Source: Alphaproteobacteria bacterium
GTDB lineage: Bacteria; Pseudomonadota; Alphaproteobacteria; TMED109
Assembly (NCBI GenBank): GCA_022825705.1
Contig: JAJDWH010000036.1
Span: forward strand, 124,001 to 188,000
Direction: 5' to 3'
DNA length: 64,000 nucleotides
Below the pieces are notes generated by a model. That model saw only the letters and a program-made list of their open reading frames with translations. It searched no databases and had not been told where the DNA came from. Below are positions 1 through 64,000 of the stretch, one piece after another. The translations under genes were made by a program, and so were the position numbers. Positions within the stretch are counted from its first letter, which is position 1. Each line of letters begins with the position of its first letter.

Positions 1-854
1 ATGTAGAACGCGTGCTGGGGACTCATGCAGGCTCCGAAGTCGCGGAGCCCCTCGGCCCGGGCTCGGGCGGCAAATGCGGCCGGACCGAATTCGTCGGCAA
101 AGCGGATGCCATGGTATCCGGCATAGGGCTCCGTCATCGTGGGATACCGCCCGCTCCCCTCCCAGTCGAAATTCCCGCCGTCGACTAGCGCGCCGCCGAT
201 GGCCACGCCGTGGCCGCCGAGAAACTTTGTCGCCGAATGCATCACGATGTCAGCGCCATGTTCGATCGGGCGCAACAGGTGCGGGGTTGCAAACGTGTTG
301 TCGACGAGGAGCGGGACCTCCGCTGCATGAGCGATGTCGGCGACCGCCTCCAGGTCCAGCACTTCGAGGCCCGGATTGCCAATCGTCTCGGCGAAGACCA
401 GTCGAGTTTCCGGCCGGATGGCCTTGCGCATCGCGGCGTGATCCCGCGGATCGACGAAGGTGGTCGAGATCCCGAAGCGCGGAAGAGTCAGGTCCAGCAG
501 GTTTCGGCTGCCGCCATACAGGGCACCGGAGGAGACGATGTGATCGCCGGCGGATAACAAGGTTGCGATTGCCAAGTGGAGCGCCGCCTGACCGCTCGCG
601 GTACAGATGCCAGCAACACCCCCTTCGAGCGCTGCAAGGCGTTCTTCCAAGGCGGCAACCGTCGGGTTCGAAATGCGGCTGTAGATGTGGCCAGCACGTT
701 CCAGGTTGAACAGCGACGCCGCGTGGTCAGCATCCTCGAAGACGTAGCTGGTGGTCTGGTAGACCGGCTGGGCGCGGGCTCCGTACTGCGGGTCCGGGCG
801 CTGGCCCGCATGCACAGCAAGGGTGTCTAGGTGGTAGTCGCCAGTTCTGGACAT
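1..854 (-). CDS. metY: O-acetylhomoserine sulfhydrylase (MetY), 3' end outside window
   Basis: PLP enzyme of the Cys/Met metabolism family that would make homocysteine from O-acetylhomoserine and sulfide in the cytoplasm. Translating from ATG at 854-852 gives 284 codons that run off the window edge, so the C-terminal third is missing. The PLP-lysine motif [11 protein letters not shown] is present with Lys near residue 210, together with the YSRISNPT motif near 58 and the conserved GSGQAALH-type segment (here ASGQAALH, about 86). The last visible residues (MSPQHAFY) match the family's substrate-loop region. Homocysteine from this enzyme is the substrate of MetH, encoded 12 kb away. MetZ or cystathionine gamma-synthase are alternatives, but the long ATSATKF-type region and the AVHAGQ N-terminus favour MetY. 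Confidence 0.88.
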
Positions 855-905
855 AGAGAACTCGGGTCAGCAGCGTGAACAGGGAATGCCTGGCCGGCTC
901 AGCGG

Positions 906-1094
906 TCAGGACCGAAAAACCTGCTCGGCGGCGGCAGTGGCCCGCTGTTTCCGTTCCAGCTCCTGCTGCGTGCGCGAACGTTCCCGGTCGAGTTCGACCA
1001 GGTACTGCTTCAGTGCGTCAACCGAGAGCGGTTCCAGGTTCCGCGGGAAATTGGCCGCGGGCTTCGGGACCAGGATGTCGTCTTCCATCGCCAT
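906..1094 (-). CDS. DUF1192 family small protein
   Basis: A 62-residue protein of the DUF1192 family, which is widespread in alphaproteobacteria and has no established function. The sequence starts MAMEDDILVPKP, carries the family's central LSVDALKQYL segment followed by a charged helix (residues about 25-55, rich in Glu/Arg/Gln) and the terminal AAEQVFRS, which matches the usual family ending. The helix is likely to form a short coiled coil. It lies between metY and a divergent quinone oxidoreductase gene; 51 bases separate it from the metY start and it reads in the same direction. The family assignment comes from recall of the pattern, not a search. Confidence 0.8.
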   Translation of the reverse strand: MAMEDDILVPKPAANFPRNLEPLSVDALKQYLVELDRERSRTQQELERKQRATAAAEQVFRS

Positions 1095-1215
1095 TGGGGC
1101 ACTTTACCCACAGGCGGCGGTAGCCGCCAGAATGCGGACAACAGTGGATACTGGTCTGGCATACTGCGCGCTTCATCAGCCATTTCGGACAACTTTGATG
1201 GTCCTTCCCGCCCAG

Positions 1216-2196
1216 ATGGATGCGATCGAGATCGCCGCGCCCGGCGGTCCGGACGTGCTGGTCCCGTGCCGGCGGCCGGTCCCCGAACCCGGCCATGACG
1301 AAGTCCTGATTCAGGTTCAGGCGGCTGGTGTCAACCGCCCGGATGTCATGCAGCGGCAGGGATTGTATCCGGCGCCACCCGGGGCGAGCGACCTGCCGGG
1401 GCTTGAAGTTGCCGGCGAGATCGTGAAGGCCGGGGCCGGTGTTGACCGTTTCTCGGCGGGCCAGTCGGTCGCTGCGCTCGTGGCAGGCGGCGGCTACGCG
1501 GAGTACTGCGTCGCACCGGATGCGCAGGTGCTGCCGGTACCAGAAGGTGTTTCCGTCGCGGACGCTGCCGGGTTGCCCGAGACGTTCAACACGGTCTGGG
1601 CCAATGTGTTCGAGCGCGGGAACTTGCAGGCCGGCGAAACGTTGCTGGTGCACGGCGGCGCCTCGGGCATCGGCACGACCGCCATCCAACTCGGGCGGGC
1701 GTTTGGGGCGCGGGTGTTCGCGACCGCCGGCAGCGACGATCGGGCGCGGGCCTGCGAGGGTCTCGGTGCGGAACGGGGGATCAATTACAAGACGGAGGAT
1801 TTCGTCGCGGCAATCCTCGGAAGCACCGGCGACGCGGGCGTCGACTTGATATTGGATATGGTGGGAGGCGCCTATTTCGCCCGGAACCTCGATGCGCTGA
1901 AAGTCGAGGGGAGACTGGCAATTATCGCCTTCCTCGGCGGTTTCAAGGTGGAAGCAAGCCTGCTTCCGCTCCTGCAGAAGCGGCTTACCGTCACCGCCTC
2001 CACCCTCCGTCCCCGCAGCGTCGCCGAGAAGGGCCGACTGCGGGATGCGTTGCTGGAGCATGTCTGGCCCCTGTTCGTCACGGGGCGCATTCGGCCGGTG
2101 ACGGCTCGCACATTCCCCCTCCATCAGGCGGCCGCCGCTCACCGGGAAATGGAGGCCGGCAGCTGCGTCGGGAAAATTCTGCTGACGGTCGATTGA
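1216..2196 (+). CDS. NAD(P)H quinone oxidoreductase, PIG3 family
   Basis: Zinc-free medium-chain dehydrogenase of 326 residues. The N-terminus MDAIEIAAPGGPDVL is the canonical start of the PIG3/quinone oxidoreductase group, which is why ATG 1216 was chosen over an in-frame ATG at 1198. The GroES-like domain (about 1-130) includes VNRPDVMQRQGLYP. The Rossmann domain carries VHGGASGIGTTAIQL near residue 145, where the NADPH-binding glycine motif is expected. The C-terminus GSCVGKILLTVD is typical. It probably reduces quinones or alkenals with NADPH in the cytoplasm; the true substrate is not readable from sequence. A second, distinct quinone oxidoreductase lies at 40624. It is convergent with the DsbA-like gene across a terminator hairpin. 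Confidence 0.88.
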   Translation: MDAIEIAAPGGPDVLVPCRRPVPEPGHDEVLIQVQAAGVNRPDVMQRQGLYPAPPGASDLPGLEVAGEIVKAGAGVDRFSAGQSVAALVAGGGYAEYCVAPDAQVLPVPEGVSVADAAGLPETFNTVWANVFERGNLQAGETLLVHGGASGIGTTAIQLGRAFGARVFATAGSDDRARACEGLGAERGINYKTEDFVAAILGSTGDAGVDLILDMVGGAYFARNLDALKVEGRLAIIAFLGGFKVEASLLPLLQKRLTVTASTLRPRSVAEKGRLRDALLEHVWPLFVTGRIRPVTARTFPLHQAAAAHREMEAGSCVGKILLTVD

Positions 2197-2288
2197 GACG
2201 CCGGCGACTCGCGATTTTCCGGCAGCACGCCCGCACCGCACCGCTCGTGGCGGTCACCTGAGCGGAGGTTCGGCGAGCCCAGGCCGGC

Positions 2289-2318
2289 CGGGTCCAGTTC
2301 CGCAGCGGACCGGACCCG
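2289..2318. terminator. Hairpin between convergent qor and dsbA-like genes
   Basis: A perfect 7-bp stem, CGGGTCC at 2289-2295 pairing with GGACCCG at 2312-2318, encloses a loop that can itself pair partly. There is no clear T-run on either side, so this is a possible bidirectional or Rho-assisted terminator in the 138-base gap between convergent genes. Confidence 0.45.
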
Positions 2319-2334
2319 CCGACGCAGACCTTGT

Positions 2335-3060
2335 TCAGCCGGGTCGTGCGTCCGAGATGGCGCTCCGAAGCGCCTCCTCGTCGAGCCAGCCCGGATAGGC
2401 CTTCTGGTTGACCAGGAAGAACGGCGTCCCCTGAACCCCGACGGCCTCGCCGACCGCGGCGTTGCGCTCCAGAGCGGCCACGATGGACGCATCCTCCATG
2501 TCCCGCGCCAGTTGCGCGACATCAAGGTCGATTTCCGCGGCGATCTCCATCACCCGGGTGTCCGTCAGCGCTCCACGATGCTGCATCAGCGCTCGGTGGA
2601 GTTCGAAGTAGGCGCCCTGCCTGTCGGCAGCCAGAGCTGCAAGCGCAGCCGTTCGCGAACTCGGGGCCAGAATCGGGAACTCCACGAAGACGAACCGTAC
2701 GTCGGCCTCGCTGTCCAAGACCTGCAGGATGGCGTCCATCGACCGCTTGCAGTAGCCGCAGTTGTAGTCAAAGAACTCCACCACGGTGATGGCGTCCGAG
2801 TCCGTAGCACCCACGGCCGGCGAGCCTTCCACGATCGTCTCGTAATTGGTGGCAAGCGCGGCGTCCTGCTGTCGCTTGGCCTCTTCCGCCAGCCGCCTCT
2901 GGTGCTTTTCGACGGCTTCGTAGATGACGTTGGGATTCTCGTTCAGGTACTCGCGGACAATCGTTTCCACGTCCTGTCGGTTCAGCTCGGCGGCCCCAAG
3001 CGGGCCACCGAGGAGCGCTGCCAGCATCAGCGCGCCAAGCGCAGCGAAGGTTCTCAGCAT
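2335..3060 (-). CDS. DsbA-family periplasmic thiol oxidoreductase
   Basis: Secreted thioredoxin-fold protein of 241 residues. Residues 1-23 form a signal peptide ending LGAA. An N-terminal helical segment (25-75) precedes the thioredoxin domain, in which the redox motif CGYC sits at 101-104 and the cis-proline loop reads GTPFF. This arrangement matches the Com1/ScsC-like branch of the DsbA family, whose members introduce or shuffle disulfides in the periplasm. The N-terminal helical region may be a dimerisation or trimerisation arm as in ScsC, but this is inference. It lies downstream of the M48 protease gene (33 bases away, same strand), so the two envelope proteins are probably co-transcribed. 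Confidence 0.88.
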   Translation of the reverse strand: MLRTFAALGALMLAALLGGPLGAAELNRQDVETIVREYLNENPNVIYEAVEKHQRRLAEEAKRQQDAALATNYETIVEGSPAVGATDSDAITVVEFFDYNCGYCKRSMDAILQVLDSEADVRFVFVEFPILAPSSRTAALAALAADRQGAYFELHRALMQHRGALTDTRVMEIAAEIDLDVAQLARDMEDASIVAALERNAAVGEAVGVQGTPFFLVNQKAYPGWLDEEALRSAISDARPG

Positions 3061-3093
3061 GGGTGTTTCTCCGAGCAGTTCCAGGACGACAAT

Positions 3094-4503
3094 CTAGCGC
3101 CGGGTTGCTCCCGATGAGTCCTTCAGCAATTGGCCGATGTCGTCGGCGCGCTGATAGGCGGGCGAATCCGGGGGCAGGTGCTTGAGCGCTCGCTCGGCAA
3201 AACGCCGGGCATCGGCAGCGCGGCCACGGATGAGAGCGTGTTCGGCCGTCGCGAGCATGGCCAACCCGTCGTTGCCGGCGCGACCGTGGGCGGCCGCGAG
3301 GAGGCGCCAGGCCTTGGCGTTCGCCGGTTCCAGGTCCAGAACGCGTTCGAGCACGCCTATGACGTCTGAAAGACTTGAATCATCAGCGGTTTCCAGCTCC
3401 GCCTGAGCGAAGCCAACCAGGATCAGGGCCGCCTCCGGTGCCAGTTCCGCGGCCCGCCGATAGCTCTCGGAAGCTTCCGAAACCCGGCCGTTCTCAAGAA
3501 GGATCTGGCCGCGCAGCTCGTGGAAGTAATGGTCTTCGGGGCTCTGGGCGATAAGTTCGTCAATCCACGACAACGCCGCGGTCAGGTCTGACTTGCGGTA
3601 GTACGCAATGGCCCGCGCGTACCGCCCGGCGACGCTGTCATCTCCGCCATAGCGCTGCAGCGTTTGTTCGGGCGGGTCGGTAAAGGCAACGATCTTGGCA
3701 ACGAGGCGGTCGTAGGCGGCTAGCTCGGCGGCGCGTTCGGCAGACTGCGGCACCTGCTCGCCGTGCGTCCAGTCCAGAATCTGCTGGATTCGCTCCTGTG
3801 TCAGCGGGTGGGTGCGAGCGTACGGATCGAGGAGCTCCAGCGTTTGCTCCTTGGCTTGCAGCGCGACCAGCAGCTCCACCATCGGGCGTGCCGGCCGACC
3901 CACCGCGGCCAGGTACTGAAGCGCCGCCAGGTCCGCCGCATACTCCGCCGAGCGCGAATGCTGGAGGAACATCCTGCTGGCAATGTTCTCGCCCAGCGAC
4001 ATGCCGGCCGCCCCGAGCGAGATGGCATCGTCCCCTCCGCCAAGCGCACTCGCGCCAATCGTGATCAGCGTGGTGGCCAGCCCGGCGATCGCCGCATTTT
4101 CCGCCGCCTCGCGGGTCCGCACGAGATGGCCTGCGGCAATGTGCCCGGCCTCATGGGCAATCACGCCCACGAGGGCATCCGGGGTTCCGGCACGGACAAT
4201 CAGGCCCGTGTGGAGGAAAATGTTCTGGCCGCCCGCCACGAATGCGTTGATCGTCGGCTCGTTCACGAAATACAGATCGACCGAGCTTGCATCCAGGCCG
4301 GCGGCCGCAAAGACGGGATCCGCCCACGCGCGCACGTGCGTTTCGATTTCCGCATCCCGAATCAGTGGGATCCCTTGCGCCGACACTGCCGAGACGGTGG
4401 TCGCGACGACCACGCCTGCGGCAAGGAGCGCCGCTCCCAGCCGCCCGGCGCGCGCGGGCGCTGATGCCGGGTCCCGTTGATCCCTGCGGTTCACGGACGG
4501 CAT
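3094..4503 (-). CDS. M48-family metalloprotease with C-terminal TPRs (BepA/YfgC-like)
   Basis: Predicted periplasmic zinc protease of 469 residues. A signal peptide (about 20-42, ending VSAVSA) follows a basic N-terminus. The catalytic HEAGH motif is at residues 117-121 and the third zinc ligand is probably the Glu in RSAEYAADLAAL. The C-terminal half contains TPR-like helical pairs (for example around YYRKSDLTAALSWIDEL and VSEASESYRRAAELAPEA). Such proteins act in outer-membrane protein quality control. ATG 4503 was chosen because it gives a normal signal peptide; an upstream in-frame ATG at 4641 has an AGGA-type ribosome site and lies 4 bases after meaB, so a longer N-terminus cannot be excluded. 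It follows meaB and precedes the DsbA-like gene. Confidence 0.86.
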   Translation of the reverse strand: MPSVNRRDQRDPASAPARAGRLGAALLAAGVVVATTVSAVSAQGIPLIRDAEIETHVRAWADPVFAAAGLDASSVDLYFVNEPTINAFVAGGQNIFLHTGLIVRAGTPDALVGVIAHEAGHIAAGHLVRTREAAENAAIAGLATTLITIGASALGGGDDAISLGAAGMSLGENIASRMFLQHSRSAEYAADLAALQYLAAVGRPARPMVELLVALQAKEQTLELLDPYARTHPLTQERIQQILDWTHGEQVPQSAERAAELAAYDRLVAKIVAFTDPPEQTLQRYGGDDSVAGRYARAIAYYRKSDLTAALSWIDELIAQSPEDHYFHELRGQILLENGRVSEASESYRRAAELAPEAALILVGFAQAELETADDSSLSDVIGVLERVLDLEPANAKAWRLLAAAHGRAGNDGLAMLATAEHALIRGRAADARRFAERALKHLPPDSPAYQRADDIGQLLKDSSGATRR

Positions 4504-4645
4504 TCGGCAAACCGGCAGCGGATGCGCACATGGCCACGACTCCCGCATCGGCAAACCCGCGGGCTCCGGGCCCGACCCGCGGTCACTGCGGTTCGACCCA
4601 AGCCGCGAGAGCACTGTCGCGCCGGTTTCCGACGCGGGCATAGCG

Positions 4646-5842
4646 TCATCCTGCCGTCCCGGTCGCGATCCTTCCGTCGCGCATCATGTCCAGCAAAGCG
4701 GCCGCTGCCGCTGCCGGAGCCATGCGGCCCGAACGAACCTCGGCTTCCCAGCCGGCGACGTCCGATTGGGATTCCGCGTGAACTTCCCGGAAGGATTCCC
4801 GCAGCGCGAGATTCACGTAGCTCCAAACGGCCTCCGCCGCCTGGCGGGCTCTGACGTCGTCCCGGCTCCCGTCGCTCGTGGTGGCCGCCGCGAACGCCTC
4901 GATGCGTTCCCAGGCGTGGTCGATGCCCGTCCCCTCGACCGCCGAGCATGCGAACACCTCGGGCTTCCACGACTCCGACGGCGGAGACATCAGCCGGAGT
5001 GCCCGCTTGTACTCGCCGACGGTGAGTTCCGCGGCCCGCTTCAGGTCCCCGTCCGCCTTGTTGACCAGGATGAAGTCCGCGATCTCCACGATCCCGCGCT
5101 TGATGCCCTGCAGGTTGTCGCCAGCCCCGGGCTGCACCAGCAGGGCAACCAGGTCGACCACCTCGCGTACGGCAAGCTCTGCCTGGCCAACCCCCATGGT
5201 CTCGATCAAGATGACGTCGAAGCCGGCCGCCTCGCACAGCGTGACCGATTCCCGCACGCCGCGGGCAATGCCTCCGTGCAGGCCGCCCGACGGGCTCGGA
5301 CGGATGTAGGCGCTGTCGGACCGGCCCAACCGCTCCATCCGGGTCTTGTCACCGAGAATGGAGCCCCCGGAGATCGTGCTCGAGGGATCCACCGCAAGCA
5401 CGGCTATGCGTTTCCCCTGGCCAATGGCATGAAGCCCGATCGCTTCAGAAAAGGTCGACTTTCCGACCCCGGGCGGACCCGAAATGCCGATCCGGATGGC
5501 GGTACCGGCGTTTGCGAAGACCGCCTGAACCAGTCCGGCTGCTGACGCCCGGTCACGTGGATGACGGGACTCGACCAGGGTGATCCCGCGCGAGAGCGCC
5601 CGCCGATGCCCGCCGAGGATTTGCTCCGCCAGTTCCCGGATCGCCGGCGAAGCGGTGGCCAGCGTCAACAAGGCCGAACCCGCTTCGTGGCCGGACTCGG
5701 TGGTGTCTCCGGTCGGGCCGGCAGGGCTGTCCGGTTCGGTATCGCGGGCGGGAACACGGCGGGCGTAGATGATCCACCCGATCGCGCACGCCAATGCCAA
5801 CGGCGCGAATATGGCGGCTACCAAGTACAGGTCGCTAGCCAC
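4646..5842 (-). CDS. meaB: Methylmalonyl-CoA mutase chaperone GTPase MeaB with N-terminal membrane segment
   Basis: G3E-type GTPase that protects and reactivates methylmalonyl-CoA mutase. The Walker A motif GPPGVGKST lies at about 122-130, followed by DPSSTISGGSILGDKTRM and the ETMGVGQAE motif; the guanine-specificity motif is NKAD. All are standard for MeaB/ArgK. The unusual part is the N-terminus: residues 4-28 form a strongly hydrophobic helix ending in YARRV, then a 30-residue acidic linker before the normal MeaB start around residue 66. The GTG start at 5842 has a good ribosome site (GAGG five bases upstream, overlapping the mcm stop), which supports translation of this extension. It sits 9 bases after mcm, so it is translationally linked. 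Full length is 398 against about 330 for typical MeaB. Confidence 0.93.
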   Translation of the reverse strand: MASDLYLVAAIFAPLALACAIGWIIYARRVPARDTEPDSPAGPTGDTTESGHEAGSALLTLATASPAIRELAEQILGGHRRALSRGITLVESRHPRDRASAAGLVQAVFANAGTAIRIGISGPPGVGKSTFSEAIGLHAIGQGKRIAVLAVDPSSTISGGSILGDKTRMERLGRSDSAYIRPSPSGGLHGGIARGVRESVTLCEAAGFDVILIETMGVGQAELAVREVVDLVALLVQPGAGDNLQGIKRGIVEIADFILVNKADGDLKRAAELTVGEYKRALRLMSPPSESWKPEVFACSAVEGTGIDHAWERIEAFAAATTSDGSRDDVRARQAAEAVWSYVNLALRESFREVHAESQSDVAGWEAEVRSGRMAPAAAAAALLDMMRDGRIATGTAG

Positions 5843-5851
5843 CCCCGCCTC

Positions 5852-8002
<2,151 letters not shown>

Positions 8003-8080
8003 GGCAGAATTCGCAGTGCCTGTGGATCAGAAGCCGAACTGCAGCGGGGCTCGGTACCGCGCACGAGCCCGGCGCGAAGG

Positions 8081-8497
8081 TTAGTGATCAGCCCGGTCGA
8101 TCCACGGAAGCGGGCAGACCGGCACGCCTTCTTCACGCAACTCCCGGGCTTCCTCGCAGGTGGCCTCGCCGTAAATGCTCTTCTCTTCGCATTCCCCCGC
8201 GTACATGGCCCGGGCCTCGGCCGGAAAGCGATCACCCACGTACGTGCTGTTCTTTTCGACCGTCCGGCGGAGCTTGCGCAGGGCCTGCAGCATCGCAGCC
8301 TGCGCCTGCTTGCGCTCCGGTTCCCGGTCCTGGCCGCGGGCAGGCCGCTGCGCCATCGGCGCCTTCTTCACCTTCACCGTATCGCATACAGGACAGCGAA
8401 TCTGGCCCTTGGCGGCCTGCTGGTCATAGTCAGCCCCGCTCGGAAACCAGCCTTCGAAAACGTGGCCGCTGTCGCATTCGAGGTCGAATAGGATCAC
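8081..8497 (-). CDS. DUF1178 family protein
   Basis: A 138-residue protein of the alphaproteobacterial DUF1178 family. It begins MILFDLECDSGHVFEGWFP, where the family's conserved first strand and GHxFEGWF motif are visible, and a zinc-ribbon-like CPVC is present near residue 35. The C-terminal half has the family pattern YVGDRFPAEARAMYAGE. No activity is established; the Cys pairs suggest metal binding. The GTG at 8497 was chosen because it places Met directly before the family's ILFDLxC start; no good ribosome site is visible. A divergent methyltransferase gene begins 70 bases away. It is the neighbour of the nitrilase/glutaredoxin pair, as in many relatives. Confidence 0.85.
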   Translation of the reverse strand: MILFDLECDSGHVFEGWFPSGADYDQQAAKGQIRCPVCDTVKVKKAPMAQRPARGQDREPERKQAQAAMLQALRKLRRTVEKNSTYVGDRFPAEARAMYAGECEEKSIYGEATCEEARELREEGVPVCPLPWIDRADH

Positions 8498-8567
8498 TGG
8501 ACGCGTTCGCCCCGTTGCCAGACTGTTGCATTCTAGACCAATTGGCAGGAACGAGGCCATTCGGGAG

Positions 8568-9137
8568 ATGAACTCTGAGGACGGTGCGCGGGCCATGCAC
8601 CCTGGGACCGCACCTTCGCCGTGGATCGTGCGATACGGGCGCGCCTTTGGCCGGGGGCACACCGCGCTCGACATTGCCTGCGGGAGCGGGCGCCATGTGC
8701 GGCATTTCCTGGCTCAAGGTTGTCACGTTACCGGCGTTGACAGGGGTCCGGATGCCGCGGCCGGTATCCGCTGCGGCCGTTTCGAACGCATGGTGCAGGA
8801 TCTCGAAGACGGTAGTCCCTGGCCGTTCCCGAAGCGCACCTTCGATGCGGTCATCGTGACCAACTACCTGCATCGGCCGCTCTTCCCCCACATCGTGGCC
8901 GCCGTCGCCGTCGGGGGTAGGCTGCTGTACGAGACGTTCGCCGTGGGGAACGAGCGGTTCGGCCGGCCCAGCGACCCCAGGTTTCTCCTGCGGCGCGGCG
9001 AATTGCTGGCCGCCGTCGGCGATTCCCTGCGCGTGCTCGCATACGAAGATGTCGTGACGCCGCGGCCCGCCCGCGTCCAGCGAATCGCGGCCGTCCGCGA
9101 CACTGCCGGTTCGGCTGGACGCGCCGCGGCGCCGTGA
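8568..9137 (+). CDS. SAM-dependent class I methyltransferase, substrate unknown
   Basis: A 189-residue protein with the SAM-binding glycine motif LDIACGSGRHVRHF (about 33-46), the acidic residue at the end of strand 2 (VTGVDRG) and a motif IV region FDAVIVTNYLHRPLFPHI. This pattern resembles small TehB-like or UbiE-like methyltransferases. Start codons at 8526, 8568 and 8595 are all possible; 8568 gives a compact N-terminus. It overlaps no neighbour and is divergent from DUF1178. No residue pattern identifies the acceptor substrate, so the function is left open. Confidence 0.75.
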   Translation: MNSEDGARAMHPGTAPSPWIVRYGRAFGRGHTALDIACGSGRHVRHFLAQGCHVTGVDRGPDAAAGIRCGRFERMVQDLEDGSPWPFPKRTFDAVIVTNYLHRPLFPHIVAAVAVGGRLLYETFAVGNERFGRPSDPRFLLRRGELLAAVGDSLRVLAYEDVVTPRPARVQRIAAVRDTAGSAGRAAAP

Positions 9138-9187
9138 CCGCTAGCCGGCGCCAGCTGCCGGCCGCTGTCTCGCGTGGCCGATCGCTG

Positions 9188-10036
9188 TCAGCCGGTCGGC
9201 GGCGGCTCTGACCAGCGTCGCTGCACCGCCAGGCTCGGAATCATGTCTCTGGCCTCCGTGACGGCAGCCGGGTCCAGGTCCGCCACGACCAGATCCGGCT
9301 CGTCTCCGGCCGCGGCGACCACCTGACCCCACGGGTCCACCACCATCGTGTGTCCCCACGTCCGGCGCCGCCCGTAATGAACGCCGCACTGCGCCGGCGC
9401 GAAGACCCAGCTTCCCGTCTCGATCGCCCGGGCGCGGAGGAGCGTTTCCCAGTGAGCGCGCCCCGTGGGGCGCGTGAATGCCGAGGGGATGGAGAGAAAC
9501 CAGGCGCCCGCCTTGGCAAGTGACTGATAGAGCTCAGGAAACCGGAGGTCGTAGCAAATGGTCATGCCCAGCAGCCCCCAAGGCGTCATGGCCGTGACGG
9601 CGCGTGTGCCGGACCGATAGCGTTCGGATTCCCGGTAGCTTTCGCCTGACCCGGGATTGGCGTCGAACATGTGAATCTTGTCGTACCGCCGCACCACCGT
9701 TCCGTCAGCGTCGATCAGCAGCGACCGATTGGCCAATCTGCCGTCCGAATCGTCCGGCTCGGCCGCGAGCGAGCCCAGCAGCACCCAGATCCCGGCTTCA
9801 CGTGCCGCCGTGCACACGGCGCGGGTGGCGGGATGAGATTCTTCAGGAGCGGCCGCCGCCTGCATGGCGCTGGCTGGGGCAAGCAACGGCGCGTTCTCCG
9901 GGAATGCCACCAGGTCCGCCCCGGCAGCCCGAGCGGCATGCACCTGTTGCTCGATGATGCCCAGGTTCTCGGGGAGATCTGGCGTGCTGGTGAGCTGCGC
10001 GCAGGCCAGGCGGAAAGGTCTGGAAAGCTCAGACAT
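9188..10036 (-). CDS. Carbon-nitrogen hydrolase (Nit2/omega-amidase-like)
   Basis: Nitrilase-superfamily amidase of 282 residues. The Glu-Lys-Cys triad is visible: Glu in FPENAPLL, Lys in YDKIHMFD, and Cys in TICYDLRFPEL. The pattern is closest to the Nit1/Nit2 branch, which hydrolyses alpha-ketoglutaramate or damaged (deaminated) glutathione. The association with glutaredoxin directly upstream (overlapping by 8 bases) and with a gamma-glutamyltransferase-like gene fits a glutathione-linked role, but that is inference. The ATG at 10036 was chosen since MSELSRPFRLACAQ is the family's usual start. Confidence 0.88.
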   Translation of the reverse strand: MSELSRPFRLACAQLTSTPDLPENLGIIEQQVHAARAAGADLVAFPENAPLLAPASAMQAAAAPEESHPATRAVCTAAREAGIWVLLGSLAAEPDDSDGRLANRSLLIDADGTVVRRYDKIHMFDANPGSGESYRESERYRSGTRAVTAMTPWGLLGMTICYDLRFPELYQSLAKAGAWFLSIPSAFTRPTGRAHWETLLRARAIETGSWVFAPAQCGVHYGRRRTWGHTMVVDPWGQVVAAAGDEPDLVVADLDPAAVTEARDMIPSLAVQRRWSEPPPTG

Positions 10037-10298
10037 CCCCGAGCAACCGGTCGAGTTCGCCCGATGCCGCGGCGGCGGCGAGCTCGTCGGAACCGCCGAC
10101 ATGGAAGCCGTTGATGAATATCTGGGGAGCCGTTCGCGCGCCGCCGGCCGCCGCCGTCATCTCCGCCCGAAGCTCCGGGTTGCCGGTCACGTCGATCTCC
10201 CGGAAGGCGATCCCGCGGTCGCCGAGCAGGCGTTTCGCCCGATAGCAGAACCCGCAGAGCATCTGCGTGTAGACAACGACGTCGGGAGCCGTGCCCAT
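10029..10298 (-). CDS. grxC: Glutaredoxin 3 (GrxC)
   Basis: Dithiol glutaredoxin of 89 residues with CGFC at 15-18, the cis-proline TAPQIFIN segment and the glutathione-contact GGSDELAA motif. It reduces protein and glutathione mixed disulfides in the cytoplasm. The stop codon lies inside the start of the nitrilase gene (8-base overlap), so the two are translated as a pair. This grx-nit arrangement recurs in alphaproteobacteria, where the order often includes a double zinc-ribbon/ComF gene that is not seen here. Confidence 0.93.
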   Translation of the reverse strand: MGTAPDVVVYTQMLCGFCYRAKRLLGDRGIAFREIDVTGNPELRAEMTAAAGGARTAPQIFINGFHVGGSDELAAAAASGELDRLLGDV

Positions 10299-10306
10299 GT
10301 TGCCTC

Positions 10307-11896
10307 CTATGTGCCGATGGCCGCGCCGTCCTTGCGAGGGTCAGAGCCCGCCGAGAGGACCCCGTTGTCGGGATCGATCGAAATGGCTTGGCCGCCGCCG
10401 AACGGCAGGTCAGGGACGTCTACCGCGTGTCCGAGGCGCTCCAGCGCGTCTCGCGTCGAGCGGGGCACCCCCCGCTCACAACTCAGCACACCGTCGAAAT
10501 GGAATGCCCGCGGGCAATCCAGCGCCTCCTGCACATCCATGCCAAAGTCCAGGACATTGGTCAAAAAGTGCGCCTGGCCGACCGGCTGGAAGTGCCCGCC
10601 CATCACGCCGAAGGCCATCCAGGCGCGATCGCCCCGCACCGCCATCGCGGGGATGATCGTATGCATGGGGCGCTTGCCCGGCATGAGTTCGTTCGGATGG
10701 CCGGGTCCGAGTGAAAAGCCCGCTCCTCGGTTGTGCAGCATCACGCCGGATCCGGGTGCAAGGATCCCGCTTCCGAACGAATGGAACAGCGAATTGATGA
10801 ACGATACCGCGTTGCGGTCGGCATCCACCACGGTGAGGTAGACCGTATCCCGGTGTTCGGGCAATTCCGGCGGCGTGAGGCCCGGCGTCATCCGCTGCAC
10901 GTCGATCCGCGCGCGGAGCGCCTCGGCGTGTGCGTCGCTGAGCAGGGCCTCCACGGGCACCTCGGCGTGCTCCGGATCCGCCAGTCGCGCCGCGCGTTCG
11001 CAGTAGGCCAGGCGCGTCGCTTCGGCCTCAAGGTGAAAGCGCTCCGGGCCCAGGGGGTCCAGCCTCGCCAGATCGAACCCGCTCAGCACGTTCAGCATCA
11101 GGAGCGCGATGATGCCTTGCCCGCTGGGCGGGCACTCGTACACATCCACTCCGCGATACCGTGTACGTATCGGCGTCACGTAGTTGACGGTTGCCGCCGC
11201 AAAGTCGTCCTCCGTGTGCACGCCGCCTGCTGTCCGCAACTTGCCGACGATGTCCTGCGCCACCGGCCCCTCGTAGAAAGCCCTTGCCCCGTGACTGGCG
11301 ATGGCCTGCATGGTCTCGCCAAGACGCGGCTGACGATGCACCTCTCCCGCGCGGGGCGGAAGTCCCTGCGGGAGAAACACGGCCGCGGCATCCGGGTCCG
11401 CCTGCAGCTTGTCGCGTTCGCGGCTCCAGGCGTCCGCAATCACGTCGCCGACCGGGTAGCCCTCGATCGCATAGGCGATGGCCGGCGCGAGCACGCGGTC
11501 GAGGTCCAGACGGCCGTGGTCCGTCAGCAGGCGTTCCCAGGCGCGCACGGCACCGGGGACGGTCACCGCGTGCGGGCTGGTAAACGGGATCGCCCCGAGC
11601 CCGGCGTCCCGGAGTGCGCCGGCCGACGCCGCCGCGGGCGCCCGCCCTGAACCGTTCAGGGCGATGACTTCACTGCCGCCGGCCGGTGCGTACAAGCAGA
11701 AGACGTCACCCCCGATGCCGGTTGAATGGGGCTCCACCACCGCCAGGACGGCCGCCGCGGTTACCGCCGCGTCGATCGCATTGCCGCCCTCGCGCAGCAC
11801 GTCGACGGCAGCCAGGGTGGCCAATGGATGGGACGTCGCGGCAGCGGCGTTGGTTCCGCGCACCGGGGAGCGGCCAGGCTGGTGAAGGTCACGCAT
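10307..11896 (-). CDS. Gamma-glutamyltransferase-family protein, no signal peptide
   Basis: Ntn-hydrolase of about 529 residues related to gamma-glutamyltranspeptidase. Conserved elements are TSHPLATLAAVDVLREGGNAIDAAVTA-type N-terminal sequence (about residues 20-45), STGIGGDVFCLY, and the autoprocessing region HRDTVYLTVVDADRNAVS, where the Thr of DTVYL is the probable nucleophile and processing site. Unlike secreted Ggt no signal peptide is visible, so it is probably cytoplasmic; members of this branch include cephalosporin acylase-like and oxamate amidohydrolase-like enzymes. ATG 11896 is used; a TTG five codons upstream is the alternative. The gene stops 8 bases before grxC starts, consistent with a ggt-grx-nit unit. 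Confidence 0.88.
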   Translation of the reverse strand: MRDLHQPGRSPVRGTNAAAATSHPLATLAAVDVLREGGNAIDAAVTAAAVLAVVEPHSTGIGGDVFCLYAPAGGSEVIALNGSGRAPAAASAGALRDAGLGAIPFTSPHAVTVPGAVRAWERLLTDHGRLDLDRVLAPAIAYAIEGYPVGDVIADAWSRERDKLQADPDAAAVFLPQGLPPRAGEVHRQPRLGETMQAIASHGARAFYEGPVAQDIVGKLRTAGGVHTEDDFAAATVNYVTPIRTRYRGVDVYECPPSGQGIIALLMLNVLSGFDLARLDPLGPERFHLEAEATRLAYCERAARLADPEHAEVPVEALLSDAHAEALRARIDVQRMTPGLTPPELPEHRDTVYLTVVDADRNAVSFINSLFHSFGSGILAPGSGVMLHNRGAGFSLGPGHPNELMPGKRPMHTIIPAMAVRGDRAWMAFGVMGGHFQPVGQAHFLTNVLDFGMDVQEALDCPRAFHFDGVLSCERGVPRSTRDALERLGHAVDVPDLPFGGGQAISIDPDNGVLSAGSDPRKDGAAIGT

Positions 11897-12206
11897 GGGA
11901 TCTGGGTCCAAGTGAAATCGACGGACACGTCAAGCACGAATGCCCTGGCACGCCCCGGGGCATTCTATTGGCAAGAAGCGGGAGCGGTTTTGTAGCCGGT
12001 CGGGAGCCGAGCGGTGATCCTCGCGGGGCTCGCTGGCGCCCCCGGGTCCGTCTCGTTCAGAGCACCGGACGGGGCCGCGGGCGGTCTCGATTCGGGGGAT
12101 CGGGCGCCTCGCGCGGGCGTTCCTGCGGTCCCGGCAAGTCGCAAAACTGGTGTCATACGATGGCCGTCCGGCCGCCCGCGACGGCCGCATTCAGGCGTTG
12201 CGTATC
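11897..12206. other. Gene-free stretch upstream of ggt-like gene and metF promoter
   Basis: About 310 bases with no convincing coding frame on either strand. It contains a perfect 7-bp stem (GGCCGTC at 12162-12168 with GACGGCC at 12180-12186) just ahead of the metF promoter. The rest is GC-rich sequence with no feature that I recognise; it must hold the promoter of the ggt-like gene reading left. Confidence 0.5.
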
Positions 12207-12235
12207 TTGACCCGTTGATATCCCGTCTCTACAGT
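12207..12235 (+). promoter_or_regulatory. Probable sigma-70 promoter of metF-metH
   Basis: TTGACC (12207-12212), a 17-base spacer and TACAGT (12230-12235). A start 6-8 bases downstream would fall at about 12241-12243, exactly at the 5' end of the predicted SAM aptamer, which strengthens both calls. Confidence 0.6.
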
Positions 12236-12240
12236 CGTCA

Positions 12241-12364
12241 ATGCATCCTGAGGGGTTGACGCACCCCACCAACCTGCAGCCCGTGCAAGGTGGTTTCCCG
12301 CTGGGGAGATGCGGCCGGACGGCAATCACGGGCGTCAGCCTCCTCAGCGCCGCGCCGAAGGAGG
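12241..12364 (+). promoter_or_regulatory. Candidate SAM riboswitch (SAM-I/SAM-IV-like) with SD-sequestering platform
   Basis: Leader RNA for metF-metH. The aptamer (12241-12313) closes with P1 GCATC/GATGC (12243-12247 with 12308-12312). Inside are a P2 hairpin GGGG-loop-CCCC (12252-12267) whose loop reads TTGACG, a P3 made by CCAACC ... GTGCAAGGTGG (12269-12293), and a small P4 (TCCC/GGGA, 12296-12307). The order of conserved blocks, nGAG, GTTGACG, CAACC, GGTG, TCC, GATG, is that of S-box aptamers, although P2 lacks the kink-turn extension. Downstream, CCTCCT (12339-12344) is fully complementary to the SD AGGAGG (12359-12364), and the 5' aptamer strand 12248-12261 can pair with 12333-12347, giving an exclusive ON fold. 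Inferred: SAM turns translation off. Confidence 0.62.
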
Positions 12365-12369
12365 TTCTC

Positions 12370-12549
12370 ATGTCGCATGGCTCCGGGCCCGCTTCTCCAG
12401 GCAGGAGCACGGTCTCGCCGTGCAGGCGCGGCTTGCCCGCCACATCGCCATCAGCACCTGACCATTGCGCCGGCCTTCGACAGCCGCGATCCATGCGCGG
12501 CACCCCGACGGGTTCCACCGCATCGGAACCACTGTCCGGCACGCGATGA
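12370..12549 (+). CDS. 59-codon leader ORF overlapping metF, function unknown
   Basis: An ATG at 12370 lies five bases after a perfect AAGGAGG ribosome site, the strongest in the area and the one that the riboswitch can sequester. The frame runs 59 codons and its TGA overlaps the metF ATG as ATGA, while metF has no ribosome site of its own. This argues that ribosomes enter here and reach metF by coupling. The encoded sequence is rich in Ser, Pro, Gly and Arg and resembles no family I know. The metF frame, rather than this one, has G or C at most third positions across 12372-12545, apart from a TGA at 12459, so a frameshifted older N-terminus is an alternative explanation. Confidence 0.4.
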   Translation: MSHGSGPASPGRSTVSPCRRGLPATSPSAPDHCAGLRQPRSMRGTPTGSTASEPLSGTR

Positions 12550-13433
12550 CACGACCCTCCATCAGCTTTGAGTTCTTCCCGCCCGCGGATGCGGGCGCCG
12601 TGCAACGCCTGCAGCGGGTCATGAATCTGCTGGTTCAGCTCGGACCCGACTTCTTTTCGGTCACCTATGGTGCCGACGGCTCCACCCGCTCGCGCACCGA
12701 AGGGCTCGTGTGCTGGATCCGCCAGGAGCTTCCCGTGCCCCCGGCCGCTCACCTGACCTGTGTCGGGTCAACCCGGTCTCAGACGAACACCTTGGCCCGG
12801 CGCTGGTGGTCGCTGGGAATCCGGCACATCGTGGCACTTCGCGGTGACCCGCCGAAAGGCGCCGATCGATATCGCCCGGAACCGGACGGCTACCGGCATG
12901 CGGCCGATCTCGTGCGCGGCATCCGAACTGCCGCCGATTTCGAGATTTCGGTGGCAGGCTACCCGGAGCCGCACCCCGAATCTCCGTCACCGGCAGCGGA
13001 TATCGAGAACCTGAAGGCCAAGGTGGATGCCGGTGCCGATCGGGTGCTCACGCAGTACTTTTTTGACAACGCGTGTTTCCTGCGCTTCCGGGACCGATGC
13101 CGCGCCGCCGGCATTACGGCGCCGATCGTGCCCGGGATCCTTCCGGTCACCGATTTCGCGCGGGTCGCGGCATTCAGCCGCCGCTGCGGCGTGACGATCC
13201 CGTCGCACATGGCCGCGACCTTCGAGCCCCTGGACACCGACGCCCGTACCCGCGACATGATCGCCGCGGGCGCTGCGGTGTCGCAATGCGAAGATCTCCG
13301 GCGCGAGGGGGTGAACGCGTTTCACTTCTACACGCTGAACCGCGCTCGGCTCAGTTACGCGATCTGCTGGTGGCTGGGCCTGCGGGGACGCATCGAGGCA
13401 CCGTCGGACGAGGCGGCGGACTCGGACGCATGA
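12546..13433 (+). CDS. metF: 5,10-methylenetetrahydrofolate reductase
   Basis: FAD enzyme of 295 residues that makes 5-methyl-THF for MetH. The catalytic Glu lies in SFEFFPP at the N-terminus, followed by [13 protein letters not shown] and the folate/FAD-site pattern HLTCVG, with ALRGDPPKG near residue 98. The C-terminal segment [13 protein letters not shown] is characteristic. It is translated directly from an ATGA overlap with the leader ORF and its own stop overlaps the metH start (ATGA), so leader-metF-metH form one translationally coupled operon under the candidate SAM switch. Confidence 0.95.
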
Positions 13434-16400
13434 GCGGACCGGCCGCCGATACCGCAGTCCGGCGGCGAGAGCTGGAGCGCCGTCTCCGCGAACGGATTCT
13501 GCTGCTCGACGGCGCGTTCGGCACCATGTTGCAGGGGCGAGGTCTCGAGGAACGTGATTACCGAGGGGATCGCTTCCGGGAGCATCCGCACGACCTCGCG
13601 GGCAACTTCGACATCCTCTGCCTGACTCGCCCGGACGTGGTGGCGGATGTTCACGACGCCTATCTTGGCGTAGGCGCCGACATCATCGAGACCTGCACCT
13701 TCAGCGCGACGTCCATCGCCCAGGCGGATTACGGAACCGGGGATCTGGCCCGAGAGATCAACTGCGCTGCGGCCCGCATCGCCCGGGAGGTCGCCGCCCG
13801 CCACGAAGCCGATGGCCTGCCACGCTTTGTGGCCGGAGCCCTGGGCCCGACCAATCGGACAGCGTCAGTTTCACCGGTGGTCGAAGACCCGGCCGCGCGC
13901 AACGTCACCTACGACGAGCTTCGCCAAGCGTATCGGACGGCCGCACTCGGCTTGATCGAGGGCGGCGCGGACATGCTGCTGGTCGAGACCGTGTTTGACA
14001 CCCTGAACGGCAAGGCCGCGCTGCACGCCATCGACGAGGTGTTCGATCGCGCCGGGGTCCGACTGCCGGTCATGATCTCCGGCACGATTACGGACGCGTC
14101 GGGGCGGACGCTGACCGGCCAGACACCGGCCGCCTTCTGGGCGTCCGTGCGCCATGCCCGGCCGTTTTCGATCGGGTTCAACTGCGCCCTGGGGGCGCGG
14201 GAGCTTCGCCCGCATCTCCAGGAGATCGCCCATCTCGCTGACCGGCCGGTATGTCTCTATCCGAATGCGGGGCTCCCGAACGCCTTCGGCGGCTACGACG
14301 AAACGCCGACGAGCATGGCCGCCGACCTCGGTGAGTTCGCCGAGAACGGGTGGTTGAACATCGCGGGCGGTTGCTGCGGGACCACGCCCGAGCACATCGC
14401 CGCCATCCGGGAAGCCGTCATCGACAAGGCTCCGCGATCGGCCGCGCCATCGATGTCGTACTGCTTCCTGTCCGGACTCGAGCCGCTCGCCATCAACCAG
14501 GACACCGGCTTCGTCAATGTGGGCGAGCGCACCAACGTCACGGGTTCGGCCCGGTTTCGGCGGCTCGTGCTGGACGGGGATTTCGACGCGGCGCTGGAGG
14601 TGGCCCGCGACCAGGTCCGGAACGGTGCCCAGATCATCGACATCAATCTCGACGAGGCGATGCTCGATGTGGAAGCGGCGATGACGCGGTTCCTCCGCCT
14701 GATTGCCGCGGAGCCGGAAATCAGCCGGGTGCCCCTGATGCTGGATTCCTCGAGCTGGTCCGTGCTGGAGGCGGGCCTCAGGAACGTCCAGGGCAAGCCC
14801 ATCGTGAACTCGATCAGCCTCAAGGAAGGTGAGGCGGCGTTCCGCCAGCAGGCAGAAGTGGTCCTGCGACACGGCGCTGCCGTCGTGGTGATGGCCTTCG
14901 ACGAACAGGGACAGGCGGAGACGGCCGCACGAAAGGTCGAGATCTGCGGACGCGCGTACCGGATTCTGGTGGAGGAGGTCGGCTTCCCCCCTGAGGACAT
15001 CATCTTCGATCCCAACATCTTTGCCGTGGCCACCGGCATCGAGGAGCACGACGACTACGCAGTCGCGTTTCTCGAGGCCTGCCGTCAGATCAAGGCAACG
15101 TTGCCCGGAAGTCTCGTGTCCGGGGGTCTCTCCAACCTCTCCTTTTCGTTCCGCGGCAACGACGGCGTCCGCAAGGCCATGCACTCGGTGTTCCTCTACC
15201 ACGCCATCGCGGCCGGCCTCGACATGGCGATCGTCAACGCGGGGCAACTCGCCGTCTACGCGGACCTTCCCGCGACCCTCCGGGAAACGGTGGAGGACGT
15301 CGTCCTCAACCGACAGCCGGACGCCGCGCAGCGTCTGCTGGAGATGGCCGCCGGACCAGCCCGTGCCCTCGAGACCGAAGACGAAGCGGACCCCGAATGG
15401 CGTCGCAAGCCCGTCAGTGAGCGGCTGATGCATTCCCTGGTTGAGGGAATCACCGAATTCATCGTCGAGGACGTCGAGATTGCCCGCCAGCAAGTGGAGG
15501 ACCCGCTCGACGTCATCGAGGGCCCGTTGATGGACGGCATGAGCCGGGTGGGCGACCTGTTCGGTTCGGGGCAGATGTTCCTGCCCCAGGTCGTCAAGAG
15601 CGCCCGGGTCATGAAACAGGCAGTGAACCACCTGGAGCCGTTTATCGAAGCGCGCAAGCAGGGGCGGGCCCGCGCCCGGGGGCGCATCGTGCTTGCCACC
15701 GTGAAAGGTGACGTGCACGACATCGGCAAGAACATCGTCGGCGTCGTGCTCGGGTGCAACCACTTCGAGGTCATTGACCTTGGCGTGATGGTTCCATCCG
15801 CGGCAATCCTGGAGGCCGCCCGTGATCACGACGCCGACATGGTGGGCCTGTCAGGGCTGATCACGCCGTCGCTTCGTGAAATGACCCTGGTCGCCGGCGA
15901 GATGGAGCGCGAAGCGCTCCGGGTCCCGCTCCTGATCGGCGGTGCGACCACCTCCAAGGCCCATACCGCGGTGAAGATCGCGCCGGAGTACTCCGGCCCG
16001 GTCGTGCATGTGGCCGACGCGTCGCGCGCCGTAACCGTCGCCTCCAGCCTCGCCAGCAGCACGCGCGCCTCGGCGCTGATTGCTGAAGTGCAGGAGGAAT
16101 ACGGAAGGATCCGCGAGCAGCACGGGGATCGACGCGAACGTTCCAACCGCTTGCCGCTCGAGGAGGCGCGGAGGCGACGAATCCGCATTGACTGGAGCAA
16201 CGGAATCCCGCCTCCTCCCCGCGACACCGATCTGCTCCACTTCGCGGCCTACGACCTCGATGAACTTGCGGAGCGAATCGACTGGACACCGTTCTTCCAC
16301 ACTTGGGAACTCGCGGGCAGGTGGCCCCAGATTCTCGATGACCCGGTGGTCGGCGAGGCCGCCCGGGGCCTCTTCCGGGACGCCCAGGCCATGTTGCGGC

Positions 16401-17125
16401 GGATCGTGGACGAGCGGTTGCTGGAAGCTCGGGGGGTCACCCGGATGTTTCCGGCCAACGCCGTCGATGACGACGTCGAGGTGTACGCGGACTCCACGCG
16501 CTCGGACGTGCGGGCACGGTTCGTCTTCCTTCGCCAGCAGATGGACAAGTCCGCCGGCCGTCCCAACCTCTGTCTGGCCGACTTCGTTGCCCCCAAGACA
16601 ACGGGGCTTGCCGACCACATCGGTGCGTTCGCCGTCACGGCCGGTATCGGTCTGGACGCCGCGCGGGAAGGCCAGGATGCGTACGCCGAGATCCTTCTCC
16701 AGTCGCTCGCCGACCGCCTCGCCGAAGCCTTCGCGGAACGCATGCACGAAAGGGTGCGGAAGGAGTTCTGGGGTTACGCGCCGGAGGAGCACCTGGACAA
16801 CGAGGCCTTGATCGACGAGGCGTATCAGGGCATCCGTCCGGCTCCGGGATATCCGGCCTGTCCCGATCACAGCGAGAAGCGCACGCTGTTTCAGCTGTTA
16901 GAGGCCGACACCCGCGCGGGCATTACCCTCACCAACAGTTTCGCGATGATGCCGGCCGCGTCGGTCTCCGGTCTCTACTTCGCCCATCCGGAGACGAGAT
17001 ACTTCGGCGTCGGCCGGATCGGCCGAGACCAGGTGGAGGACTACGCCCGGCGAAAGGGATTCGCCGTGGCGGAAGCAGAGGAAACGCTTGCCGCCAATCT
17101 CGGGTACGCCCCGGAGGACCGCTAG
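13430..17125 (+). CDS. metH: Cobalamin-dependent methionine synthase
   Basis: Full-length four-module MetH of 1231 residues. The homocysteine domain (about 1-330) ends with the zinc ligands GGCCGTT (Cys315-316). The folate domain begins near [11 protein letters not shown]. The cobalamin module follows, with the axial ligand motif DVHDIGKN (His763). The C-terminal activation domain has the SAM-binding signature around [14 protein letters not shown]. All modules are intact, so it needs B12 and reductive reactivation with SAM and flavodoxin or ferredoxin partners encoded elsewhere. The ATG at 13430 overlaps the metF stop. An in-frame upstream extension of the reading frame is covered by metF and was ignored. 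Confidence 0.97.
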
Positions 17126-17187
17126 GCCTCCGACTGCGACGATGTGCGCCGGACGGGTTCGCGAACGCCGTGCGGCCGTGTGCTCGC

Positions 17188-17216
17188 TTGACGATTCCCT
17201 GAGAGGCGGTTAGCGT
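17188..17216 (+). promoter_or_regulatory. Possible promoter of the atp F0 operon
   Basis: TTGACG (17188-17193), 17-base spacer, TAGCGT (17211-17216), 47 bases before the atpI start. The -35 element is good and the -10 element is weak, so this is tentative. Confidence 0.38.
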
Positions 17217-17262
17217 CCGAATTGCCCGTTTCCACGGGTATTGGTGCGGGAATCAGCAGATC

Positions 17263-17628
17263 GTGGCGGACGACACGCCCAACGGCCGCGATGTTCCGCC
17301 GGATCTTTCCCGTCTCGCGGATCGCTTGGCCGATGACACGTCGTCTTCGTCCGGCAACGTTCGATCTGACCGAGGCGCTCGCGGTAAGGCTTTCGGCGGG
17401 GCGCTAAAGGTATCTTCCGAAATGATTGCGGGAATCGCCCTGGGCGGCGGGGCTGGCTGGCTGCTTGATGACTGGCTGGACACGTCGCCGACGTTGTTGA
17501 TCATCTGCGTCGGGCTCGGGTTCGCCGCTGGTCTCCGCAACGTGTTTCGCACTGCCCAAGGTTTCAGCCGGCGGCAACCGGACCAAGAACAGAATCCTCC
17601 GCCCCAAGATCCGCCCTCCGGGACGTAA
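17263..17628 (+). CDS. atpI: ATP synthase-associated protein AtpI/AtpZ
   Basis: A 121-residue small membrane protein that precedes the F0 genes, as usual in alphaproteobacteria. After a polar N-terminus (1-48), two membrane helices are visible: SEMIAGIALGGGAGWLLDDWL (start about 52) and a second over PTLLIICVGLGFAAGLRNVF. The GAGWLLDxxLxTxP pattern is typical of AtpI, proposed to help c-ring assembly or Mg transport. The start is GTG 17263. Six bases separate it from atpB. Confidence 0.88.
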   Translation: MADDTPNGRDVPPDLSRLADRLADDTSSSSGNVRSDRGARGKAFGGALKVSSEMIAGIALGGGAGWLLDDWLDTSPTLLIICVGLGFAAGLRNVFRTAQGFSRRQPDQEQNPPPQDPPSGT

Positions 17629-17634
17629 TGCTCA

Positions 17635-18408
17635 ATGGCAACCGACAGCAGCGCGAGTGGTGACGCGGCCCACGGGCCGCTCGAGCAGTTCGAGATCGTC
17701 GCCCTCGAACCCATTCAGATCGGGGGGCTCGACCTCTCGTTTACCAATTCAGCTCTCTGGATGCTGATTGCAGTCGCCACCATTGCCATGGTGTTCGCCG
17801 GCGGCATGCGGCGGCGCGCGATTATTCCCGGGCGATGGCAAGCGGCGGTGGAACTGACCTACCGGTTCGTGGCCAACATGCTGCAGGACAACGTCGGTCC
17901 GCAGGGGGCCCGCTACTTCCCCTTTATTTTCAGCCTGTTCCTGTTCATCCTCTTCGGAAATCTCCTGGGGATGGTGCCCTACAGCTTCACGTACACCAGC
18001 CACATCGCCGTGACGTTCGCCATGGCGGCCGTGGTATTCGTCGGCGTGACCGTCATCGGGCTGGCGCGACACGGAGTCCGGTTCCTCTCGCTCTTCGTCC
18101 CGTCCGGTGTCCCGATGGCGCTCATCCCGTTGATGGTCCCGATCGAGATCATCAGCTATTTCGTCCGACCGGTCAGCCTTTCTCTGCGCCTGTTCGCCAA
18201 CATGATGGCCGGGCATACGATGCTCAAGGTCTTTGGGGGCTTTGTCGGCCTCCTGCTGTCCGCCGGCCTCGGGTTCCTGGCGCCGGTGTCCATCATCCTG
18301 ATCGTGATCCTGACCGGCTTTGAACTGCTGGTAGCGGCCATTCAGGCCTATGTCTTCGCGGTCCTGAGCTGCCTGTACCTGAGTGACGCGCTGGACCTTC
18401 ACCACTAA
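17635..18408 (+). CDS. atpB: F0F1 ATP synthase subunit a
   Basis: Integral membrane subunit of 257 residues forming the proton half-channels. Five to six hydrophobic helices are visible. The essential arginine lies in [14 protein letters not shown], next to the c-ring interface, and the C-terminal helix has the [15 protein letters not shown] pattern. The N-terminus is polar and short, as in relatives. It is followed by atpE 49 bases downstream. Confidence 0.97.
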
Positions 18409-18457
18409 GTTCCGTTCCTCATTTCACTTTCACCCTGACTCCCGAAAGGATCTTCCC

Positions 18458-18685
18458 GTGGAAACAGAAGCTGCCAGGCTGATCGGCGCCGGTCTCGCCA
18501 CCATCGCGCTCGCTGGAGCCGGTATCGGCATCGGCAACATCTTCGGAAACTACGTTTCTGCCGCCATTCGCAATCCGTCAGCCGCGCCGAAGGTCTTCGG
18601 CAACGTACTGTTGGGATTCGCGTTGACGGAGGCGATCGCGCTGTTCGCATTGCTGATCGCGTTCCTGATTCTCTTCGCCGTCTAG
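18458..18685 (+). CDS. atpE: F0F1 ATP synthase subunit c
   Basis: A 75-residue two-helix proteolipid. Helix 1 includes the glycine-rich [12 protein letters not shown]; the polar loop RNPSAAPKV follows, and helix 2 carries the proton-binding Glu in ALTEAIALF. The GTG start at 18458 has a ribosome site AAAGGA seven bases upstream and is preferred over an in-frame ATG at 18383 that lies inside atpB. Glycine repeats without a Na+ ligand set suggest a proton-driven ring. Confidence 0.97.
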
Positions 18686-18700
18686 CCTGAATTGCCGCCG

Positions 18701-19273
18701 ATGGCTCGCCGCTTCCCCGTTGTTTGCTCCATTGCGTCCGCCGCGTTGCTTCCAGCCGTGGCGTCCGCGGAGAGCAACATGCCGCAGCTTCGCGTGGAAA
18801 CGTTCGCGTCCCAGATTTTCTGGTTGGTGGTTACGTTCTCGCTGCTCTACGTCGTGATCAGCCGGATCGTGCTGCCGCAGGTGCGAACCACGCTGCGGGC
18901 CCGTGAAACGCGGATTGGCGTTGACAGGGAACAGGCAGACGAGCTCCGCAAGGAAGCCGAGGCCGCGCACCACCGCGGGAGTGACGCGCTTGCGGCCGCC
19001 CGTGCCGACAGTGAACGGCAGCTCCGGGAAGCGCACGACAAGGCGGCCGTGGCCTTCCGGACGGAAACCCAGCGCCTGCAGGAGGCCCTTGAAAACGAGA
19101 GAGTCGAGGCGGAGGCCCGCATCGAAGCGAGTCGCGCGGTGGCGCTGCGGGACGCCGAGGCCGCGGCCGTGGAGCTCGTGCGATCGCTCACCGGCAGCCT
19201 GACGTCCGTCAAGATCGAGGACGCGGCATTGTCCCGCGTCGTCGCACAGGCCGCGCGGGAAAAGACGCCATGA
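18701..19273 (+). CDS. atpF': F0F1 ATP synthase subunit b'
   Basis: The second b-type stator subunit, 190 residues, as found in alphaproteobacteria and phototrophs. After a signal-like N-terminus (about 1-25), the membrane helix FWLVVTFSLLYVVISRIVLP is followed by a long charged coiled coil to the C-terminus, rich in Ala, Glu and Arg. ATG 18701 was chosen over a TTG at 18692. The stop overlaps the atpF start (ATGA). It pairs with atpF to form the b/b' peripheral stalk. Confidence 0.92.
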   Translation: MARRFPVVCSIASAALLPAVASAESNMPQLRVETFASQIFWLVVTFSLLYVVISRIVLPQVRTTLRARETRIGVDREQADELRKEAEAAHHRGSDALAAARADSERQLREAHDKAAVAFRTETQRLQEALENERVEAEARIEASRAVALRDAEAAAVELVRSLTGSLTSVKIEDAALSRVVAQAAREKTP

Positions 19274-19779
19274 CGTGGTCGGTGCTGGCCCAGGATCCGT
19301 CCTTCTGGGTCGCGATATCGTTCGTCCTGTTTGTGGGTGCCTTCGGGCGCCTGTTGTTCCGGAAACTTGCAGCTGTTCTGGATGCACACCGGAACGCGGT
19401 ACGCGATGAACTGGACAGCGCGGCAGCTCTCCATGCCGAGGCGCAGTCCCTCCGTGACCGCTACACCGACGAGGCCGCGGAGGCCGAGAAAACGGCCGGG
19501 GAGATTCGTGCCCGGGCGCAAGAGACCGCCGGCCAAATTGCCGCAGATGCCGATCGGCGGCTGCAGGCACACCTCTCCCGGATGCGCGCGCGCGCCACGG
19601 AAGAGATTGCCCGCACCGAGGAGGCCGCGCGGCAGATGTACCGGGAGCGGGTGGCCGACCTGGTGCTGGAAGCCTCGACTCGCCTGCTGCGCGAACGGAT
19701 CGATGCCGAGACACAGCTTTCCCTCGTTCAGCAGACAGTTGACAGCCTTGGACAGTCACTGAAGCAGCGGCAAGCGTGA
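19270..19779 (+). CDS. atpF: F0F1 ATP synthase subunit b
   Basis: Stator subunit of 169 residues. One membrane helix ([20 protein letters not shown], residues 9-28) leads into a long Ala/Glu/Arg-rich coiled coil and a delta-contact C-terminus. It overlaps atpF' by 4 bases. The F1 genes are not here; separate F0 and F1 operons are normal in this class. A 37-base gap leads to hslV. Confidence 0.94.
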
Positions 19780-19816
19780 GACCTGCTGCGGTGAACTTGC
19801 CTCCTGCCTGCCCCAA

Positions 19817-20386
19817 ATGATGTCCATGTCCGAGCCCCCGAAGGTCAAAACGCCCTGGCATGGCACCACGGTGCTGTCCGTTCGGCGGGCTGGAGCGGTG
19901 GTCATTGCCGGAGACGGCCAGGTAACCCAGGGCGACACCGTCATCAAGGCCAACGCCCGCAAAGTGCGCCGCTTGGCCGGCGGCGCCGTGCTGGCGGGAT
20001 TTGCGGGCGCGACCGCCGACGCCTTCACCCTCTTCGATCGGCTGGACGCCAAGCTCGAGCGGCATCCGGGCCAGTTGATGCGGGCATGTGTTGAATTGGC
20101 GCGCGACTGGCGAACCGACCGGTACCTTCGCCGCCTGGAGGCGGTCATGGCAGTTGCGGATCGCGAAGTGTCACTGCTGGTATCCGGTGTCGGGGACGTG
20201 GTGGAACCGGCGGACGGCCTCATCGGCATCGGCTCTGGAGGCGGTTTCGCCCTGGCTGCGGCCCGCGCCCTGAGCGAAGTCGAGGGGCTGGATGCCGAGG
20301 AAATCGCCCGGCGGTCGCTGGCCGTCGCCGCGGAACTTTGCATCTACACGAACCACCAGATTTCCGTCGAAGTTATCCGCCAATGA
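19817..20386 (+). CDS. hslV: ATP-dependent protease HslV peptidase subunit (ClpQ)
   Basis: Threonine peptidase of 189 residues. The N-terminus is processed to expose the catalytic Thr in [10 protein letters not shown] (Thr17 of the ORF). Other conserved elements are [13 protein letters not shown] and [16 protein letters not shown], and the terminal ISVEVI. It forms dodecamers with HslU. ATG 19817 is the first of three clustered Met codons (19817, 19820, 19826). Its stop overlaps the hslU start as ATGA. Confidence 0.96.
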
Positions 20387-21690
20387 CCGCGTTCACACCA
20401 CGCGAGATCGTCGCGGAACTCGACCGCTTCATCGTCGGCCAGCGGGCCGCAAAGCGTTCGGTGGCCATCGCGCTTCGGAATCGCTGGCGCCGCCAGCAGC
20501 TGGAACCGCCGCTGCGGGAGGAAATCCTCCCCAAGAACATCCTGATGATGGGGCCCACCGGTGTGGGCAAGACCGAGATTGCGCGCCGTCTCGCGAAGCT
20601 GGCGCAAGCTCCGTTCATCAAGGTGGAGGCGACGAAGTTCACGGAAGTGGGCTACGTCGGCCGCGACGTCGAGTCGATCATCCGCGATTTGGTCGAGAGC
20701 GCGATCATGATCACGCGGACCAGATTGCAGCATGAGGTGGCAACGCGCGCCGAGGCAGCCGCCGAGAAACGCGTGATCGACGTGCTTGCGGGGCCGTCGG
20801 CCTCGCGCGACACCCGCCAAAAGATGCGCGAGAAACTTCGGTCCGGCCAACTTGATGAGCAGGAAATCGAAATCGAGGTGAGCGAGAGCCCCGGCGGGTT
20901 CCCCTCATTCGAACTGCCGGGCGTGCCCGGAACACACGTCGGCATGGTCAACCTGGGGGAACTGCTGGGCAAGTCGTTCGGCAATGTCACGCAGAAGCGT
21001 CGCATGACGGTGGGCGAAAGCCATAACGTCCTGATCGAGGAAGAAAGCAATCGACTGATCGACGACGATGAACTGCATCGCACCGCAATCGACGCGGTGG
21101 AACAGAACGGAATCGTGTTCCTGGACGAGATCGACAAGATCACGCGCGCTGAAGACCGCGCCGGAGCGGATGTAAGCCGAGAGGGCGTACAACGCGACCT
21201 TCTGCCACTGATCGAGGGCACGGTGGTACCCACCAAGCACGGTCAGGTCAGAACCGGTCACATTTTGTTTATCGCCTCTGGAGCTTTTCACCTCGCCAAA
21301 CCGTCCGACCTGCTGCCCGAACTGCAGGGCCGCCTCCCCATCAGGGTGAGCCTGGACCCGTTGTCCGAAGCCGACCTGGTTCGCATCCTCACCGAACCGG
21401 AGAACAGCCTGACCCGGCAGTATGAGGCATTGCTCGCGACCGACGGCGTCAAGCTGGAATTCCAGGACGACGGCATCAGTGCCCTGGCCAGATTGGCGGC
21501 CGAGGCCAATCACACAGTCGAGAATATCGGCGCGCGCCGACTCCACACGATTTGCGAACGGCTGCTTGAGGACATCAGTTTTTCAGCCACAGATCGGTCG
21601 GATGAAGTAGTGACCATCGACGAGCAGTTTGTGCTCAAGACCCTCAGCGACGAAATCGACCAGAGCGATCTGAACCGATTTATTCTGTGA
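20383..21690 (+). CDS. hslU: HslU ATPase, unfoldase of HslVU
   Basis: AAA+ protein of 435 residues that unfolds substrates for HslV. Walker A is GPTGVGKT (about 59-66) with the GYVGRD pore motif at about 92, Walker B VFLDEIDK, and sensor/arginine residues near RLPIRVSL. The middle intermediate (I) domain and the C-terminal tail ending LNRFIL, which docks into HslV, are intact. The start at 20383 overlaps the hslV stop, and internal ATGs upstream belong to hslV. Confidence 0.97.
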
Positions 21691-21897
21691 TGCGCTGACC
21701 CGCTCAAGCTTCAGATTGCCGGAAGCCATTGACGGCGGGAACTGCGGCGCGGCAATCCCTCCCCCTTCTTCTGCCAGACGCGAGACGGCATCGGCGGATC
21801 AGGGAGGGGCAGCCCCCGCACCATTGCCGCCGTCCGCGCATCCCGCCCGAACCGCCCTGCAATATATTGTGCCTCTGCGCAGAAGAGGATACGGCGA

Positions 21898-23205
21898 ATG
21901 ACGGAAGAGAGGCTTGAAGACCACCCGCAACGCTATGCGCTGTCGAACGAGTTGCATGCCCGTCCTTTCCCTGAATTGCGCGCCCCGTGCCACGCTGTCG
22001 TACTCGCCATCAAACAGTCTGGCCAAGCTGAGAATCGCGACCCGGAAGCCGATCGAGCGCATCTCCATGACCTATTGAATCGACACGGAGCGGATCATCC
22101 CCCTCCGGACGGCAATCATTTTTCGGGCCGACTCGGCCGCAACCTGCTGAAGTGGGAACGTCACACCGAATTCGTGACCTATACGATCTATGCCGATGGC
22201 GTGGCCGGGGTTCCGTTCACCGGCTCGATCTCGACGACGTTCCCTCGTGACTGGCTCAATCGGGCTCCCGGCACGGTTCTCACGTCCGTGCTGGTCAGGG
22301 TAGAGCTGGCTGAATCCGTGCCGGAGCTCGGCGAGGCCGACTACGCCCGGATGCGGGATTGGTTCGTGCCGGAAAGCCTCGCCATGTCCAGCGTTGTCGA
22401 CCAGCAGGCCATAGCTGCCAGTGACTTCCGCATCGATACGGCGGGGCACGTTCGGTTCGCGTTGCTGGCGCGGTCCGATATCGGCCCGCGCCGACTGGGG
22501 CGAATCGTCCAACGACTTGTGGAAATCGAGACCTACAAGTCCATGGCAATGCTGGCCTTGCCGATGGCGCGTGAGGTAGCCGCGCGCGTGGCGGAACTCG
22601 ATCGGGAAATGACCTCACTGGTCCGAACCATGGTCACATCCGGTGGAGGCGAATCCGAGACGCTGGACAGGCTTCTCTCGATGTCCGCTGAAATCGAGGC
22701 CCTCTCATCGTCCTCGGCGTTTCGTTTCGGCGCCGCTGAAGCCTATGCGGCCATTGTGCACGAACGCATCGGTGCGCTACGGGAAGAGCGGGTAATGGGG
22801 CGGCAAACCCTTGCAGAGTTCATGTTGCGGCGTTTTGATCCCGCGATGCGAACCTGCAGCTCCGCCAAGAGTCGATTGGACGAACTCTCTCAGCGTGCGA
22901 CGCGAGCCGCCACGCTGCTACGCACGCGTGTAGAAGTGAACATCGCGGCACAGAACCGCAGCCTTCTCAAGAGCATGGATCGCCGCGCTGCCCTCCAGTT
23001 GCGGCTGCAGCAAATGGTCGAGGGGCTATCGGTCGTCGCCATCAGCTACTACGCCGTCAGTCTCACTGGATACATCCTCGCCCCGATATCCCAGCACCTG
23101 GACGCCGACGAGGCGCTACTTCAGGCAATGGTGGCAGTCCCGATCATCGGCATCGTATGGTGGATGATCCGGAGGCTGCGCCTGCGAGCGACCGAACACC
23201 TATAA
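21898..23205 (+). CDS. DUF3422 family membrane protein
   Basis: A 435-residue protein of a family common in alpha- and betaproteobacteria with no assigned function. The N-terminal motif NELHARPFPELRAP is the family's signature. The body is mostly helical (coiled coil over residues 200-350) and the C-terminus has two membrane helices: EGLSVVAISYYAVSLTGYIL and a second near LLQAMVAVPIIGIVWWMI, with a basic tail RRLRLRATEHL. The arrangement resembles a cytosolic domain anchored by a hairpin. No neighbour suggests its job. Confidence 0.82.
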   Translation: MTEERLEDHPQRYALSNELHARPFPELRAPCHAVVLAIKQSGQAENRDPEADRAHLHDLLNRHGADHPPPDGNHFSGRLGRNLLKWERHTEFVTYTIYADGVAGVPFTGSISTTFPRDWLNRAPGTVLTSVLVRVELAESVPELGEADYARMRDWFVPESLAMSSVVDQQAIAASDFRIDTAGHVRFALLARSDIGPRRLGRIVQRLVEIETYKSMAMLALPMAREVAARVAELDREMTSLVRTMVTSGGGESETLDRLLSMSAEIEALSSSSAFRFGAAEAYAAIVHERIGALREERVMGRQTLAEFMLRRFDPAMRTCSSAKSRLDELSQRATRAATLLRTRVEVNIAAQNRSLLKSMDRRAALQLRLQQMVEGLSVVAISYYAVSLTGYILAPISQHLDADEALLQAMVAVPIIGIVWWMIRRLRLRATEHL

Positions 23206-23240
23206 CCCGTCATGACTGCAGATCTCCAGCACGGCCTATA

Positions 23241-23268
23241 TGATCACTCTTTGATCAATCTATGATCT
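23241..23268. repeat. Three TGATC motifs at 11-bp spacing
   Basis: TGATCACTCTT (23241), TGATCAATCTA (23252) and TGATCTTCGGC (23263) start exactly 11 bases apart in the 157-base gap between DUF3422 and DUF2461, so all face the same side of the helix. They could be an operator or a spaced protein-binding array; no protein is known to me for this pattern. Confidence 0.5.
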
Positions 23269-23362
23269 TCGGCTGGCGGCGCGTGGTTGTGTTGGCGCTC
23301 ATCGTTGTCAGATCGCTCTTCCGCCTGCCCTCAATCTATTCGGCACCCTCGAAAGACACGTC

Positions 23363-24049
23363 ATGACGTCGAGCCTGATCTCTCCCTCACTCTTTGATTT
23401 CCTGCGTGACCTCAAGGCCAACAACGACCGGCCATGGTTCGAGGCGAACAAGGAGCGCTACCAGTCTGAAGTGCGTGGCCCGATGCGTGAATTCATCGGT
23501 GCGTTTGCGGAGCCGCTCTCCGAAATCAGTCCGCATTTTCGCGCCGACACGCGGCCGAATGGCGGCTCGCTGTTCCGGATCTACCGCGACACGCGCTTCT
23601 CCAAGGACAAGACACCCTACAAGGTCAACGTCGGCGCACACTTTCGTCATGTCGCCGGCAGGGACGCGCACGCGCCAGGCTTCTATCTCCATCTGGAGCC
23701 GGACGCATGCTTCGCAGGCTGCGGCATATGGCGTCCCGATAGCGGAACGCTCGGACACATTCGTGACGCAATCGTTGATTGTTCCGAGGAATGGGTGTCC
23801 ATTACGACCGATTCCTCCTTCCAAGACATCTTTGAACTCAGGGGCCAGTCGCTCAAGCGTCCGCCACGAGGTTACGATCCCGAGCACCCGTTGATTGAAG
23901 ACCTCAAGCGCAAGGACTTCATTGCATTGGCAACCTTCTCCGAGTCTGATGCGGTCAGGCCCGGGTTCTTCCGTCAATTCGTCTCCATAGCCCAAAAGGG
24001 CTCCGGCTTCGTTCGATTCTTGTCGCGCGCCGTTGGAGTTCCCTGCTAG
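23363..24049 (+). CDS. DUF2461 family protein
   Basis: A 228-residue protein of the DUF2461 family, conserved in many bacteria. It has the family's N-terminal pattern FLRDLKANNDRPWFEANKERY, then GGSLFRIYRDTRFSKDKTPYK and YLHLEPDACFAGCGIWRP, which are the diagnostic blocks. No catalytic role is established. Its start at 23363 lies just after a 157-base gap with the TGATC array. The following MBL hydrolase begins 33 bases downstream on the same strand. Confidence 0.86.
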   Translation: MTSSLISPSLFDFLRDLKANNDRPWFEANKERYQSEVRGPMREFIGAFAEPLSEISPHFRADTRPNGGSLFRIYRDTRFSKDKTPYKVNVGAHFRHVAGRDAHAPGFYLHLEPDACFAGCGIWRPDSGTLGHIRDAIVDCSEEWVSITTDSSFQDIFELRGQSLKRPPRGYDPEHPLIEDLKRKDFIALATFSESDAVRPGFFRQFVSIAQKGSGFVRFLSRAVGVPC

Positions 24050-24082
24050 AGCTCTCGCTACACCCATTTGGGAAAGTTGACC

Positions 24083-24883
24083 ATGACCGACACCTGGGAA
24101 GTCACCGCGGTCCGCTACGGAACGCATGCGAACCGGAAGCGCCACGAAAACTTCATCGGGGCGGATCCGCACGAAGGAAACATGCCGCTTGACTACTTCG
24201 TTTGGCTTATACGAAATGAAGAGCGATCAATTGTGGTGGATGTCGGTTTCGATGAGGCCGAGGGCAAGCGGCGCGGTCGCACCGTGGAACGAGCCCCGCG
24301 CGACGGACTGGCCATGCTCGGGGTTGATAGCGCCAAGGTGCGCGACGTCATCATCACACACCTGCATTACGACCATGCCGGCACGATCGAACACTTCGCC
24401 GAGGCCAACTTCCACCTGCAGGAGCGAGAGATGCACTTCGCGACGGGCCCGCACATGGCGCGCCGCGCGTTCGCCACGCCGTACACGCCGGATCACGTGT
24501 GCAACCTGGTCCGAAAGGCCTTCCAGGGAAGGGTCGTGTTTCATGACGGTGATCGGGAGATCGCCCCCGGGGTGTCCGTACATCTGCTTGGCGGCCACAC
24601 CATGGGCCTGCAGTGCGTTCGCGTGCGAACTCGAAGAGGATGGGTGGTACTTGCCTCCGATGCAGCGCATTTCTTTGAAAACATGGAACAATCTGCGCCG
24701 TTTCCGATCGTCTTTTCCGTCGCCGACATGCTCAAAGGGCACGATCGAATCGCCGGCCTTGCCGACAGCGCCGACCACATCGTTCCCGGCCATGATCCGT
24801 TGGTGACAACGATCTACCCGGCTTACAGCGACGCCTTGAAGGGGATTGTCTTCCGGCTAGACGTCGACCCTCGCGGTCACTAG
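24083..24883 (+). CDS. MBL-fold hydrolase, N-acyl-homoserine lactonase-like
   Basis: Metallo-beta-lactamase-fold enzyme of 266 residues. The dinuclear metal motif HLHYDHAG is near residue 94, further ligands lie in GGHTMG and PGHDP. The overall pattern is close to AHL-lactonase-type hydrolases, although many relatives have other substrates, so quorum quenching is only a possibility. ATG 24083 is preceded by GGGAAA, supporting this start over the TTG at 24068. A stretch with AT-richer sequence and a parS site follows. Confidence 0.8.
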   Translation: MTDTWEVTAVRYGTHANRKRHENFIGADPHEGNMPLDYFVWLIRNEERSIVVDVGFDEAEGKRRGRTVERAPRDGLAMLGVDSAKVRDVIITHLHYDHAGTIEHFAEANFHLQEREMHFATGPHMARRAFATPYTPDHVCNLVRKAFQGRVVFHDGDREIAPGVSVHLLGGHTMGLQCVRVRTRRGWVVLASDAAHFFENMEQSAPFPIVFSVADMLKGHDRIAGLADSADHIVPGHDPLVTTIYPAYSDALKGIVFRLDVDPRGH

Positions 24884-24986
24884 GCCCTTTTTCGGCCCCA
24901 ACGTTGACATTCGGTGCGTTGTAGCTGGCGTCCGACCGACGCCGGGTTCGTTACTGCGATCCGCGGCCCTTGAAATGTCCGGACCC

Positions 24987-25322
24987 ATGTTTCACGTGAA
25001 ACATTGGTTCGATGACGAGTTGGAACGGGCCATTGCTGCCGCCGTCAATCCGCTTAAAGACGATATTCGGGCTCTGAAGCAACTCCCGGTAAACACGAAG
25101 GCTAATCGCACGAGGATCGAGCGCATTGAGCAATCGATCAATCGCATGGAAGGCATCCTCAGGCACGTAGTCGTCCTGTCTGTCGTTTCGACTTACGTCT
25201 TGTCCAAGGGGGACAAAGAAACGATCGCAAATATTTTCGACACCTTCGAGGACTCCGACAAGCCTGGGGCTGATCTGTTTAGGCAGTTTCGTAAGATTTT
25301 GCTTCGAGACCGACAGTCCTAG
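24987..25322 (+). CDS. Hypothetical 111-residue protein starting within parS
   Basis: Open frame from ATG 24987; an in-frame ATG at 24975 is the alternative. The first residues (MFHVKHW) are encoded by the parS site itself. The sequence has a charged helical middle (about 30-70, with a heptad-like RIERIEQSINRMEG), then a short hydrophobic stretch HVVVLSVVSTYVL and a basic C-terminus. Composition is AT-richer than neighbouring genes and the amino-acid make-up is realistic for a protein. No ribosome site is visible and I know no homologue. It may be a real small protein or a chance frame over the parS region. Confidence 0.45.
   Translation: MFHVKHWFDDELERAIAAAVNPLKDDIRALKQLPVNTKANRTRIERIEQSINRMEGILRHVVVLSVVSTYVLSKGDKETIANIFDTFEDSDKPGADLFRQFRKILLRDRQS
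24988..25003. promoter_or_regulatory. parS (ParB/Spo0J binding site) 1
   Basis: Perfect 16-bp palindrome TGTTTCACGTGAAACA, the consensus centromere of chromosomal ParABS systems. It lies 463 bases beyond the mnmG stop. A second identical copy is at 27645-27660. Confidence 0.93.
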
Positions 25323-25465
25323 CGTGGTTTGATTCATTGATGTGTCCTTACCGGCGGCTTTGCTCCAATCCATAATGCCCAATTAAGGTTTGCCGATTCA
25401 AAGGCAAGACTCAAGTTAGATATGTAGTCGCCGAAACATTCCGTTGTCGACACGAGCACGTCCGC

Positions 25466-27346
25466 TCATGCCCGGATAGACAGTTTCCTGAGGTGGGCAA
25501 CAACCGCCGTCAAAGCCGCTGGGGTTACGCCGGGTAAACGCGAAGCTGACGCCAGCGTCGACGGGCGCCCCGCTTGCAAAGCCTCGGTTGCCTCGGCGGA
25601 CAGCCCTCCCACTGAGCCGTAGTCAATGCTGTCGGGAAGCCGGACGGCCGCATCGCGCCGGTAGGCACGAATGTCCTCATCTTGTCGCGCCCTGTACGGA
25701 GCGTACAGCGCGTCGGCCTCCAGAATGCCGTGCAGCGACGCGTCAATGGCGTTCAGCTCTGGGCAGATCTGAGCAAGTCTTGCAATGGTCACGTCGGCAT
25801 AGCCAAGATATTTCATGGCCGATCGGCTTCCGCCGTCATCAGAAGCTGCAATGCCGTGTCGCCGTACCGACGAAGTACTGACCCGAGTTTCCTGAAGCAG
25901 TTGGCGTGCCGCCTCAAGCTTGGCTGACTTCTCGGTAAATATGCGTGACCGCAAGGTTCCGACAACGCCTGCCGCCTGCCCTTTTCGGGTCAGACGTTCG
26001 TCAGCGTTGTCAGCCCGCAAATGCAGCCGGTATTCCGAGCGCGACGTAAGCATGCGGTAAGGCTCCGGCGCGCCCCTGGTCGTGAGGTCATCGATCAAGA
26101 CACCGATATACGCCTCGGCCCGGTCCAACACGAACGTCTGTTGGCCTGACGAACGACCTGCCGCATTAATGCCGGCGACCACACCTTGTGCGGCTGCCTC
26201 TTCGTAACCGGTCGTGCCATTGATCTGGCCCGCAAAATACAACCCGCGGACCCGCTTCGTTTCCAACGTTGGATGCAGTTCCCGAGGGTCGACGTAGTCG
26301 TACTCGATGGCGTATCCCGGACGAACCATCCGCACGGTTTCCAGCCCCTTGATCAGCGAAAGCATCTGTTCCTGGACCGGCGCCGGTAATGACGTTGAAA
26401 TACCGTTGGGATAAACCGTTGAATCCTCGTACCCTTCCGGCTCGAGAAAGATCTGGTGCCGTGGCCGCGAAGCAAACCGCACGACCTTGTCCTCGATCGA
26501 CGGGCAGTATCGTGGTCCGGTTCCCTCGATTTGGCCCGAATGCATCGGTGTCCGATGCAGGTTGTCCCGAACCAACCGATGCATTGCATCGTTCGTCCAG
26601 GTGATATGGCACGGGATCTGCGGGCGGTGAATTCGCTGAGTCATCAGCGACAGTGGTTCCGGTACAGGATCCCCTTCCTGCACCTCCAGATCGCTCCAAC
26701 GGACGGTTGTGCCGTCCAGACGAGGCGGCGTGCCGGTCTTCAATCGGCCCATTCGAAATCCAGACGCAGCGAGACGTTCGGCAAGGCGCGTGGCAGGAGC
26801 CTCGCCAGCACGACCAGCAGGCGTCCGTGACTCGCCCACGTGGATCATGCCCCTCAGGAACGTTCCGGTGGCTATGACGACGGCTCCCGCCCGGAGCGCC
26901 CTCCCGTCCCCCATCACGATGCCAGTTACTTGCCCGTCCCGGTCTTGCACGAGATCTTCAACTGACCCTTCCACGATCTCGAGATTCGCCTGTTCGCGCA
27001 GCAATCCCTGCATGGCCGCGCGATACAGCTTTCGGTCCGCCTGACATCTGGGTCCGTGCACTGCCGGTCCGCGGCTGCGGTTTAGTACGCGGAACTGCAT
27101 GCCGGCCAAATCTGCAGCGCGGGCAATCAGTCCATCCAACGCATCGACCTCGCGCATGAGGTGACCTTTGCCCACCCCGCCAAATGCCGGGTTACACGAC
27201 ATGGCACCGACGGTAGAGAAGCTGTGGGTGATCAGGCCTATTCGGGCTCCCATGCGTGCAGCGGCCGCAGCTGCCTCACAGCCCGCGTGCCCGCCACCGA
27301 CAACCAGGACATCGAATCGCTGTGGGTTGATCAGATTCTTCCGCAT
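25466..27346 (-). CDS. mnmG: tRNA U34 carboxymethylaminomethyl synthase subunit MnmG (GidA)
   Basis: FAD protein of 626 residues that, with MnmE, modifies wobble uridine in tRNA using glycine or ammonium and methylene-THF. The dinucleotide motif is [12 protein letters not shown] near the N-terminus, with [16 protein letters not shown] and the [11 protein letters not shown] signature close by. The C-terminal MnmE-binding helical region is complete. In alphaproteobacteria mnmG usually sits between mnmE and rsmG-parA-parB; here mnmE is 8.5 kb away and the segment beyond the 3' end holds a hypothetical gene and parS instead. Confidence 0.97.
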
Positions 27347-27448
27347 TGGAGCCTGTCTGCTGGTTGGACGACGCTCCCGCCAAGGCCGGGCAACGTCAAG
27401 GCAAACCGATGTTTCGGGAACTATATCGGGTACCGCCCAAACCGGGGG

Positions 27449-27556
27449 CTACCAGCGGTTCCAAGACCGCCACCAGGCCCACGTCGCCGCGATGCAGACC
27501 GCGACGAACAGCAACACCAGGATCGAACCCGCCAGCACGTCGAGAATTTCGACCAT
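27449..27556 (-). CDS. 35-residue single-span membrane protein with Trp-rich tail
   Basis: Small ORF from ATG 27556 to TAG 27449, not noticed by length-based calling. Codons give 35 residues starting MVEILDVLAGSILVLLFVAV. One membrane helix covers about residues 6-25, and the tail has five tryptophans with arginines near the C-terminus (WAWWRSWNRW). A GAGG ribosome site lies eight bases before the ATG. It reads in the same direction as mnmG and ends 102 bases before it. Supported by the site, the clean codon string and hydrophobic pattern; homologues are unknown to me. Confidence 0.6.
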   Translation of the reverse strand: MVEILDVLAGSILVLLFVAVCIAATWAWWRSWNRW

Positions 27557-27644
27557 ACGCTAATCCTCACTCGGGTCGATCAACCCAACCTACCGGCGTC
27601 CACGGGAGTCAAGCGATTGGGGCATCAAGGTATACAATCCCCGA

Positions 27645-27660
27645 TGTTTCACGTGAAACA
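27645..27660. promoter_or_regulatory. parS (ParB/Spo0J binding site) 2
   Basis: Second perfect copy of TGTTTCACGTGAAACA, located 299 bases upstream of mnmG. With site 1 it brackets mnmG over about 2.7 kb. Confidence 0.93.
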
Positions 27661-27784
27661 CTGGCCGGCTTTCCAACCAAACCCTCTTCCCGAAACCCTG
27701 CAGCAGGAAGGACGATACTCCCTCACGTTTCACTGAGCCCCAGCGTCTCGCCAGTTGAAGCGTCATTCGCGAGAGGTGGCAACG

Positions 27785-28795
27785 CTACGTAGGGGCGACA
27801 TTCTCCCACTTGCCGCTGCGGGAGGACTCGAACAGCGCATCGAGTACTCTCATGTTGGCAATGGCGTCCTCGATGGGATACGGAATCGGGCGCCCTTCCA
27901 GGAGGCAGGCGGCGAAATCTTCACCTTGGCTGGTGTACTGGTCAACTGGCGGGATTTCGACGATCTCGTCCGGAACAGGCCCCGGATAGCTGCCTCCTCC
28001 AATAAACAGGCGGCAAGCACGGTCCGGCTCCATTACAAAGGGGAACTCCACTCGTAGCCATGCTTCCGCGCCGAGCACGATCAGGCTCTGGTGGCGGGCC
28101 ACCTGGGTGGAACAAATGAAACTGGCCTGGCCAGCAGGAAACTCCAGAATCGCGGATGCCAATCGGTCCGTTCCAAAAGTAGGATCAAGTTCCAACAGCG
28201 CATTGACTCGCGTCGGCTCCGAAGCGAACACAAACCTTGAAATAACAGTAGGATAACAGCCTATATCGTAGACTCCGCCGCCGCCGGTCTCTTGTTGGTT
28301 TCGAATGTCCAGTGGGTCATGATTGGAATAAGCGAAGACACCCTGAACCGCGCGCACCTGGCCCAGACGTCCGGACGAAATAATTTCGCGCACTCTCTTC
28401 CACTGCGGATGATGCCGCACCATGAACGCTTCCTGGACCTGGCGTCCGGTACGGTCACGCACGTCAAGCAGCGTTTCAGCTTCGGCCGCTGTCAGCGCAA
28501 TCGGTTTTTCGCAAAGAACGTGCTTGCCTGCCTCAAGGGCCCGGATCGTCCACGGCACGTGCAGATGGTTGGGTAACGGATTGTAGATTGCGTCTATGGC
28601 ACGATCACCGAGGAGTTCCTGGTAACTCCCGTAACTGCGGGGGATGTCCAGAGCGGTGGCGGCAGCCGCTGAGCGCGCCGGATCACGGGAAGCAATCGCC
28701 TCTATCGAGCAATGCTCGCCTGCTTGCATGGCCGGGATTACTTTCTCGGCAGCGATGCGCGCGACACCCAGAACTCCCCACCGGATCGATGTCAT
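27785..28795 (-). CDS. Gfo/Idh/MocA family oxidoreductase
   Basis: NAD(P)-dependent dehydrogenase of 336 residues. The N-terminal Rossmann fold has GVLGVARIAAEKVIPAM, the mid-domain CEKPIALTAAEA motif with the catalytic Lys, and the second domain the GGGVYDIGCYP signature. ATG 28795 has a GGAG ribosome site seven bases upstream. Typical substrates are sugars or inositols oxidised at a hydroxyl. It is divergent from the enolase-superfamily gene (95-base shared promoter region), which suggests a shared catabolic pathway; the exact substrate is not readable. Confidence 0.88.
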   Translation of the reverse strand: MTSIRWGVLGVARIAAEKVIPAMQAGEHCSIEAIASRDPARSAAAATALDIPRSYGSYQELLGDRAIDAIYNPLPNHLHVPWTIRALEAGKHVLCEKPIALTAAEAETLLDVRDRTGRQVQEAFMVRHHPQWKRVREIISSGRLGQVRAVQGVFAYSNHDPLDIRNQQETGGGGVYDIGCYPTVISRFVFASEPTRVNALLELDPTFGTDRLASAILEFPAGQASFICSTQVARHQSLIVLGAEAWLRVEFPFVMEPDRACRLFIGGGSYPGPVPDEIVEIPPVDQYTSQGEDFAACLLEGRPIPYPIEDAIANMRVLDALFESSRSGKWENVAPT

Positions 28796-28890
28796 AGCCT
28801 GCTCCCGGCATATCTGTCGCATCCAGCGTGACAGAGTTACAGTCCGGTTTCTAGTCTCGATCAACTCTCAGCAGTCTTACAGGCAACCTT

Positions 28891-30057
28891 ATGAAAATCA
28901 TCAGAGTTTCCGCCGATTGGCTTCACGTGCCCATCGCCGCGGAGCGCCAGCATCGTTCAGACTTTGGGGCCGTCGATTCTTTCGATTCTGCTTTGGTCAG
29001 GATCGAAACCGAAGATGGTGTAACTGGTTTTGGGGAAGCCAAGGCGCAGGTGGGCAGCGTTGCCAATTGCCAAGCCCTGTGCTCTCTCATCGAAGCGGAA
29101 CTCGGCCCTGTACTGGTCGGGCAGGACGCCCGTGACATCTCGCGTCTCTGGGACGTCATGTACAACGGGTCGCGCGCTCACTACGCGATCCAGCGAGGCC
29201 ACGTGTTTCCGATCATGGGACGCCGGGGCGTCACCATGGCCGCAATCAGCGGGATCGATCTCGCGCTGTGGGACCTCCTCGGAAAATCGCTCGGGGTCCC
29301 CGTCTGGCGATTGCTGGGTGGCCGGCGGCAGGAGCGGATGCCGGCATACGCGTCCGGGGGTTGGGCGTCGGCAGATAAGATTGCGGCCGAACTTCAAGGG
29401 TTTATCGATCGGGGCAATTTCTCCGCCGTAAAAATGCGGGTTGGCGCAGGCGATGGGACCCTTGCGCATTCCATCGCTCGAGTGCACGCCGCACGCGAAG
29501 GCCTCGGGCCTTCGATCGGCATCATGTGCGATGCACACGGAACATGGACTTCAGCTGAAGCCAAGCGTTTCTGCCGAGCCGTGGCGGACTGCCACATCGA
29601 CTGGCTGGAAGAACCCGTAACTGCCGATGACAAGGCCGGCCTCGCGGACGTGAGAGCCGCGACCGACATACCGATCGCAACTGGAGAATCGGAATTCACG
29701 CGATTTGCCTTCCGCGACCTGGCCTTGCTTCGCGCAGCGGACATCTTTCAGCCCGACCCTTCCATTGCGGGCGGCATCACGGAATTGATGCGCATCGAGG
29801 CGCTGGCAAGCGCGCACCAGATCCGATTTGCCCCTCACATGTGGGGTGGCGCCCTGACGTTCGCGGCCGGCTTGAATGTTGCCGCGGCGGCAAGCAGCGG
29901 ATTCATCCTGGAGTACTCCCTTGGCGCCAACCCGCTGTTGCACGAGCTCGCGGTGGAAGACTTTGCCGTCGTCGACGGGATGGTCGAAATCCCGGAACGG
30001 CCTGGACTGGGCGTCTCCATTGATGAGGACTTTGTCGCCCGCTATCGCGCGGACTAA
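28891..30057 (+). CDS. Mandelate racemase/muconate lactonizing enzyme family protein
   Basis: Enolase-superfamily enzyme of 388 residues. The capping domain (1-130) is followed by the barrel with the base motif VKMRVG (Lys-x-Arg rather than Lys-x-Lys), then metal ligands Asp in CDAHGTW, Glu in WLEEPV and Glu in ATGESE, and the His of APHMW. The pattern [20 protein letters not shown] is reminiscent of galactarolactone cycloisomerase-like and sugar-acid dehydratase members. It abstracts a proton alpha to a carboxylate of an unknown acid sugar. Neighbouring Gfo/Idh and MaoC genes suggest one degradative module. Confidence 0.88.
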
Positions 30058-30140
30058 CGGTTTCCCGTTTCGCGTCAGACCCAGGCTTGCTTCCGAGCGC
30101 CCACGCCATGACACCCCGCACGCCGCAGGATCAAGTGACC

Positions 30141-30581
30141 ATGCGTTATTTCGAGGACTTCGCTCCAGGCGACGAATTTGCTCTCGGGACCTACCGGATT
30201 ACTCGAGAAGAGATCGTTGCGTTTGCCCGGCAGTTCGACCCGCAACCATTCCACGTCGATGAACGCGCTGCAGCGGATTCGATCTACGGAGGGATCATCG
30301 CAAGCGGCTGGCATACGATCTCCCTGTATATGCGGTTGTTCGTAGAGAGACTTCTGCACAACGCGGCCAGCCTCGGTTCGCCGGGCGTCGACAAAGTTCG
30401 CTGGCGCCACCCGGTTCGGCCGGACGACGTGCTGACAGCCAGGGCGACAGTGCAGGAGGTGACGCCATCTAGAAGCAGACCTGATCGCGGCAACGTGCGG
30501 TGGGCCTACGAGATGCGCAACCAGGACGATGTGGTCGTGATGACGATGGAAGGAATCGGAATGTTTCAGCGGAAGCGCTGA
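30141..30581 (+). CDS. MaoC-like dehydratase
   Basis: Hot-dog-fold (R)-specific hydratase of 146 residues. It begins [16 protein letters not shown], has the MaoC hydratase motif [17 protein letters not shown] with catalytic Asp and His near residues 35-40, and [13 protein letters not shown]. It would hydrate or dehydrate an acyl- or thioester substrate. ATG 30141 follows an AGGA at 30127-30130 and matches the family start; ATG 30108 is an alternative. It may be in the same operon as the enolase-superfamily gene, 83 bases upstream. Confidence 0.86.
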
Positions 30582-30594
30582 TGAGCTAGACGCC

Positions 30595-30626
30595 GACAGG
30601 AAGCGCCAAGCAGACTGCCACCTGTC
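30595..30626. terminator. Possible terminator between MaoC and livF
   Basis: GACAGG (30595-30600) pairs with CCTGTC (30621-30626) across a 20-base loop between convergent genes. There is no U-run, so the call is weak. Confidence 0.33.
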
Positions 30627-31320
30627 AGACCTCGAGCCACTCCTTGCGAACCTGGTTGTTCGCCCGAAACTCGCTGACGGAACCTTCGAATACGATCTTT
30701 CCGTGCCCCATCACGTGCACCCGATGAGAGATATCGAGTGCAATATCAAGCTTTTGCTCGACCAGCAAAATCGCGACGCCCCGTTTGGCAATTTCCGCCA
30801 GCAAGCCTGAGACCTGTTCGACCAGCTTTGGTGCCAACCCTTCGGTCGGCTCGTCAATCATGATGAGATCGGGGTCGCCCATGAGTGTGCGACAGATCGT
30901 CAGCATCTGCTGTTCACCGCCCGAAATCACTGATCCCAACGCATCCGCCCGCTCCGCCAAGTTCGGGAACATCTGAAACATGTCGTCGATCGACCACCGC
31001 CCCTGTTCACGCATGCTCTTGATCCCGAGTATCAGGTTCTGTCGGACCGTCAACGTCGGGAAAATGTTGCGGTTTTCCGGGACGTATCCGATTCCTCGGC
31101 GGGCAATTTCATGCATCTTGCGGCCCGCGATCGGTTCGCCCTTGAACATGATCGTTCCTACAGGTTCCACCTCGCCGGTGATCGCCTTCAGCGTCGTCGA
31201 CCTCCCTACGCCGTTGCGTCCCAACAGGCTGACAATTTCTCCCGCGCCGACGTCGAGGCTTACGCCCTGAATAATATGGCTTTTTCCATAGTATGCGTGC
31301 AAATCCCGGACTTCCAGCAT
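30625..31320 (-). CDS. livF: Branched-chain amino acid-type ABC transporter ATPase LivF
   Basis: Cytoplasmic ATPase of 231 residues, last gene of the liv cluster. Order of motifs: Walker A region GRNGVGRSTT (about 34-43), signature ISGGEQQ, Walker B LIMIDEPTEGL, and the H-loop region around LLVEQ. The conserved Walker A lysine is replaced by Arg (GVGRST for GxGKST). Similar variants occur in some LivF groups, as far as I recall, so it may still work. It overlaps livG by 1 base and pairs with it in a heteromeric ATPase. Confidence 0.9.
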   Translation of the reverse strand: MLEVRDLHAYYGKSHIIQGVSLDVGAGEIVSLLGRNGVGRSTTLKAITGEVEPVGTIMFKGEPIAGRKMHEIARRGIGYVPENRNIFPTLTVRQNLILGIKSMREQGRWSIDDMFQMFPNLAERADALGSVISGGEQQMLTICRTLMGDPDLIMIDEPTEGLAPKLVEQVSGLLAEIAKRGVAILLVEQKLDIALDISHRVHVMGHGKIVFEGSVSEFRANNQVRKEWLEV

Positions 31321-32069
31321 CAGCTCGCTCCCGTGCCCAAGTAGGCCTCCTGTACGGCCGCGGAGGAGCGGATCTCGCTGGGCGAGCCGGTGGCAATGAT
31401 CTCGCCATACACCAGAACCGAAATCCGATCTGCCAAATCAAACACGACGCCCATGTCATGCTCCACGATCACGAGCGTCTTGCCTTCCGAGATTCGGCGG
31501 ATGAGCGACACCGCTTGCTCGATTTCCGAGTGGCTCATGCCCGCCGTGGGCTCGTCCAGCAGGATCACATTCGCACCGCCGGCCACCGCGATTCCGAGTT
31601 CCAGGGCACGTTGGTCGGCGTACGAGAGGAGGCCCGCGGGAAGGTCTCGCTTCCCCCACAAACCGATGTCCTTGAGGATCAAAACGGTCCGATCGTTCAG
31701 GTCACGCAGGCGGCCCACGAGCTTCCACCAGGCATACCGGTGACCCAACGCGAACAGGCAGCCGCATCGGACATTGTCCAACACGCTCATCCGCGCGAAG
31801 ATGTTCGTGACCTGAAACGACCGGGTCAATCCCAATCGGTTGATTTCGAAGGCTTTCTTGTTGGTGATGTCGGTATCATACAGGTGGATACCGCCGGCAG
31901 ACGGAGGAAACCGCCCACTGATCAGGTTGTAGAGCGTCGACTTGCCTGCCCCGTTCGGCCCGATGATCGCGTGCCGCTCCCCATCCCGGATCTCCAGGTC
32001 GACTCCGCGAATAATCTCCGTCGCACCAAAGCTCTTCCGAACGCCGGTCAGTGTCAGGGCGCTGTTCAT
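31320..32069 (-). CDS. livG: Branched-chain amino acid-type ABC transporter ATPase LivG
   Basis: ATPase subunit of 249 residues. Walker A is GPNGAGKST, Walker B VILLDEPTAGM and the H-loop VEHDM. The signature motif reads LSYADQRALELG in place of LSGGQ, as is common in LivG. The LivG-type switch segment ITNKKAFEINRLGLTRSFQ is present. It overlaps livM by 4 bases. Confidence 0.92.
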   Translation of the reverse strand: MNSALTLTGVRKSFGATEIIRGVDLEIRDGERHAIIGPNGAGKSTLYNLISGRFPPSAGGIHLYDTDITNKKAFEINRLGLTRSFQVTNIFARMSVLDNVRCGCLFALGHRYAWWKLVGRLRDLNDRTVLILKDIGLWGKRDLPAGLLSYADQRALELGIAVAGGANVILLDEPTAGMSHSEIEQAVSLIRRISEGKTLVIVEHDMGVVFDLADRISVLVYGEIIATGSPSEIRSSAAVQEAYLGTGAS

Positions 32070-33331
32070 CCGCGTGGCAATGTGCGCGCGTCGGCGATGG
32101 CGGTATTCCAGGCCGAAACCGCGCTCGGCAAGGTCTTGCGGACCGCGAACCCGCCAGCAACGGCGATGCCGGTAAAGACGATCCAGGGGACCGCAGAAAA
32201 CGGGTCGCTCTCAATGCCATAGATGACGAGTTCTGTCTCCGTGCTCAGACGCGAGCTGCGGAAATACAGCATCTCGATCAGGCCGATACAGCCCAGGACC
32301 GACGCGACCAGAGCGGCGAAGAATCGCGTGTAGGGGATCAGCAACGGCGCCAGGAGACGCGCATGCACGCGCCAAATGGGCTGATGCATGGTGATCAGCC
32401 CGGCCAGGCCGCCCGGGAAGAACATGATGACCGCCACGAACATGACCCCGAGATAAAGGACCCATGCCTCGGTGACGCCGGTCAGCGTGCTCTGCAGGAA
32501 ATAGAGCAGCGTGGCGCCGATTATGGGGCCGACGAAGCTCGCGGTGCCGCCGATGTAAACCATGAACAGGACCAGGCCTGACTGAAGCACGCTTACCTGC
32601 TCGAACCCGACATGCTCGATATTCACGGCATGCAGCGCACCGGCGATCCCTGCGAAGAAGGAAGACAGCGAGAAAGCAAGCCAGCGAATCCGCTGGCTGG
32701 AATACCCGATGAACTCCACGCGCTCGGGATTGTCACGGACCGCATTGGAGATGCGCCCGAACGGGGTCCGGGTGAGCAGGAACATCGCCAGCGTGCAGAG
32801 CAGACACCATCCGGCGATCAGGTAATAGACCTCGATGTTGGGCCCGTAGGTGACACCAAACAATTCCTCGCCGATCACACGGTCGGTCTGGATTCCGTCT
32901 TCGCCGTTGAAGATGGCCACCAGCACCAGCGTCAGGGCGGTAACCATTTCCCCGAACCCCAGTGAGATCATCGCGAACGTGGTCCCGGCGCGGCGGGTGG
33001 AGACGTAGCCAATCAGGATTCCGAAGAACAGACCGACGAGGCCACCCAGCAGCGGGATCAGCGTTACCGGGATGTAGGGGACTTCCTCTTCGTAGATGAA
33101 GTTCAGGTAGTGAATGGTGAAATAACCGGCGAGGCCGAAATAGACCGCGTGGCCGAACGACAGCATCCCTCCCTGGCCCAGGAGCATGTTGTAGGCCAGG
33201 GCAAACACGATGAGCAGCCCGATCTGGCTCATCAAGGTCAGCGCGAAGCCGGACGAAAACACGTGCGGCAGCGCGATCAGCACGATCGCGCCGCCGATCC
33301 ACGGAGCCAGCCTGCCCATCAGCATGCTCAT
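32066..33331 (-). CDS. livM: Branched-chain amino acid-type ABC permease LivM
   Basis: Integral membrane permease of 421 residues with at least eight hydrophobic segments and the LivM signature GLLIVFALAYNMLLGQGGMLSFGHAVYFGL-type region around residues 35-65 (split here for brevity). It is about 70-90 residues longer than a typical LivM: a loop/helix extension occupies the C-terminal end, around ESDPFSAVPWIVFTGIAVAG. Overlaps livH by 4 bases. Forms the translocation pore with LivH. Confidence 0.9.
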   Translation of the reverse strand: MSMLMGRLAPWIGGAIVLIALPHVFSSGFALTLMSQIGLLIVFALAYNMLLGQGGMLSFGHAVYFGLAGYFTIHYLNFIYEEEVPYIPVTLIPLLGGLVGLFFGILIGYVSTRRAGTTFAMISLGFGEMVTALTLVLVAIFNGEDGIQTDRVIGEELFGVTYGPNIEVYYLIAGWCLLCTLAMFLLTRTPFGRISNAVRDNPERVEFIGYSSQRIRWLAFSLSSFFAGIAGALHAVNIEHVGFEQVSVLQSGLVLFMVYIGGTASFVGPIIGATLLYFLQSTLTGVTEAWVLYLGVMFVAVIMFFPGGLAGLITMHQPIWRVHARLLAPLLIPYTRFFAALVASVLGCIGLIEMLYFRSSRLSTETELVIYGIESDPFSAVPWIVFTGIAVAGGFAVRKTLPSAVSAWNTAIADARTLPRG

Positions 33332-34275
33332 ACGTCGCGAGTACCGAATAGACCGCGGGGCTTGAAGATCAGCATCAGGACCAGCATCAGGTACGGAAGC
33401 ACCGGAGCTACCTGCGCGGTCGTGATCCGCGTGAAGTCGCGCAACATGCCCGCGGTGTCAATCTCCAGCCCGAGCGCCAGAACGAGACTGCCGACCCCGT
33501 AGTCGTAAAAGATGGCGAGTCTGGTAACGATCCCGATGATCAGGGCCGCAACCAGGGCCCCCCCGAGAGAGCCCAGACCACCAATGACGATGACCACGAA
33601 GACAATGGGCCCGAGCTGGATGGCCATCGCCGGTTCGGTGCCCAGGACGTTTCCGCCGACCACTCCGGCTACTCCGGCCAGAGCACAGCCGAACCCGAAC
33701 GTCCACATGAAAATGCGCGGAATATCGTGTCCCAGCGTCGCGACGTGGATCGGATCGGACACTGCGGCACGGATGATCAGACCGATGCGCGTATAGGTCA
33801 GCAAGGCGAATAGGGCGACGAAGATGGCCACCGACACGACGAGCATGAAGACTCGATAGATCGAGTAGTCGAATCCCTGCCACGTGAACAGCGCGCCCGA
33901 CATTGCATCCGGGATTTCGTACGGGACCGGGACCCGTCCCCAGATCATCTGCACCAGCTCTTCAATTACATAGGCCACCCCGAACGTAAACAGCAGTTCT
34001 GCGACATGGCCGTATCGATGGACAGGTCGTAGTCCCCAGCGTTCGATTCCCGCCCCCACCATGCCGACGATCACGGGCGCCACGATCAACGCTGCCCAGA
34101 AGTTCAGTCCCTCACTGATCTGATATGCAAAGTAAGCACCCAGCATGAAGAAGCTGGCGTGGGCGAAATTCAATACCCCCATCATGCTGAAGATCAGCGT
34201 GAGTCCACTCGCCAACAAAAACAACAGCATGCCGTACAGCACGCCGTTGAACATCGCGAAGATGAAGCTTTCCAC
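33328..34275 (-). CDS. livH: Branched-chain amino acid-type ABC permease LivH
   Basis: Permease of 315 residues, all in membrane helices apart from short loops. Diagnostic features are the start MESFIFAMFNGVLYGMLLFL, SGLTLIFSMMGVLNFAHA and the C-terminal GGLGSLGGALVAALIIG. The pattern is that of LivH. Its stop overlaps livM. A 66-base gap separates it from livK. Confidence 0.93.
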   Translation of the reverse strand: MESFIFAMFNGVLYGMLLFLLASGLTLIFSMMGVLNFAHASFFMLGAYFAYQISEGLNFWAALIVAPVIVGMVGAGIERWGLRPVHRYGHVAELLFTFGVAYVIEELVQMIWGRVPVPYEIPDAMSGALFTWQGFDYSIYRVFMLVVSVAIFVALFALLTYTRIGLIIRAAVSDPIHVATLGHDIPRIFMWTFGFGCALAGVAGVVGGNVLGTEPAMAIQLGPIVFVVIVIGGLGSLGGALVAALIIGIVTRLAIFYDYGVGSLVLALGLEIDTAGMLRDFTRITTAQVAPVLPYLMLVLMLIFKPRGLFGTRDV

Positions 34276-34341
34276 CTGAATCCGCCCAGACCGAGTTGCC
34301 TGGCGCTTGGCCAGCTACGACGCGGAGCGCGCGTCAGCCGA

Positions 34342-35610
34342 TCACGGGCGCTTCATCTCACATGAGGTCGGGAGCTCGATCGCGTCCGACATGATCCAGC
34401 CATCCGTCGCAAACGCTACTTCGTAATTGTCGCCTTCGTAGATGTACGGTCGCTCCAGGTCTTCGGCCATGGTGCTGATGACCATCGGGAAGATGATCTG
34501 GTGGTCCTCGCCGCGCATTACCAGTGGTCCGGCCGGACCGTCCATCGTCATGCCTTCCATCGCAGCAGCAACCAGGGCGGGATCGTCGCTCCCCGCTTTA
34601 TCCAGCGCCGCAGCGAAAAACTCGATCGTCCATCGCATGCGTTCCGAATAAATGCTCTTGCCCGTCTGCTGACGCCAACGGTCGTAGGTGTCCAGGAGTT
34701 CGGCAGGTTGCTGGTCATACAACGGATCATTCTCGTGCATTTCCGTGACCTGCTTCAGTCGCGTCGCGATGCCATCTTTCGCACCAATGCCGGCGACTGA
34801 ACTCGGTATGCCTGCGTAAATGGTGTAGAAGGATGCATCGAGATTAGCTTCGGAAGCTGCCTTGACGAACCGCACAAGGTCAGGGCCCCAGTTACCCGTC
34901 AGGACGGTGTCGGCGCCGGCAGCCTTGATCTTCGCAATGTACGGGGTGAAATCGAGCACCTTCCCGAACGGCACGATCAGCTCGTCGCCAACCAGTTCAA
35001 TACCGGGCGCCCGCTCGGCGAGCATCTGCTGCGCCGCGGCCTGAAAGGCCTGCCCGTAGGCATAGTTCTGGTTGAGCATGTACAGCTTCTGAACCGATGA
35101 ATCACGGCCGAGCTGCGTAACCAGCGCAGCCACCTTCATGTCCACATTCGCGTCGAAGCGAAAATGCCAAAACGAACACAGCTCATTCGTGAACGAGGTC
35201 GTAACCGCGGAATGATTGAGGTAGAGAATGGCCTGGTCCGGGTTTCGGCGGTTATGGCGCTGCAGGAACTTGATGATGTTGAGCGCGTGGTTTGACCCCA
35301 CGCCCTGGCTCACGAAGCGGATGTCATCGTCGATGACCTTGCGAAGCTGCTGTGTCGTTTTCTCCGCGTTCATCGCGTTGTCGAGCGGAACGATCTCGAT
35401 GTGACGGCCGCCGAGAACGCCGCCCCGCTGGTTCACTTCGTTTGCAAAAAATTCAAAGATTTCGAGCGTGTCGCGGCCGACAGCGGCGATCGGACCGGAG
35501 AACGGTTCAATCAATCCCAGTTTGACCGTGTCCGCACCGCGAGCGGAGAACGCGACCACGACGACCGGGAACATTACTGCGAACGTGCGGACCAACTTGA
35601 TCAAGGCCAT
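34342..35610 (-). CDS. livK: Periplasmic ligand-binding protein of liv-type ABC transporter
   Basis: Substrate-binding protein of 422 residues: signal peptide (1-25, ending FSARG), then the Peripla_BP_6 fold starting TVKLGLIEPFSGPIAAVG. ATG 35610 has a GGGAGA ribosome site about seven bases upstream, so the longer upstream frame is ignored. Family members bind leucine, urea, aromatic acids or short-chain amides; no residue here fixes the ligand. It is the first gene of livKHMGF, about 200 bases after mnmE, with the same strand. Confidence 0.85.
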   Translation of the reverse strand: MALIKLVRTFAVMFPVVVVAFSARGADTVKLGLIEPFSGPIAAVGRDTLEIFEFFANEVNQRGGVLGGRHIEIVPLDNAMNAEKTTQQLRKVIDDDIRFVSQGVGSNHALNIIKFLQRHNRRNPDQAILYLNHSAVTTSFTNELCSFWHFRFDANVDMKVAALVTQLGRDSSVQKLYMLNQNYAYGQAFQAAAQQMLAERAPGIELVGDELIVPFGKVLDFTPYIAKIKAAGADTVLTGNWGPDLVRFVKAASEANLDASFYTIYAGIPSSVAGIGAKDGIATRLKQVTEMHENDPLYDQQPAELLDTYDRWRQQTGKSIYSERMRWTIEFFAAALDKAGSDDPALVAAAMEGMTMDGPAGPLVMRGEDHQIIFPMVISTMAEDLERPYIYEGDNYEVAFATDGWIMSDAIELPTSCEMKRP

Positions 35611-35809
35611 GGTCGTTCTCCCAATCGGTATCCGCTCTGTTTCCGGCGTTAGAGCAAACCATACCCGGATAGGGTCTTCAAGGCACCCGATCCAGCCGCG
35701 CGTTGCCGCTGCTACGGGTGCCGGTCGCACCAGATTGAGACGGTTTTCCGGCTCTCGGATTCCGGGTTGGCGCATGACCGCACCGGTCGGCGGCGGCGTG
35801 GGCGCCTAC

Positions 35810-37129
35810 CTATTTTCCGATGCAAAAGTTGGAAAACACCCTGTCGAGCACGTCTTCCACGTCGACGCGGCCCGTGATCCGGCCCAATGCATGCACCGCG
35901 GCGCGCAGCTCTTCCGCGGCCAACTCCGTCGAAACCGAGTGCTGGACGTTTCCCAGCGCGGCGGCCGCCCGCTTCAGCGCTTCGCGGTGGCGCACGCGCG
36001 TGAGGGCCAATCCTTCCTCCGGATGACTGCCTCCCGCGGCGACCACCGCCTCCAGCGCGTCCAGCAGCCCGTCGATGCCGGTACCGGTACGGCAGGAGAT
36101 CGCGAGATCGCCAGGCTGGACGCGTGGATCCTGCATCGGCGAGCGGAGATCGGACTTGTTCCACACCCGCACCGATCGCGCTGCCGCAACTTCGAACTGC
36201 GGCGTCTCCCCAGTGGAAAGATCGCCCAGAACCAGCATCACGTCCGCTTGCTTGGCCCAATTCAGTGCCCGCCGGATGCCCTCACGCTCGATCTCGTCGC
36301 CGGACTTCCGGATTCCGGCGGTGTCGGCAAGTGTGACCGGCCATCCTCCAAGGTTCATGTGCACCTCGATGATGTCGCGCGTCGTGCCGGCGGTGGAGGA
36401 AACGATCGCCGCTTCCCGCCCTGCCAGCAGGTTCACCAAGCTGGACTTCCCAGAATTGGGCGGGCCGAGCACGGCGACCTGAAATCCTTCACGCAACCGC
36501 TCCCCGCGACGGTCGTCGTCGAGGTGCGCCGTGATGTCATGGGCAAGCGACTGCGCCTTGCCCGGTTGCAGCGGCACCGACCCCACGTCGGCTTCGTCGA
36601 TGAAGTCGAGGGAAGCTTCCGCTTCAGCCAGGCATTCGATTGCCCGGGAACGCCACGAATCGTAGAGCTCGCTCAGGCCGCCCTGAACCTGACGAACCGC
36701 CTGGATGCGCTGGAGGCGGGTCTCCGCGGCCACCAGGTCGGCAATCCCTTCGGCCTGAACGAGATCGAGTTTGCCGTTCGCGAATGCTCTTCGCGAAAAC
36801 TCGCCTGGGTCGGCCGGTCGAACGTCGGGCAGCCGACAGAGCTCGCCGATCACGCCGTCGATGACGGCCCGGCTTCCATGAACATGCAGCTCGCCGACGT
36901 CCTCGCCCGTGAAGCTGTCGGGCCCCGGAAAGAACACGGCAAGCCCCTCGTCGAGGGGCACGGTCCGGTCAGTTTCCCGCAACGTGACGCGGGCCAGGCG
37001 GCGCGGACGAAGTTCCTTCCCGCACAAGCGGTGCAGCGCTGCCTTCGTGGCTGGACCGGAAATGCGGATGATGCAGATGGCGCTCGGTGGAGGGCCGCTC
37101 GCCGGAGCAACAATCGTGTCTCCCGCCAA
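35810..37129 (-). CDS. mnmE: tRNA modification GTPase MnmE
   Basis: GTPase of 439 residues acting with MnmG. The THF-binding domain (1-120) starts DTIVAPASGPPPSAICIIRI, the G domain has GPPNSGKSS and DTAGIR and the NKSD motif, and the extreme C-terminus CIGK carries the catalytic Cys. The start codon is TTG 37129, with a GGAAAG ribosome site about eight bases upstream. The [2Fe-2S] protein gene lies 17 bases upstream on the same strand. A 199-base gap separates it from livK. Confidence 0.96.
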   Translation of the reverse strand: MAGDTIVAPASGPPPSAICIIRISGPATKAALHRLCGKELRPRRLARVTLRETDRTVPLDEGLAVFFPGPDSFTGEDVGELHVHGSRAVIDGVIGELCRLPDVRPADPGEFSRRAFANGKLDLVQAEGIADLVAAETRLQRIQAVRQVQGGLSELYDSWRSRAIECLAEAEASLDFIDEADVGSVPLQPGKAQSLAHDITAHLDDDRRGERLREGFQVAVLGPPNSGKSSLVNLLAGREAAIVSSTAGTTRDIIEVHMNLGGWPVTLADTAGIRKSGDEIEREGIRRALNWAKQADVMLVLGDLSTGETPQFEVAAARSVRVWNKSDLRSPMQDPRVQPGDLAISCRTGTGIDGLLDALEAVVAAGGSHPEEGLALTRVRHREALKRAAAALGNVQHSVSTELAAEELRAAVHALGRITGRVDVEDVLDRVFSNFCIGK

Positions 37130-37146
37130 GGGTACGCTTTCCGCGG

Positions 37147-37497
37147 CTAGCCAGCGGGCTCTGCCGGCGGCAACTTGAGGCGGCTCACTTCCTTGCCGCC
37201 GCGGAGGTGGGTCTCAATGACTTCGTCCACATCGCTTCGCGTCTTGCACGAGTACCAAACGCCGTCTGGATAGATCACCATGACCGGTCCGTGCTCGCAT
37301 CGGTCGAGGCAGCCGGACGCATTGATCCGCACGCGTTCGAGCTTGAGCTCGCGCACTTTGGCCTTCATGTAGGTCCGAAGGTCCGTACCGCCCCGGTCAT
37401 GACAACATCCTTTCGTATGTCCGGGCGCCCGGACATTCGTGCAACAGAACACATGCGAACGGAAATAGAGCTCATCGGCGGCATCCTGGCCCGTCAT
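37147..37497 (-). CDS. Thioredoxin-like [2Fe-2S] ferredoxin domain protein
   Basis: A 116-residue protein with the Shethna-like thioredoxin ferredoxin fold. The cluster ligands are likely Cys in FCCTNVRAPGHTKGCC (about 16-33) and the downstream GCLDRCEHGP pair, which together match the small (2Fe-2S) ferredoxin domain family. ATG 37497 has GGAG six bases upstream; an ATG at 37503 is too close to that site. The role is unknown but it is likely a redox or electron-transfer carrier. It is 17 bases ahead of mnmE. Confidence 0.8.
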   Translation of the reverse strand: MTGQDAADELYFRSHVFCCTNVRAPGHTKGCCHDRGGTDLRTYMKAKVRELKLERVRINASGCLDRCEHGPVMVIYPDGVWYSCKTRSDVDEVIETHLRGGKEVSRLKLPPAEPAG

Positions 37498-37771
37498 CGT
37501 CATTCTCCGGCGGCGACCGTCTTCAACTCGCACAGGTTAGCGGAAATACAGGTGCGGGAATGCCGCCCGCAGCCGGGTTCCCGGCCCGCGAAGCGGCGGC
37601 TGAAGCGTGCCTGCCCGATCGGACGGAACCCCAGGGTCGGGACAAGTCCGGTCGGTGACATCCGTCCCGCGTCTGGGCCCCGTAACCCGACCGCACAACG
37701 GAAAGGGGTCGGGGAAATAGACCGCTGGTCCATAATGCTCTCGAGACTCCGTGTGCCTGGAGGCAGTCAAC

Positions 37772-39796
<2,025 letters not shown>

Positions 39797-39886
39797 CCTG
39801 ACCGGTCTCCGCGCCTCCAGGGTGCGGGAGCGCCAATTCTGCGGTAGGTTGCGCGCCCTTCTGGCTTCCCGATCAGGAAACCGTCC

Positions 39887-40627
39887 ATGCCTTCCCGCTA
39901 CGTGCGCATTCCCTCCCGCGAGGGTGAGGAATTCACCGTCTATTTCACCGCGCCGCCCGGCAAAGTTTCGCCCGGCATTGTCGTCATCCAAGAAATCTTC
40001 GGAATCAATCCGGTCATGCGAGCGGTTGCCGAGCAGTATGCCGCGCTCGGGTTCGCAGTGGCAGTGCCCGACCTGTTTTGGCGGCAGGAGCCGGAGGTTG
40101 AGATCACGGACCAATCCGAGGAGGAATGGGCCCGCGCATTCGAACTCTACAAGGGGTTCGACGAGACCAAGGGATTTGAAGACGTTGCCATGACCCTGCG
40201 GTGGCTTCGACATCAAGACGAGTGCACTGGCGCGTCCGCAACGTTGGGTTTCTGTCTCGGCGGAAAACTTTCTTATCTCGCTGCTTGCGGGCTGGATATC
40301 GAGGCTGCCGTCGGATACTACGGCGTCGGAATCGAAACTGCCCTGAACCAGGCGCGCATGATTCGTGGGCCACTGCTGCTCCACGTCGCGACCGAGGACG
40401 AGTACTGCTCCCCGGAAGCGCAGAAGCAGATTCACGAGGCACTCGATGAACATCCGAAGGTCACCGTCGAGACCTACTCCGGCTGCAACCACGCGTTCGC
40501 ACGCCCAGGCGGCGAGCACTACGACCGGGAGGCAGCCGCGCTCGCCGATGAGCGCACCCTCGCGCATCTGAACACCTACCTTCGTCCCAAACCACGAATT
40601 TTTCCCGCGCCGGAGAACTCCGAATGA
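39887..40627 (+). CDS. Dienelactone hydrolase-family protein
   Basis: Alpha/beta-hydrolase of 246 residues. The catalytic Cys is in GFCLGGKL, the modulating Glu in QEIFGINPV, and His in NHAFARPG; the nucleophile Cys rather than Ser is diagnostic of dienelactone hydrolase. It would hydrolyse a lactone or ester; the physiological substrate is not known. The stop overlaps the start of the quinone oxidoreductase gene (ATGA), so these are a co-translated pair. Confidence 0.9.
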   Translation: MPSRYVRIPSREGEEFTVYFTAPPGKVSPGIVVIQEIFGINPVMRAVAEQYAALGFAVAVPDLFWRQEPEVEITDQSEEEWARAFELYKGFDETKGFEDVAMTLRWLRHQDECTGASATLGFCLGGKLSYLAACGLDIEAAVGYYGVGIETALNQARMIRGPLLLHVATEDEYCSPEAQKQIHEALDEHPKVTVETYSGCNHAFARPGGEHYDREAAALADERTLAHLNTYLRPKPRIFPAPENSE

Positions 40628-41601
40628 CCAATATGGCCGTCTGCATTCACGAACAGGGAGGACCCGACGTTCTTCAGTGGGAGGAATATCCCGTAGGGGA
40701 CCTGCAGGAAGGCGAGGTTCGCGTCCGTCACACCGCCGTCGGCCTCAATTTCATCGACACCTACATGCGCTCGGGCATCTATCCGTTACCAGACTTGCCG
40801 CGGCCCATCGGTCTCGAGGCTGCCGGCGTGGTCGAGGAGGTCGGTGCCGGCGTCACGGGACTTAGCGCCGGTGATCGGGTCGCCTATGCCTCTCCTCCCC
40901 CTGGTGCCTACAGCCAAACCCGCCGGATGCCCGGCGACCGGGTCGTCAAGGTCCCGGATTCCGTGACCGACGAGCAGGCCGCCGCCATGATGCTGAAAGG
41001 GATGACCGCCGAGTACCTGTTGCGGCGGACATTTCGTGTCGAGCCGGGAATGACGGTGCTCTTCCACTCTGCAGCCGGTGGCGTAGGCCTGATTGCCTGC
41101 CAGTGGCTGAAGGCGCTTGGCGCGACCGTGATTGGAACCGTCGGTACCGAGGAAAAAGCGGAACTCGCGCGCGCCCACGGGTGTGACTACCCGATCCTTT
41201 TTGATCAGGTGGACTGGGTCGAGGAAGTCAAGAACATCACCGACGGCGAGGGTGTCCCAGTCGTCTACGACAGCATCGGAAAGACCACGCTGTCCAAATC
41301 CATTCAGTGTCTTGCGATGCATGGCATGGCGGTGCTCTTCGGTCAGTCCTCCGGCCCCACCGATCCAATCAATCTCGCGGTCCTGGCTGCCGGTTCCAAC
41401 TTCATCACGCGCCCGACGCTGATGACCTACACGAAGAAGCGCGAAGACCTGGAAGCCAGCGCGGCTGCCCTGTTCGATGTCGTGGGTAACGGCCAGGTCC
41501 GGATTGAGATCAACCAGCGCTATGCATTGGCCGAAGCGCAGCAGGCCCACCGGGATCTCGAGGGTAGGAAGACCACGGGATCAACGCTCTTGATCCCGTA
41601 G
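40624..41601 (+). CDS. qor: Quinone oxidoreductase (zeta-crystallin-like)
   Basis: Zinc-free MDR enzyme of 325 residues. Conserved elements are VGLNFIDTYMRSGIYPLP, GDRVAYASPPPGAYSQ and the NADPH-site HSAAGGVGLIACQW, and the C-terminal QAHRDLEGRKTTGSTLL, which matches classical Qor. It reduces quinones by one-electron transfer using NADPH. It is distinct from the PIG3-type copy at 1216. It is convergent with rho and followed by a hairpin. Confidence 0.95.
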   Translation: MTNMAVCIHEQGGPDVLQWEEYPVGDLQEGEVRVRHTAVGLNFIDTYMRSGIYPLPDLPRPIGLEAAGVVEEVGAGVTGLSAGDRVAYASPPPGAYSQTRRMPGDRVVKVPDSVTDEQAAAMMLKGMTAEYLLRRTFRVEPGMTVLFHSAAGGVGLIACQWLKALGATVIGTVGTEEKAELARAHGCDYPILFDQVDWVEEVKNITDGEGVPVVYDSIGKTTLSKSIQCLAMHGMAVLFGQSSGPTDPINLAVLAAGSNFITRPTLMTYTKKREDLEASAAALFDVVGNGQVRIEINQRYALAEAQQAHRDLEGRKTTGSTLLIP

Positions 41602-41609
41602 GTTCGCCG

Positions 41610-41659
41610 AATTGGTGGTGTCGGTGTCGCGGCAAGCGCCGGGACTGGCACCACGAATT
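41610..41659. terminator. Bidirectional hairpin between qor and rho
   Basis: AATTGGTGGTGTC (41610-41622) pairs with GGCACCACGAATT (41647-41659) over 13 positions with one G-G mismatch and one G-T pair. It lies in the 69-base gap between convergent genes, with AATT on both ends that supplies short T-runs on each strand. Confidence 0.6.
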
Positions 41660-41670
41660 CTCGTATTCGG

Positions 41671-42930
41671 CTACTGGTTCATCGTGTCGAAGAATTCGGC
41701 ATTGTTCTTGGTCGGTCGAAGTCTCTCCAACAGGAATTCCATTGCGTCCGATGTCCCCATGGGCGACAGAATTCGCCGCAGTACCCACATCTTCGTGAGA
41801 TCTTCGCCCTCCACCAGCAATTCTTCTTTCCGTGTCCCGGACTTCGCGATGTCGATCGCCGGGAACACGCGCTTGTCCGCAAGTTTCCGATCGAGCACGA
41901 TTTCCGAGTTTCCCGTGCCCTTGAATTCCTCGAAGATCACCTCGTCCATCCGCGAACCGGTTTCGATCAGAGCGGTGGCAATGATGGTCAGCGATCCTCC
42001 GCCTTCTATGTTTCTGGCAGCCCCAAAAAACCGTTTCGGGCGCTGCAGCGCATTCGAGTCGACTCCGCCGGTCAGCACCTTGCCGGAACTTGGGACCACG
42101 GTGTTATAGGCACGCGCCAAACGCGTAATTGAATCCAACAGAATTACCACGTCATAACCGTTTTCAACCAGCCGTTTGGCCTTTCGGTTCACCATCTCGG
42201 TCACCTGGACATGCCGTGTCGCAGGTTCGTCGAACGTGGAGCTGACAACCTCTCCCCGAACGGAACGTCGCATGTCGGTGACTTCCTCCGGGCGCTCGTC
42301 GATGAGCAGGACAATCAGGTAGATTTCGGGATGGTTTTCCTCGATGGCATGGGCAATGTTCTGCAGAACCACCGTCTTTCCGGTTCTTGGCGGTGCAACG
42401 ATCAGGCCACGCTGCCCCTTGCCGAGCGGCGCCACCAGCTCGATCACCCGGCAGGTGTTGTCCCCCGCCGGCAATCCCGCCTCCACCTCCAGCTTGATCG
42501 CGCTGTCCGGATATAGAGGCGTGAGGTTGTCGAAATTAACGCGACTCCGAACTTCCTCCGGTGTCCTGAAATTGATCTTCGTGGGTTTGAGCAAAGAAAA
42601 GTACCGCTCTCCTTCACCCGGTTGGCTGATCTCTCCTTCTACTGTATCTCCGGTTCGTAGACCGAGACGTTTTATTTGCGCCGGTGATACATAAATGTCG
42701 TCAGAGCCGGACAAGTAATTTGATTCAGGTGAACGCAAGAACCCGAACCCGTCCTGCATGACCTCGATCACTCCCTCGCCGTAGATCGGCTCTTCCCGAT
42801 CCGCCCGCGCCCGCAAGATCGCGTACATGATGTCCTGTTTTCGCAGGTTACCGGCGTTCTCGACCCCTTCGGTTTCAGCAAAGGCGAGGAGATCGGAAGG
42901 CGATTTACGTTTCAGTTCCTGGAGGTGCAT
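41671..42930 (-). CDS. rho: Transcription termination factor Rho
   Basis: Hexameric RNA helicase of 419 residues. The N-terminal start [19 protein letters not shown] with a cold-shock-like RNA-binding domain ([13 protein letters not shown]), then P-loop APPRTGKT, Walker [14 protein letters not shown], and the Q/R-loop region. ATG 42930 gives the canonical N-terminus; there is no clear ribosome site. Its promoter must lie in the AT-rich gap to the right, divergent from ppsR. Confidence 0.97.
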
Positions 42931-43612
42931 GATCAACAACCCATGACGTAGAAATTCAGCAGCAGCAGAAGGAAAGTGGCGCTGGCTGCGGGGTGGCATA
43001 ACCGGCGATGAGGCGGAAAACCAACCGCTTCGCCCGGAAACCGGATGCGGACCAATAAGGCCGAGGTGCCGCTAAACAGGCCCGATCCGCGATACGAGAT
43101 CCGGCGTTGCAGGCGATAACGCTACCAAGGCACCGGAACGAGTCAACCTGCGCTCTGACCGTCAAACACGATCGCTGGTTCCAGGGCCACGCTAGGAGAT
43201 CGTGGATCCTCACACCAGAAAAAAAGTGATGCCGTCCGCACGATCTATGCGTTCTTCATCCAAGATGCAAATTAAAACACTAGATAGTTTGTATAAGTAA
43301 GCGGTTATAGTTGATCTGTTGGTTATCAGAATCAGGTGTTTTTGCAGGTTTTTTCCAAAGAACAGGACGACCGGCTCAGCTGATCAAATCCTCGCGGATA
43401 AACACCGGAAAACGATTGCAAATCATTGTCCAACAGCCGGTTGAGTGATCAATGGCTGACGGACGAACTCTGTGTGGGACCGATCGCGGTGGAGTTTTCA
43501 CGGTTTCGTCGTTGCTGACGGCCGTATCGTATAACCTGTGCGGAACCCGTAAGGGGTTGAGGAATATCCGACGGCGGAATCTCGCAAGGCTTTCTTCGGA
43601 ATTTTTCCACAG
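42931..43612. other. Putative chromosomal replication origin (oriC)
   Basis: A 680-base gene-free stretch between divergent rho and ppsR. 43261-43320 contains 18 G/C among 60 bases, very low for this window, a likely unwinding element. Near-consensus DnaA boxes: TTTTCCACA (43603-43611, 8 of 9), CGCGGATAA (43393-43401, 7 of 9 on the reverse strand), TTTTCCAAA (43351-43359, 7 of 9) and CGTGGATCC (43201). Established knowledge: in Caulobacter and Rickettsia oriC lies beside the DUF299 gene (RP001), the family of ppsR. hemE, often on the other side, is not in this window. Confidence 0.55.
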
Positions 43613-44449
43613 ATGCGCAAGGCTTTTTCCAGTAACCCTTTCCACATTCATCTCGTGTCGGATTCCACAGGTGAAACCGTTAGCACTGTCGCCCGCGCTG
43701 CTGCTACCTACTTTCGGGATGTCGAAACGGTCGAACACAACGCAATCCTTATCCGGACTCGCTCCCAGTTGAACCGCGTCCTGAAGCAGGTCGATAAACA
43801 CCGTGGGATTGCCCTCTACACATTGGCGGATTCCGATCTCCGAACTTTTTTCGAGACGGAGTGCCGGCGCATGCGGGTACCGGCGCTGGCAATACTCGAC
43901 CCCGTGGTGGCCACTCTGGCCACGGTACTAGGCGTGGAACCGGCTGCGAGCCAGCCGGGTGCCCAACACCGGATTGACCGGGAGTATTTTCGACGGATCC
44001 AGGCGATGGAGTTCGCACTGACCCACGATGACGGTCAACTTGCCGCCCAGGCGGAAGATGCGGACGTGATACTGGTAGGCGTTTCCAGGACTTCGAAGAC
44101 GCCTACCTCGATGTATCTGGCCAACCGGGGCGTTCGCGTTGCCAATGTACCAGTGGTTCCCGGAATCGAACTTCCGCGCTGGATTATGGAAGGCACCGGG
44201 AACGCACTGATCGTGGCTTTGACAACGTCTCCCGACAGGCTGTCCGTGCTCCGGCGCGCCCGGCTTTCGACCATCGGTGTAGAAGCCGATGCAAGTTATT
44301 CCGACCGCGTTCGCATTCGAGACGAGGTCATCGAGGCGAACCGGATGTATGCCCGCATGGGCTGGCCCACCATCGATGTAACGGGTAGATCGATCGAGGA
44401 AACTTCAGCGTCGGTCCTGGAACTCATGCGCAAGCGTCGGGACTCCTGA
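43613..44449 (+). CDS. ppsR: Pyruvate phosphate dikinase regulatory protein (DUF299)
   Basis: Bifunctional kinase/phosphorylase of 278 residues that inactivates and reactivates pyruvate phosphate dikinase or PEP synthase. The N-terminus HIHLVSDSTGETV and P-loop-like GVSRTSKTPTS at 156-166 are diagnostic. Other markers are LANRGVRVANVPVVPGIELP. The gene is the RP001-type landmark next to alphaproteobacterial oriC. It overlaps aroE by one base (TGATG), with no maf gene between, as would be common in relatives. Confidence 0.95.
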   Translation: MRKAFSSNPFHIHLVSDSTGETVSTVARAAATYFRDVETVEHNAILIRTRSQLNRVLKQVDKHRGIALYTLADSDLRTFFETECRRMRVPALAILDPVVATLATVLGVEPAASQPGAQHRIDREYFRRIQAMEFALTHDDGQLAAQAEDADVILVGVSRTSKTPTSMYLANRGVRVANVPVVPGIELPRWIMEGTGNALIVALTTSPDRLSVLRRARLSTIGVEADASYSDRVRIRDEVIEANRMYARMGWPTIDVTGRSIEETSASVLELMRKRRDS

Positions 44450-45312
44450 TGACCGAACAAGCTTCGGTGGAACCTGCAGCCGACGGAACCCGGCTGGCCG
44501 GGATCGTCGGTTGGCCGGTGGTTCACTCGTTGTCTCCCGTGATTCACTCCTACTGGATTCGCAAACACCGGCTGAATGCGGCCTACGTACCGTTGCCGGT
44601 GCGGCCGGGTCACTTGGCGACTGCGCTCCGGGCCCTTCCGGCCCTGGGATTCCGCGGCTGCAACGTGACGGTTCCCCACAAGGTGGAAGCGCGTTCTCTC
44701 GTCGACGAGGAAAGTGCATTGGCAGGCACCGTGGGAGCCGTGAACACGATTTTCGTACGGGAAGGTCGTCTGATCGGAGCCAACACCGACGTGGGTGGCT
44801 TTGTCGAGGGATTGCATGAACAACGGCCGGAATGGCACCGGTTGGGCCGACGAGCCGTCGTCGTCGGTGCGGGGGGAGCTGCGCGCGCGATCGTCGCGGG
44901 ATTACGCGCCGAGCATGACGGCGAAATCGTGATAGCCAACCGCACGTTGGCCAAGGCCGAGCACATCGCCGCCCAGTTCGAGAGCGTGCGTGCGGTGGGC
45001 CTTCGCGGACTCGAGGCTGAGCTGGCTGGCGCGGGCCTGCTGGTCAATGCATCGACACTCGGAATGGGCAACGGTCCGATCCTGGATCCTGACCTTACGG
45101 GCTTGGCCAACGAAGCAGTCGTGGCGGACATCGTGTACGTGCCGCTGGAGACTGCGTTGCTGCGCGGGGCATCGCGTCGGGGACTGGCAACCGTGGACGG
45201 TCTAGGAATGCTCCTTCATCAGGCAGTTCCCGGCTTCGAGGGGTGGTTCGGTGTGCGCCCGGTAGTGGATCAGGACCTTCGAAAGCACGTGCTCGCAACG
45301 CTGGAGAACTAG
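44449..45312 (+). CDS. aroE: Shikimate dehydrogenase
   Basis: NADP enzyme of 287 residues in aromatic amino-acid biosynthesis. The catalytic Lys lies in NVTVPHKVEA and Asp in ANTDVGGF; the NADP motif is GAGGAARAIVAGL. SLSPVIHS binds shikimate. The length and all motifs are typical. It overlaps ppsR and coaE by a single base each. Confidence 0.96.
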   Translation: MTEQASVEPAADGTRLAGIVGWPVVHSLSPVIHSYWIRKHRLNAAYVPLPVRPGHLATALRALPALGFRGCNVTVPHKVEARSLVDEESALAGTVGAVNTIFVREGRLIGANTDVGGFVEGLHEQRPEWHRLGRRAVVVGAGGAARAIVAGLRAEHDGEIVIANRTLAKAEHIAAQFESVRAVGLRGLEAELAGAGLLVNASTLGMGNGPILDPDLTGLANEAVVADIVYVPLETALLRGASRRGLATVDGLGMLLHQAVPGFEGWFGVRPVVDQDLRKHVLATLEN

Positions 45313-45929
45313 TGGTTGTTCTTGGACTTACCGGTACCGTCGCGATGGGAAAGAGCCGGACAGCGGGACTTTGTGCCCGCCTCGGTGTGCCAGTATTCGA
45401 TTCTGATGCCGTGGCCCGCAGCGTTACCGCGCCGGGCGGAGCGGCCACGGCTGCCGTGCTGGCCGCCTTTCCCGAGGCTGTGTCCGGCAACGCGATCGAC
45501 CGGGCAGCACTGGCTCGACGGGTGTTCTCCGACCGTGCTGCTCTCAGGCGGCTGGAGACCATCGTGCATCCGTACGTAGCTCAGGCTCGAAATGTCTGGC
45601 TGCGTCGCTGGGCGCTCGCCCGGACCGCTGTCGTCGTGCTGGACGTGCCATTGCTCTTCGAGACGGGCGGAGACATGCACTGTGACGCCGTGTTGGTTGT
45701 TGCTGCTCCACGATTCCTCCAACGTCAACGGGTACTGCAGCGCCCGAACATGGACGAAACCCGGCTGCGCGGAATCCTGGAGCGGCAGATGTCGACGTTG
45801 GAACAGCAACGGCGGGCGGATGCCGTCATTCCAACCGGGCAGGGGCTCCGGTTGGCGTTGAGGGCGCTCCGCCGGGCGCTGCGTCGGCATGGACCGCGCA
45901 GGACCGGCCGGCCGAGGCCGATTCGATGA
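45312..45929 (+). CDS. coaE: Dephospho-CoA kinase
   Basis: P-loop kinase of 205 residues that completes CoA synthesis. The P-loop GLTGTVAMGKSR is at the N-terminus; VFDSDAVAR carries the substrate Asp; LDVPLLFETGGD has the DVPLLFE motif. GTG 45312 overlaps the aroE stop codon. The tail after residue 185 is Arg-rich (LALRALRRALRRHG), a little more basic than usual. Followed by dnaQ 43 bases later. Confidence 0.94.
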   Translation: MVVLGLTGTVAMGKSRTAGLCARLGVPVFDSDAVARSVTAPGGAATAAVLAAFPEAVSGNAIDRAALARRVFSDRAALRRLETIVHPYVAQARNVWLRRWALARTAVVVLDVPLLFETGGDMHCDAVLVVAAPRFLQRQRVLQRPNMDETRLRGILERQMSTLEQQRRADAVIPTGQGLRLALRALRRALRRHGPRRTGRPRPIR

Positions 45930-45972
45930 GACCGCGTTCGGCTGACGGAATTCGCGTCCAAGGGGGGCGGTG

Positions 45973-46653
45973 ATGACGGCTCGACTGCTGGCGGTGGATA
46001 CGGAAACGACAGGCCTTCGTCCGGACGAAGGACACCGGGTCGTGGAAATCGGCTGTGTCGAATTGCGCAACAATGTGCCGACCGGCCGTACCTGGCACGC
46101 GTTCGTGAATCCGAGGCGGGACATTCCCGAGAAAGCCCGACAAGTCCATGGCCTTTCGGAAGAGTTCCTGGCCGACAAGCCGACATTCGAGGAGATTGCG
46201 GACCAGTTCGTCGAGTTCCTGGGGGAATCGCCGCTGCTCTTCCACAATGCCCCGTTCGATCTTGGCTTCCTGGACGCCGAGCTGTCGAGGGTAGGCCGCG
46301 GAGGTGTGTCGTCCGGCCGGGAAATCCTGGATACGATGGAACTCGCCGGCGGATTCGTAACGCTGAACAATCTATGCCGCCGCCACGGAATCGACCTTGC
46401 GGTACGTCGCCACCGACACGGCGCCCTGATCGACGCGCAGTTGCTGGCGGAGGTCTACATCGAAATGACCGGAGGGCGTCAGGGGTCATTCCTGCTCGAC
46501 ACCACACCGGCGGCCACTGGGCTTCAGGCGGAGACGGTGGCCGAGGCGAATTGGCCGGAGCGGCAGTATGCGCCTGACGAGAAAGAAGCGCGAGCGCACC
46601 GCGCGATGCTTCAAGGCTTGTCGAACCCTATCTGGAAGAAGTACCTCGACTGA
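45973..46653 (+). CDS. dnaQ: DNA polymerase III epsilon subunit
   Basis: Proofreading 3'-5' exonuclease of 226 residues. ExoI motif DTETTGL, ExoII HNAPFDLGFL, ExoIII region HRHGALIDAQLL with His and Asp at the C-terminal half. ATG 45973 is preceded by GGGGGG and a shadow GTG at 45970. The usual secB neighbour between dnaQ and Tim44 is not seen here. Confidence 0.94.
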   Translation: MTARLLAVDTETTGLRPDEGHRVVEIGCVELRNNVPTGRTWHAFVNPRRDIPEKARQVHGLSEEFLADKPTFEEIADQFVEFLGESPLLFHNAPFDLGFLDAELSRVGRGGVSSGREILDTMELAGGFVTLNNLCRRHGIDLAVRRHRHGALIDAQLLAEVYIEMTGGRQGSFLLDTTPAATGLQAETVAEANWPERQYAPDEKEARAHRAMLQGLSNPIWKKYLD

Positions 46654-46784
46654 ATCGTTTGCCGAGCTCTCGAGGAAAGCGGGACTCCGCCGGCCGCACG
46701 CGCCGCGGGAGCCTTGTGTTACATTGATGCCCGATGGCGGGGACAATCGCTGGACGGCCAGCTTCGAGGAATTACCGCGCTCCC

Positions 46785-47450
46785 ATGCAGTATTTCGACA
46801 TCCTCCTGTTCGCGGTGATCACGGGCTTCCTGCTGATCCGCTTGCACCGAGTGCTGGGTCGCCGCACCGGCCACGAAAGCCCGCCCCCCGAGGCGCCGTC
46901 GAGTTCCGACTCGCAAAGTCAGGCCGATTCGCAGGCAGCAGGGGAAATCGAGGCAGAAGCTGAGATGCCGGAAGCCCCGGAGACCGGACGTGCCGGTGCG
47001 CAGGGCCAGGCAACAGGTCTGGCGGCAGTGCAGGCTGCCGATTCGTCGTTCGAACCGGAACATTTCCTGGCAGGTGCACGGCAGGCATTCGCAATGATCG
47101 TTGGAGCGTTTGCGGCTGGAGAGCGTGAACCCCTGCAGAGACTGCTCTCCGCTTCGGTGTACCATAGTTTTGAAGCCTCCATTACTGACCGGGAACGGGA
47201 CGGCAACGTGATGGAAGTCAGAGACATCAAGGTCGTGCACGCGTCGATCGAAAGTGCTTGGATGGAGGACACGCACGCTGTGGTTCGGGTCGAATTCGAG
47301 AGCGAGAAGATCGAGGTGATCCGTGATGCCGCCGGCGTGGTGGTGGACGGAGACCCTGACATTCCCGGCCGTGCGAATGATCTCTGGACCTTCTCCAGGG
47401 ATGTCAGCCAGGGCGACCCAAACTGGATTCTCATTCGCACCGGCGAATGA
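46785..47450 (+). CDS. Tim44/TimA-domain lipoprotein-like membrane protein
   Basis: A 221-residue protein. One N-terminal membrane helix (MQYFDILLFAVITGFLLIRL), a low-complexity polar region rich in Glu, Ser, Ala and Gln (35-85), then the Tim44-like domain starting FEPEHFLAGARQAFAMIV with the ERDGNVMEVRDIKVVHASI strand set. Tim44-like proteins bind the inner membrane and may assist protein translocation in alphaproteobacteria, where the gene is adjacent to mltA. Its stop overlaps the mltA start (ATGA). Confidence 0.9.
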   Translation: MQYFDILLFAVITGFLLIRLHRVLGRRTGHESPPPEAPSSSDSQSQADSQAAGEIEAEAEMPEAPETGRAGAQGQATGLAAVQAADSSFEPEHFLAGARQAFAMIVGAFAAGEREPLQRLLSASVYHSFEASITDRERDGNVMEVRDIKVVHASIESAWMEDTHAVVRVEFESEKIEVIRDAAGVVVDGDPDIPGRANDLWTFSRDVSQGDPNWILIRTGE

Positions 47451-48670
47451 GGCTGGCAAGAGGACCCGGAATCGGTCGACTACTGGCAGCCAGTGGCTGG
47501 CTCGCGCTGGCCATTCTGCTGGTTGGTTGTATACCGGAGTCGGGGTTCACGGAGGCGGTTGTGCCGGCCCCGTCCAGGTCCGCGTCAACTGTAACCTTCG
47601 CCGATCTCCCCAGGTGGCAGGGCGACAATCAGGCCGAGGCCCTTGCTGCCTTGACCAACAGCTGTGCCAAGCTGGCGACAATGTCACCCGAGACCGATCT
47701 CGGCGGAATGGCCGGCCCGGTCCACCACATGCAGCAGATTTGCTCGGCCCTGCAAGGGACGTCGATCACGAGCGCAAGGGAAGGGCGGGCCTTCTTCGAA
47801 CGCTGGTTTGCTCCGGTGTCGCTGCCGGCGGATTCCGAAGCGGACGCCCTGTTTACCGGTTACTTCGAACCCGAGGTTGCCGGCCGGCTGACGCCGGCTC
47901 CGGGCGCGGAGCCCCTGTACGGGCGACCGCCGGAGCTGGTGGAAGTTGATCTTGGTGAATTTCGGCCGTCGCTTCGCGGCACCAGGTTGGCAGGGCACGT
48001 AGAGAACGGGCAGCTGGTGCCGATGCCCGACCGGGCATCGATTCAGAATGGCGCGCTGGCCGGCCGGAACCTGGAGCTGGTCTGGATTCTCGACCCGGTG
48101 GAAGCGTTTTTCCTGCACATCCAGGGATCCGGGCGTGTCCGCCTTGCCGACGGCTCGGTCATGCACGTCGGCTACGCCGGCTCCAACGGGCATCCGTACT
48201 ACGCGATCGGTCGGACGTTGCTGCGGCGCGGGGCCATCGACGCCAGCGAATTGTCACTTCAGTCCATCGCCGCCTGGCTGCGGGAGCACCCTGAGGAGAT
48301 GCGGTCGCTGATGGCGGAGAACACTTCCTACGTGTTCTTCGAGACCCGCTCGGCGGCAGGGCCGATCGGCGCGGCGGGCGTGCCCCTCACTCCGCGGCGT
48401 TCGATCGCAGTGGATCCGGCTCATGTCCCGCTGCATCTGCCGGTCTGGGTCGAGACCCGTGTCCCGGTTTCTGACGGAGGCGATGCGGCCTTCGCGCAGT
48501 TGATGCTGGCGCAGGACACCGGCGCCGCAATTCGTGGGCGGCAGCGCGGGGACCTGTTCTTCGGACATGGAGCACAGGCGCGGGAACAGGCGGGACCCAT
48601 GCGCGCTTCAGGTCGGATCTGGGTTCTGGTCCCGCGATCTCACATCAGTGCGAGCCGGGGGCCAGAGTAA
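47447..48670 (+). CDS. mltA: Membrane-bound lytic murein transglycosylase A
   Basis: Lipoprotein of 407 residues. The lipobox LVGC (about residue 25-28) follows a hydrophobic leader. The MltA and 3D domains carry GYFEPEVAGRL, HIQGSGRVRLADG and the catalytic Asp in LAQDTGAAIRG. It cleaves peptidoglycan at the outer membrane. It overlaps the Tim44 gene by 4 bases and is convergent with corC (20-base gap). Confidence 0.95.
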   Translation: MRLARGPGIGRLLAASGWLALAILLVGCIPESGFTEAVVPAPSRSASTVTFADLPRWQGDNQAEALAALTNSCAKLATMSPETDLGGMAGPVHHMQQICSALQGTSITSAREGRAFFERWFAPVSLPADSEADALFTGYFEPEVAGRLTPAPGAEPLYGRPPELVEVDLGEFRPSLRGTRLAGHVENGQLVPMPDRASIQNGALAGRNLELVWILDPVEAFFLHIQGSGRVRLADGSVMHVGYAGSNGHPYYAIGRTLLRRGAIDASELSLQSIAAWLREHPEEMRSLMAENTSYVFFETRSAAGPIGAAGVPLTPRRSIAVDPAHVPLHLPVWVETRVPVSDGGDAAFAQLMLAQDTGAAIRGRQRGDLFFGHGAQAREQAGPMRASGRIWVLVPRSHISASRGPE

Positions 48671-48690
48671 GTCGCAAGGAGGACCGGGTG

Positions 48691-49557
48691 CTATCCGGAC
48701 ACGCGGTGCCCCTTGGCACAGACCTGCACCCTCAGGACCGCGCGGTCGCTGACGTCCACGGGCGTGAGCTCAAGTCCATTGTGTTCCAAATGCTCGCCTT
48801 CGCTCGGGAACTCGCCGGCGACGGCAATCACCAGGCCGCCAATGCTCTCCACGTCTTCAAATCGACCCGTCCGCAGATGCATTCCGACCTGCTCTTCGAA
48901 CTCCTTGATCGGATACCGCCCGTCTACTTCGTAGATCCCCTTCGCGACTTCCACGAGGTCCGGTGGGGGAGTCTGGTCGTGTTCATCCTCGATTTCGCCG
49001 ACAATCTCCTCGAGCAGGTCTTCAATCGTGACCAGTCCGTCGGTGCCTCCGTGCTCGTCGGCAACGATCGCAATGTGGCAACGTTCACTCTGCATCTGGC
49101 CAAGGAGTTCCGTGACCGGTGTCGAGGGCGCGACCGTCAGAATGGGCCGCATGATGTCGGAGAGCTGAAACCCGTTGCTCTTGCCCCACCACGACAGCAA
49201 ATCCTTCATGTGAATCATGCCGATGATGTCGTCGAGATCGCGGTCGAACACCGGTAGGCGGGAGTGCCCCGCTTGCCTGCCCGTGTCGATCAGCTGCTTG
49301 ATTGAAGCGGTCGCGGGCACTGCAACGATCTCGCTGCGTGTCACCATGACTTCTTCGACGTCGATGGTGCCGAGGCGGAGCAGCTGACGCAGAATCCCTG
49401 CTTGTTTCGGCGTCAGATCGTGGAACTGACCGACCGTCTCGACGGTATGCCGGATGCGCCCGTCCCGGCCGGTTGGTCGCCCGAGCATCTTCCAGTAGCG
49501 ATCGGCAAGAAATGTCCAGAACGGAGGTCTGGACTGGATATGGGCAGGCTCAGTCAC
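48691..49557 (-). CDS. corC: Hemolysin/CorC-family CBS domain protein
   Basis: A 288-residue cytoplasmic protein with two CBS domains (about 70-190: EEVMVTRSEIVAVPATASI and DIMRPILTVAPSTPV) and a CorC-HlyC C-terminal domain ending at GHRVSG. There is no DUF21 membrane domain, which matches CorC/YbeX. Likely a regulator of Mg/Co transport or ribosome maturation. Last gene of the fur operon; overlaps ybeY by 4 bases. lnt, usually next, is not visible. Confidence 0.92.
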   Translation of the reverse strand: MTEPAHIQSRPPFWTFLADRYWKMLGRPTGRDGRIRHTVETVGQFHDLTPKQAGILRQLLRLGTIDVEEVMVTRSEIVAVPATASIKQLIDTGRQAGHSRLPVFDRDLDDIIGMIHMKDLLSWWGKSNGFQLSDIMRPILTVAPSTPVTELLGQMQSERCHIAIVADEHGGTDGLVTIEDLLEEIVGEIEDEHDQTPPPDLVEVAKGIYEVDGRYPIKEFEEQVGMHLRTGRFEDVESIGGLVIAVAGEFPSEGEHLEHNGLELTPVDVSDRAVLRVQVCAKGHRVSG

Positions 49558-50027
49558 TTGGGGCCGGCGCCCGGTTCCAGATATGGATCGCCGATACCGA
49601 AATCGGCAAGCATCAAGCGTTCAGTGTCTTCCATGCACTTCGCGGATGGATCGGTGTCGTGCCGAAACCCTACCAAATGAAGCATGCCATGAACGGCGAG
49701 ATGCGCAAGGTGGTGGCTGAGGGGCAGGCCCCGCTCGCGCGCTTCCCGCTCAGTGGTCTCGAACCCGATGGCGACGTCACCCAGCTCCGGGTCTGCTTCG
49801 TCAGGCGAAACCGTGTCTTCTTGCGGAAACGAAAGAACGTTGGTGGGCTGGTCGGTGTTGCGCCAGCAGCGGTTCAACCTCTGCATCTCGGCATCGCTGG
49901 TGAGACGAAGATTGGCACGTTCCGAGCCATGTCCTCGGATCGCCCGGGCTGCGCAGGCCTGCGCCAGCCCCGTAAGTTGGGGGTCGTCCCAACGCGGATC
50001 AGCAATTTGAAGCACGATACGGCTCAT
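49554..50027 (-). CDS. ybeY: Endoribonuclease YbeY
   Basis: 16S rRNA-maturation endoribonuclease of 157 residues. Zn-binding motif HGMLHLVGFRH has the three His, although the usual D of GYDH is R here. The Arg-containing QPTNVLSFP segment is typical. It overlaps phoH by 4 bases and sits between corC and phoH, a conserved order. Confidence 0.95.
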   Translation of the reverse strand: MSRIVLQIADPRWDDPQLTGLAQACAARAIRGHGSERANLRLTSDAEMQRLNRCWRNTDQPTNVLSFPQEDTVSPDEADPELGDVAIGFETTEREARERGLPLSHHLAHLAVHGMLHLVGFRHDTDPSAKCMEDTERLMLADFGIGDPYLEPGAGPK

Positions 50028-50989
50028 GCTTTGGGTTTGTTCGGAACGACCTTGCCGCCCACATCGGCCTGCTCGTACGCCCGCACGATTTCGGAAACCA
50101 GGGGCGGCCGGATCACGTCCCGATCGTTGAAGCGCACCTGAGCTACGTCCTTGAGGCCGGCGGTGACCTGCAGCGCTTCGGCCAACCCGGACCGACTGCC
50201 GGGCGGGAGGTCGATCTGGGAGAGGTCTCCGGTAACCGCCATTCTCGCCCCTTCGCCCAGTCGCGTAAGGAACATCTTCATTTGAATGGTTGTGGCGTTC
50301 TGGGCTTCGTCAAGGATGATGAAGGCGTTCGTGAGTGTACGGCCCCGCATGAAGCCGAGCGGGGCAATTTCGATCACGCCCTTTTCCATACGCCGCGCCA
50401 GCCAGTCGCGGTGCAGCATGTCGCCCAGAGCGTCATGCAGGGGTCGAAGATACGGATCGATCTTCTCGCGGAGATCCCCGGGCAAGAAGCCCAGTCGCTC
50501 GCCGGCTTCGACGGCGGGCCGCGACAGCACGATGCGTTCGATCGCGCCGCTTCGGAGTTCGGCGGCAGCCACCGCCACCGCCAGGTAGGTCTTGCCGGTA
50601 CCGGCGGCGCCAACACCGAACGTAAGCGGCTTGGTGCGCAGGGCCCGGATGTATTCTGTTTGGTGGACGGTGCGCGGAAAGACACTTCGTTTGGCGGTCT
50701 TGATGGTGTCGCCCGCCCGGGAGGGCGCCCCGCCCATGCGGAAGGCGGCTTCGATTTCCGGTCTGCCCACCCGCTGACCGGTTTCGAGCAGGCGATATAG
50801 GTCGGCGAGCATGTCCCGGGCCCGCTTCGCCTCCGCACCGGTGATCGACAGGGTGTTGCCGCGGCTCGACACCGTCACGTCCAACATGCGCTCGACCTGG
50901 TGCAGGTTGCCGTCTTTTTCGCCGAAGAGTTCAGCGAGCAGGGCATTGTCTTGGAACGAGACTTGAACGGCTTCGCTTTGCTTGCTCAT
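50024..50989 (-). CDS. phoH: PhoH-like ATPase
   Basis: A 321-residue P-loop protein of the PhoH family. The Walker A GVGAAGTGKTYLA is near residue 126, with Walker B AFIILDEAQN. A KH-like N-terminal domain is visible (about 15-75). Probably coupled to RNA processing with YbeY. ATG 50989 overlaps the miaB stop as ATGA; the upstream in-frame extension lies in miaB. Confidence 0.93.
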   Translation of the reverse strand: MSKQSEAVQVSFQDNALLAELFGEKDGNLHQVERMLDVTVSSRGNTLSITGAEAKRARDMLADLYRLLETGQRVGRPEIEAAFRMGGAPSRAGDTIKTAKRSVFPRTVHQTEYIRALRTKPLTFGVGAAGTGKTYLAVAVAAAELRSGAIERIVLSRPAVEAGERLGFLPGDLREKIDPYLRPLHDALGDMLHRDWLARRMEKGVIEIAPLGFMRGRTLTNAFIILDEAQNATTIQMKMFLTRLGEGARMAVTGDLSQIDLPPGSRSGLAEALQVTAGLKDVAQVRFNDRDVIRPPLVSEIVRAYEQADVGGKVVPNKPKA

Positions 50990-52356
50990 CCTGTGTCGTT
51001 CTCGCATTCGATCGCCAAGACCCCCGCCAGGCCGTGCGGACCGGCCCGCGTGACGAGTACGGGCTGGATGGTGCCCAGGAAGCATTCGTCCGCGTTGACA
51101 TGGACCGCGTGCATCCAGGGGCTGCGTCCAGTGAGTTGCCCGGCGAGGCGGCCGCGACGCTCGAACAGAACGGGCACGGTCGCGTTTTCGAAGCCGCGAT
51201 TGAAGCTGTGCTGCTGGTCGGCGAGCAGCGCCTGAAGGATCGAAAGGCGGCGGGCCTTGTCCGGCTCGGCCACTTGATGCGGCAGGACGGCGGCCGGCGT
51301 GCCTGGCCGGCGGCTGTAGCGGAAGGAATACGCAGCCGCAAACGAGGTTTCCTCGACCAACCGCAGCGTCGCTTCGAAGTCGTGCTCCGTTTCTCCCGGA
51401 AATCCGACGATGAAGTCCGATGAAAGCGCGAGATCAGGCCTCACCTCCCGCAATGCGCGGACGGTCGCTCTGAAGGAAGCGGCGGTGTGAGCCCGATTCA
51501 TTGCCCGCAGGACCTGATCCGATCCCGACTGGACGGGGAGATGCAGGTACGGCATCAGGGGTTCCAGATCGCCATGGGCGCGAATGAGCTCGTCCGTCAT
51601 GTTCGCGGGATGCGAAGTGGTGTAACGCAGCCGCGCAATGCCGTCGATCTCCGCGAGTCTTCGAAGCAGACCGGCCAGCGAAACTTCCCTGCCGCTCGGA
51701 TCCAGGCCGTGATAGGCGTTCACGTTCTGCCCGAGCAGGCACAGTTCGCTGGCGCCTTGGTCTGCGAGCGTTTCCGCCTCCCGGACCACGTCTTCAACCG
51801 GCCGCGAGTATTCCGCCCCGCGCGTGTACGGCACCACGCAAAACGTGCAAAACCGGTCACACCCTTCCTGGACAGAGAGGAAGGCAGCCGGCCCCGAACC
51901 GCTACGGGTGGGCAGCTCGTCAAACTTGCGCACCGCCGGGAAGTCCGTGCAGATGGCCGGCGCCTTGCCCGCGCGGTCGGCTCGGGCCAGGAGTTCCGGC
52001 AGCCGGTGGTAGGTCTGTGGGCCGACCACGATGTCGACTTCGGGACGCCGACGTCGAATTTCCGCCCCTTCCGCTTGGGCCACGCAGCCGGCGACGACGA
52101 AGCGCACGCGGCGACCCGCGCGGCGGGCGGTAGCCCGGAGCGGCACAAGCCGGCCCAGATCGGAGTAGACCTTCTCTGCAGCTTTCTCGCGGATATGGCA
52201 GGTATTCAGGACGATCAGGTCGGCAGCCTCGGGGGTCTCGGTACGGGTGTATCCGAGCGGGGCCAGCATCTCCGCCATCCGCTCCGAATCGTAGACGTTC
52301 ATTTGGCAGCCGTACGTACGAATGTACACCTGGCGTGCGGTTGACGGTTCAGTCAT
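50986..52356 (-). CDS. miaB: tRNA-2-methylthio-N6-dimethylallyladenosine synthase
   Basis: Radical SAM methylthiotransferase of 456 residues. UPF0004 N-terminal domain with Cys in RTYGCQMNVYDSE, LNTCHIREKA and VAGCVAQAEG; radical SAM cluster CDRFCTFC; TRAM domain at the C-terminus. It modifies i6A37 of tRNA. It overlaps olsA and phoH by 4 bases each. Confidence 0.96.
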   Translation of the reverse strand: MTEPSTARQVYIRTYGCQMNVYDSERMAEMLAPLGYTRTETPEAADLIVLNTCHIREKAAEKVYSDLGRLVPLRATARRAGRRVRFVVAGCVAQAEGAEIRRRRPEVDIVVGPQTYHRLPELLARADRAGKAPAICTDFPAVRKFDELPTRSGSGPAAFLSVQEGCDRFCTFCVVPYTRGAEYSRPVEDVVREAETLADQGASELCLLGQNVNAYHGLDPSGREVSLAGLLRRLAEIDGIARLRYTTSHPANMTDELIRAHGDLEPLMPYLHLPVQSGSDQVLRAMNRAHTAASFRATVRALREVRPDLALSSDFIVGFPGETEHDFEATLRLVEETSFAAAYSFRYSRRPGTPAAVLPHQVAEPDKARRLSILQALLADQQHSFNRGFENATVPVLFERRGRLAGQLTGRSPWMHAVHVNADECFLGTIQPVLVTRAGPHGLAGVLAIECENDTG

Positions 52357-53174
52357 GCGGCAGACGGCTGACTCCGGGTTGCGGCACCCCGGGCGCGGCC
52401 GGCCAGCGCCCGCGCCAGCCCATCAGCGACGCTCCGTTCCGCAAGCCGGGCAAGTTGCTTCCGATCGGAAATCTCGGGCAACGGCGGGTGAAAGCTCACG
52501 GTGACCTCCATATGCCCGAGTCCCAGCAGCCTCCACACATGTGGGAGCAGGTCCATACCACCGTACCAAGTGATGAGCGGGCGATTTCGGCGGTCGAGCG
52601 GCAGGCCGTTGAGCCCGCTGTAGCAGATTGACACCGGCTGCACCGTCAGGCTGCGTAGAACCTCTCGTTCGGCGAAATTGAACAGCGCGGACCGAAAGCG
52701 AAGAACGCGATTGCCGTCACCGCTGGTGCCTTCAGGAAAGAGGACAATGTTGTCGCTGTCCGCCAGTCGACGGGCCAGTTCAGCACCGTGTGCGACCGCC
52801 TGGCTGCGACGACGGTCGATAAAAATGCTTCGCTGCAGTTTCGCGAGCCACCCGAAGAAGAACCACCCGGCGATTTCCGCCTTTGCCACAAACGACACCG
52901 GCGCCAAGGACGAGAGCACGACAATGTCCAGCCAAGAGGTGTGGTTGCTGGCAAACAGGGTAGGGGGCTTGTTACTGGGTCGGCCGATGCGACGGACCCG
53001 GATCCCGAACAGGTGCAGGAGTCCCCGGTGGAAGAAGACCGGGATCCGACGCGACAGGCGAGAACCGCTGGCGAGTGCCACCAGGTGCACGGGAAGGAGC
53101 AGCAGGAACCAGATCAAGAAAGCAACACTCCGAAACGTCGCGCGCGCATGCGAGGCCGCGAGGTCTTCTGCCAT
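52353..53174 (-). CDS. 1-acyl-sn-glycerol-3-phosphate acyltransferase-like, probable OlsA
   Basis: Inner-membrane acyltransferase of 273 residues. A membrane helix FLIWFLLLLPVHLVALAS lies at about 20-37; the catalytic HX4D motif is NHTSWLD and the glycerol-phosphate site FPEGTS. Directly downstream of olsB, so it is likely OlsA, which esterifies lyso-ornithine lipid; PlsC in phospholipid synthesis is the alternative. Overlaps miaB by 4 bases; 3-base gap to olsB. Confidence 0.88.
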   Translation of the reverse strand: MAEDLAASHARATFRSVAFLIWFLLLLPVHLVALASGSRLSRRIPVFFHRGLLHLFGIRVRRIGRPSNKPPTLFASNHTSWLDIVVLSSLAPVSFVAKAEIAGWFFFGWLAKLQRSIFIDRRRSQAVAHGAELARRLADSDNIVLFPEGTSGDGNRVLRFRSALFNFAEREVLRSLTVQPVSICYSGLNGLPLDRRNRPLITWYGGMDLLPHVWRLLGLGHMEVTVSFHPPLPEISDRKQLARLAERSVADGLARALAGRARGAATRSQPSAA

Positions 53175-53177
53175 CGC

Positions 53178-53990
53178 CTAGTTGTACTCGCTCACTCCGG
53201 CTTCCCGCTCGTAGTGCTGGCGGTACCGTTTGCTGACCAGTTCGGTCTTCACAACCATGCAGACGTCGACCGTGCCAAACTGCCAGTCGATGACGGCGCC
53301 ATCCCCGACGAACCCACCAAGCCGAATGTAACCCTTGACGAGCCCCGGCAGCGCCTTCAGGCCGTCGCGCGACGTGAATGCGTCCGGTGCCAAACGATCC
53401 ATCGGAACCCTGAGATTCTCGAGCGCCCGGGGACGCAGGTCCGGGGGCGCCAGGTGCGCGTGGTGCAGGTAGCTGAGCGGAAGTGCGAGTTCGTCCGGAT
53501 CGGTCCCGCTGAGGCTGGCGCATCCGAACATCAGCTGCACGTCGTGGTGGAAGACATAGTGGGCGATGCCGCGCCACAGCAACTGGGCCGTGGCCCCAGT
53601 TCGGTAGCTTGGGTGGATGCACATGCGGCCGAGCTCGACAAGAACCCCGGTCTGTCCGAGAAGTGGCGCCAGGTCGTACTCCGTATTGGTGTAAAGCTCG
53701 CTCGAGGGTGTTTCCGCGCCGCACCGGTGCAGCCGGTAGGTCCCGATCACGGACCCGCCTGAGCCGTGATCGAGCACCAGCAGGTGCTCCCACAGCGGGT
53801 CATAGCGGTCAAAATCGCGCTGGCGTTTCCGCATCTCCGGCGAGGGCTTGGCCGACATTTCCTCGTAGAAGATCCGGTACCGTAGCGCCTGGGCGGCGTC
53901 CACCTCATCGGCCTTCGTGGCTAGGCGTACCTCGAGGTTTCCGGCCCGCGCGACTGGCACTGCGCTGTGGCGGGGAGCGCACGGCGGCAT
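53178..53990 (-). CDS. olsB: L-ornithine N(alpha)-acyltransferase OlsB-like (GNAT)
   Basis: Acyltransferase of 270 residues. The GNAT-like fold carries YRIFYEEMSAKPSPEMR near the N-terminus, a segment characteristic of OlsB and related haemolysin-like acyltransferases, then VELGRMCIHPSYR and the FGCASLSGTDP block. OlsB transfers a 3-hydroxyacyl chain from ACP onto ornithine. With OlsA adjacent, ornithine-lipid synthesis is the likely pathway. Positioned 3 bases from fur and olsA. Confidence 0.85.
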   Translation of the reverse strand: MPPCAPRHSAVPVARAGNLEVRLATKADEVDAAQALRYRIFYEEMSAKPSPEMRKRQRDFDRYDPLWEHLLVLDHGSGGSVIGTYRLHRCGAETPSSELYTNTEYDLAPLLGQTGVLVELGRMCIHPSYRTGATAQLLWRGIAHYVFHHDVQLMFGCASLSGTDPDELALPLSYLHHAHLAPPDLRPRALENLRVPMDRLAPDAFTSRDGLKALPGLVKGYIRLGGFVGDGAVIDWQFGTVDVCMVVKTELVSKRYRQHYEREAGVSEYN

Positions 53991-53993
53991 CCC

Positions 53994-54425
53994 TCAATCC
54001 TGCTCCGGCTTGTTGATCCGGGTTCCGTACAACTCATGCCTATGGCCGGTCAGGCGGTACCCCAGCTTGCGGGCGACGTCTTCCTGCAGGTCCTCAATCT
54101 CTTCGTTCACGAACTCTATGACTTCGCCGGTGTCGACGTCGATCAGATGGTCGTGATGGGCGCGTTGGATCTCTTCGTAGCGCGCTCGACCATCACCGAA
54201 GTCATGCTTCTCCAGAATTCCCGCTTCCTCGAGCAGCCGCATCGTTCGGTACACCGTCGCCAGGCTGATGCGTCCTTCGATCCGCGACGCTCTGCGGTAG
54301 ACGTCTTCGGCCGCTGGGTGGTCGTCCGATTCAGCGAGAACTTGCACGATGACGCGGCGTTGCGAGGTCATCTTGAGACCTCTGTCAGTGCAGAGTTTTT
54401 CCAAGTCTGAAGCGGTGGAGGACAA
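53994..54425 (-). CDS. fur: Fur-family transcriptional regulator
   Basis: Metal-dependent regulator of 143 residues. The winged-helix (SLATVYRTMRLLEEAGIL) is followed by the HHDHLIDVDTGEVIEF metal and dimerisation region. The C-terminal CxxC zinc site of classical Fur is missing, as in alphaproteobacterial Fur/Mur. Thus it may be a Mur or Fur protein. First gene of the fur-olsB-olsA-miaB-phoH-ybeY-corC operon; its own promoter is in the 90-base gap to the right. Confidence 0.9.
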   Translation of the reverse strand: MSSTASDLEKLCTDRGLKMTSQRRVIVQVLAESDDHPAAEDVYRRASRIEGRISLATVYRTMRLLEEAGILEKHDFGDGRARYEEIQRAHHDHLIDVDTGEVIEFVNEEIEDLQEDVARKLGYRLTGHRHELYGTRINKPEQD

Positions 54426-54515
54426 CGTTCCTAGCAGTTCCGTCTGTGTCCGGGACCCACAGTATAGATGGGATGTGCCCGTGAGCAGAAAATCCGGGCG
54501 ATATACTGGGATATT

Positions 54516-54803
54516 GTGCCTGTTTCCTCCGCCGAGATTCCGCCGACAGTTTCGGTCGTGACGCTAGATATCACTGACGACGTCTGTCCGATGACGTTCG
54601 TCCGCACGCGGATCGCGCTGGACCGATTGCCCATGGACGGCGTTCTTGTGGTCCTGCTGACCGATGGAGAGCCGCTTGAGAACGTGCCACGTTCCGCAGC
54701 GGAGCTCGGATACCGTGTGGACCCGCCCGAGCCGCATCCTGCCGGGTCCGGGATTTGGCGGATTACCATCCGCCACCAGTCTCAGGCGACCTCCGGCGGC
54801 TGA
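54516..54803 (+). CDS. TusA-family sulfurtransferase-like protein
   Basis: A 95-residue protein with the TusA fold. The motif LDITDDVCPMTFVRTRIALDR shows CPMT rather than the classic CPxP but the position of Cys is conserved, and the C-terminus has EPLENVPRSAAELGYRV. Start codon uncertain: GTG 54516 is used, with GTG 54558 and ATG 54468 as alternatives. The 3' end overlaps tsaB by 22 bases on the opposite strand. Confidence 0.78.
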   Translation: MPVSSAEIPPTVSVVTLDITDDVCPMTFVRTRIALDRLPMDGVLVVLLTDGEPLENVPRSAAELGYRVDPPEPHPAGSGIWRITIRHQSQATSGG

Positions 54804-55474
54804 CGCCAATCTGCGGGCGGGGTGGCGTCTGCGGGCCGCAGGTACAGCGGCTTGGGTCCACTCGTGTAGCCATGCCCCCGGCGCCCCTGCAGGGCCTGGC
54901 TGAGGGTCACGGCCAGGGCCTTTGGACTCGGGGTGGAGATGTCGGTCCGCGGTATTCCGCGTCCCAGTACGTCCCGCAGGATGGCCGCGCCACTTCCGAC
55001 CAGGAGCCGCGTCCCCTTGGGGCAGAGCGACCTGGCGGTTTCCGCGGCTGAACGCAGCGGCGGTCCGACCGGCGTGCCGTCCGCCCGGAAGTGACGGAGG
55101 TACAGTTCGCCCCGACGCGCATCGATCACGGCGGTAACGGGGGCTTCGGCGGATGGCCCGGCGATCACCGTGCGGGCGAGTGCGTCCAACGTCGGCACCC
55201 CGACCGTCGGCAGGTCCGCTGCAAGCCCCATCGCCCGCGCGGCGGCGATCCCGGACCGGATGCCGGTAAAGGTGCCGGGTCCGCGGGTACAGCCGATTCC
55301 TTCTAGGTCCCCGAAACCAACCCCTGACGCTGTCATCAGGTCGCGCAGCAACGGGACCAGCCGGTCGGCGTGTCCGCGCGGGCAATGCTCGCTGTGCTCG
55401 GCAACGATCTGTTCCCCCTGAGCCAGCCCCGCGGTCAGGTGGTCCAGCGCCGTGTCAAAGAACAGGAATCGCAC
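54782..55474 (-). CDS. tsaB: tRNA threonylcarbamoyladenosine biosynthesis protein TsaB
   Basis: Inactive-homologue partner of TsaD, 230 residues. Conserved N-terminus FLFFDTALDHLTAGL, and the sequence GPGTFTGIRSGIAAARA are diagnostic for TsaB. The C-terminal domain ends with PLYLRPADA. rimI, commonly adjacent, is not seen. It ends 22 bases inside the TusA-like gene. Confidence 0.93.
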   Translation of the reverse strand: MRFLFFDTALDHLTAGLAQGEQIVAEHSEHCPRGHADRLVPLLRDLMTASGVGFGDLEGIGCTRGPGTFTGIRSGIAAARAMGLAADLPTVGVPTLDALARTVIAGPSAEAPVTAVIDARRGELYLRHFRADGTPVGPPLRSAAETARSLCPKGTRLLVGSGAAILRDVLGRGIPRTDISTPSPKALAVTLSQALQGRRGHGYTSGPKPLYLRPADATPPADWRQPPEVA

Positions 55475-55483
55475 GTGCCCGGT

Positions 55484-56041
55484 TCAGGCGACCTCGCGAA
55501 CTTCCTGCACCGCCGGAATGTAGTGCCTCAGCATGTTCTCCACGCCCATCTTCAGGGTCGTCATGGAGCTCGGGCAGCCGGAGCAGGCACCGTGCAGTTC
55601 CAGCATCACAATTCCGTCGCGATAGCCGTGAAACACGATGTCGCCGCCATGGCCGGCCACCGCTGGCCGGACGCGTGTGTCGATGAGGTCGCGGATTTCC
55701 GCCACCACTTCCGCATCTTCCGGTCTCACCACGGCTTCCGCTGCCGGTTCAGCGGGAGCGGCCACGGTCGGCTCGCCGGACGCGTAGTGCTGCATGATCG
55801 CCGCGAGCAATAGCGGCTTCAGCGGCTGCCATTCAAAGTCGGGGGCACGCGTGACGGTAATGAAGTCCCGTCCGAGGAAAACGCCCGCTACGCCCTCGAC
55901 GGAGAATAGCCGGGCCGCCAGAGGCGATCGTTCGGCCTCTTCCGGACGGTTGAAGGAAGCCGTGCCACGGTCCAGCACGGCCTGATCGGGTAGGAACTTG
56001 AGGGTTTCCGGATTCGGCGTGCCTTCTGTCTGGATGAACAT
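55484..56041 (-). CDS. NifU-family Fe-S cluster carrier (Nfu)
   Basis: A 185-residue protein with Nfu N-terminal domain (MFIQTEGTPNPETLKFLP start, about 1-90) and the C-terminal NifU domain with the cluster site CSGC (ACSGCPSSMTTLK). It delivers 4Fe-4S clusters, as in Nfu1. ATG 56041 has a strong AGGAGG site eight bases upstream, which rules out the longer upstream frame. Ends 10 bases before tsaB. Confidence 0.94.
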   Translation of the reverse strand: MFIQTEGTPNPETLKFLPDQAVLDRGTASFNRPEEAERSPLAARLFSVEGVAGVFLGRDFITVTRAPDFEWQPLKPLLLAAIMQHYASGEPTVAAPAEPAAEAVVRPEDAEVVAEIRDLIDTRVRPAVAGHGGDIVFHGYRDGIVMLELHGACSGCPSSMTTLKMGVENMLRHYIPAVQEVREVA

Positions 56042-56480
56042 GGCGTCGACCTCCTGGCATGTATCGGCGGGCCGCTGGCCCACTCCTGCGTGGACTCCCA
56101 CGAACGACGGCGGGCAGGTTTGGTGATGGCACCAAGCATAGGGGATCGGCCGCTGGCGCTCGCGCCGGGCGGCACGCTGCATTGGTCGCGTCCGGGACGT
56201 CCCGAGGCAGAGTGGACCGGGCGCCCATGATGTAGGGCATGTGCGCCGCGAAATCCCGACACCTGACTGGACCGACGGAGCCCTGCGAGCGGACGACGGA
56301 ACTGCCGTATCCATCCGTCCTGGACTTGAATGCGCCAGGTCACGCGGGACTCCGCGCGCATCGCTTCAACTCCCTGCGACGGAAATGCGGCTGACTACAA
56401 TTCGGCTTGTACCGCCTATATTTATGGTGGCGTATGGGAAGAGGCCCTCGCTCGACGAGGGGGCAGGAGGCCGCAGTCTC
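56042..56480. other. Gene-free stretch between divergent nfu and TPR gene
   Basis: About 440 bases with no supported gene on either strand. It contains a 34-codon frame at about 56126 (MAPSIGDRP...) without a ribosome site and a GTG-terminated open frame ahead of the TPR gene; neither is convincing. It must hold the divergent promoters. Confidence 0.5.
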
Positions 56481-58256
56481 GTGATCATCCGCGTAGTCGC
56501 TGCGATCGCTGCTGCGGTCGTCCTCGGAACTGGTGGGACTGCGCGTGCGGCGGGCGAGCAGCTTGAGGCGGCGTCGCCGTTCGGCGCCTATCTCGCGGCC
56601 CAACACGCCGCGAAATCAGGCGACTATTCCACCGCCTCAGCCTACTTCCACGCGCTGATCGGGAGCGACCAAAAGGCAGCCGTCATGGCTGATGCCATCA
56701 AGACCTTTGTCGCCAGCGGCGAGGTCACGACGGCTGAGAAGCTGTCGCGGGAACTGGTCCAGACCGGAACGCGGCCCTGGGGGCTCGCGATTTTCCTCCG
56801 GTTTGCGGGCGATGTTCTCAGGGACGACATGGCGTCTGCGGAAGCGCTGCTGGACCCAATGGCCACCGTGGGCGGCCTGGACGGATATCTGGTCCCGGTA
56901 CTGCGCGCCTGGATCTCGGGTTCCCGAGGCCCGCCGAGCGCGGCCTTCGAACAGATCGACCGCATTGCCGAGCGCGGCGTACTCATTTCTTTCTTCAACT
57001 ATCACGCCGCCCGCATTCTTGATCACTGGGGTGAGCAGGAGGCGGCGGGCCAGCGTTATCGAACGGCAATTCAGGAGGCGGCGATTCCCGATCGCATGGC
57101 GTTGGCCGCCCTCGCCCACTTTTCGGCGACCGGGCAGATCGATGACGCCATCCGGGCGCGGACCAGCCTCGCAGGACGTCGTCCAGCAAGCGGCACGGTG
57201 CTGGCACTTCAGGAGGGGGCAGAACTCCGGTCTCTGGGCGGGCCGATCAATCTTGCCATGCCGCCTACGGCGGGTGCCGATCGTGCCGTCGGGGACCAGG
57301 GCCAGGCGAAAGGTCTGGATCAGCGCGACGTGGCCATCGGGGTCGCCGAAACGTTCTTCGACGGCGCTCGTATGTTGTTTTCGCAACAGTTTTATCGTGG
57401 CGCACTGGCGTACGTGCAGATCGCACTGTACCTGGAGCCGGACTTTCTGGCGGCTCGCCTCCTGGTCGCGCAGGTCCAGGAGCAGCTCGGCGCGAACGAC
57501 TCTGCGCTGGCGTCCTACCGGCGCGTTCCGTCGGATGCTCCCGAAGCGTGGGATGCAGGCCTGGCGCTTGCCAGTCTGCTCGGCCGGCTGGACCGGGTCG
57601 AGGAAGCACGCTCGGAACTTCAACTGCTTGGGGAACGCTTCCCGGGAAGAGTGGGAGCCCTCAGCGCGCTGGGCCAGCTGATGGCCACGGAGAAGCGGTA
57701 CGATCAAGCGATCGCCGCCTATTCCGAAGCGCTTGACCGTCTCGATTGGCTGGAACCCCACCACTGGCCCTTGCTTTATGGTCGTGGCGCGGCCTTCGAG
57801 CGATCAGGCCTCTGGGAGCGGGCGGAGGAAGACCTGCAGCGGGCGCTGGAACTGTCGCCCGATCAACCGTTCATCCTCAATTACCTGGCGTACTCCTGGA
57901 TTGAGCAGGGCCGGCGGCTCGAAGAGGCCAAGGCGATGGCGGCCCTTGCCGCCAGGCTCCGTCCCGACAACGGGTTCATCATCGACAGCCTCGGATGGGC
58001 GCACTATCGGTTGGGTGATTACGAGCTGGCCGTGGAAACGCTGGAACGGGCCATGGCGGCGCAACCTGGAGACCCGGTGATCACCAGTCATTACGGGGAC
58101 GCGCTGTGGCGTACCGGGCGCAAGCTGGAAGCCCGCATGCAATGGCGCAACGCGCTCCGGGCGGATCCCGACCCGGAACTCGCGGCCGAGATCGAATGGA
58201 AGCTGGAACACGGGTTCGACGAACTGCCGCCGGTCGTCGAGGAGCACGAGATCTGA
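56481..58256 (+). CDS. Secreted tetratricopeptide-repeat protein
   Basis: A 591-residue periplasmic protein. Signal peptide: IIRVVAAIAAAVVLGTGGTARA (about 2-24). The rest is arranged in helical TPR-like pairs, clearest from 440 onwards (LLYGRGAAFERSGLWERAEEDLQRAL and LDSLGWAHYRLGDYELAVETL type repeats, about residues 450-560). The start is GTG 56481, where AGGAGG sits ten bases upstream. It precedes ispE, a common alphaproteobacterial order; function unknown, possibly envelope assembly. Confidence 0.84.
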   Translation: MIIRVVAAIAAAVVLGTGGTARAAGEQLEAASPFGAYLAAQHAAKSGDYSTASAYFHALIGSDQKAAVMADAIKTFVASGEVTTAEKLSRELVQTGTRPWGLAIFLRFAGDVLRDDMASAEALLDPMATVGGLDGYLVPVLRAWISGSRGPPSAAFEQIDRIAERGVLISFFNYHAARILDHWGEQEAAGQRYRTAIQEAAIPDRMALAALAHFSATGQIDDAIRARTSLAGRRPASGTVLALQEGAELRSLGGPINLAMPPTAGADRAVGDQGQAKGLDQRDVAIGVAETFFDGARMLFSQQFYRGALAYVQIALYLEPDFLAARLLVAQVQEQLGANDSALASYRRVPSDAPEAWDAGLALASLLGRLDRVEEARSELQLLGERFPGRVGALSALGQLMATEKRYDQAIAAYSEALDRLDWLEPHHWPLLYGRGAAFERSGLWERAEEDLQRALELSPDQPFILNYLAYSWIEQGRRLEEAKAMAALAARLRPDNGFIIDSLGWAHYRLGDYELAVETLERAMAAQPGDPVITSHYGDALWRTGRKLEARMQWRNALRADPDPELAAEIEWKLEHGFDELPPVVEEHEI

Positions 58257-59185
58257 TCGCCGGCCGTTTCGGTGCCGAAATCGAGGGTGCCCCCGCCAAG
58301 ATCAATTTGCATCTCCACGTGCTCGGACGGACTCCTTCCGGGCTTCATCGAATCGATTCGGCGCTGGCGTTCGTGGACATCTTTGACGTCGTCCGGGCTT
58401 CGCCGGCGCCCGGCCTGTCACTTTCCGTCTCGGGCCCGATGGCCAGGACGGTGGATTCGCTCGGCACCGCCAACTACGTGATGCGGGCCGCGGTGGAACT
58501 CCGTGAGCGCGCGGGGGTCAGCGCCGGCGCTGACCTCCATTTGGAGAAGCACATTCCTCCCGGGGCGGGGTTGGCAGGGGGCACGGCCGATGGGGGGGCG
58601 ACCCTGCGGGCCCTGGGCCGCCTCTGGGGGATCAGCCGCCATGATCCAGCCATGCGGGGTGCGGCGTCCGCGCTGGGCGCCGATGGCCCCGCGTGCCTGG
58701 AGTCGCAGGCCTGTTGGGCTGGCGGGACCGGCGCCGACCTTGCGTCGATGGCGGCACCGACCGGCAACGTGCTCGTTGCCTGGCCAGGAACCGAGCTGGC
58801 GACTTCAAGCGTCTACGCCGGCTGGCGAGGCCCGGGGTCCCGCCCGGCATCCAGGCGTCGGATGCCGGTACGACAACACGTTGCGCGTACGGCCAACGAT
58901 CTCGCGACTTCGGCTGCTCGCCTCGCGCCCGTGATCCGCAACGTCGAGATGACGTTGGCCTCCGTTCCAGGTGCACAGGGTGTGCGGATGACGGGCAGCG
59001 GTACGGCGGTGTTCGCACTGTTCGCTCACCGGTGCGAGGCTGAAGCGGCTGCGCGTCAGCTTCGCCGCGCCCGCCCCGGCTGGTGGCTGCGCGCCGCTTC
59101 GTTCCTGCCTCGAGGCCGGGCCTTGGGCTCGATCAGGTCCGGAGCAGGCAAATCCTCGTTGTGCCGTAGACGCGTTCGTCGATGA
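58196..59185 (+). CDS. ispE: 4-diphosphocytidyl-2-C-methyl-D-erythritol kinase
   Basis: GHMP kinase of the MEP isoprenoid pathway, up to 329 residues. APAKINLHLHVLGR marks the N-terminal core, PPGAGLAGGTADGGA is the ATP loop, and GVRMTGSGTAVFALF the C-terminal motif 3. The expected N-terminus lies near 58253, but no ATG, GTG or TTG occurs there: a GAGGAG ribosome site precedes CTG 58253 and ATC 58256. ATG 58196, overlapping the TPR gene by 61 bases, is used as the nearest usual start. The 3' end overlaps rsmD by 53 bases on the opposite strand. The Arg-rich C-terminal tail is longer than usual. Confidence 0.88.
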   Translation: MEAGTRVRRTAAGRRGARDLIAGRFGAEIEGAPAKINLHLHVLGRTPSGLHRIDSALAFVDIFDVVRASPAPGLSLSVSGPMARTVDSLGTANYVMRAAVELRERAGVSAGADLHLEKHIPPGAGLAGGTADGGATLRALGRLWGISRHDPAMRGAASALGADGPACLESQACWAGGTGADLASMAAPTGNVLVAWPGTELATSSVYAGWRGPGSRPASRRRMPVRQHVARTANDLATSAARLAPVIRNVEMTLASVPGAQGVRMTGSGTAVFALFAHRCEAEAAARQLRRARPGWWLRAASFLPRGRALGSIRSGAGKSSLCRRRVRR

Positions 59186-59693
59186 GGCGACAGCCGGAAG
59201 GAATCGGAAACGTCTCGCGGCGGCCCAGCTCGACGGCGGCGATTCCGTCCGCGATCACCCACCCCTCGCCCCGGGCAGCGGCGAGAGCAGGCTCCGCGAG
59301 CCCTTCCCCGTAGGGAGCGTCGACGAACACGAACTCCGCCGCGAACGTCGATGCCGGCAGCCGCAATGCGTCTGCGTGGAGGATCCGGGCCCGGCGCTGC
59401 TCGCCCAGCGCCACGACGTTTCGGCTGAGTACGGAGACCGCGTCTGGGTCCCGTTCCACGAAGGTGACGACGGCAGCCCCCCGCGACAGCGCCTCGATTC
59501 CGAGCGCGCCGGTACCGGCGAACAGGTCGAGGACGGAGGCGCCGGCGAGCTGACGGTCGAGACGTGGAGAATGCTCGAGCAAGTCGAACAAGGACTTGCG
59601 GACTCGCACTTGAGTCGGCCGTACGCGGGAGCCGAGGGGCGTTTCGAGACGCCGGCCGCGGTGGCGGCCGGCGAGGACGGTGAGGCCGCTCAA
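59133..59693 (-). CDS. rsmD: 16S rRNA (guanine966-N2)-methyltransferase
   Basis: SAM-dependent methyltransferase of 186 residues. Start MSGLTVLAGRHRGRRLETP; RPTQVRVRKSLFDLL; SAM motif VLDLFAGTGALGIEALSRGA. Catalytic motif IV reads VDAPYGEG instead of DPPY. The substitution P to A in the first Pro is noteworthy. Overlaps rluB by 4 bases. Confidence 0.92.
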   Translation of the reverse strand: MSGLTVLAGRHRGRRLETPLGSRVRPTQVRVRKSLFDLLEHSPRLDRQLAGASVLDLFAGTGALGIEALSRGAAVVTFVERDPDAVSVLSRNVVALGEQRRARILHADALRLPASTFAAEFVFVDAPYGEGLAEPALAAARGEGWVIADGIAAVELGRRETFPIPSGCRLIDERVYGTTRICLLRT

Positions 59694-60409
59694 CGCGAGC
59701 TACCGAAGTGCTCGTGCAGCTCCGCCGCCGGCACCTCGGCGAGGCTACCGCGCGGCAGTGAACCGAGCTCGACAGGGCCGTAGGCGGTCCGAATCAGGCG
59801 GTTGACCAGCAGCCCGACATGCTGGAGCACACGGCGTACTTCGCGGTTCTTGCCTTCGCGCAAGGTGACCTCCAGCCAGGCGTTCGTCTTTCCGCCGCGC
59901 GCAACCTCAACGGCGATGGGGCCATAGCGGACTCCGTCGACTTGCGTGCCGTTTGCGAGGGCAGCCAGGCGATTGGGGTCGATCCGGCCATGGACGCGAA
60001 CCCTGTAGTGCCGGGGAAGGCCGGTCCGCGGAAGTTCGAGGCGTCGTTTCAGTGCGCCGTCGGTGGTCAGGAGCAGGAGGCCCTCCGAGGCCAGGTCGAG
60101 GCGACCGACCGGGTGGAGGTACGGGAGGCCGTCCGGGAGGAGGTCGAAGACCGTTCGCCGCCCTGCCGGATCGGCACGTGTGGTGACAAAGCCCGGGGGC
60201 TTATGGAGGCGGAACAACCGTGCCGGCGCAGGTGCGGGCAGCACGTTCCCGTCCACCGTGACCGTATCTTCGGCGACCACAGTTTGGCCGGGGAGGATGA
60301 CGGGCTCGCCGTTGACATGGACACGGCCCGCGGCAATCCATTTTTCGGCCGTTCGCCGCGAACACAGCCCGGACCTCGCGATGCGACGGCCTATGCGCTC
60401 CGCCGTCAC
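59690..60409 (-). CDS. Ribosomal large-subunit pseudouridine synthase (RsuA/RluB/RluE family)
   Basis: A 239-residue enzyme with N-terminal S4 RNA-binding domain (about 1-50: RIGRRIARSGLCSRRTAEKWI), followed by the synthase domain with the catalytic GRLDLASEGLLLLT motif (Asp). The C-terminal GKNREVRRVLQHVG is typical. RluB or RluE/RsuA cannot be told apart here; RluB-like by neighbour order with rsmD. ATGA overlaps on both sides. Confidence 0.93.
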   Translation of the reverse strand: MTAERIGRRIARSGLCSRRTAEKWIAAGRVHVNGEPVILPGQTVVAEDTVTVDGNVLPAPAPARLFRLHKPPGFVTTRADPAGRRTVFDLLPDGLPYLHPVGRLDLASEGLLLLTTDGALKRRLELPRTGLPRHYRVRVHGRIDPNRLAALANGTQVDGVRYGPIAVEVARGGKTNAWLEVTLREGKNREVRRVLQHVGLLVNRLIRTAYGPVELGSLPRGSLAEVPAAELHEHFGSSR

Positions 60410-61128
60410 GTTTTCGCAGCCGCCTCCACAAATGCCCTGCCCAACCGGCGGTCCCCATCCTGCAACATGAATTCAGGGTGCCACTGCACCCCGATGCAGA
60501 ACCGGAATTCCGGGTGCTCGATGCCCTCGATCACGCCGTCGGGCGCGACGGCGTTGACGATCACGCCTTCACCCAACTCAGCGACTGCCTGATGGTGGGC
60601 GCTGTTTACGTCCAGTCGGCTGGAACCCACGATGGCCTCGAGCTGCGTGCCATCGATGACCCTGACGGAATGACCGGGTTCGTCGCGAGGGTTGGGCTGT
60701 TCGTGTTCCAGCGCTTCGGTGATCGCACTCGGGATATGCTGCAGCAGCGTGCCGCCCAGCACGACGTTGAGCAGTTGCTCGCCGCCGCAGATTCCCAGGA
60801 CCGGAAGATCCCGCGATAGGGCCCGGCGCGTGATGTCGGCCTCGAATGCGGTGCGCCGATCTTTCGTGGTCACGGTCGCGTGGCGCTCGCTCGCGCCGAA
60901 CAAGGCCGGATCCACGTCAAACGCCCCGCCGGTCACGACGAGACCGTCCAGGTGCTGCAATAGATCAGCCACGAGGTCGGGTTCGTGCGGGAGCGCGACC
61001 GGTACGGCCCCGGATGCGGTCATCCAGTCCGCGTAATTCTGACGCAGCGCGTACCAGGGAAATCTGGAATACGTCTGGGCCGTTTCATGGTCGAGGGTCA
61101 GGCCAATGAGCGGTCGGTCAGTCGACAC
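60406..61128 (-). CDS. Gamma-glutamyl-gamma-aminobutyrate hydrolase-like (class I GATase, C26)
   Basis: A 240-residue GATase-fold hydrolase. The nucleophile elbow VLGICGGEQLLNV, His and Glu in VQWHPEF, and the substrate-loop SAHHQAV are visible. Family members cleave gamma-glutamyl amides (PuuD-like). Whether it acts on gamma-Glu-GABA or another amide is unclear. First gene of the operon with rluB and rsmD; 4-base overlap. Confidence 0.9.
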   Translation of the reverse strand: MSTDRPLIGLTLDHETAQTYSRFPWYALRQNYADWMTASGAVPVALPHEPDLVADLLQHLDGLVVTGGAFDVDPALFGASERHATVTTKDRRTAFEADITRRALSRDLPVLGICGGEQLLNVVLGGTLLQHIPSAITEALEHEQPNPRDEPGHSVRVIDGTQLEAIVGSSRLDVNSAHHQAVAELGEGVIVNAVAPDGVIEGIEHPEFRFCIGVQWHPEFMLQDGDRRLGRAFVEAAAKT

Positions 61129-61547
61129 CGAGCGGTTCTCCGCACTGCATCATGCCGCCGCCAGCGTGCTGGGCGAACAGGTTCGCTGGGCAGCGACACT
61201 CGGCTTGGGCAGCATGGTCGAGACCGTCTGTCCCGTAAAGCTGTCGCGGCCGGGAACCCGGGGGATCAAGGGCCCATGCGAACGCGTTCCCTGACGTCTC
61301 GACCGAAGCCCGGGCAGCCAAACCGCTGATTCCTTGGCGCTGGCGGAGACAGGCAGGCCCGATGAATCGGCTTGAGCTGCACAGGCGCCGACAGGTGGCG
61401 GGAATCGGGCGTCATCGCAGCGTCACGCTGGCAGTTCCTTCCGCGGACTCGTACCTACGCCTTCGTGTGCTAGTTTGTGGCTTCTTGACTGGCGTTGCGA
61501 GGCGCCGCGGATACATTCGATAGGCACGGCTACGGAGAGAGCAAACG
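61129..61547. other. Gene-free stretch between GATase and small protein genes
   Basis: About 420 bases with no convincing protein or RNA gene. It should contain divergent promoters; a TTGACT at about 61484 lies near the 3' side but lacks a well-spaced -10 partner. No other recognised signal. Confidence 0.5.
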
Positions 61548-61751
61548 ATGCCGCTCACCAAGAACAATCCCGCGATCCGGGCTGAAGCCAATCGCAACCG
61601 TCGCGAGAAGACGTATGACGGGAAACCGGTAAAGCCGGTGCTCTACGTCGGTAAGTGGGTCGGGCATGGCCGTTATGTGGCCGCGCAGGACGAGTCAGGC
61701 GCCCTGGTCCGCGATTCCAAGGGCCGACCGGTCCCCTTCGCTTCGCTCTAG
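61548..61751 (+). CDS. Conserved-looking 67-residue hypothetical protein
   Basis: A small basic protein beginning MPLTKNNPAIRAEANRNRR and ending RPVPFASL. A GGAGAG ribosome site sits about eight bases before ATG 61548. The segment KPVKPVLYVGKWVGHGRYVA suggests a small beta-rich fold. It ends 13 bases before the uracil-DNA glycosylase, so it is probably co-transcribed. I do not recognise a named family. Confidence 0.7.
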   Translation: MPLTKNNPAIRAEANRNRREKTYDGKPVKPVLYVGKWVGHGRYVAAQDESGALVRDSKGRPVPFASL

Positions 61752-61764
61752 CCAGCTAGTCCGG

Positions 61765-62502
61765 ATGTCGGCCGGTGATCGCACAGCCGCGACCACACTG
61801 CTGCGCTGGTATGTCGACATGGGCGCGGACGAGGCGCTGGCACCGGAACCGTTGAACCGTCTGGCCGCGAATTCCCCCCCACAAGAGCAGGTTCCGGGCG
61901 AACCTGCCGCAGCTGTCGCGGGCCAGCAGGTGCCGGCCACGACCCTTGAAGAACTTCGCGCCGAGGTAGAGAACTTTCGGGGCTGCGCACTGCGGACGGA
62001 CGCAACCCGAACCGTGTTTGCCGACGGCAATCCGGAAGCGGGGTTGATGCTGATCGGCGAGGCCCCCGGTCGCGAAGAAGACCGAATCGGTCTCCCGTTC
62101 GTCGGATCCGCCGGCAAGCTCCTTGACCAGATGCTGGCCGCAATCGGCCGCGACCGGACCAGCGCGTACATCACGAACGTTGTGTTCTGGCGCCCCCCCA
62201 ACAACCGGACCCCCACCGACGAGGAAATGGCCACCTGCCTGCCGTTCGTGCGGACTCACGTCGCCCTGGTCCGCCCGCAGGCAATTCTTCTGCTCGGGGC
62301 GGCGGCGGCCCGTGTCCTGCTCGGGACCCGGCTGGGGATCAGCAAGTTGCGTGGGCAGTGGCGGGAGATTCCGATCGAAGGCATTCCGCCTGTCCCGGTG
62401 CTCCCGACGTTTCACCCGGCTTTCCTGCTACGTCAGCCGGCTCGGAAAGCAGATGCCTGGGATGATCTTCGAAACTTGAAACGGCGGCTGGATGGGCCGT
62501 GA
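61765..62502 (+). CDS. Uracil-DNA glycosylase, family 4/5-like
   Basis: DNA repair enzyme of 245 residues. The motif A region LIGEAPGREEDRIGLPFVGSAGKLLDQML and the terminal motif B TFHPAFLLR define the UDG family, in the branch common in alphaproteobacteria (FRGCALRTDATRTVFADG start of the core). The Pro/Glu-rich N-terminal linker (30-75) is variable. ATG 61765 lies just after the small protein gene. It removes uracil from DNA. Confidence 0.92.
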   Translation: MSAGDRTAATTLLRWYVDMGADEALAPEPLNRLAANSPPQEQVPGEPAAAVAGQQVPATTLEELRAEVENFRGCALRTDATRTVFADGNPEAGLMLIGEAPGREEDRIGLPFVGSAGKLLDQMLAAIGRDRTSAYITNVVFWRPPNNRTPTDEEMATCLPFVRTHVALVRPQAILLLGAAAARVLLGTRLGISKLRGQWREIPIEGIPPVPVLPTFHPAFLLRQPARKADAWDDLRNLKRRLDGP

Positions 62503-62556
62503 GCCCGGCGCACGATAAGCCGCTCCGACACGTCCTGACGGTCTGAAACTCCGCAG

Positions 62557-63290
62557 TTGCCTGAGTCGATCCCGGCAACGGTACAGGCGGTGCACGGCAT
62601 GGCTCCCGGACAAGGTCTGGGTCGGGGCGCTGCCGCCGAGCATGGTCATCATGCCGAGCATGCGGAACCGGCGCCGGCCCCGGGGCACGATGAGGATCAC
62701 GAGGACGTGGGTCGCGGGAGGGACGCGGCCGACGACCACGAGACCTACCCGCAGCAGGCTGCCGCCAGTCTTCGGCCCGCGAAATCACGGCACGTCCCAC
62801 TGATCGTTTCCCGCCGATGGCGACCGTCTTGTTACCGCGTGAGATCAATCAGTCGACGCTAACTCAAGCGGCGTGCCCGGCGCTCCGAGTCCGACGCCGG
62901 TTTCGGCTTGTCGGGTTCGGTGCCGACGCGGTGCGCGCGTTCACGGCCATCCTGATGGTTGGAGGAGTCTTGTGCCTGTTTGCCGCGCCCGTTCAGGTAC
63001 TCTAGGAACGGCGGGTGGACCTTGCCGTCACGCGGGTGCCGGGCGCTACCCAGTTGCGGCTGTTCTGGCAGATTATGGCCGAGAGCCTTATATTGACGGT
63101 CGCTGGTGCAGGTCTCGGCTTGGCCACAGCCCACCGCGTGGCCCGGGGCGCGGGCCTGTGGTTGTGGGGAGCACAAGCAACTCCTGGTGCCCTTGGCCTG
63201 GGGTGACGGCGAGGCCCTGCTGGTCCTGACAGTACTTGGGCTCGGCGTCCTCGGGGCGCTGCCGACCGGGCGGCCTGAACCGACATTCCA
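62557..63290 (+). pseudogene. Decayed FtsX/MacB-type ABC permease
   Basis: Fragments of one permease in several frames. A first piece (about 62557-62860) has AVHGMAPG and a His-rich loop AEHGHHAEHAEPAPAPGHDE like that of putative metal-linked permeases; a second, in another frame from about 62817, reads INQSTLTQAACPA, GFGADAVRAFTAILM and then a TAG at 63003-63005; it continues as ERRVDLAVTRVPGATQLRLF and AESLILTVAGAGLGLATAH, matching the second FtsX core. After about 63180 the frame changes again to WGDGEALLVLTVLGLGVLGALP, the last helix. The N-terminal half and the partner ATPase are absent. Confidence 0.7.
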
Positions 63291-63333
63291 CGGGTATTGT
63301 CTGGTGGTTGAGGCGGTAGTACGGAGGCCAGGC

Positions 63334-63699
63334 ATGCAGCGATCTCGATTATTCCTGGTTTCCGGATTCGCGGTGCTGTTCATGTGGGGGGCGGTTTCAG
63401 TCTCCGCGCAGCATGACGGGCAGGAGTACGCGGACCCCACGACGGTGGAGGCGCCCGCTGACGGTTCCAAGATCCCGCTCGCCAGTTCCGACCGCAGACT
63501 TCTCCTCAGCCTGATTGCTCCGCCGCGCCCCCTCTCCGGGCCCGGCGGGCCGGAGACCATGGTCGAGGTGGAAGCGCGGGAAGGGATCGACGGGGCATTG
63601 GAGCCGATCATGCCTGACGGGGCGTTCGAACTGGTCGGCGACGGGGTGTCGGCCGGACCCTGCTCTTACCGTCTGACCGACGCCCGTCGAGTTTCCTGA
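63334..63699 (+). CDS. Secreted protein, possible truncated DUF2796-like
   Basis: A 121-residue protein with a signal peptide (RSRLFLVSGFAVLFMWGAVSVSA, about 3-25) and ATG 63334 after a GGAGG ribosome site. Part of the body (RLLLSLIAPP and PCSYRLTDAR) is reminiscent of the first half of DUF2796 proteins, which neighbour such permeases in other bacteria, but the normal length is about 190 residues, so it may be truncated. Function unknown. It follows the decayed permease by 43 bases. Confidence 0.45.
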   Translation: MQRSRLFLVSGFAVLFMWGAVSVSAQHDGQEYADPTTVEAPADGSKIPLASSDRRLLLSLIAPPRPLSGPGGPETMVEVEAREGIDGALEPIMPDGAFELVGDGVSAGPCSYRLTDARRVS

Positions 63700-63715
63700 T
63701 CGGCCGATCCTGGTC

Positions 63716-64000
63716 GTGTCTGTCCCCAGCAGTGAGTCCCATCGCGGGCGCGTCGGCCTGTTCGTGACCTGCCTCGCCGACTTGTTCAGGCCGTCGGTGG
63801 CTTGGGCGTCGGTGAAACTGCTGGAACGGGCGGGGTTCCGGGTGGAAGTCCCGGATCGTCAGACCTGTTGTGGCCAGCCCGCGTACAATTCAGGGGACTT
63901 GCGCACAGCTCGCCGCGTTGCCCGCGGGATCTTGGATGCCTTCGAGCCATTCGAGTACGTCGTCGCGCCGTCAGGGAGTTGCGCGGGCATGCTGCGGCTG
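63716..64000 (+). CDS. lutA: Lactate utilisation protein A-like (Fe-S) protein, 3' end outside window
   Basis: First 95 codons of a CCG-domain protein. The sequence RVGLFVTCLADLFRPSVAWASV, then FRVEVPDRQTCCGQPAYNSGD with the CCG motif, and the second AGRE-type end APSGSCAGM are as in LutA/YkgE, an electron-transfer subunit of L-lactate oxidation. GTG 63716 is the most likely start, with no good ribosome site. It runs off the window; lutB and lutC would follow. The match is by recalled pattern. Confidence 0.82.
   Translation, partial: MSVPSSESHRGRVGLFVTCLADLFRPSVAWASVKLLERAGFRVEVPDRQTCCGQPAYNSGDLRTARRVARGILDAFEPFEYVVAPSGSCAGMLRL

Follow-up and report, generated by a model that had tools for sequence, protein, structure and literature searches.

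The closest described precedent for the arrangement reported here is the B12 riboswitch of ppe2 in M. tuberculosis. Experimental work on that locus (PMC11260477) describes a gene that lacks a Shine-Dalgarno (SD) sequence of its own and is preceded by an out-of-frame upstream ORF (uORF); the two overlap at an AUGA, and expression of the gene needs translation of the uORF. A further precedent is the SAM-II riboswitch of Sinorhizobium meliloti metA, for which translation was proposed to begin at AUG2, 74 nt downstream of the riboswitch SD (PMC9373788). The aptamer of the present locus belongs with a third body of work. SAM-I (S-box) and SAM-IV share with it their clan and the ligand-binding core, and SAM-I/IV, as compared with SAM-IV, is described as having a P2 that is not split, no PK-1, and a P4 (PMC6890682). 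The discoverers of the SAM-I/IV group state that its P2 has no internal loop (Weinberg et al. 2010, PMC2864571). Methionine regulation has been surveyed across about 200 proteobacterial genomes, with treatment of the SAM_alpha (SAM-II), SAH, and SAM-SAH riboswitches; in the part of that survey covered here, SAM-I/IV is not mentioned (PMC4239095).

We analysed a stretch of alphaproteobacterial DNA of 64,000 nucleotides (the window), in which a SAM-I/IV aptamer lies upstream of a leader ORF, metF, and metH (Table 1). The locus resembles ppe2, as described in the cited account, in its translational OFF state, in the SD-less downstream gene, and in an out-of-frame uORF that ends in an AUGA overlap. 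It differs in ligand, aptamer class, phylum, and gene, and the relay that was tested there is one that we infer here (PMC11260477). The layout itself, with a gated SD before a uORF and a stop-start overlap with an SD-less gene, is present in all seven genomes of the window's genus. S. meliloti metA is likewise controlled by an alphaproteobacterial SAM switch whose SD is required by a start codon lying farther downstream; it is unlike the window in its SAM-II aptamer, in a second AUG that is in frame and 74 nt away, in the terminator between, and, in the portion of the report cited, in an unused first AUG and the lack of a stop-start overlap (PMC9373788). The combination of SAM-I/IV aptamer, expression platform, and leader-ORF relay is a new variant made from known parts.

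Table 1. Coordinates of the features at the locus, numbered from the first letter of the window.
Feature	Position	Strand	Basis or remark
Sigma-70-like promoter, TTGACC-17-TACAGT	12207-12235	+	9 of 12 consensus matches
SAM-I/IV aptamer (RF01725)	12238-12339	+	Rfam match; helix positions from sequence and model alignment
P1	GCATC 12243-12247 with GATGC 12308-12312	+	Sequence and family-model alignment
P2	12252-12256 with 12263-12267	+	Uninterrupted hairpin, no internal loop
P3	from 12269-12274 with 12289-12293	+	Sequence and family-model alignment
Loop-3 pseudoknot	GCCCG 12279-12283 with CGGGC 12329-12333	+	Can reach 7 pairs, at the expense of inner P3
Alternative (ON) helix	12248-12261 with 12333-12347	+	Incompatible with P2 and with the anti-SD pairing
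OFF hairpin	12337-12344 with 12359-12366	+	Closes the SD; from sequence and forced OFF fold
Shine-Dalgarno AGGAGG	12359-12364	+	5 nt before ATG 12370; present in 7 of 7 congeners
Leader ORF, 59 codons and TGA	12370-12549	+	SD, layout, and conservation; TGA at 12547-12549
metF, 295 aa	12546-13433	+	PF02219, E 2.9e-89; no SD of its own
metH, B12-dependent methionine synthase	13430-17125	+	Five domains; predicted start codon

The aptamer and its family

A search of the 64-kb window against 4227 Rfam families returned a single family above its own gathering score. This family, RF01725 (SAM-I/IV, SAM-I-IV-variant), scored 57.1 bits (gathering score 41.1; E 9.3e-07 over the whole window), and the match covers the full length of the model (positions 1-99 of 99). 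The genome of the window contains one RF01725 copy. A permissive scan of 12200-12420 (E of at most 10) gave, besides RF01725, only an unrelated family at 12.3 bits (E 1.6). No SAM-I match is listed for the window or for the 12200-12420 scan, in which the best family of the clan is kept and RF01725 wins.

The preliminary description, made from the sequence before any search, had proposed a covariance search with the SAM clan models and had read the element as a SAM-clan aptamer without a kink-turn, possibly a variant of the clan. The search gave the significant match reported above, and the first part of the reading stands; the variant does not, as the family is the described SAM-I/IV. P2 is uninterrupted in the window, and the marks of SAM-I (S-box), a kink-turn or internal loop in P2 and the loop-2 pseudoknot PK-1, were not found in the aptamer. 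Because a P2 without an internal loop is a published mark of SAM-I/IV, it is not the sign of something new for which it had been taken. The window resembles the published family in sequence and structure over the whole model, in this P2, and in the loop-3 pseudoknot (PMC2864571). Judged by its match, the aptamer is an ordinary member of the described family and no new clan variant, with SAM as its presumed ligand.

RF01725 searches found 46 places in total, all of which were examined. Six of these are further members of the window's genus; the other 40 serve as representatives, several of which share a genus (L013, L119, and L122; L002 and L027; L036 and L037; L021, L029, L030, and L121), so that they do not amount to 40 independent cases. 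Among genomes drawn evenly from the class, 35 of 385 contained RF01725 under strict filters. Start codons at the other loci were chosen by a crude SD rule that is wrong for some metA loci; no count depends on them.

To assess covariation we aligned 28 of the 46 loci, which were chosen before folding; 18 were omitted, and three of the 28 come from the window's genus (the window, L004, and L010). The preliminary description had named covarying pairs in relatives as a check on the structure, and 7 of the 17 pairs in the predicted consensus are indeed changed on both sides across the 28 loci. P2 is absent from this predicted consensus. The proposed P1, GCATC with GATGC, was found and is placed as in the RF01725 model; its first pair is A-U in 14 rows, G-C in 11, and G-U in three. 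The claim that the outer G-C pair of P3 is replaced by C-G failed: five P3 pairs are invariant in all 28 rows, and the outermost pair (columns 34-63) is A-U, G-U, or G-C in 27 of 28 rows and A-U in the window. In our reading of the alignment, the window has a change in inner P3, where it carries A-U and most of the 28 rows carry C-G.

A pseudoknot between loop 3 and the 3' tail had been missed in the preliminary description. In the window it comprises seven Watson-Crick pairs, and none of 39 foreign loops did as well. At least four Watson-Crick pairs are possible in 34 of the 40 representatives; about one-third of the foreign loops equal this on average, so single cases are weak. The crystal-structure paper on SAM-I/IV reportedly names the pseudoknot between loop 3 and the 3' tail PK-2 and includes it in the switch. 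The fold energy of the whole leader showed no extra stability compared with shuffled sequences (z -0.64, with 51 of 200 shuffles as good), and the evidence for the structure is thus comparative. A loop-3 to 3'-tail pseudoknot PK-2 has also been described for SAM-IV (PMC6890682).

The preliminary description had also placed a promoter ahead of the aptamer. The promoter scan found one (shuffle mean 0.0), which ends just 5' of the aptamer; in all seven congeneric genomes both boxes are identical and the 17-nt spacing is kept. With the promoter ending at 12235, transcription is predicted to start at about 12241-12243, where P1 has its 5' edge.

Predicted pairing between P2 and the expression platform

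The RF01725 model ends at the aptamer, and the platform with its P2/L2 displacement and leader-ORF relay falls outside it; the comparisons below lend comparative support to an expression platform in this family. The 5' strand of the alternative helix runs from J1/2 through the 5' strand of P2 into loop L2. Its 3' strand contains the sequence CCTCCT (12339-12344), which sits 14 nt ahead of the AGGAGG of the SD. The alternative helix and the pairing that closes the SD are mutually exclusive. Both pairings, and their exclusiveness, had been predicted from the sequence, and both are present. AGGAGG is not rare in the window (36 occurrences against 30 expected); among the listed AGGAGG sites, this is the sole place where a minus-strand copy is followed by a plus-strand copy within 30 nt.

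The duplex of the alternative helix has an energy of -28.1 kcal/mol, compared with -16.5 (sd 2.4) when the downstream sequence is shuffled (z -4.77, with none of 300 shuffles as good), and p is at most 0.003 in all seven congeners. The unforced minimum free energy fold of the window is the ON form and contains this helix. Relative to the forced ON fold, forcing the OFF form costs 3.0 kcal/mol in the window and 1.8-7.9 kcal/mol across the seven congeners. Once OFF is forced, the last five of the six SD bases have an unpaired probability of at most 0.04 in all seven genomes. The predicted ON form leaves at least two of the six SD bases largely paired in each of the seven, which counts against the model. 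The best unforced fold of L009 and of L010 is neither the ON nor the OFF form.

The alternative helix is nearly constant across the window's genus (L010 breaks one pair); covariation evidence for it therefore comes from the class. The helix reached p <0.05 in 20 of the 40 representatives (14 of 30 other loci, five of nine further loci, and the genus counted once), these p-values being based on 300 shuffles per locus and uncorrected for the number of loci. It was without significance in the other 20, which include the metF locus of a sister genus, L003. No significant alternative helix was found at L007, L008, L011, or L014, from other genera of the family. At several loci the platform follows a changed L2: in L028, GGGCCGACGC pairs with GCGTCGGCCC, and in L023, AGGACTGACG pairs with CGTCTGTCCT.

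We also offered each platform the P2/L2 segments of other loci (40 representatives). The locus's own P2/L2 fell into the best tenth in 14 of 40 cases (KS p 9e-06), compared with two of 40 for a control segment from upstream of the aptamer and seven of 40 for the P3/L3 segment, itself provided with a pairing partner in the tail. The pairing is thus specific for its partner across the class. We met no description of a pairing between P2/L2 and the platform in the parts of the open-licence literature covered, a scope that leaves aside the crystal-structure work on SAM-I/IV, and we do not claim that it is unpublished.

The leader ORF and its probable coupling to metF

According to the preliminary description, the switch acts on an SD in front of metF-metH. 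The translational platform, the exclusive pairings on the SD, and the metF-metH operon all hold; the SD and ATG at 12359-12372 open the 59-codon leader ORF instead, and the metF ATG lies at 12546. On this layout, metF would be reached only indirectly by the gated SD. The stop codon of the leader ORF overlaps the metF ATG as ATGA. The anti-SD duplex at the start of the leader ORF amounts to -12.4 kcal/mol in the window (-12.4 to -13.0 over the seven genomes), and that at the metF start to -1.7 kcal/mol (-1.7 to -4.5). Many metF-like genes begin without an SD, so its lack alone does not prove coupling. metF overlaps the next start by 4 nt in all seven congeners, as ATGA in four, including the window, and as GTGA in three. 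An upstream start for metF at TTG 12465 was rejected: between 12370 and 12546 the metF frame contains stops in five of the seven genomes, and its pN/pS of 1.12-1.49 gives no hint of selection on a protein.

In all seven congeners the SD, the 5-nt spacing, the ATG, and the ATGA overlap are kept. Between the two clades of the genus, identity is 56-60% in the leader ORF and 83-86% in metF. The leader ORF has 59 codons in five genomes, 58 in L012, and 49 in L005; the indels inside it (3 and 30 nt) are multiples of three, and a difference of 1 nt is seen in the sequestering loop next to it. Its pN/pS is 0.61 and 0.63 within clades and 0.76 between clades, compared with 0.10-0.14 for metF; the +1 frame gives 0.84 in the between-clade comparison. 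By these values the peptide is only weakly constrained; it is the frame and the ends that are kept. A search for the leader ORF in 41 genomes found it at the locus in all seven members of the genus, plus three weak matches elsewhere, and no Pfam family matched its peptide. Given the pN/pS of 0.61-0.76, the lack of a Pfam family, and the occurrence at this locus in the genus with three weak matches elsewhere, a conserved functional micropeptide is unlikely.

Frame 0 is open in all seven genomes, for which a neutral simulation on the fitted tree, given an open ancestor, yields 0.046. Frame +1 is also open in six of the seven, and a random 58-codon frame of equal composition is open with a probability of 0.46; at this G+C, an open frame is weak evidence. 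The last two numbers fit a reading in which only the aptamer matters, metF starts independently without an SD, and the leader ORF has arisen by chance in G+C-rich DNA. We regard this as very unlikely: the SD, ATG, spacing, and ATGA overlap are kept in all seven genomes while the remainder falls to the low identity given above, the indels respect the frame inside the ORF and a 1-nt difference occurs just outside it, and the conserved SD with its hairpin would lack a target if there were no leader ORF.

By analogy with S. meliloti metA, 30S subunits loaded at the SD might initiate directly at the metF ATG, leaving the leader ORF untranslated, and the tested alphaproteobacterial SAM riboswitch is reported to behave in this way (PMC9373788). 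Such loading would have no need of a stop-start overlap that joins both frames, nor does it fit well with the ATG conserved next to the SD at a 5-nt spacing in all seven genomes or with the gap of 176 nt to metF (146 nt in L005). We consider it decidedly unlikely.

A scan of 12000-12700 found no intrinsic terminator between the aptamer and metF; the single terminator-like site, at 12632, lies inside metF, and intrinsic termination in this interval was rejected. Rho could act there instead. With SAM bound, the untranslated, C-rich stretch 12370-12546 would recruit Rho, and transcription would end before metF; translating ribosomes would shield the RNA, and reinitiation may add to the effect. 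The C/G ratio of the leader ORF in the window is 1.38, a value that 4.1% of 177-nt stretches on the two strands of the window attain; for its best 78-nt C excess the figure is 3.0%. L005 has a ratio of only 1.09 and the remaining five congeners have 1.20-1.31, near that of metF (1.13-1.21), and Rho alone would leave the exact ATGA overlap in all seven genomes unexplained. This makes a Rho gate unlikely.

A short ORF ahead of a methionine operon also brings to mind a peptide attenuator that senses methionine by stalling. The seven leader peptides contain at most one internal Met (solely L001 has one), on which ground such an attenuator was rejected; the constraint on the peptide is weak, and the scan above gave no terminator-like site from the aptamer to metF. 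The probability of this reading is close to nil.

Computation shows the match to the family, which pairings can form, and a conserved arrangement of the genes; from this we infer which way the switch works, that the leader ORF is translated, and that ribosomes reinitiate on metF. The locus probably functions as a SAM-repressed translational switch that is relayed to metF-metH by translational coupling through the leader ORF. Bound SAM would hold P1, P2, and the loop-3 pseudoknot in place, leaving 12337-12344 free to pair with the SD region at 12359-12366. The closed SD would keep the leader ORF untranslated, and with it metF and metH, which are chained to it by overlaps. Without SAM, the strand 12333-12347 would land on L2 and displace P2 through pairing with 12248-12261; this would remove the anti-SD strand and free the SD. 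Ribosomes would then read the 59 codons of the leader ORF, stop at the TGA within ATGA, and reinitiate on the SD-less metF, and the 4-nt overlap of metF and metH would pass them on to metH. If this is correct, it would be a second, unrelated riboswitch that reaches an SD-less gene through a coupled leader ORF; the M. tuberculosis arrangement may recur, and genes thought to be directly controlled by riboswitches may be reached via an unannotated short ORF.

SAM-I/IV at other loci and the neighbouring genes

We give about even chances to a broader proposal in two parts. In the first, SAM-I/IV riboswitches of Alphaproteobacteria would share a general way of switching, displacement of P2/L2 by a strand of the platform, which acts on SD hairpins at some loci and on terminators at others. 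In the second, SAM-I/IV in the window would directly target solely a coupling ORF that is kept for its frame and its ATGA end and not for its peptide, so that one gated ribosome binding site drives three chained cistrons (leader ORF, metF, and metH). At L003, from a different genus of the same family, the riboswitch lies directly ahead of an apparent metF and metH without a leader ORF (genes named by eye). An Rfam scan of 13 of 79 related metF loci returned no match over threshold.

In the window, the divergent neighbours on the minus strand (5852-11911) encode a gamma-glutamyltranspeptidase, a carbon-nitrogen hydrolase, a DUF1178 protein, and a B12-binding methylmalonyl-CoA mutase. Behind metH lie an ATP synthase A chain gene (17635-18408, plus strand) and a 495-codon ORF with no Pfam match (18578-20065, minus strand).

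At five loci (L015, L017, L018, L019, and L024), SAM-I/IV lies ahead of genes without an evident link to methionine. Six proteins encoded behind these loci were compared with Pfam and PHROGs; one is an SNF2-type helicase like phage helicases (L015), and five had no match over the cut-off. The longest loop-3 pseudoknot among the 40 representatives, with nine Watson-Crick pairs, belongs to the aptamer of L121.

In three loci from sister genera (L007, L008, and L014), the stretch 30-220 nt behind the aptamer holds a terminator-like hairpin with a U-run and then a small ORF, about 50 codons long, whose end in L007 and L008 overlaps the next ATG by 8 nt. Within the first 60 nt behind the aptamer in L016, L023, and L033, the SD lies in a hairpin that passes straight into a U-run immediately ahead of an ATG, and this single hairpin could serve as both terminator and SD lock. 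In L023, at +38, the SD hairpin is followed by a 9-codon ORF, possibly a riboswitch-gated short ORF, with an unrelated 113-codon ORF 85 nt further on.
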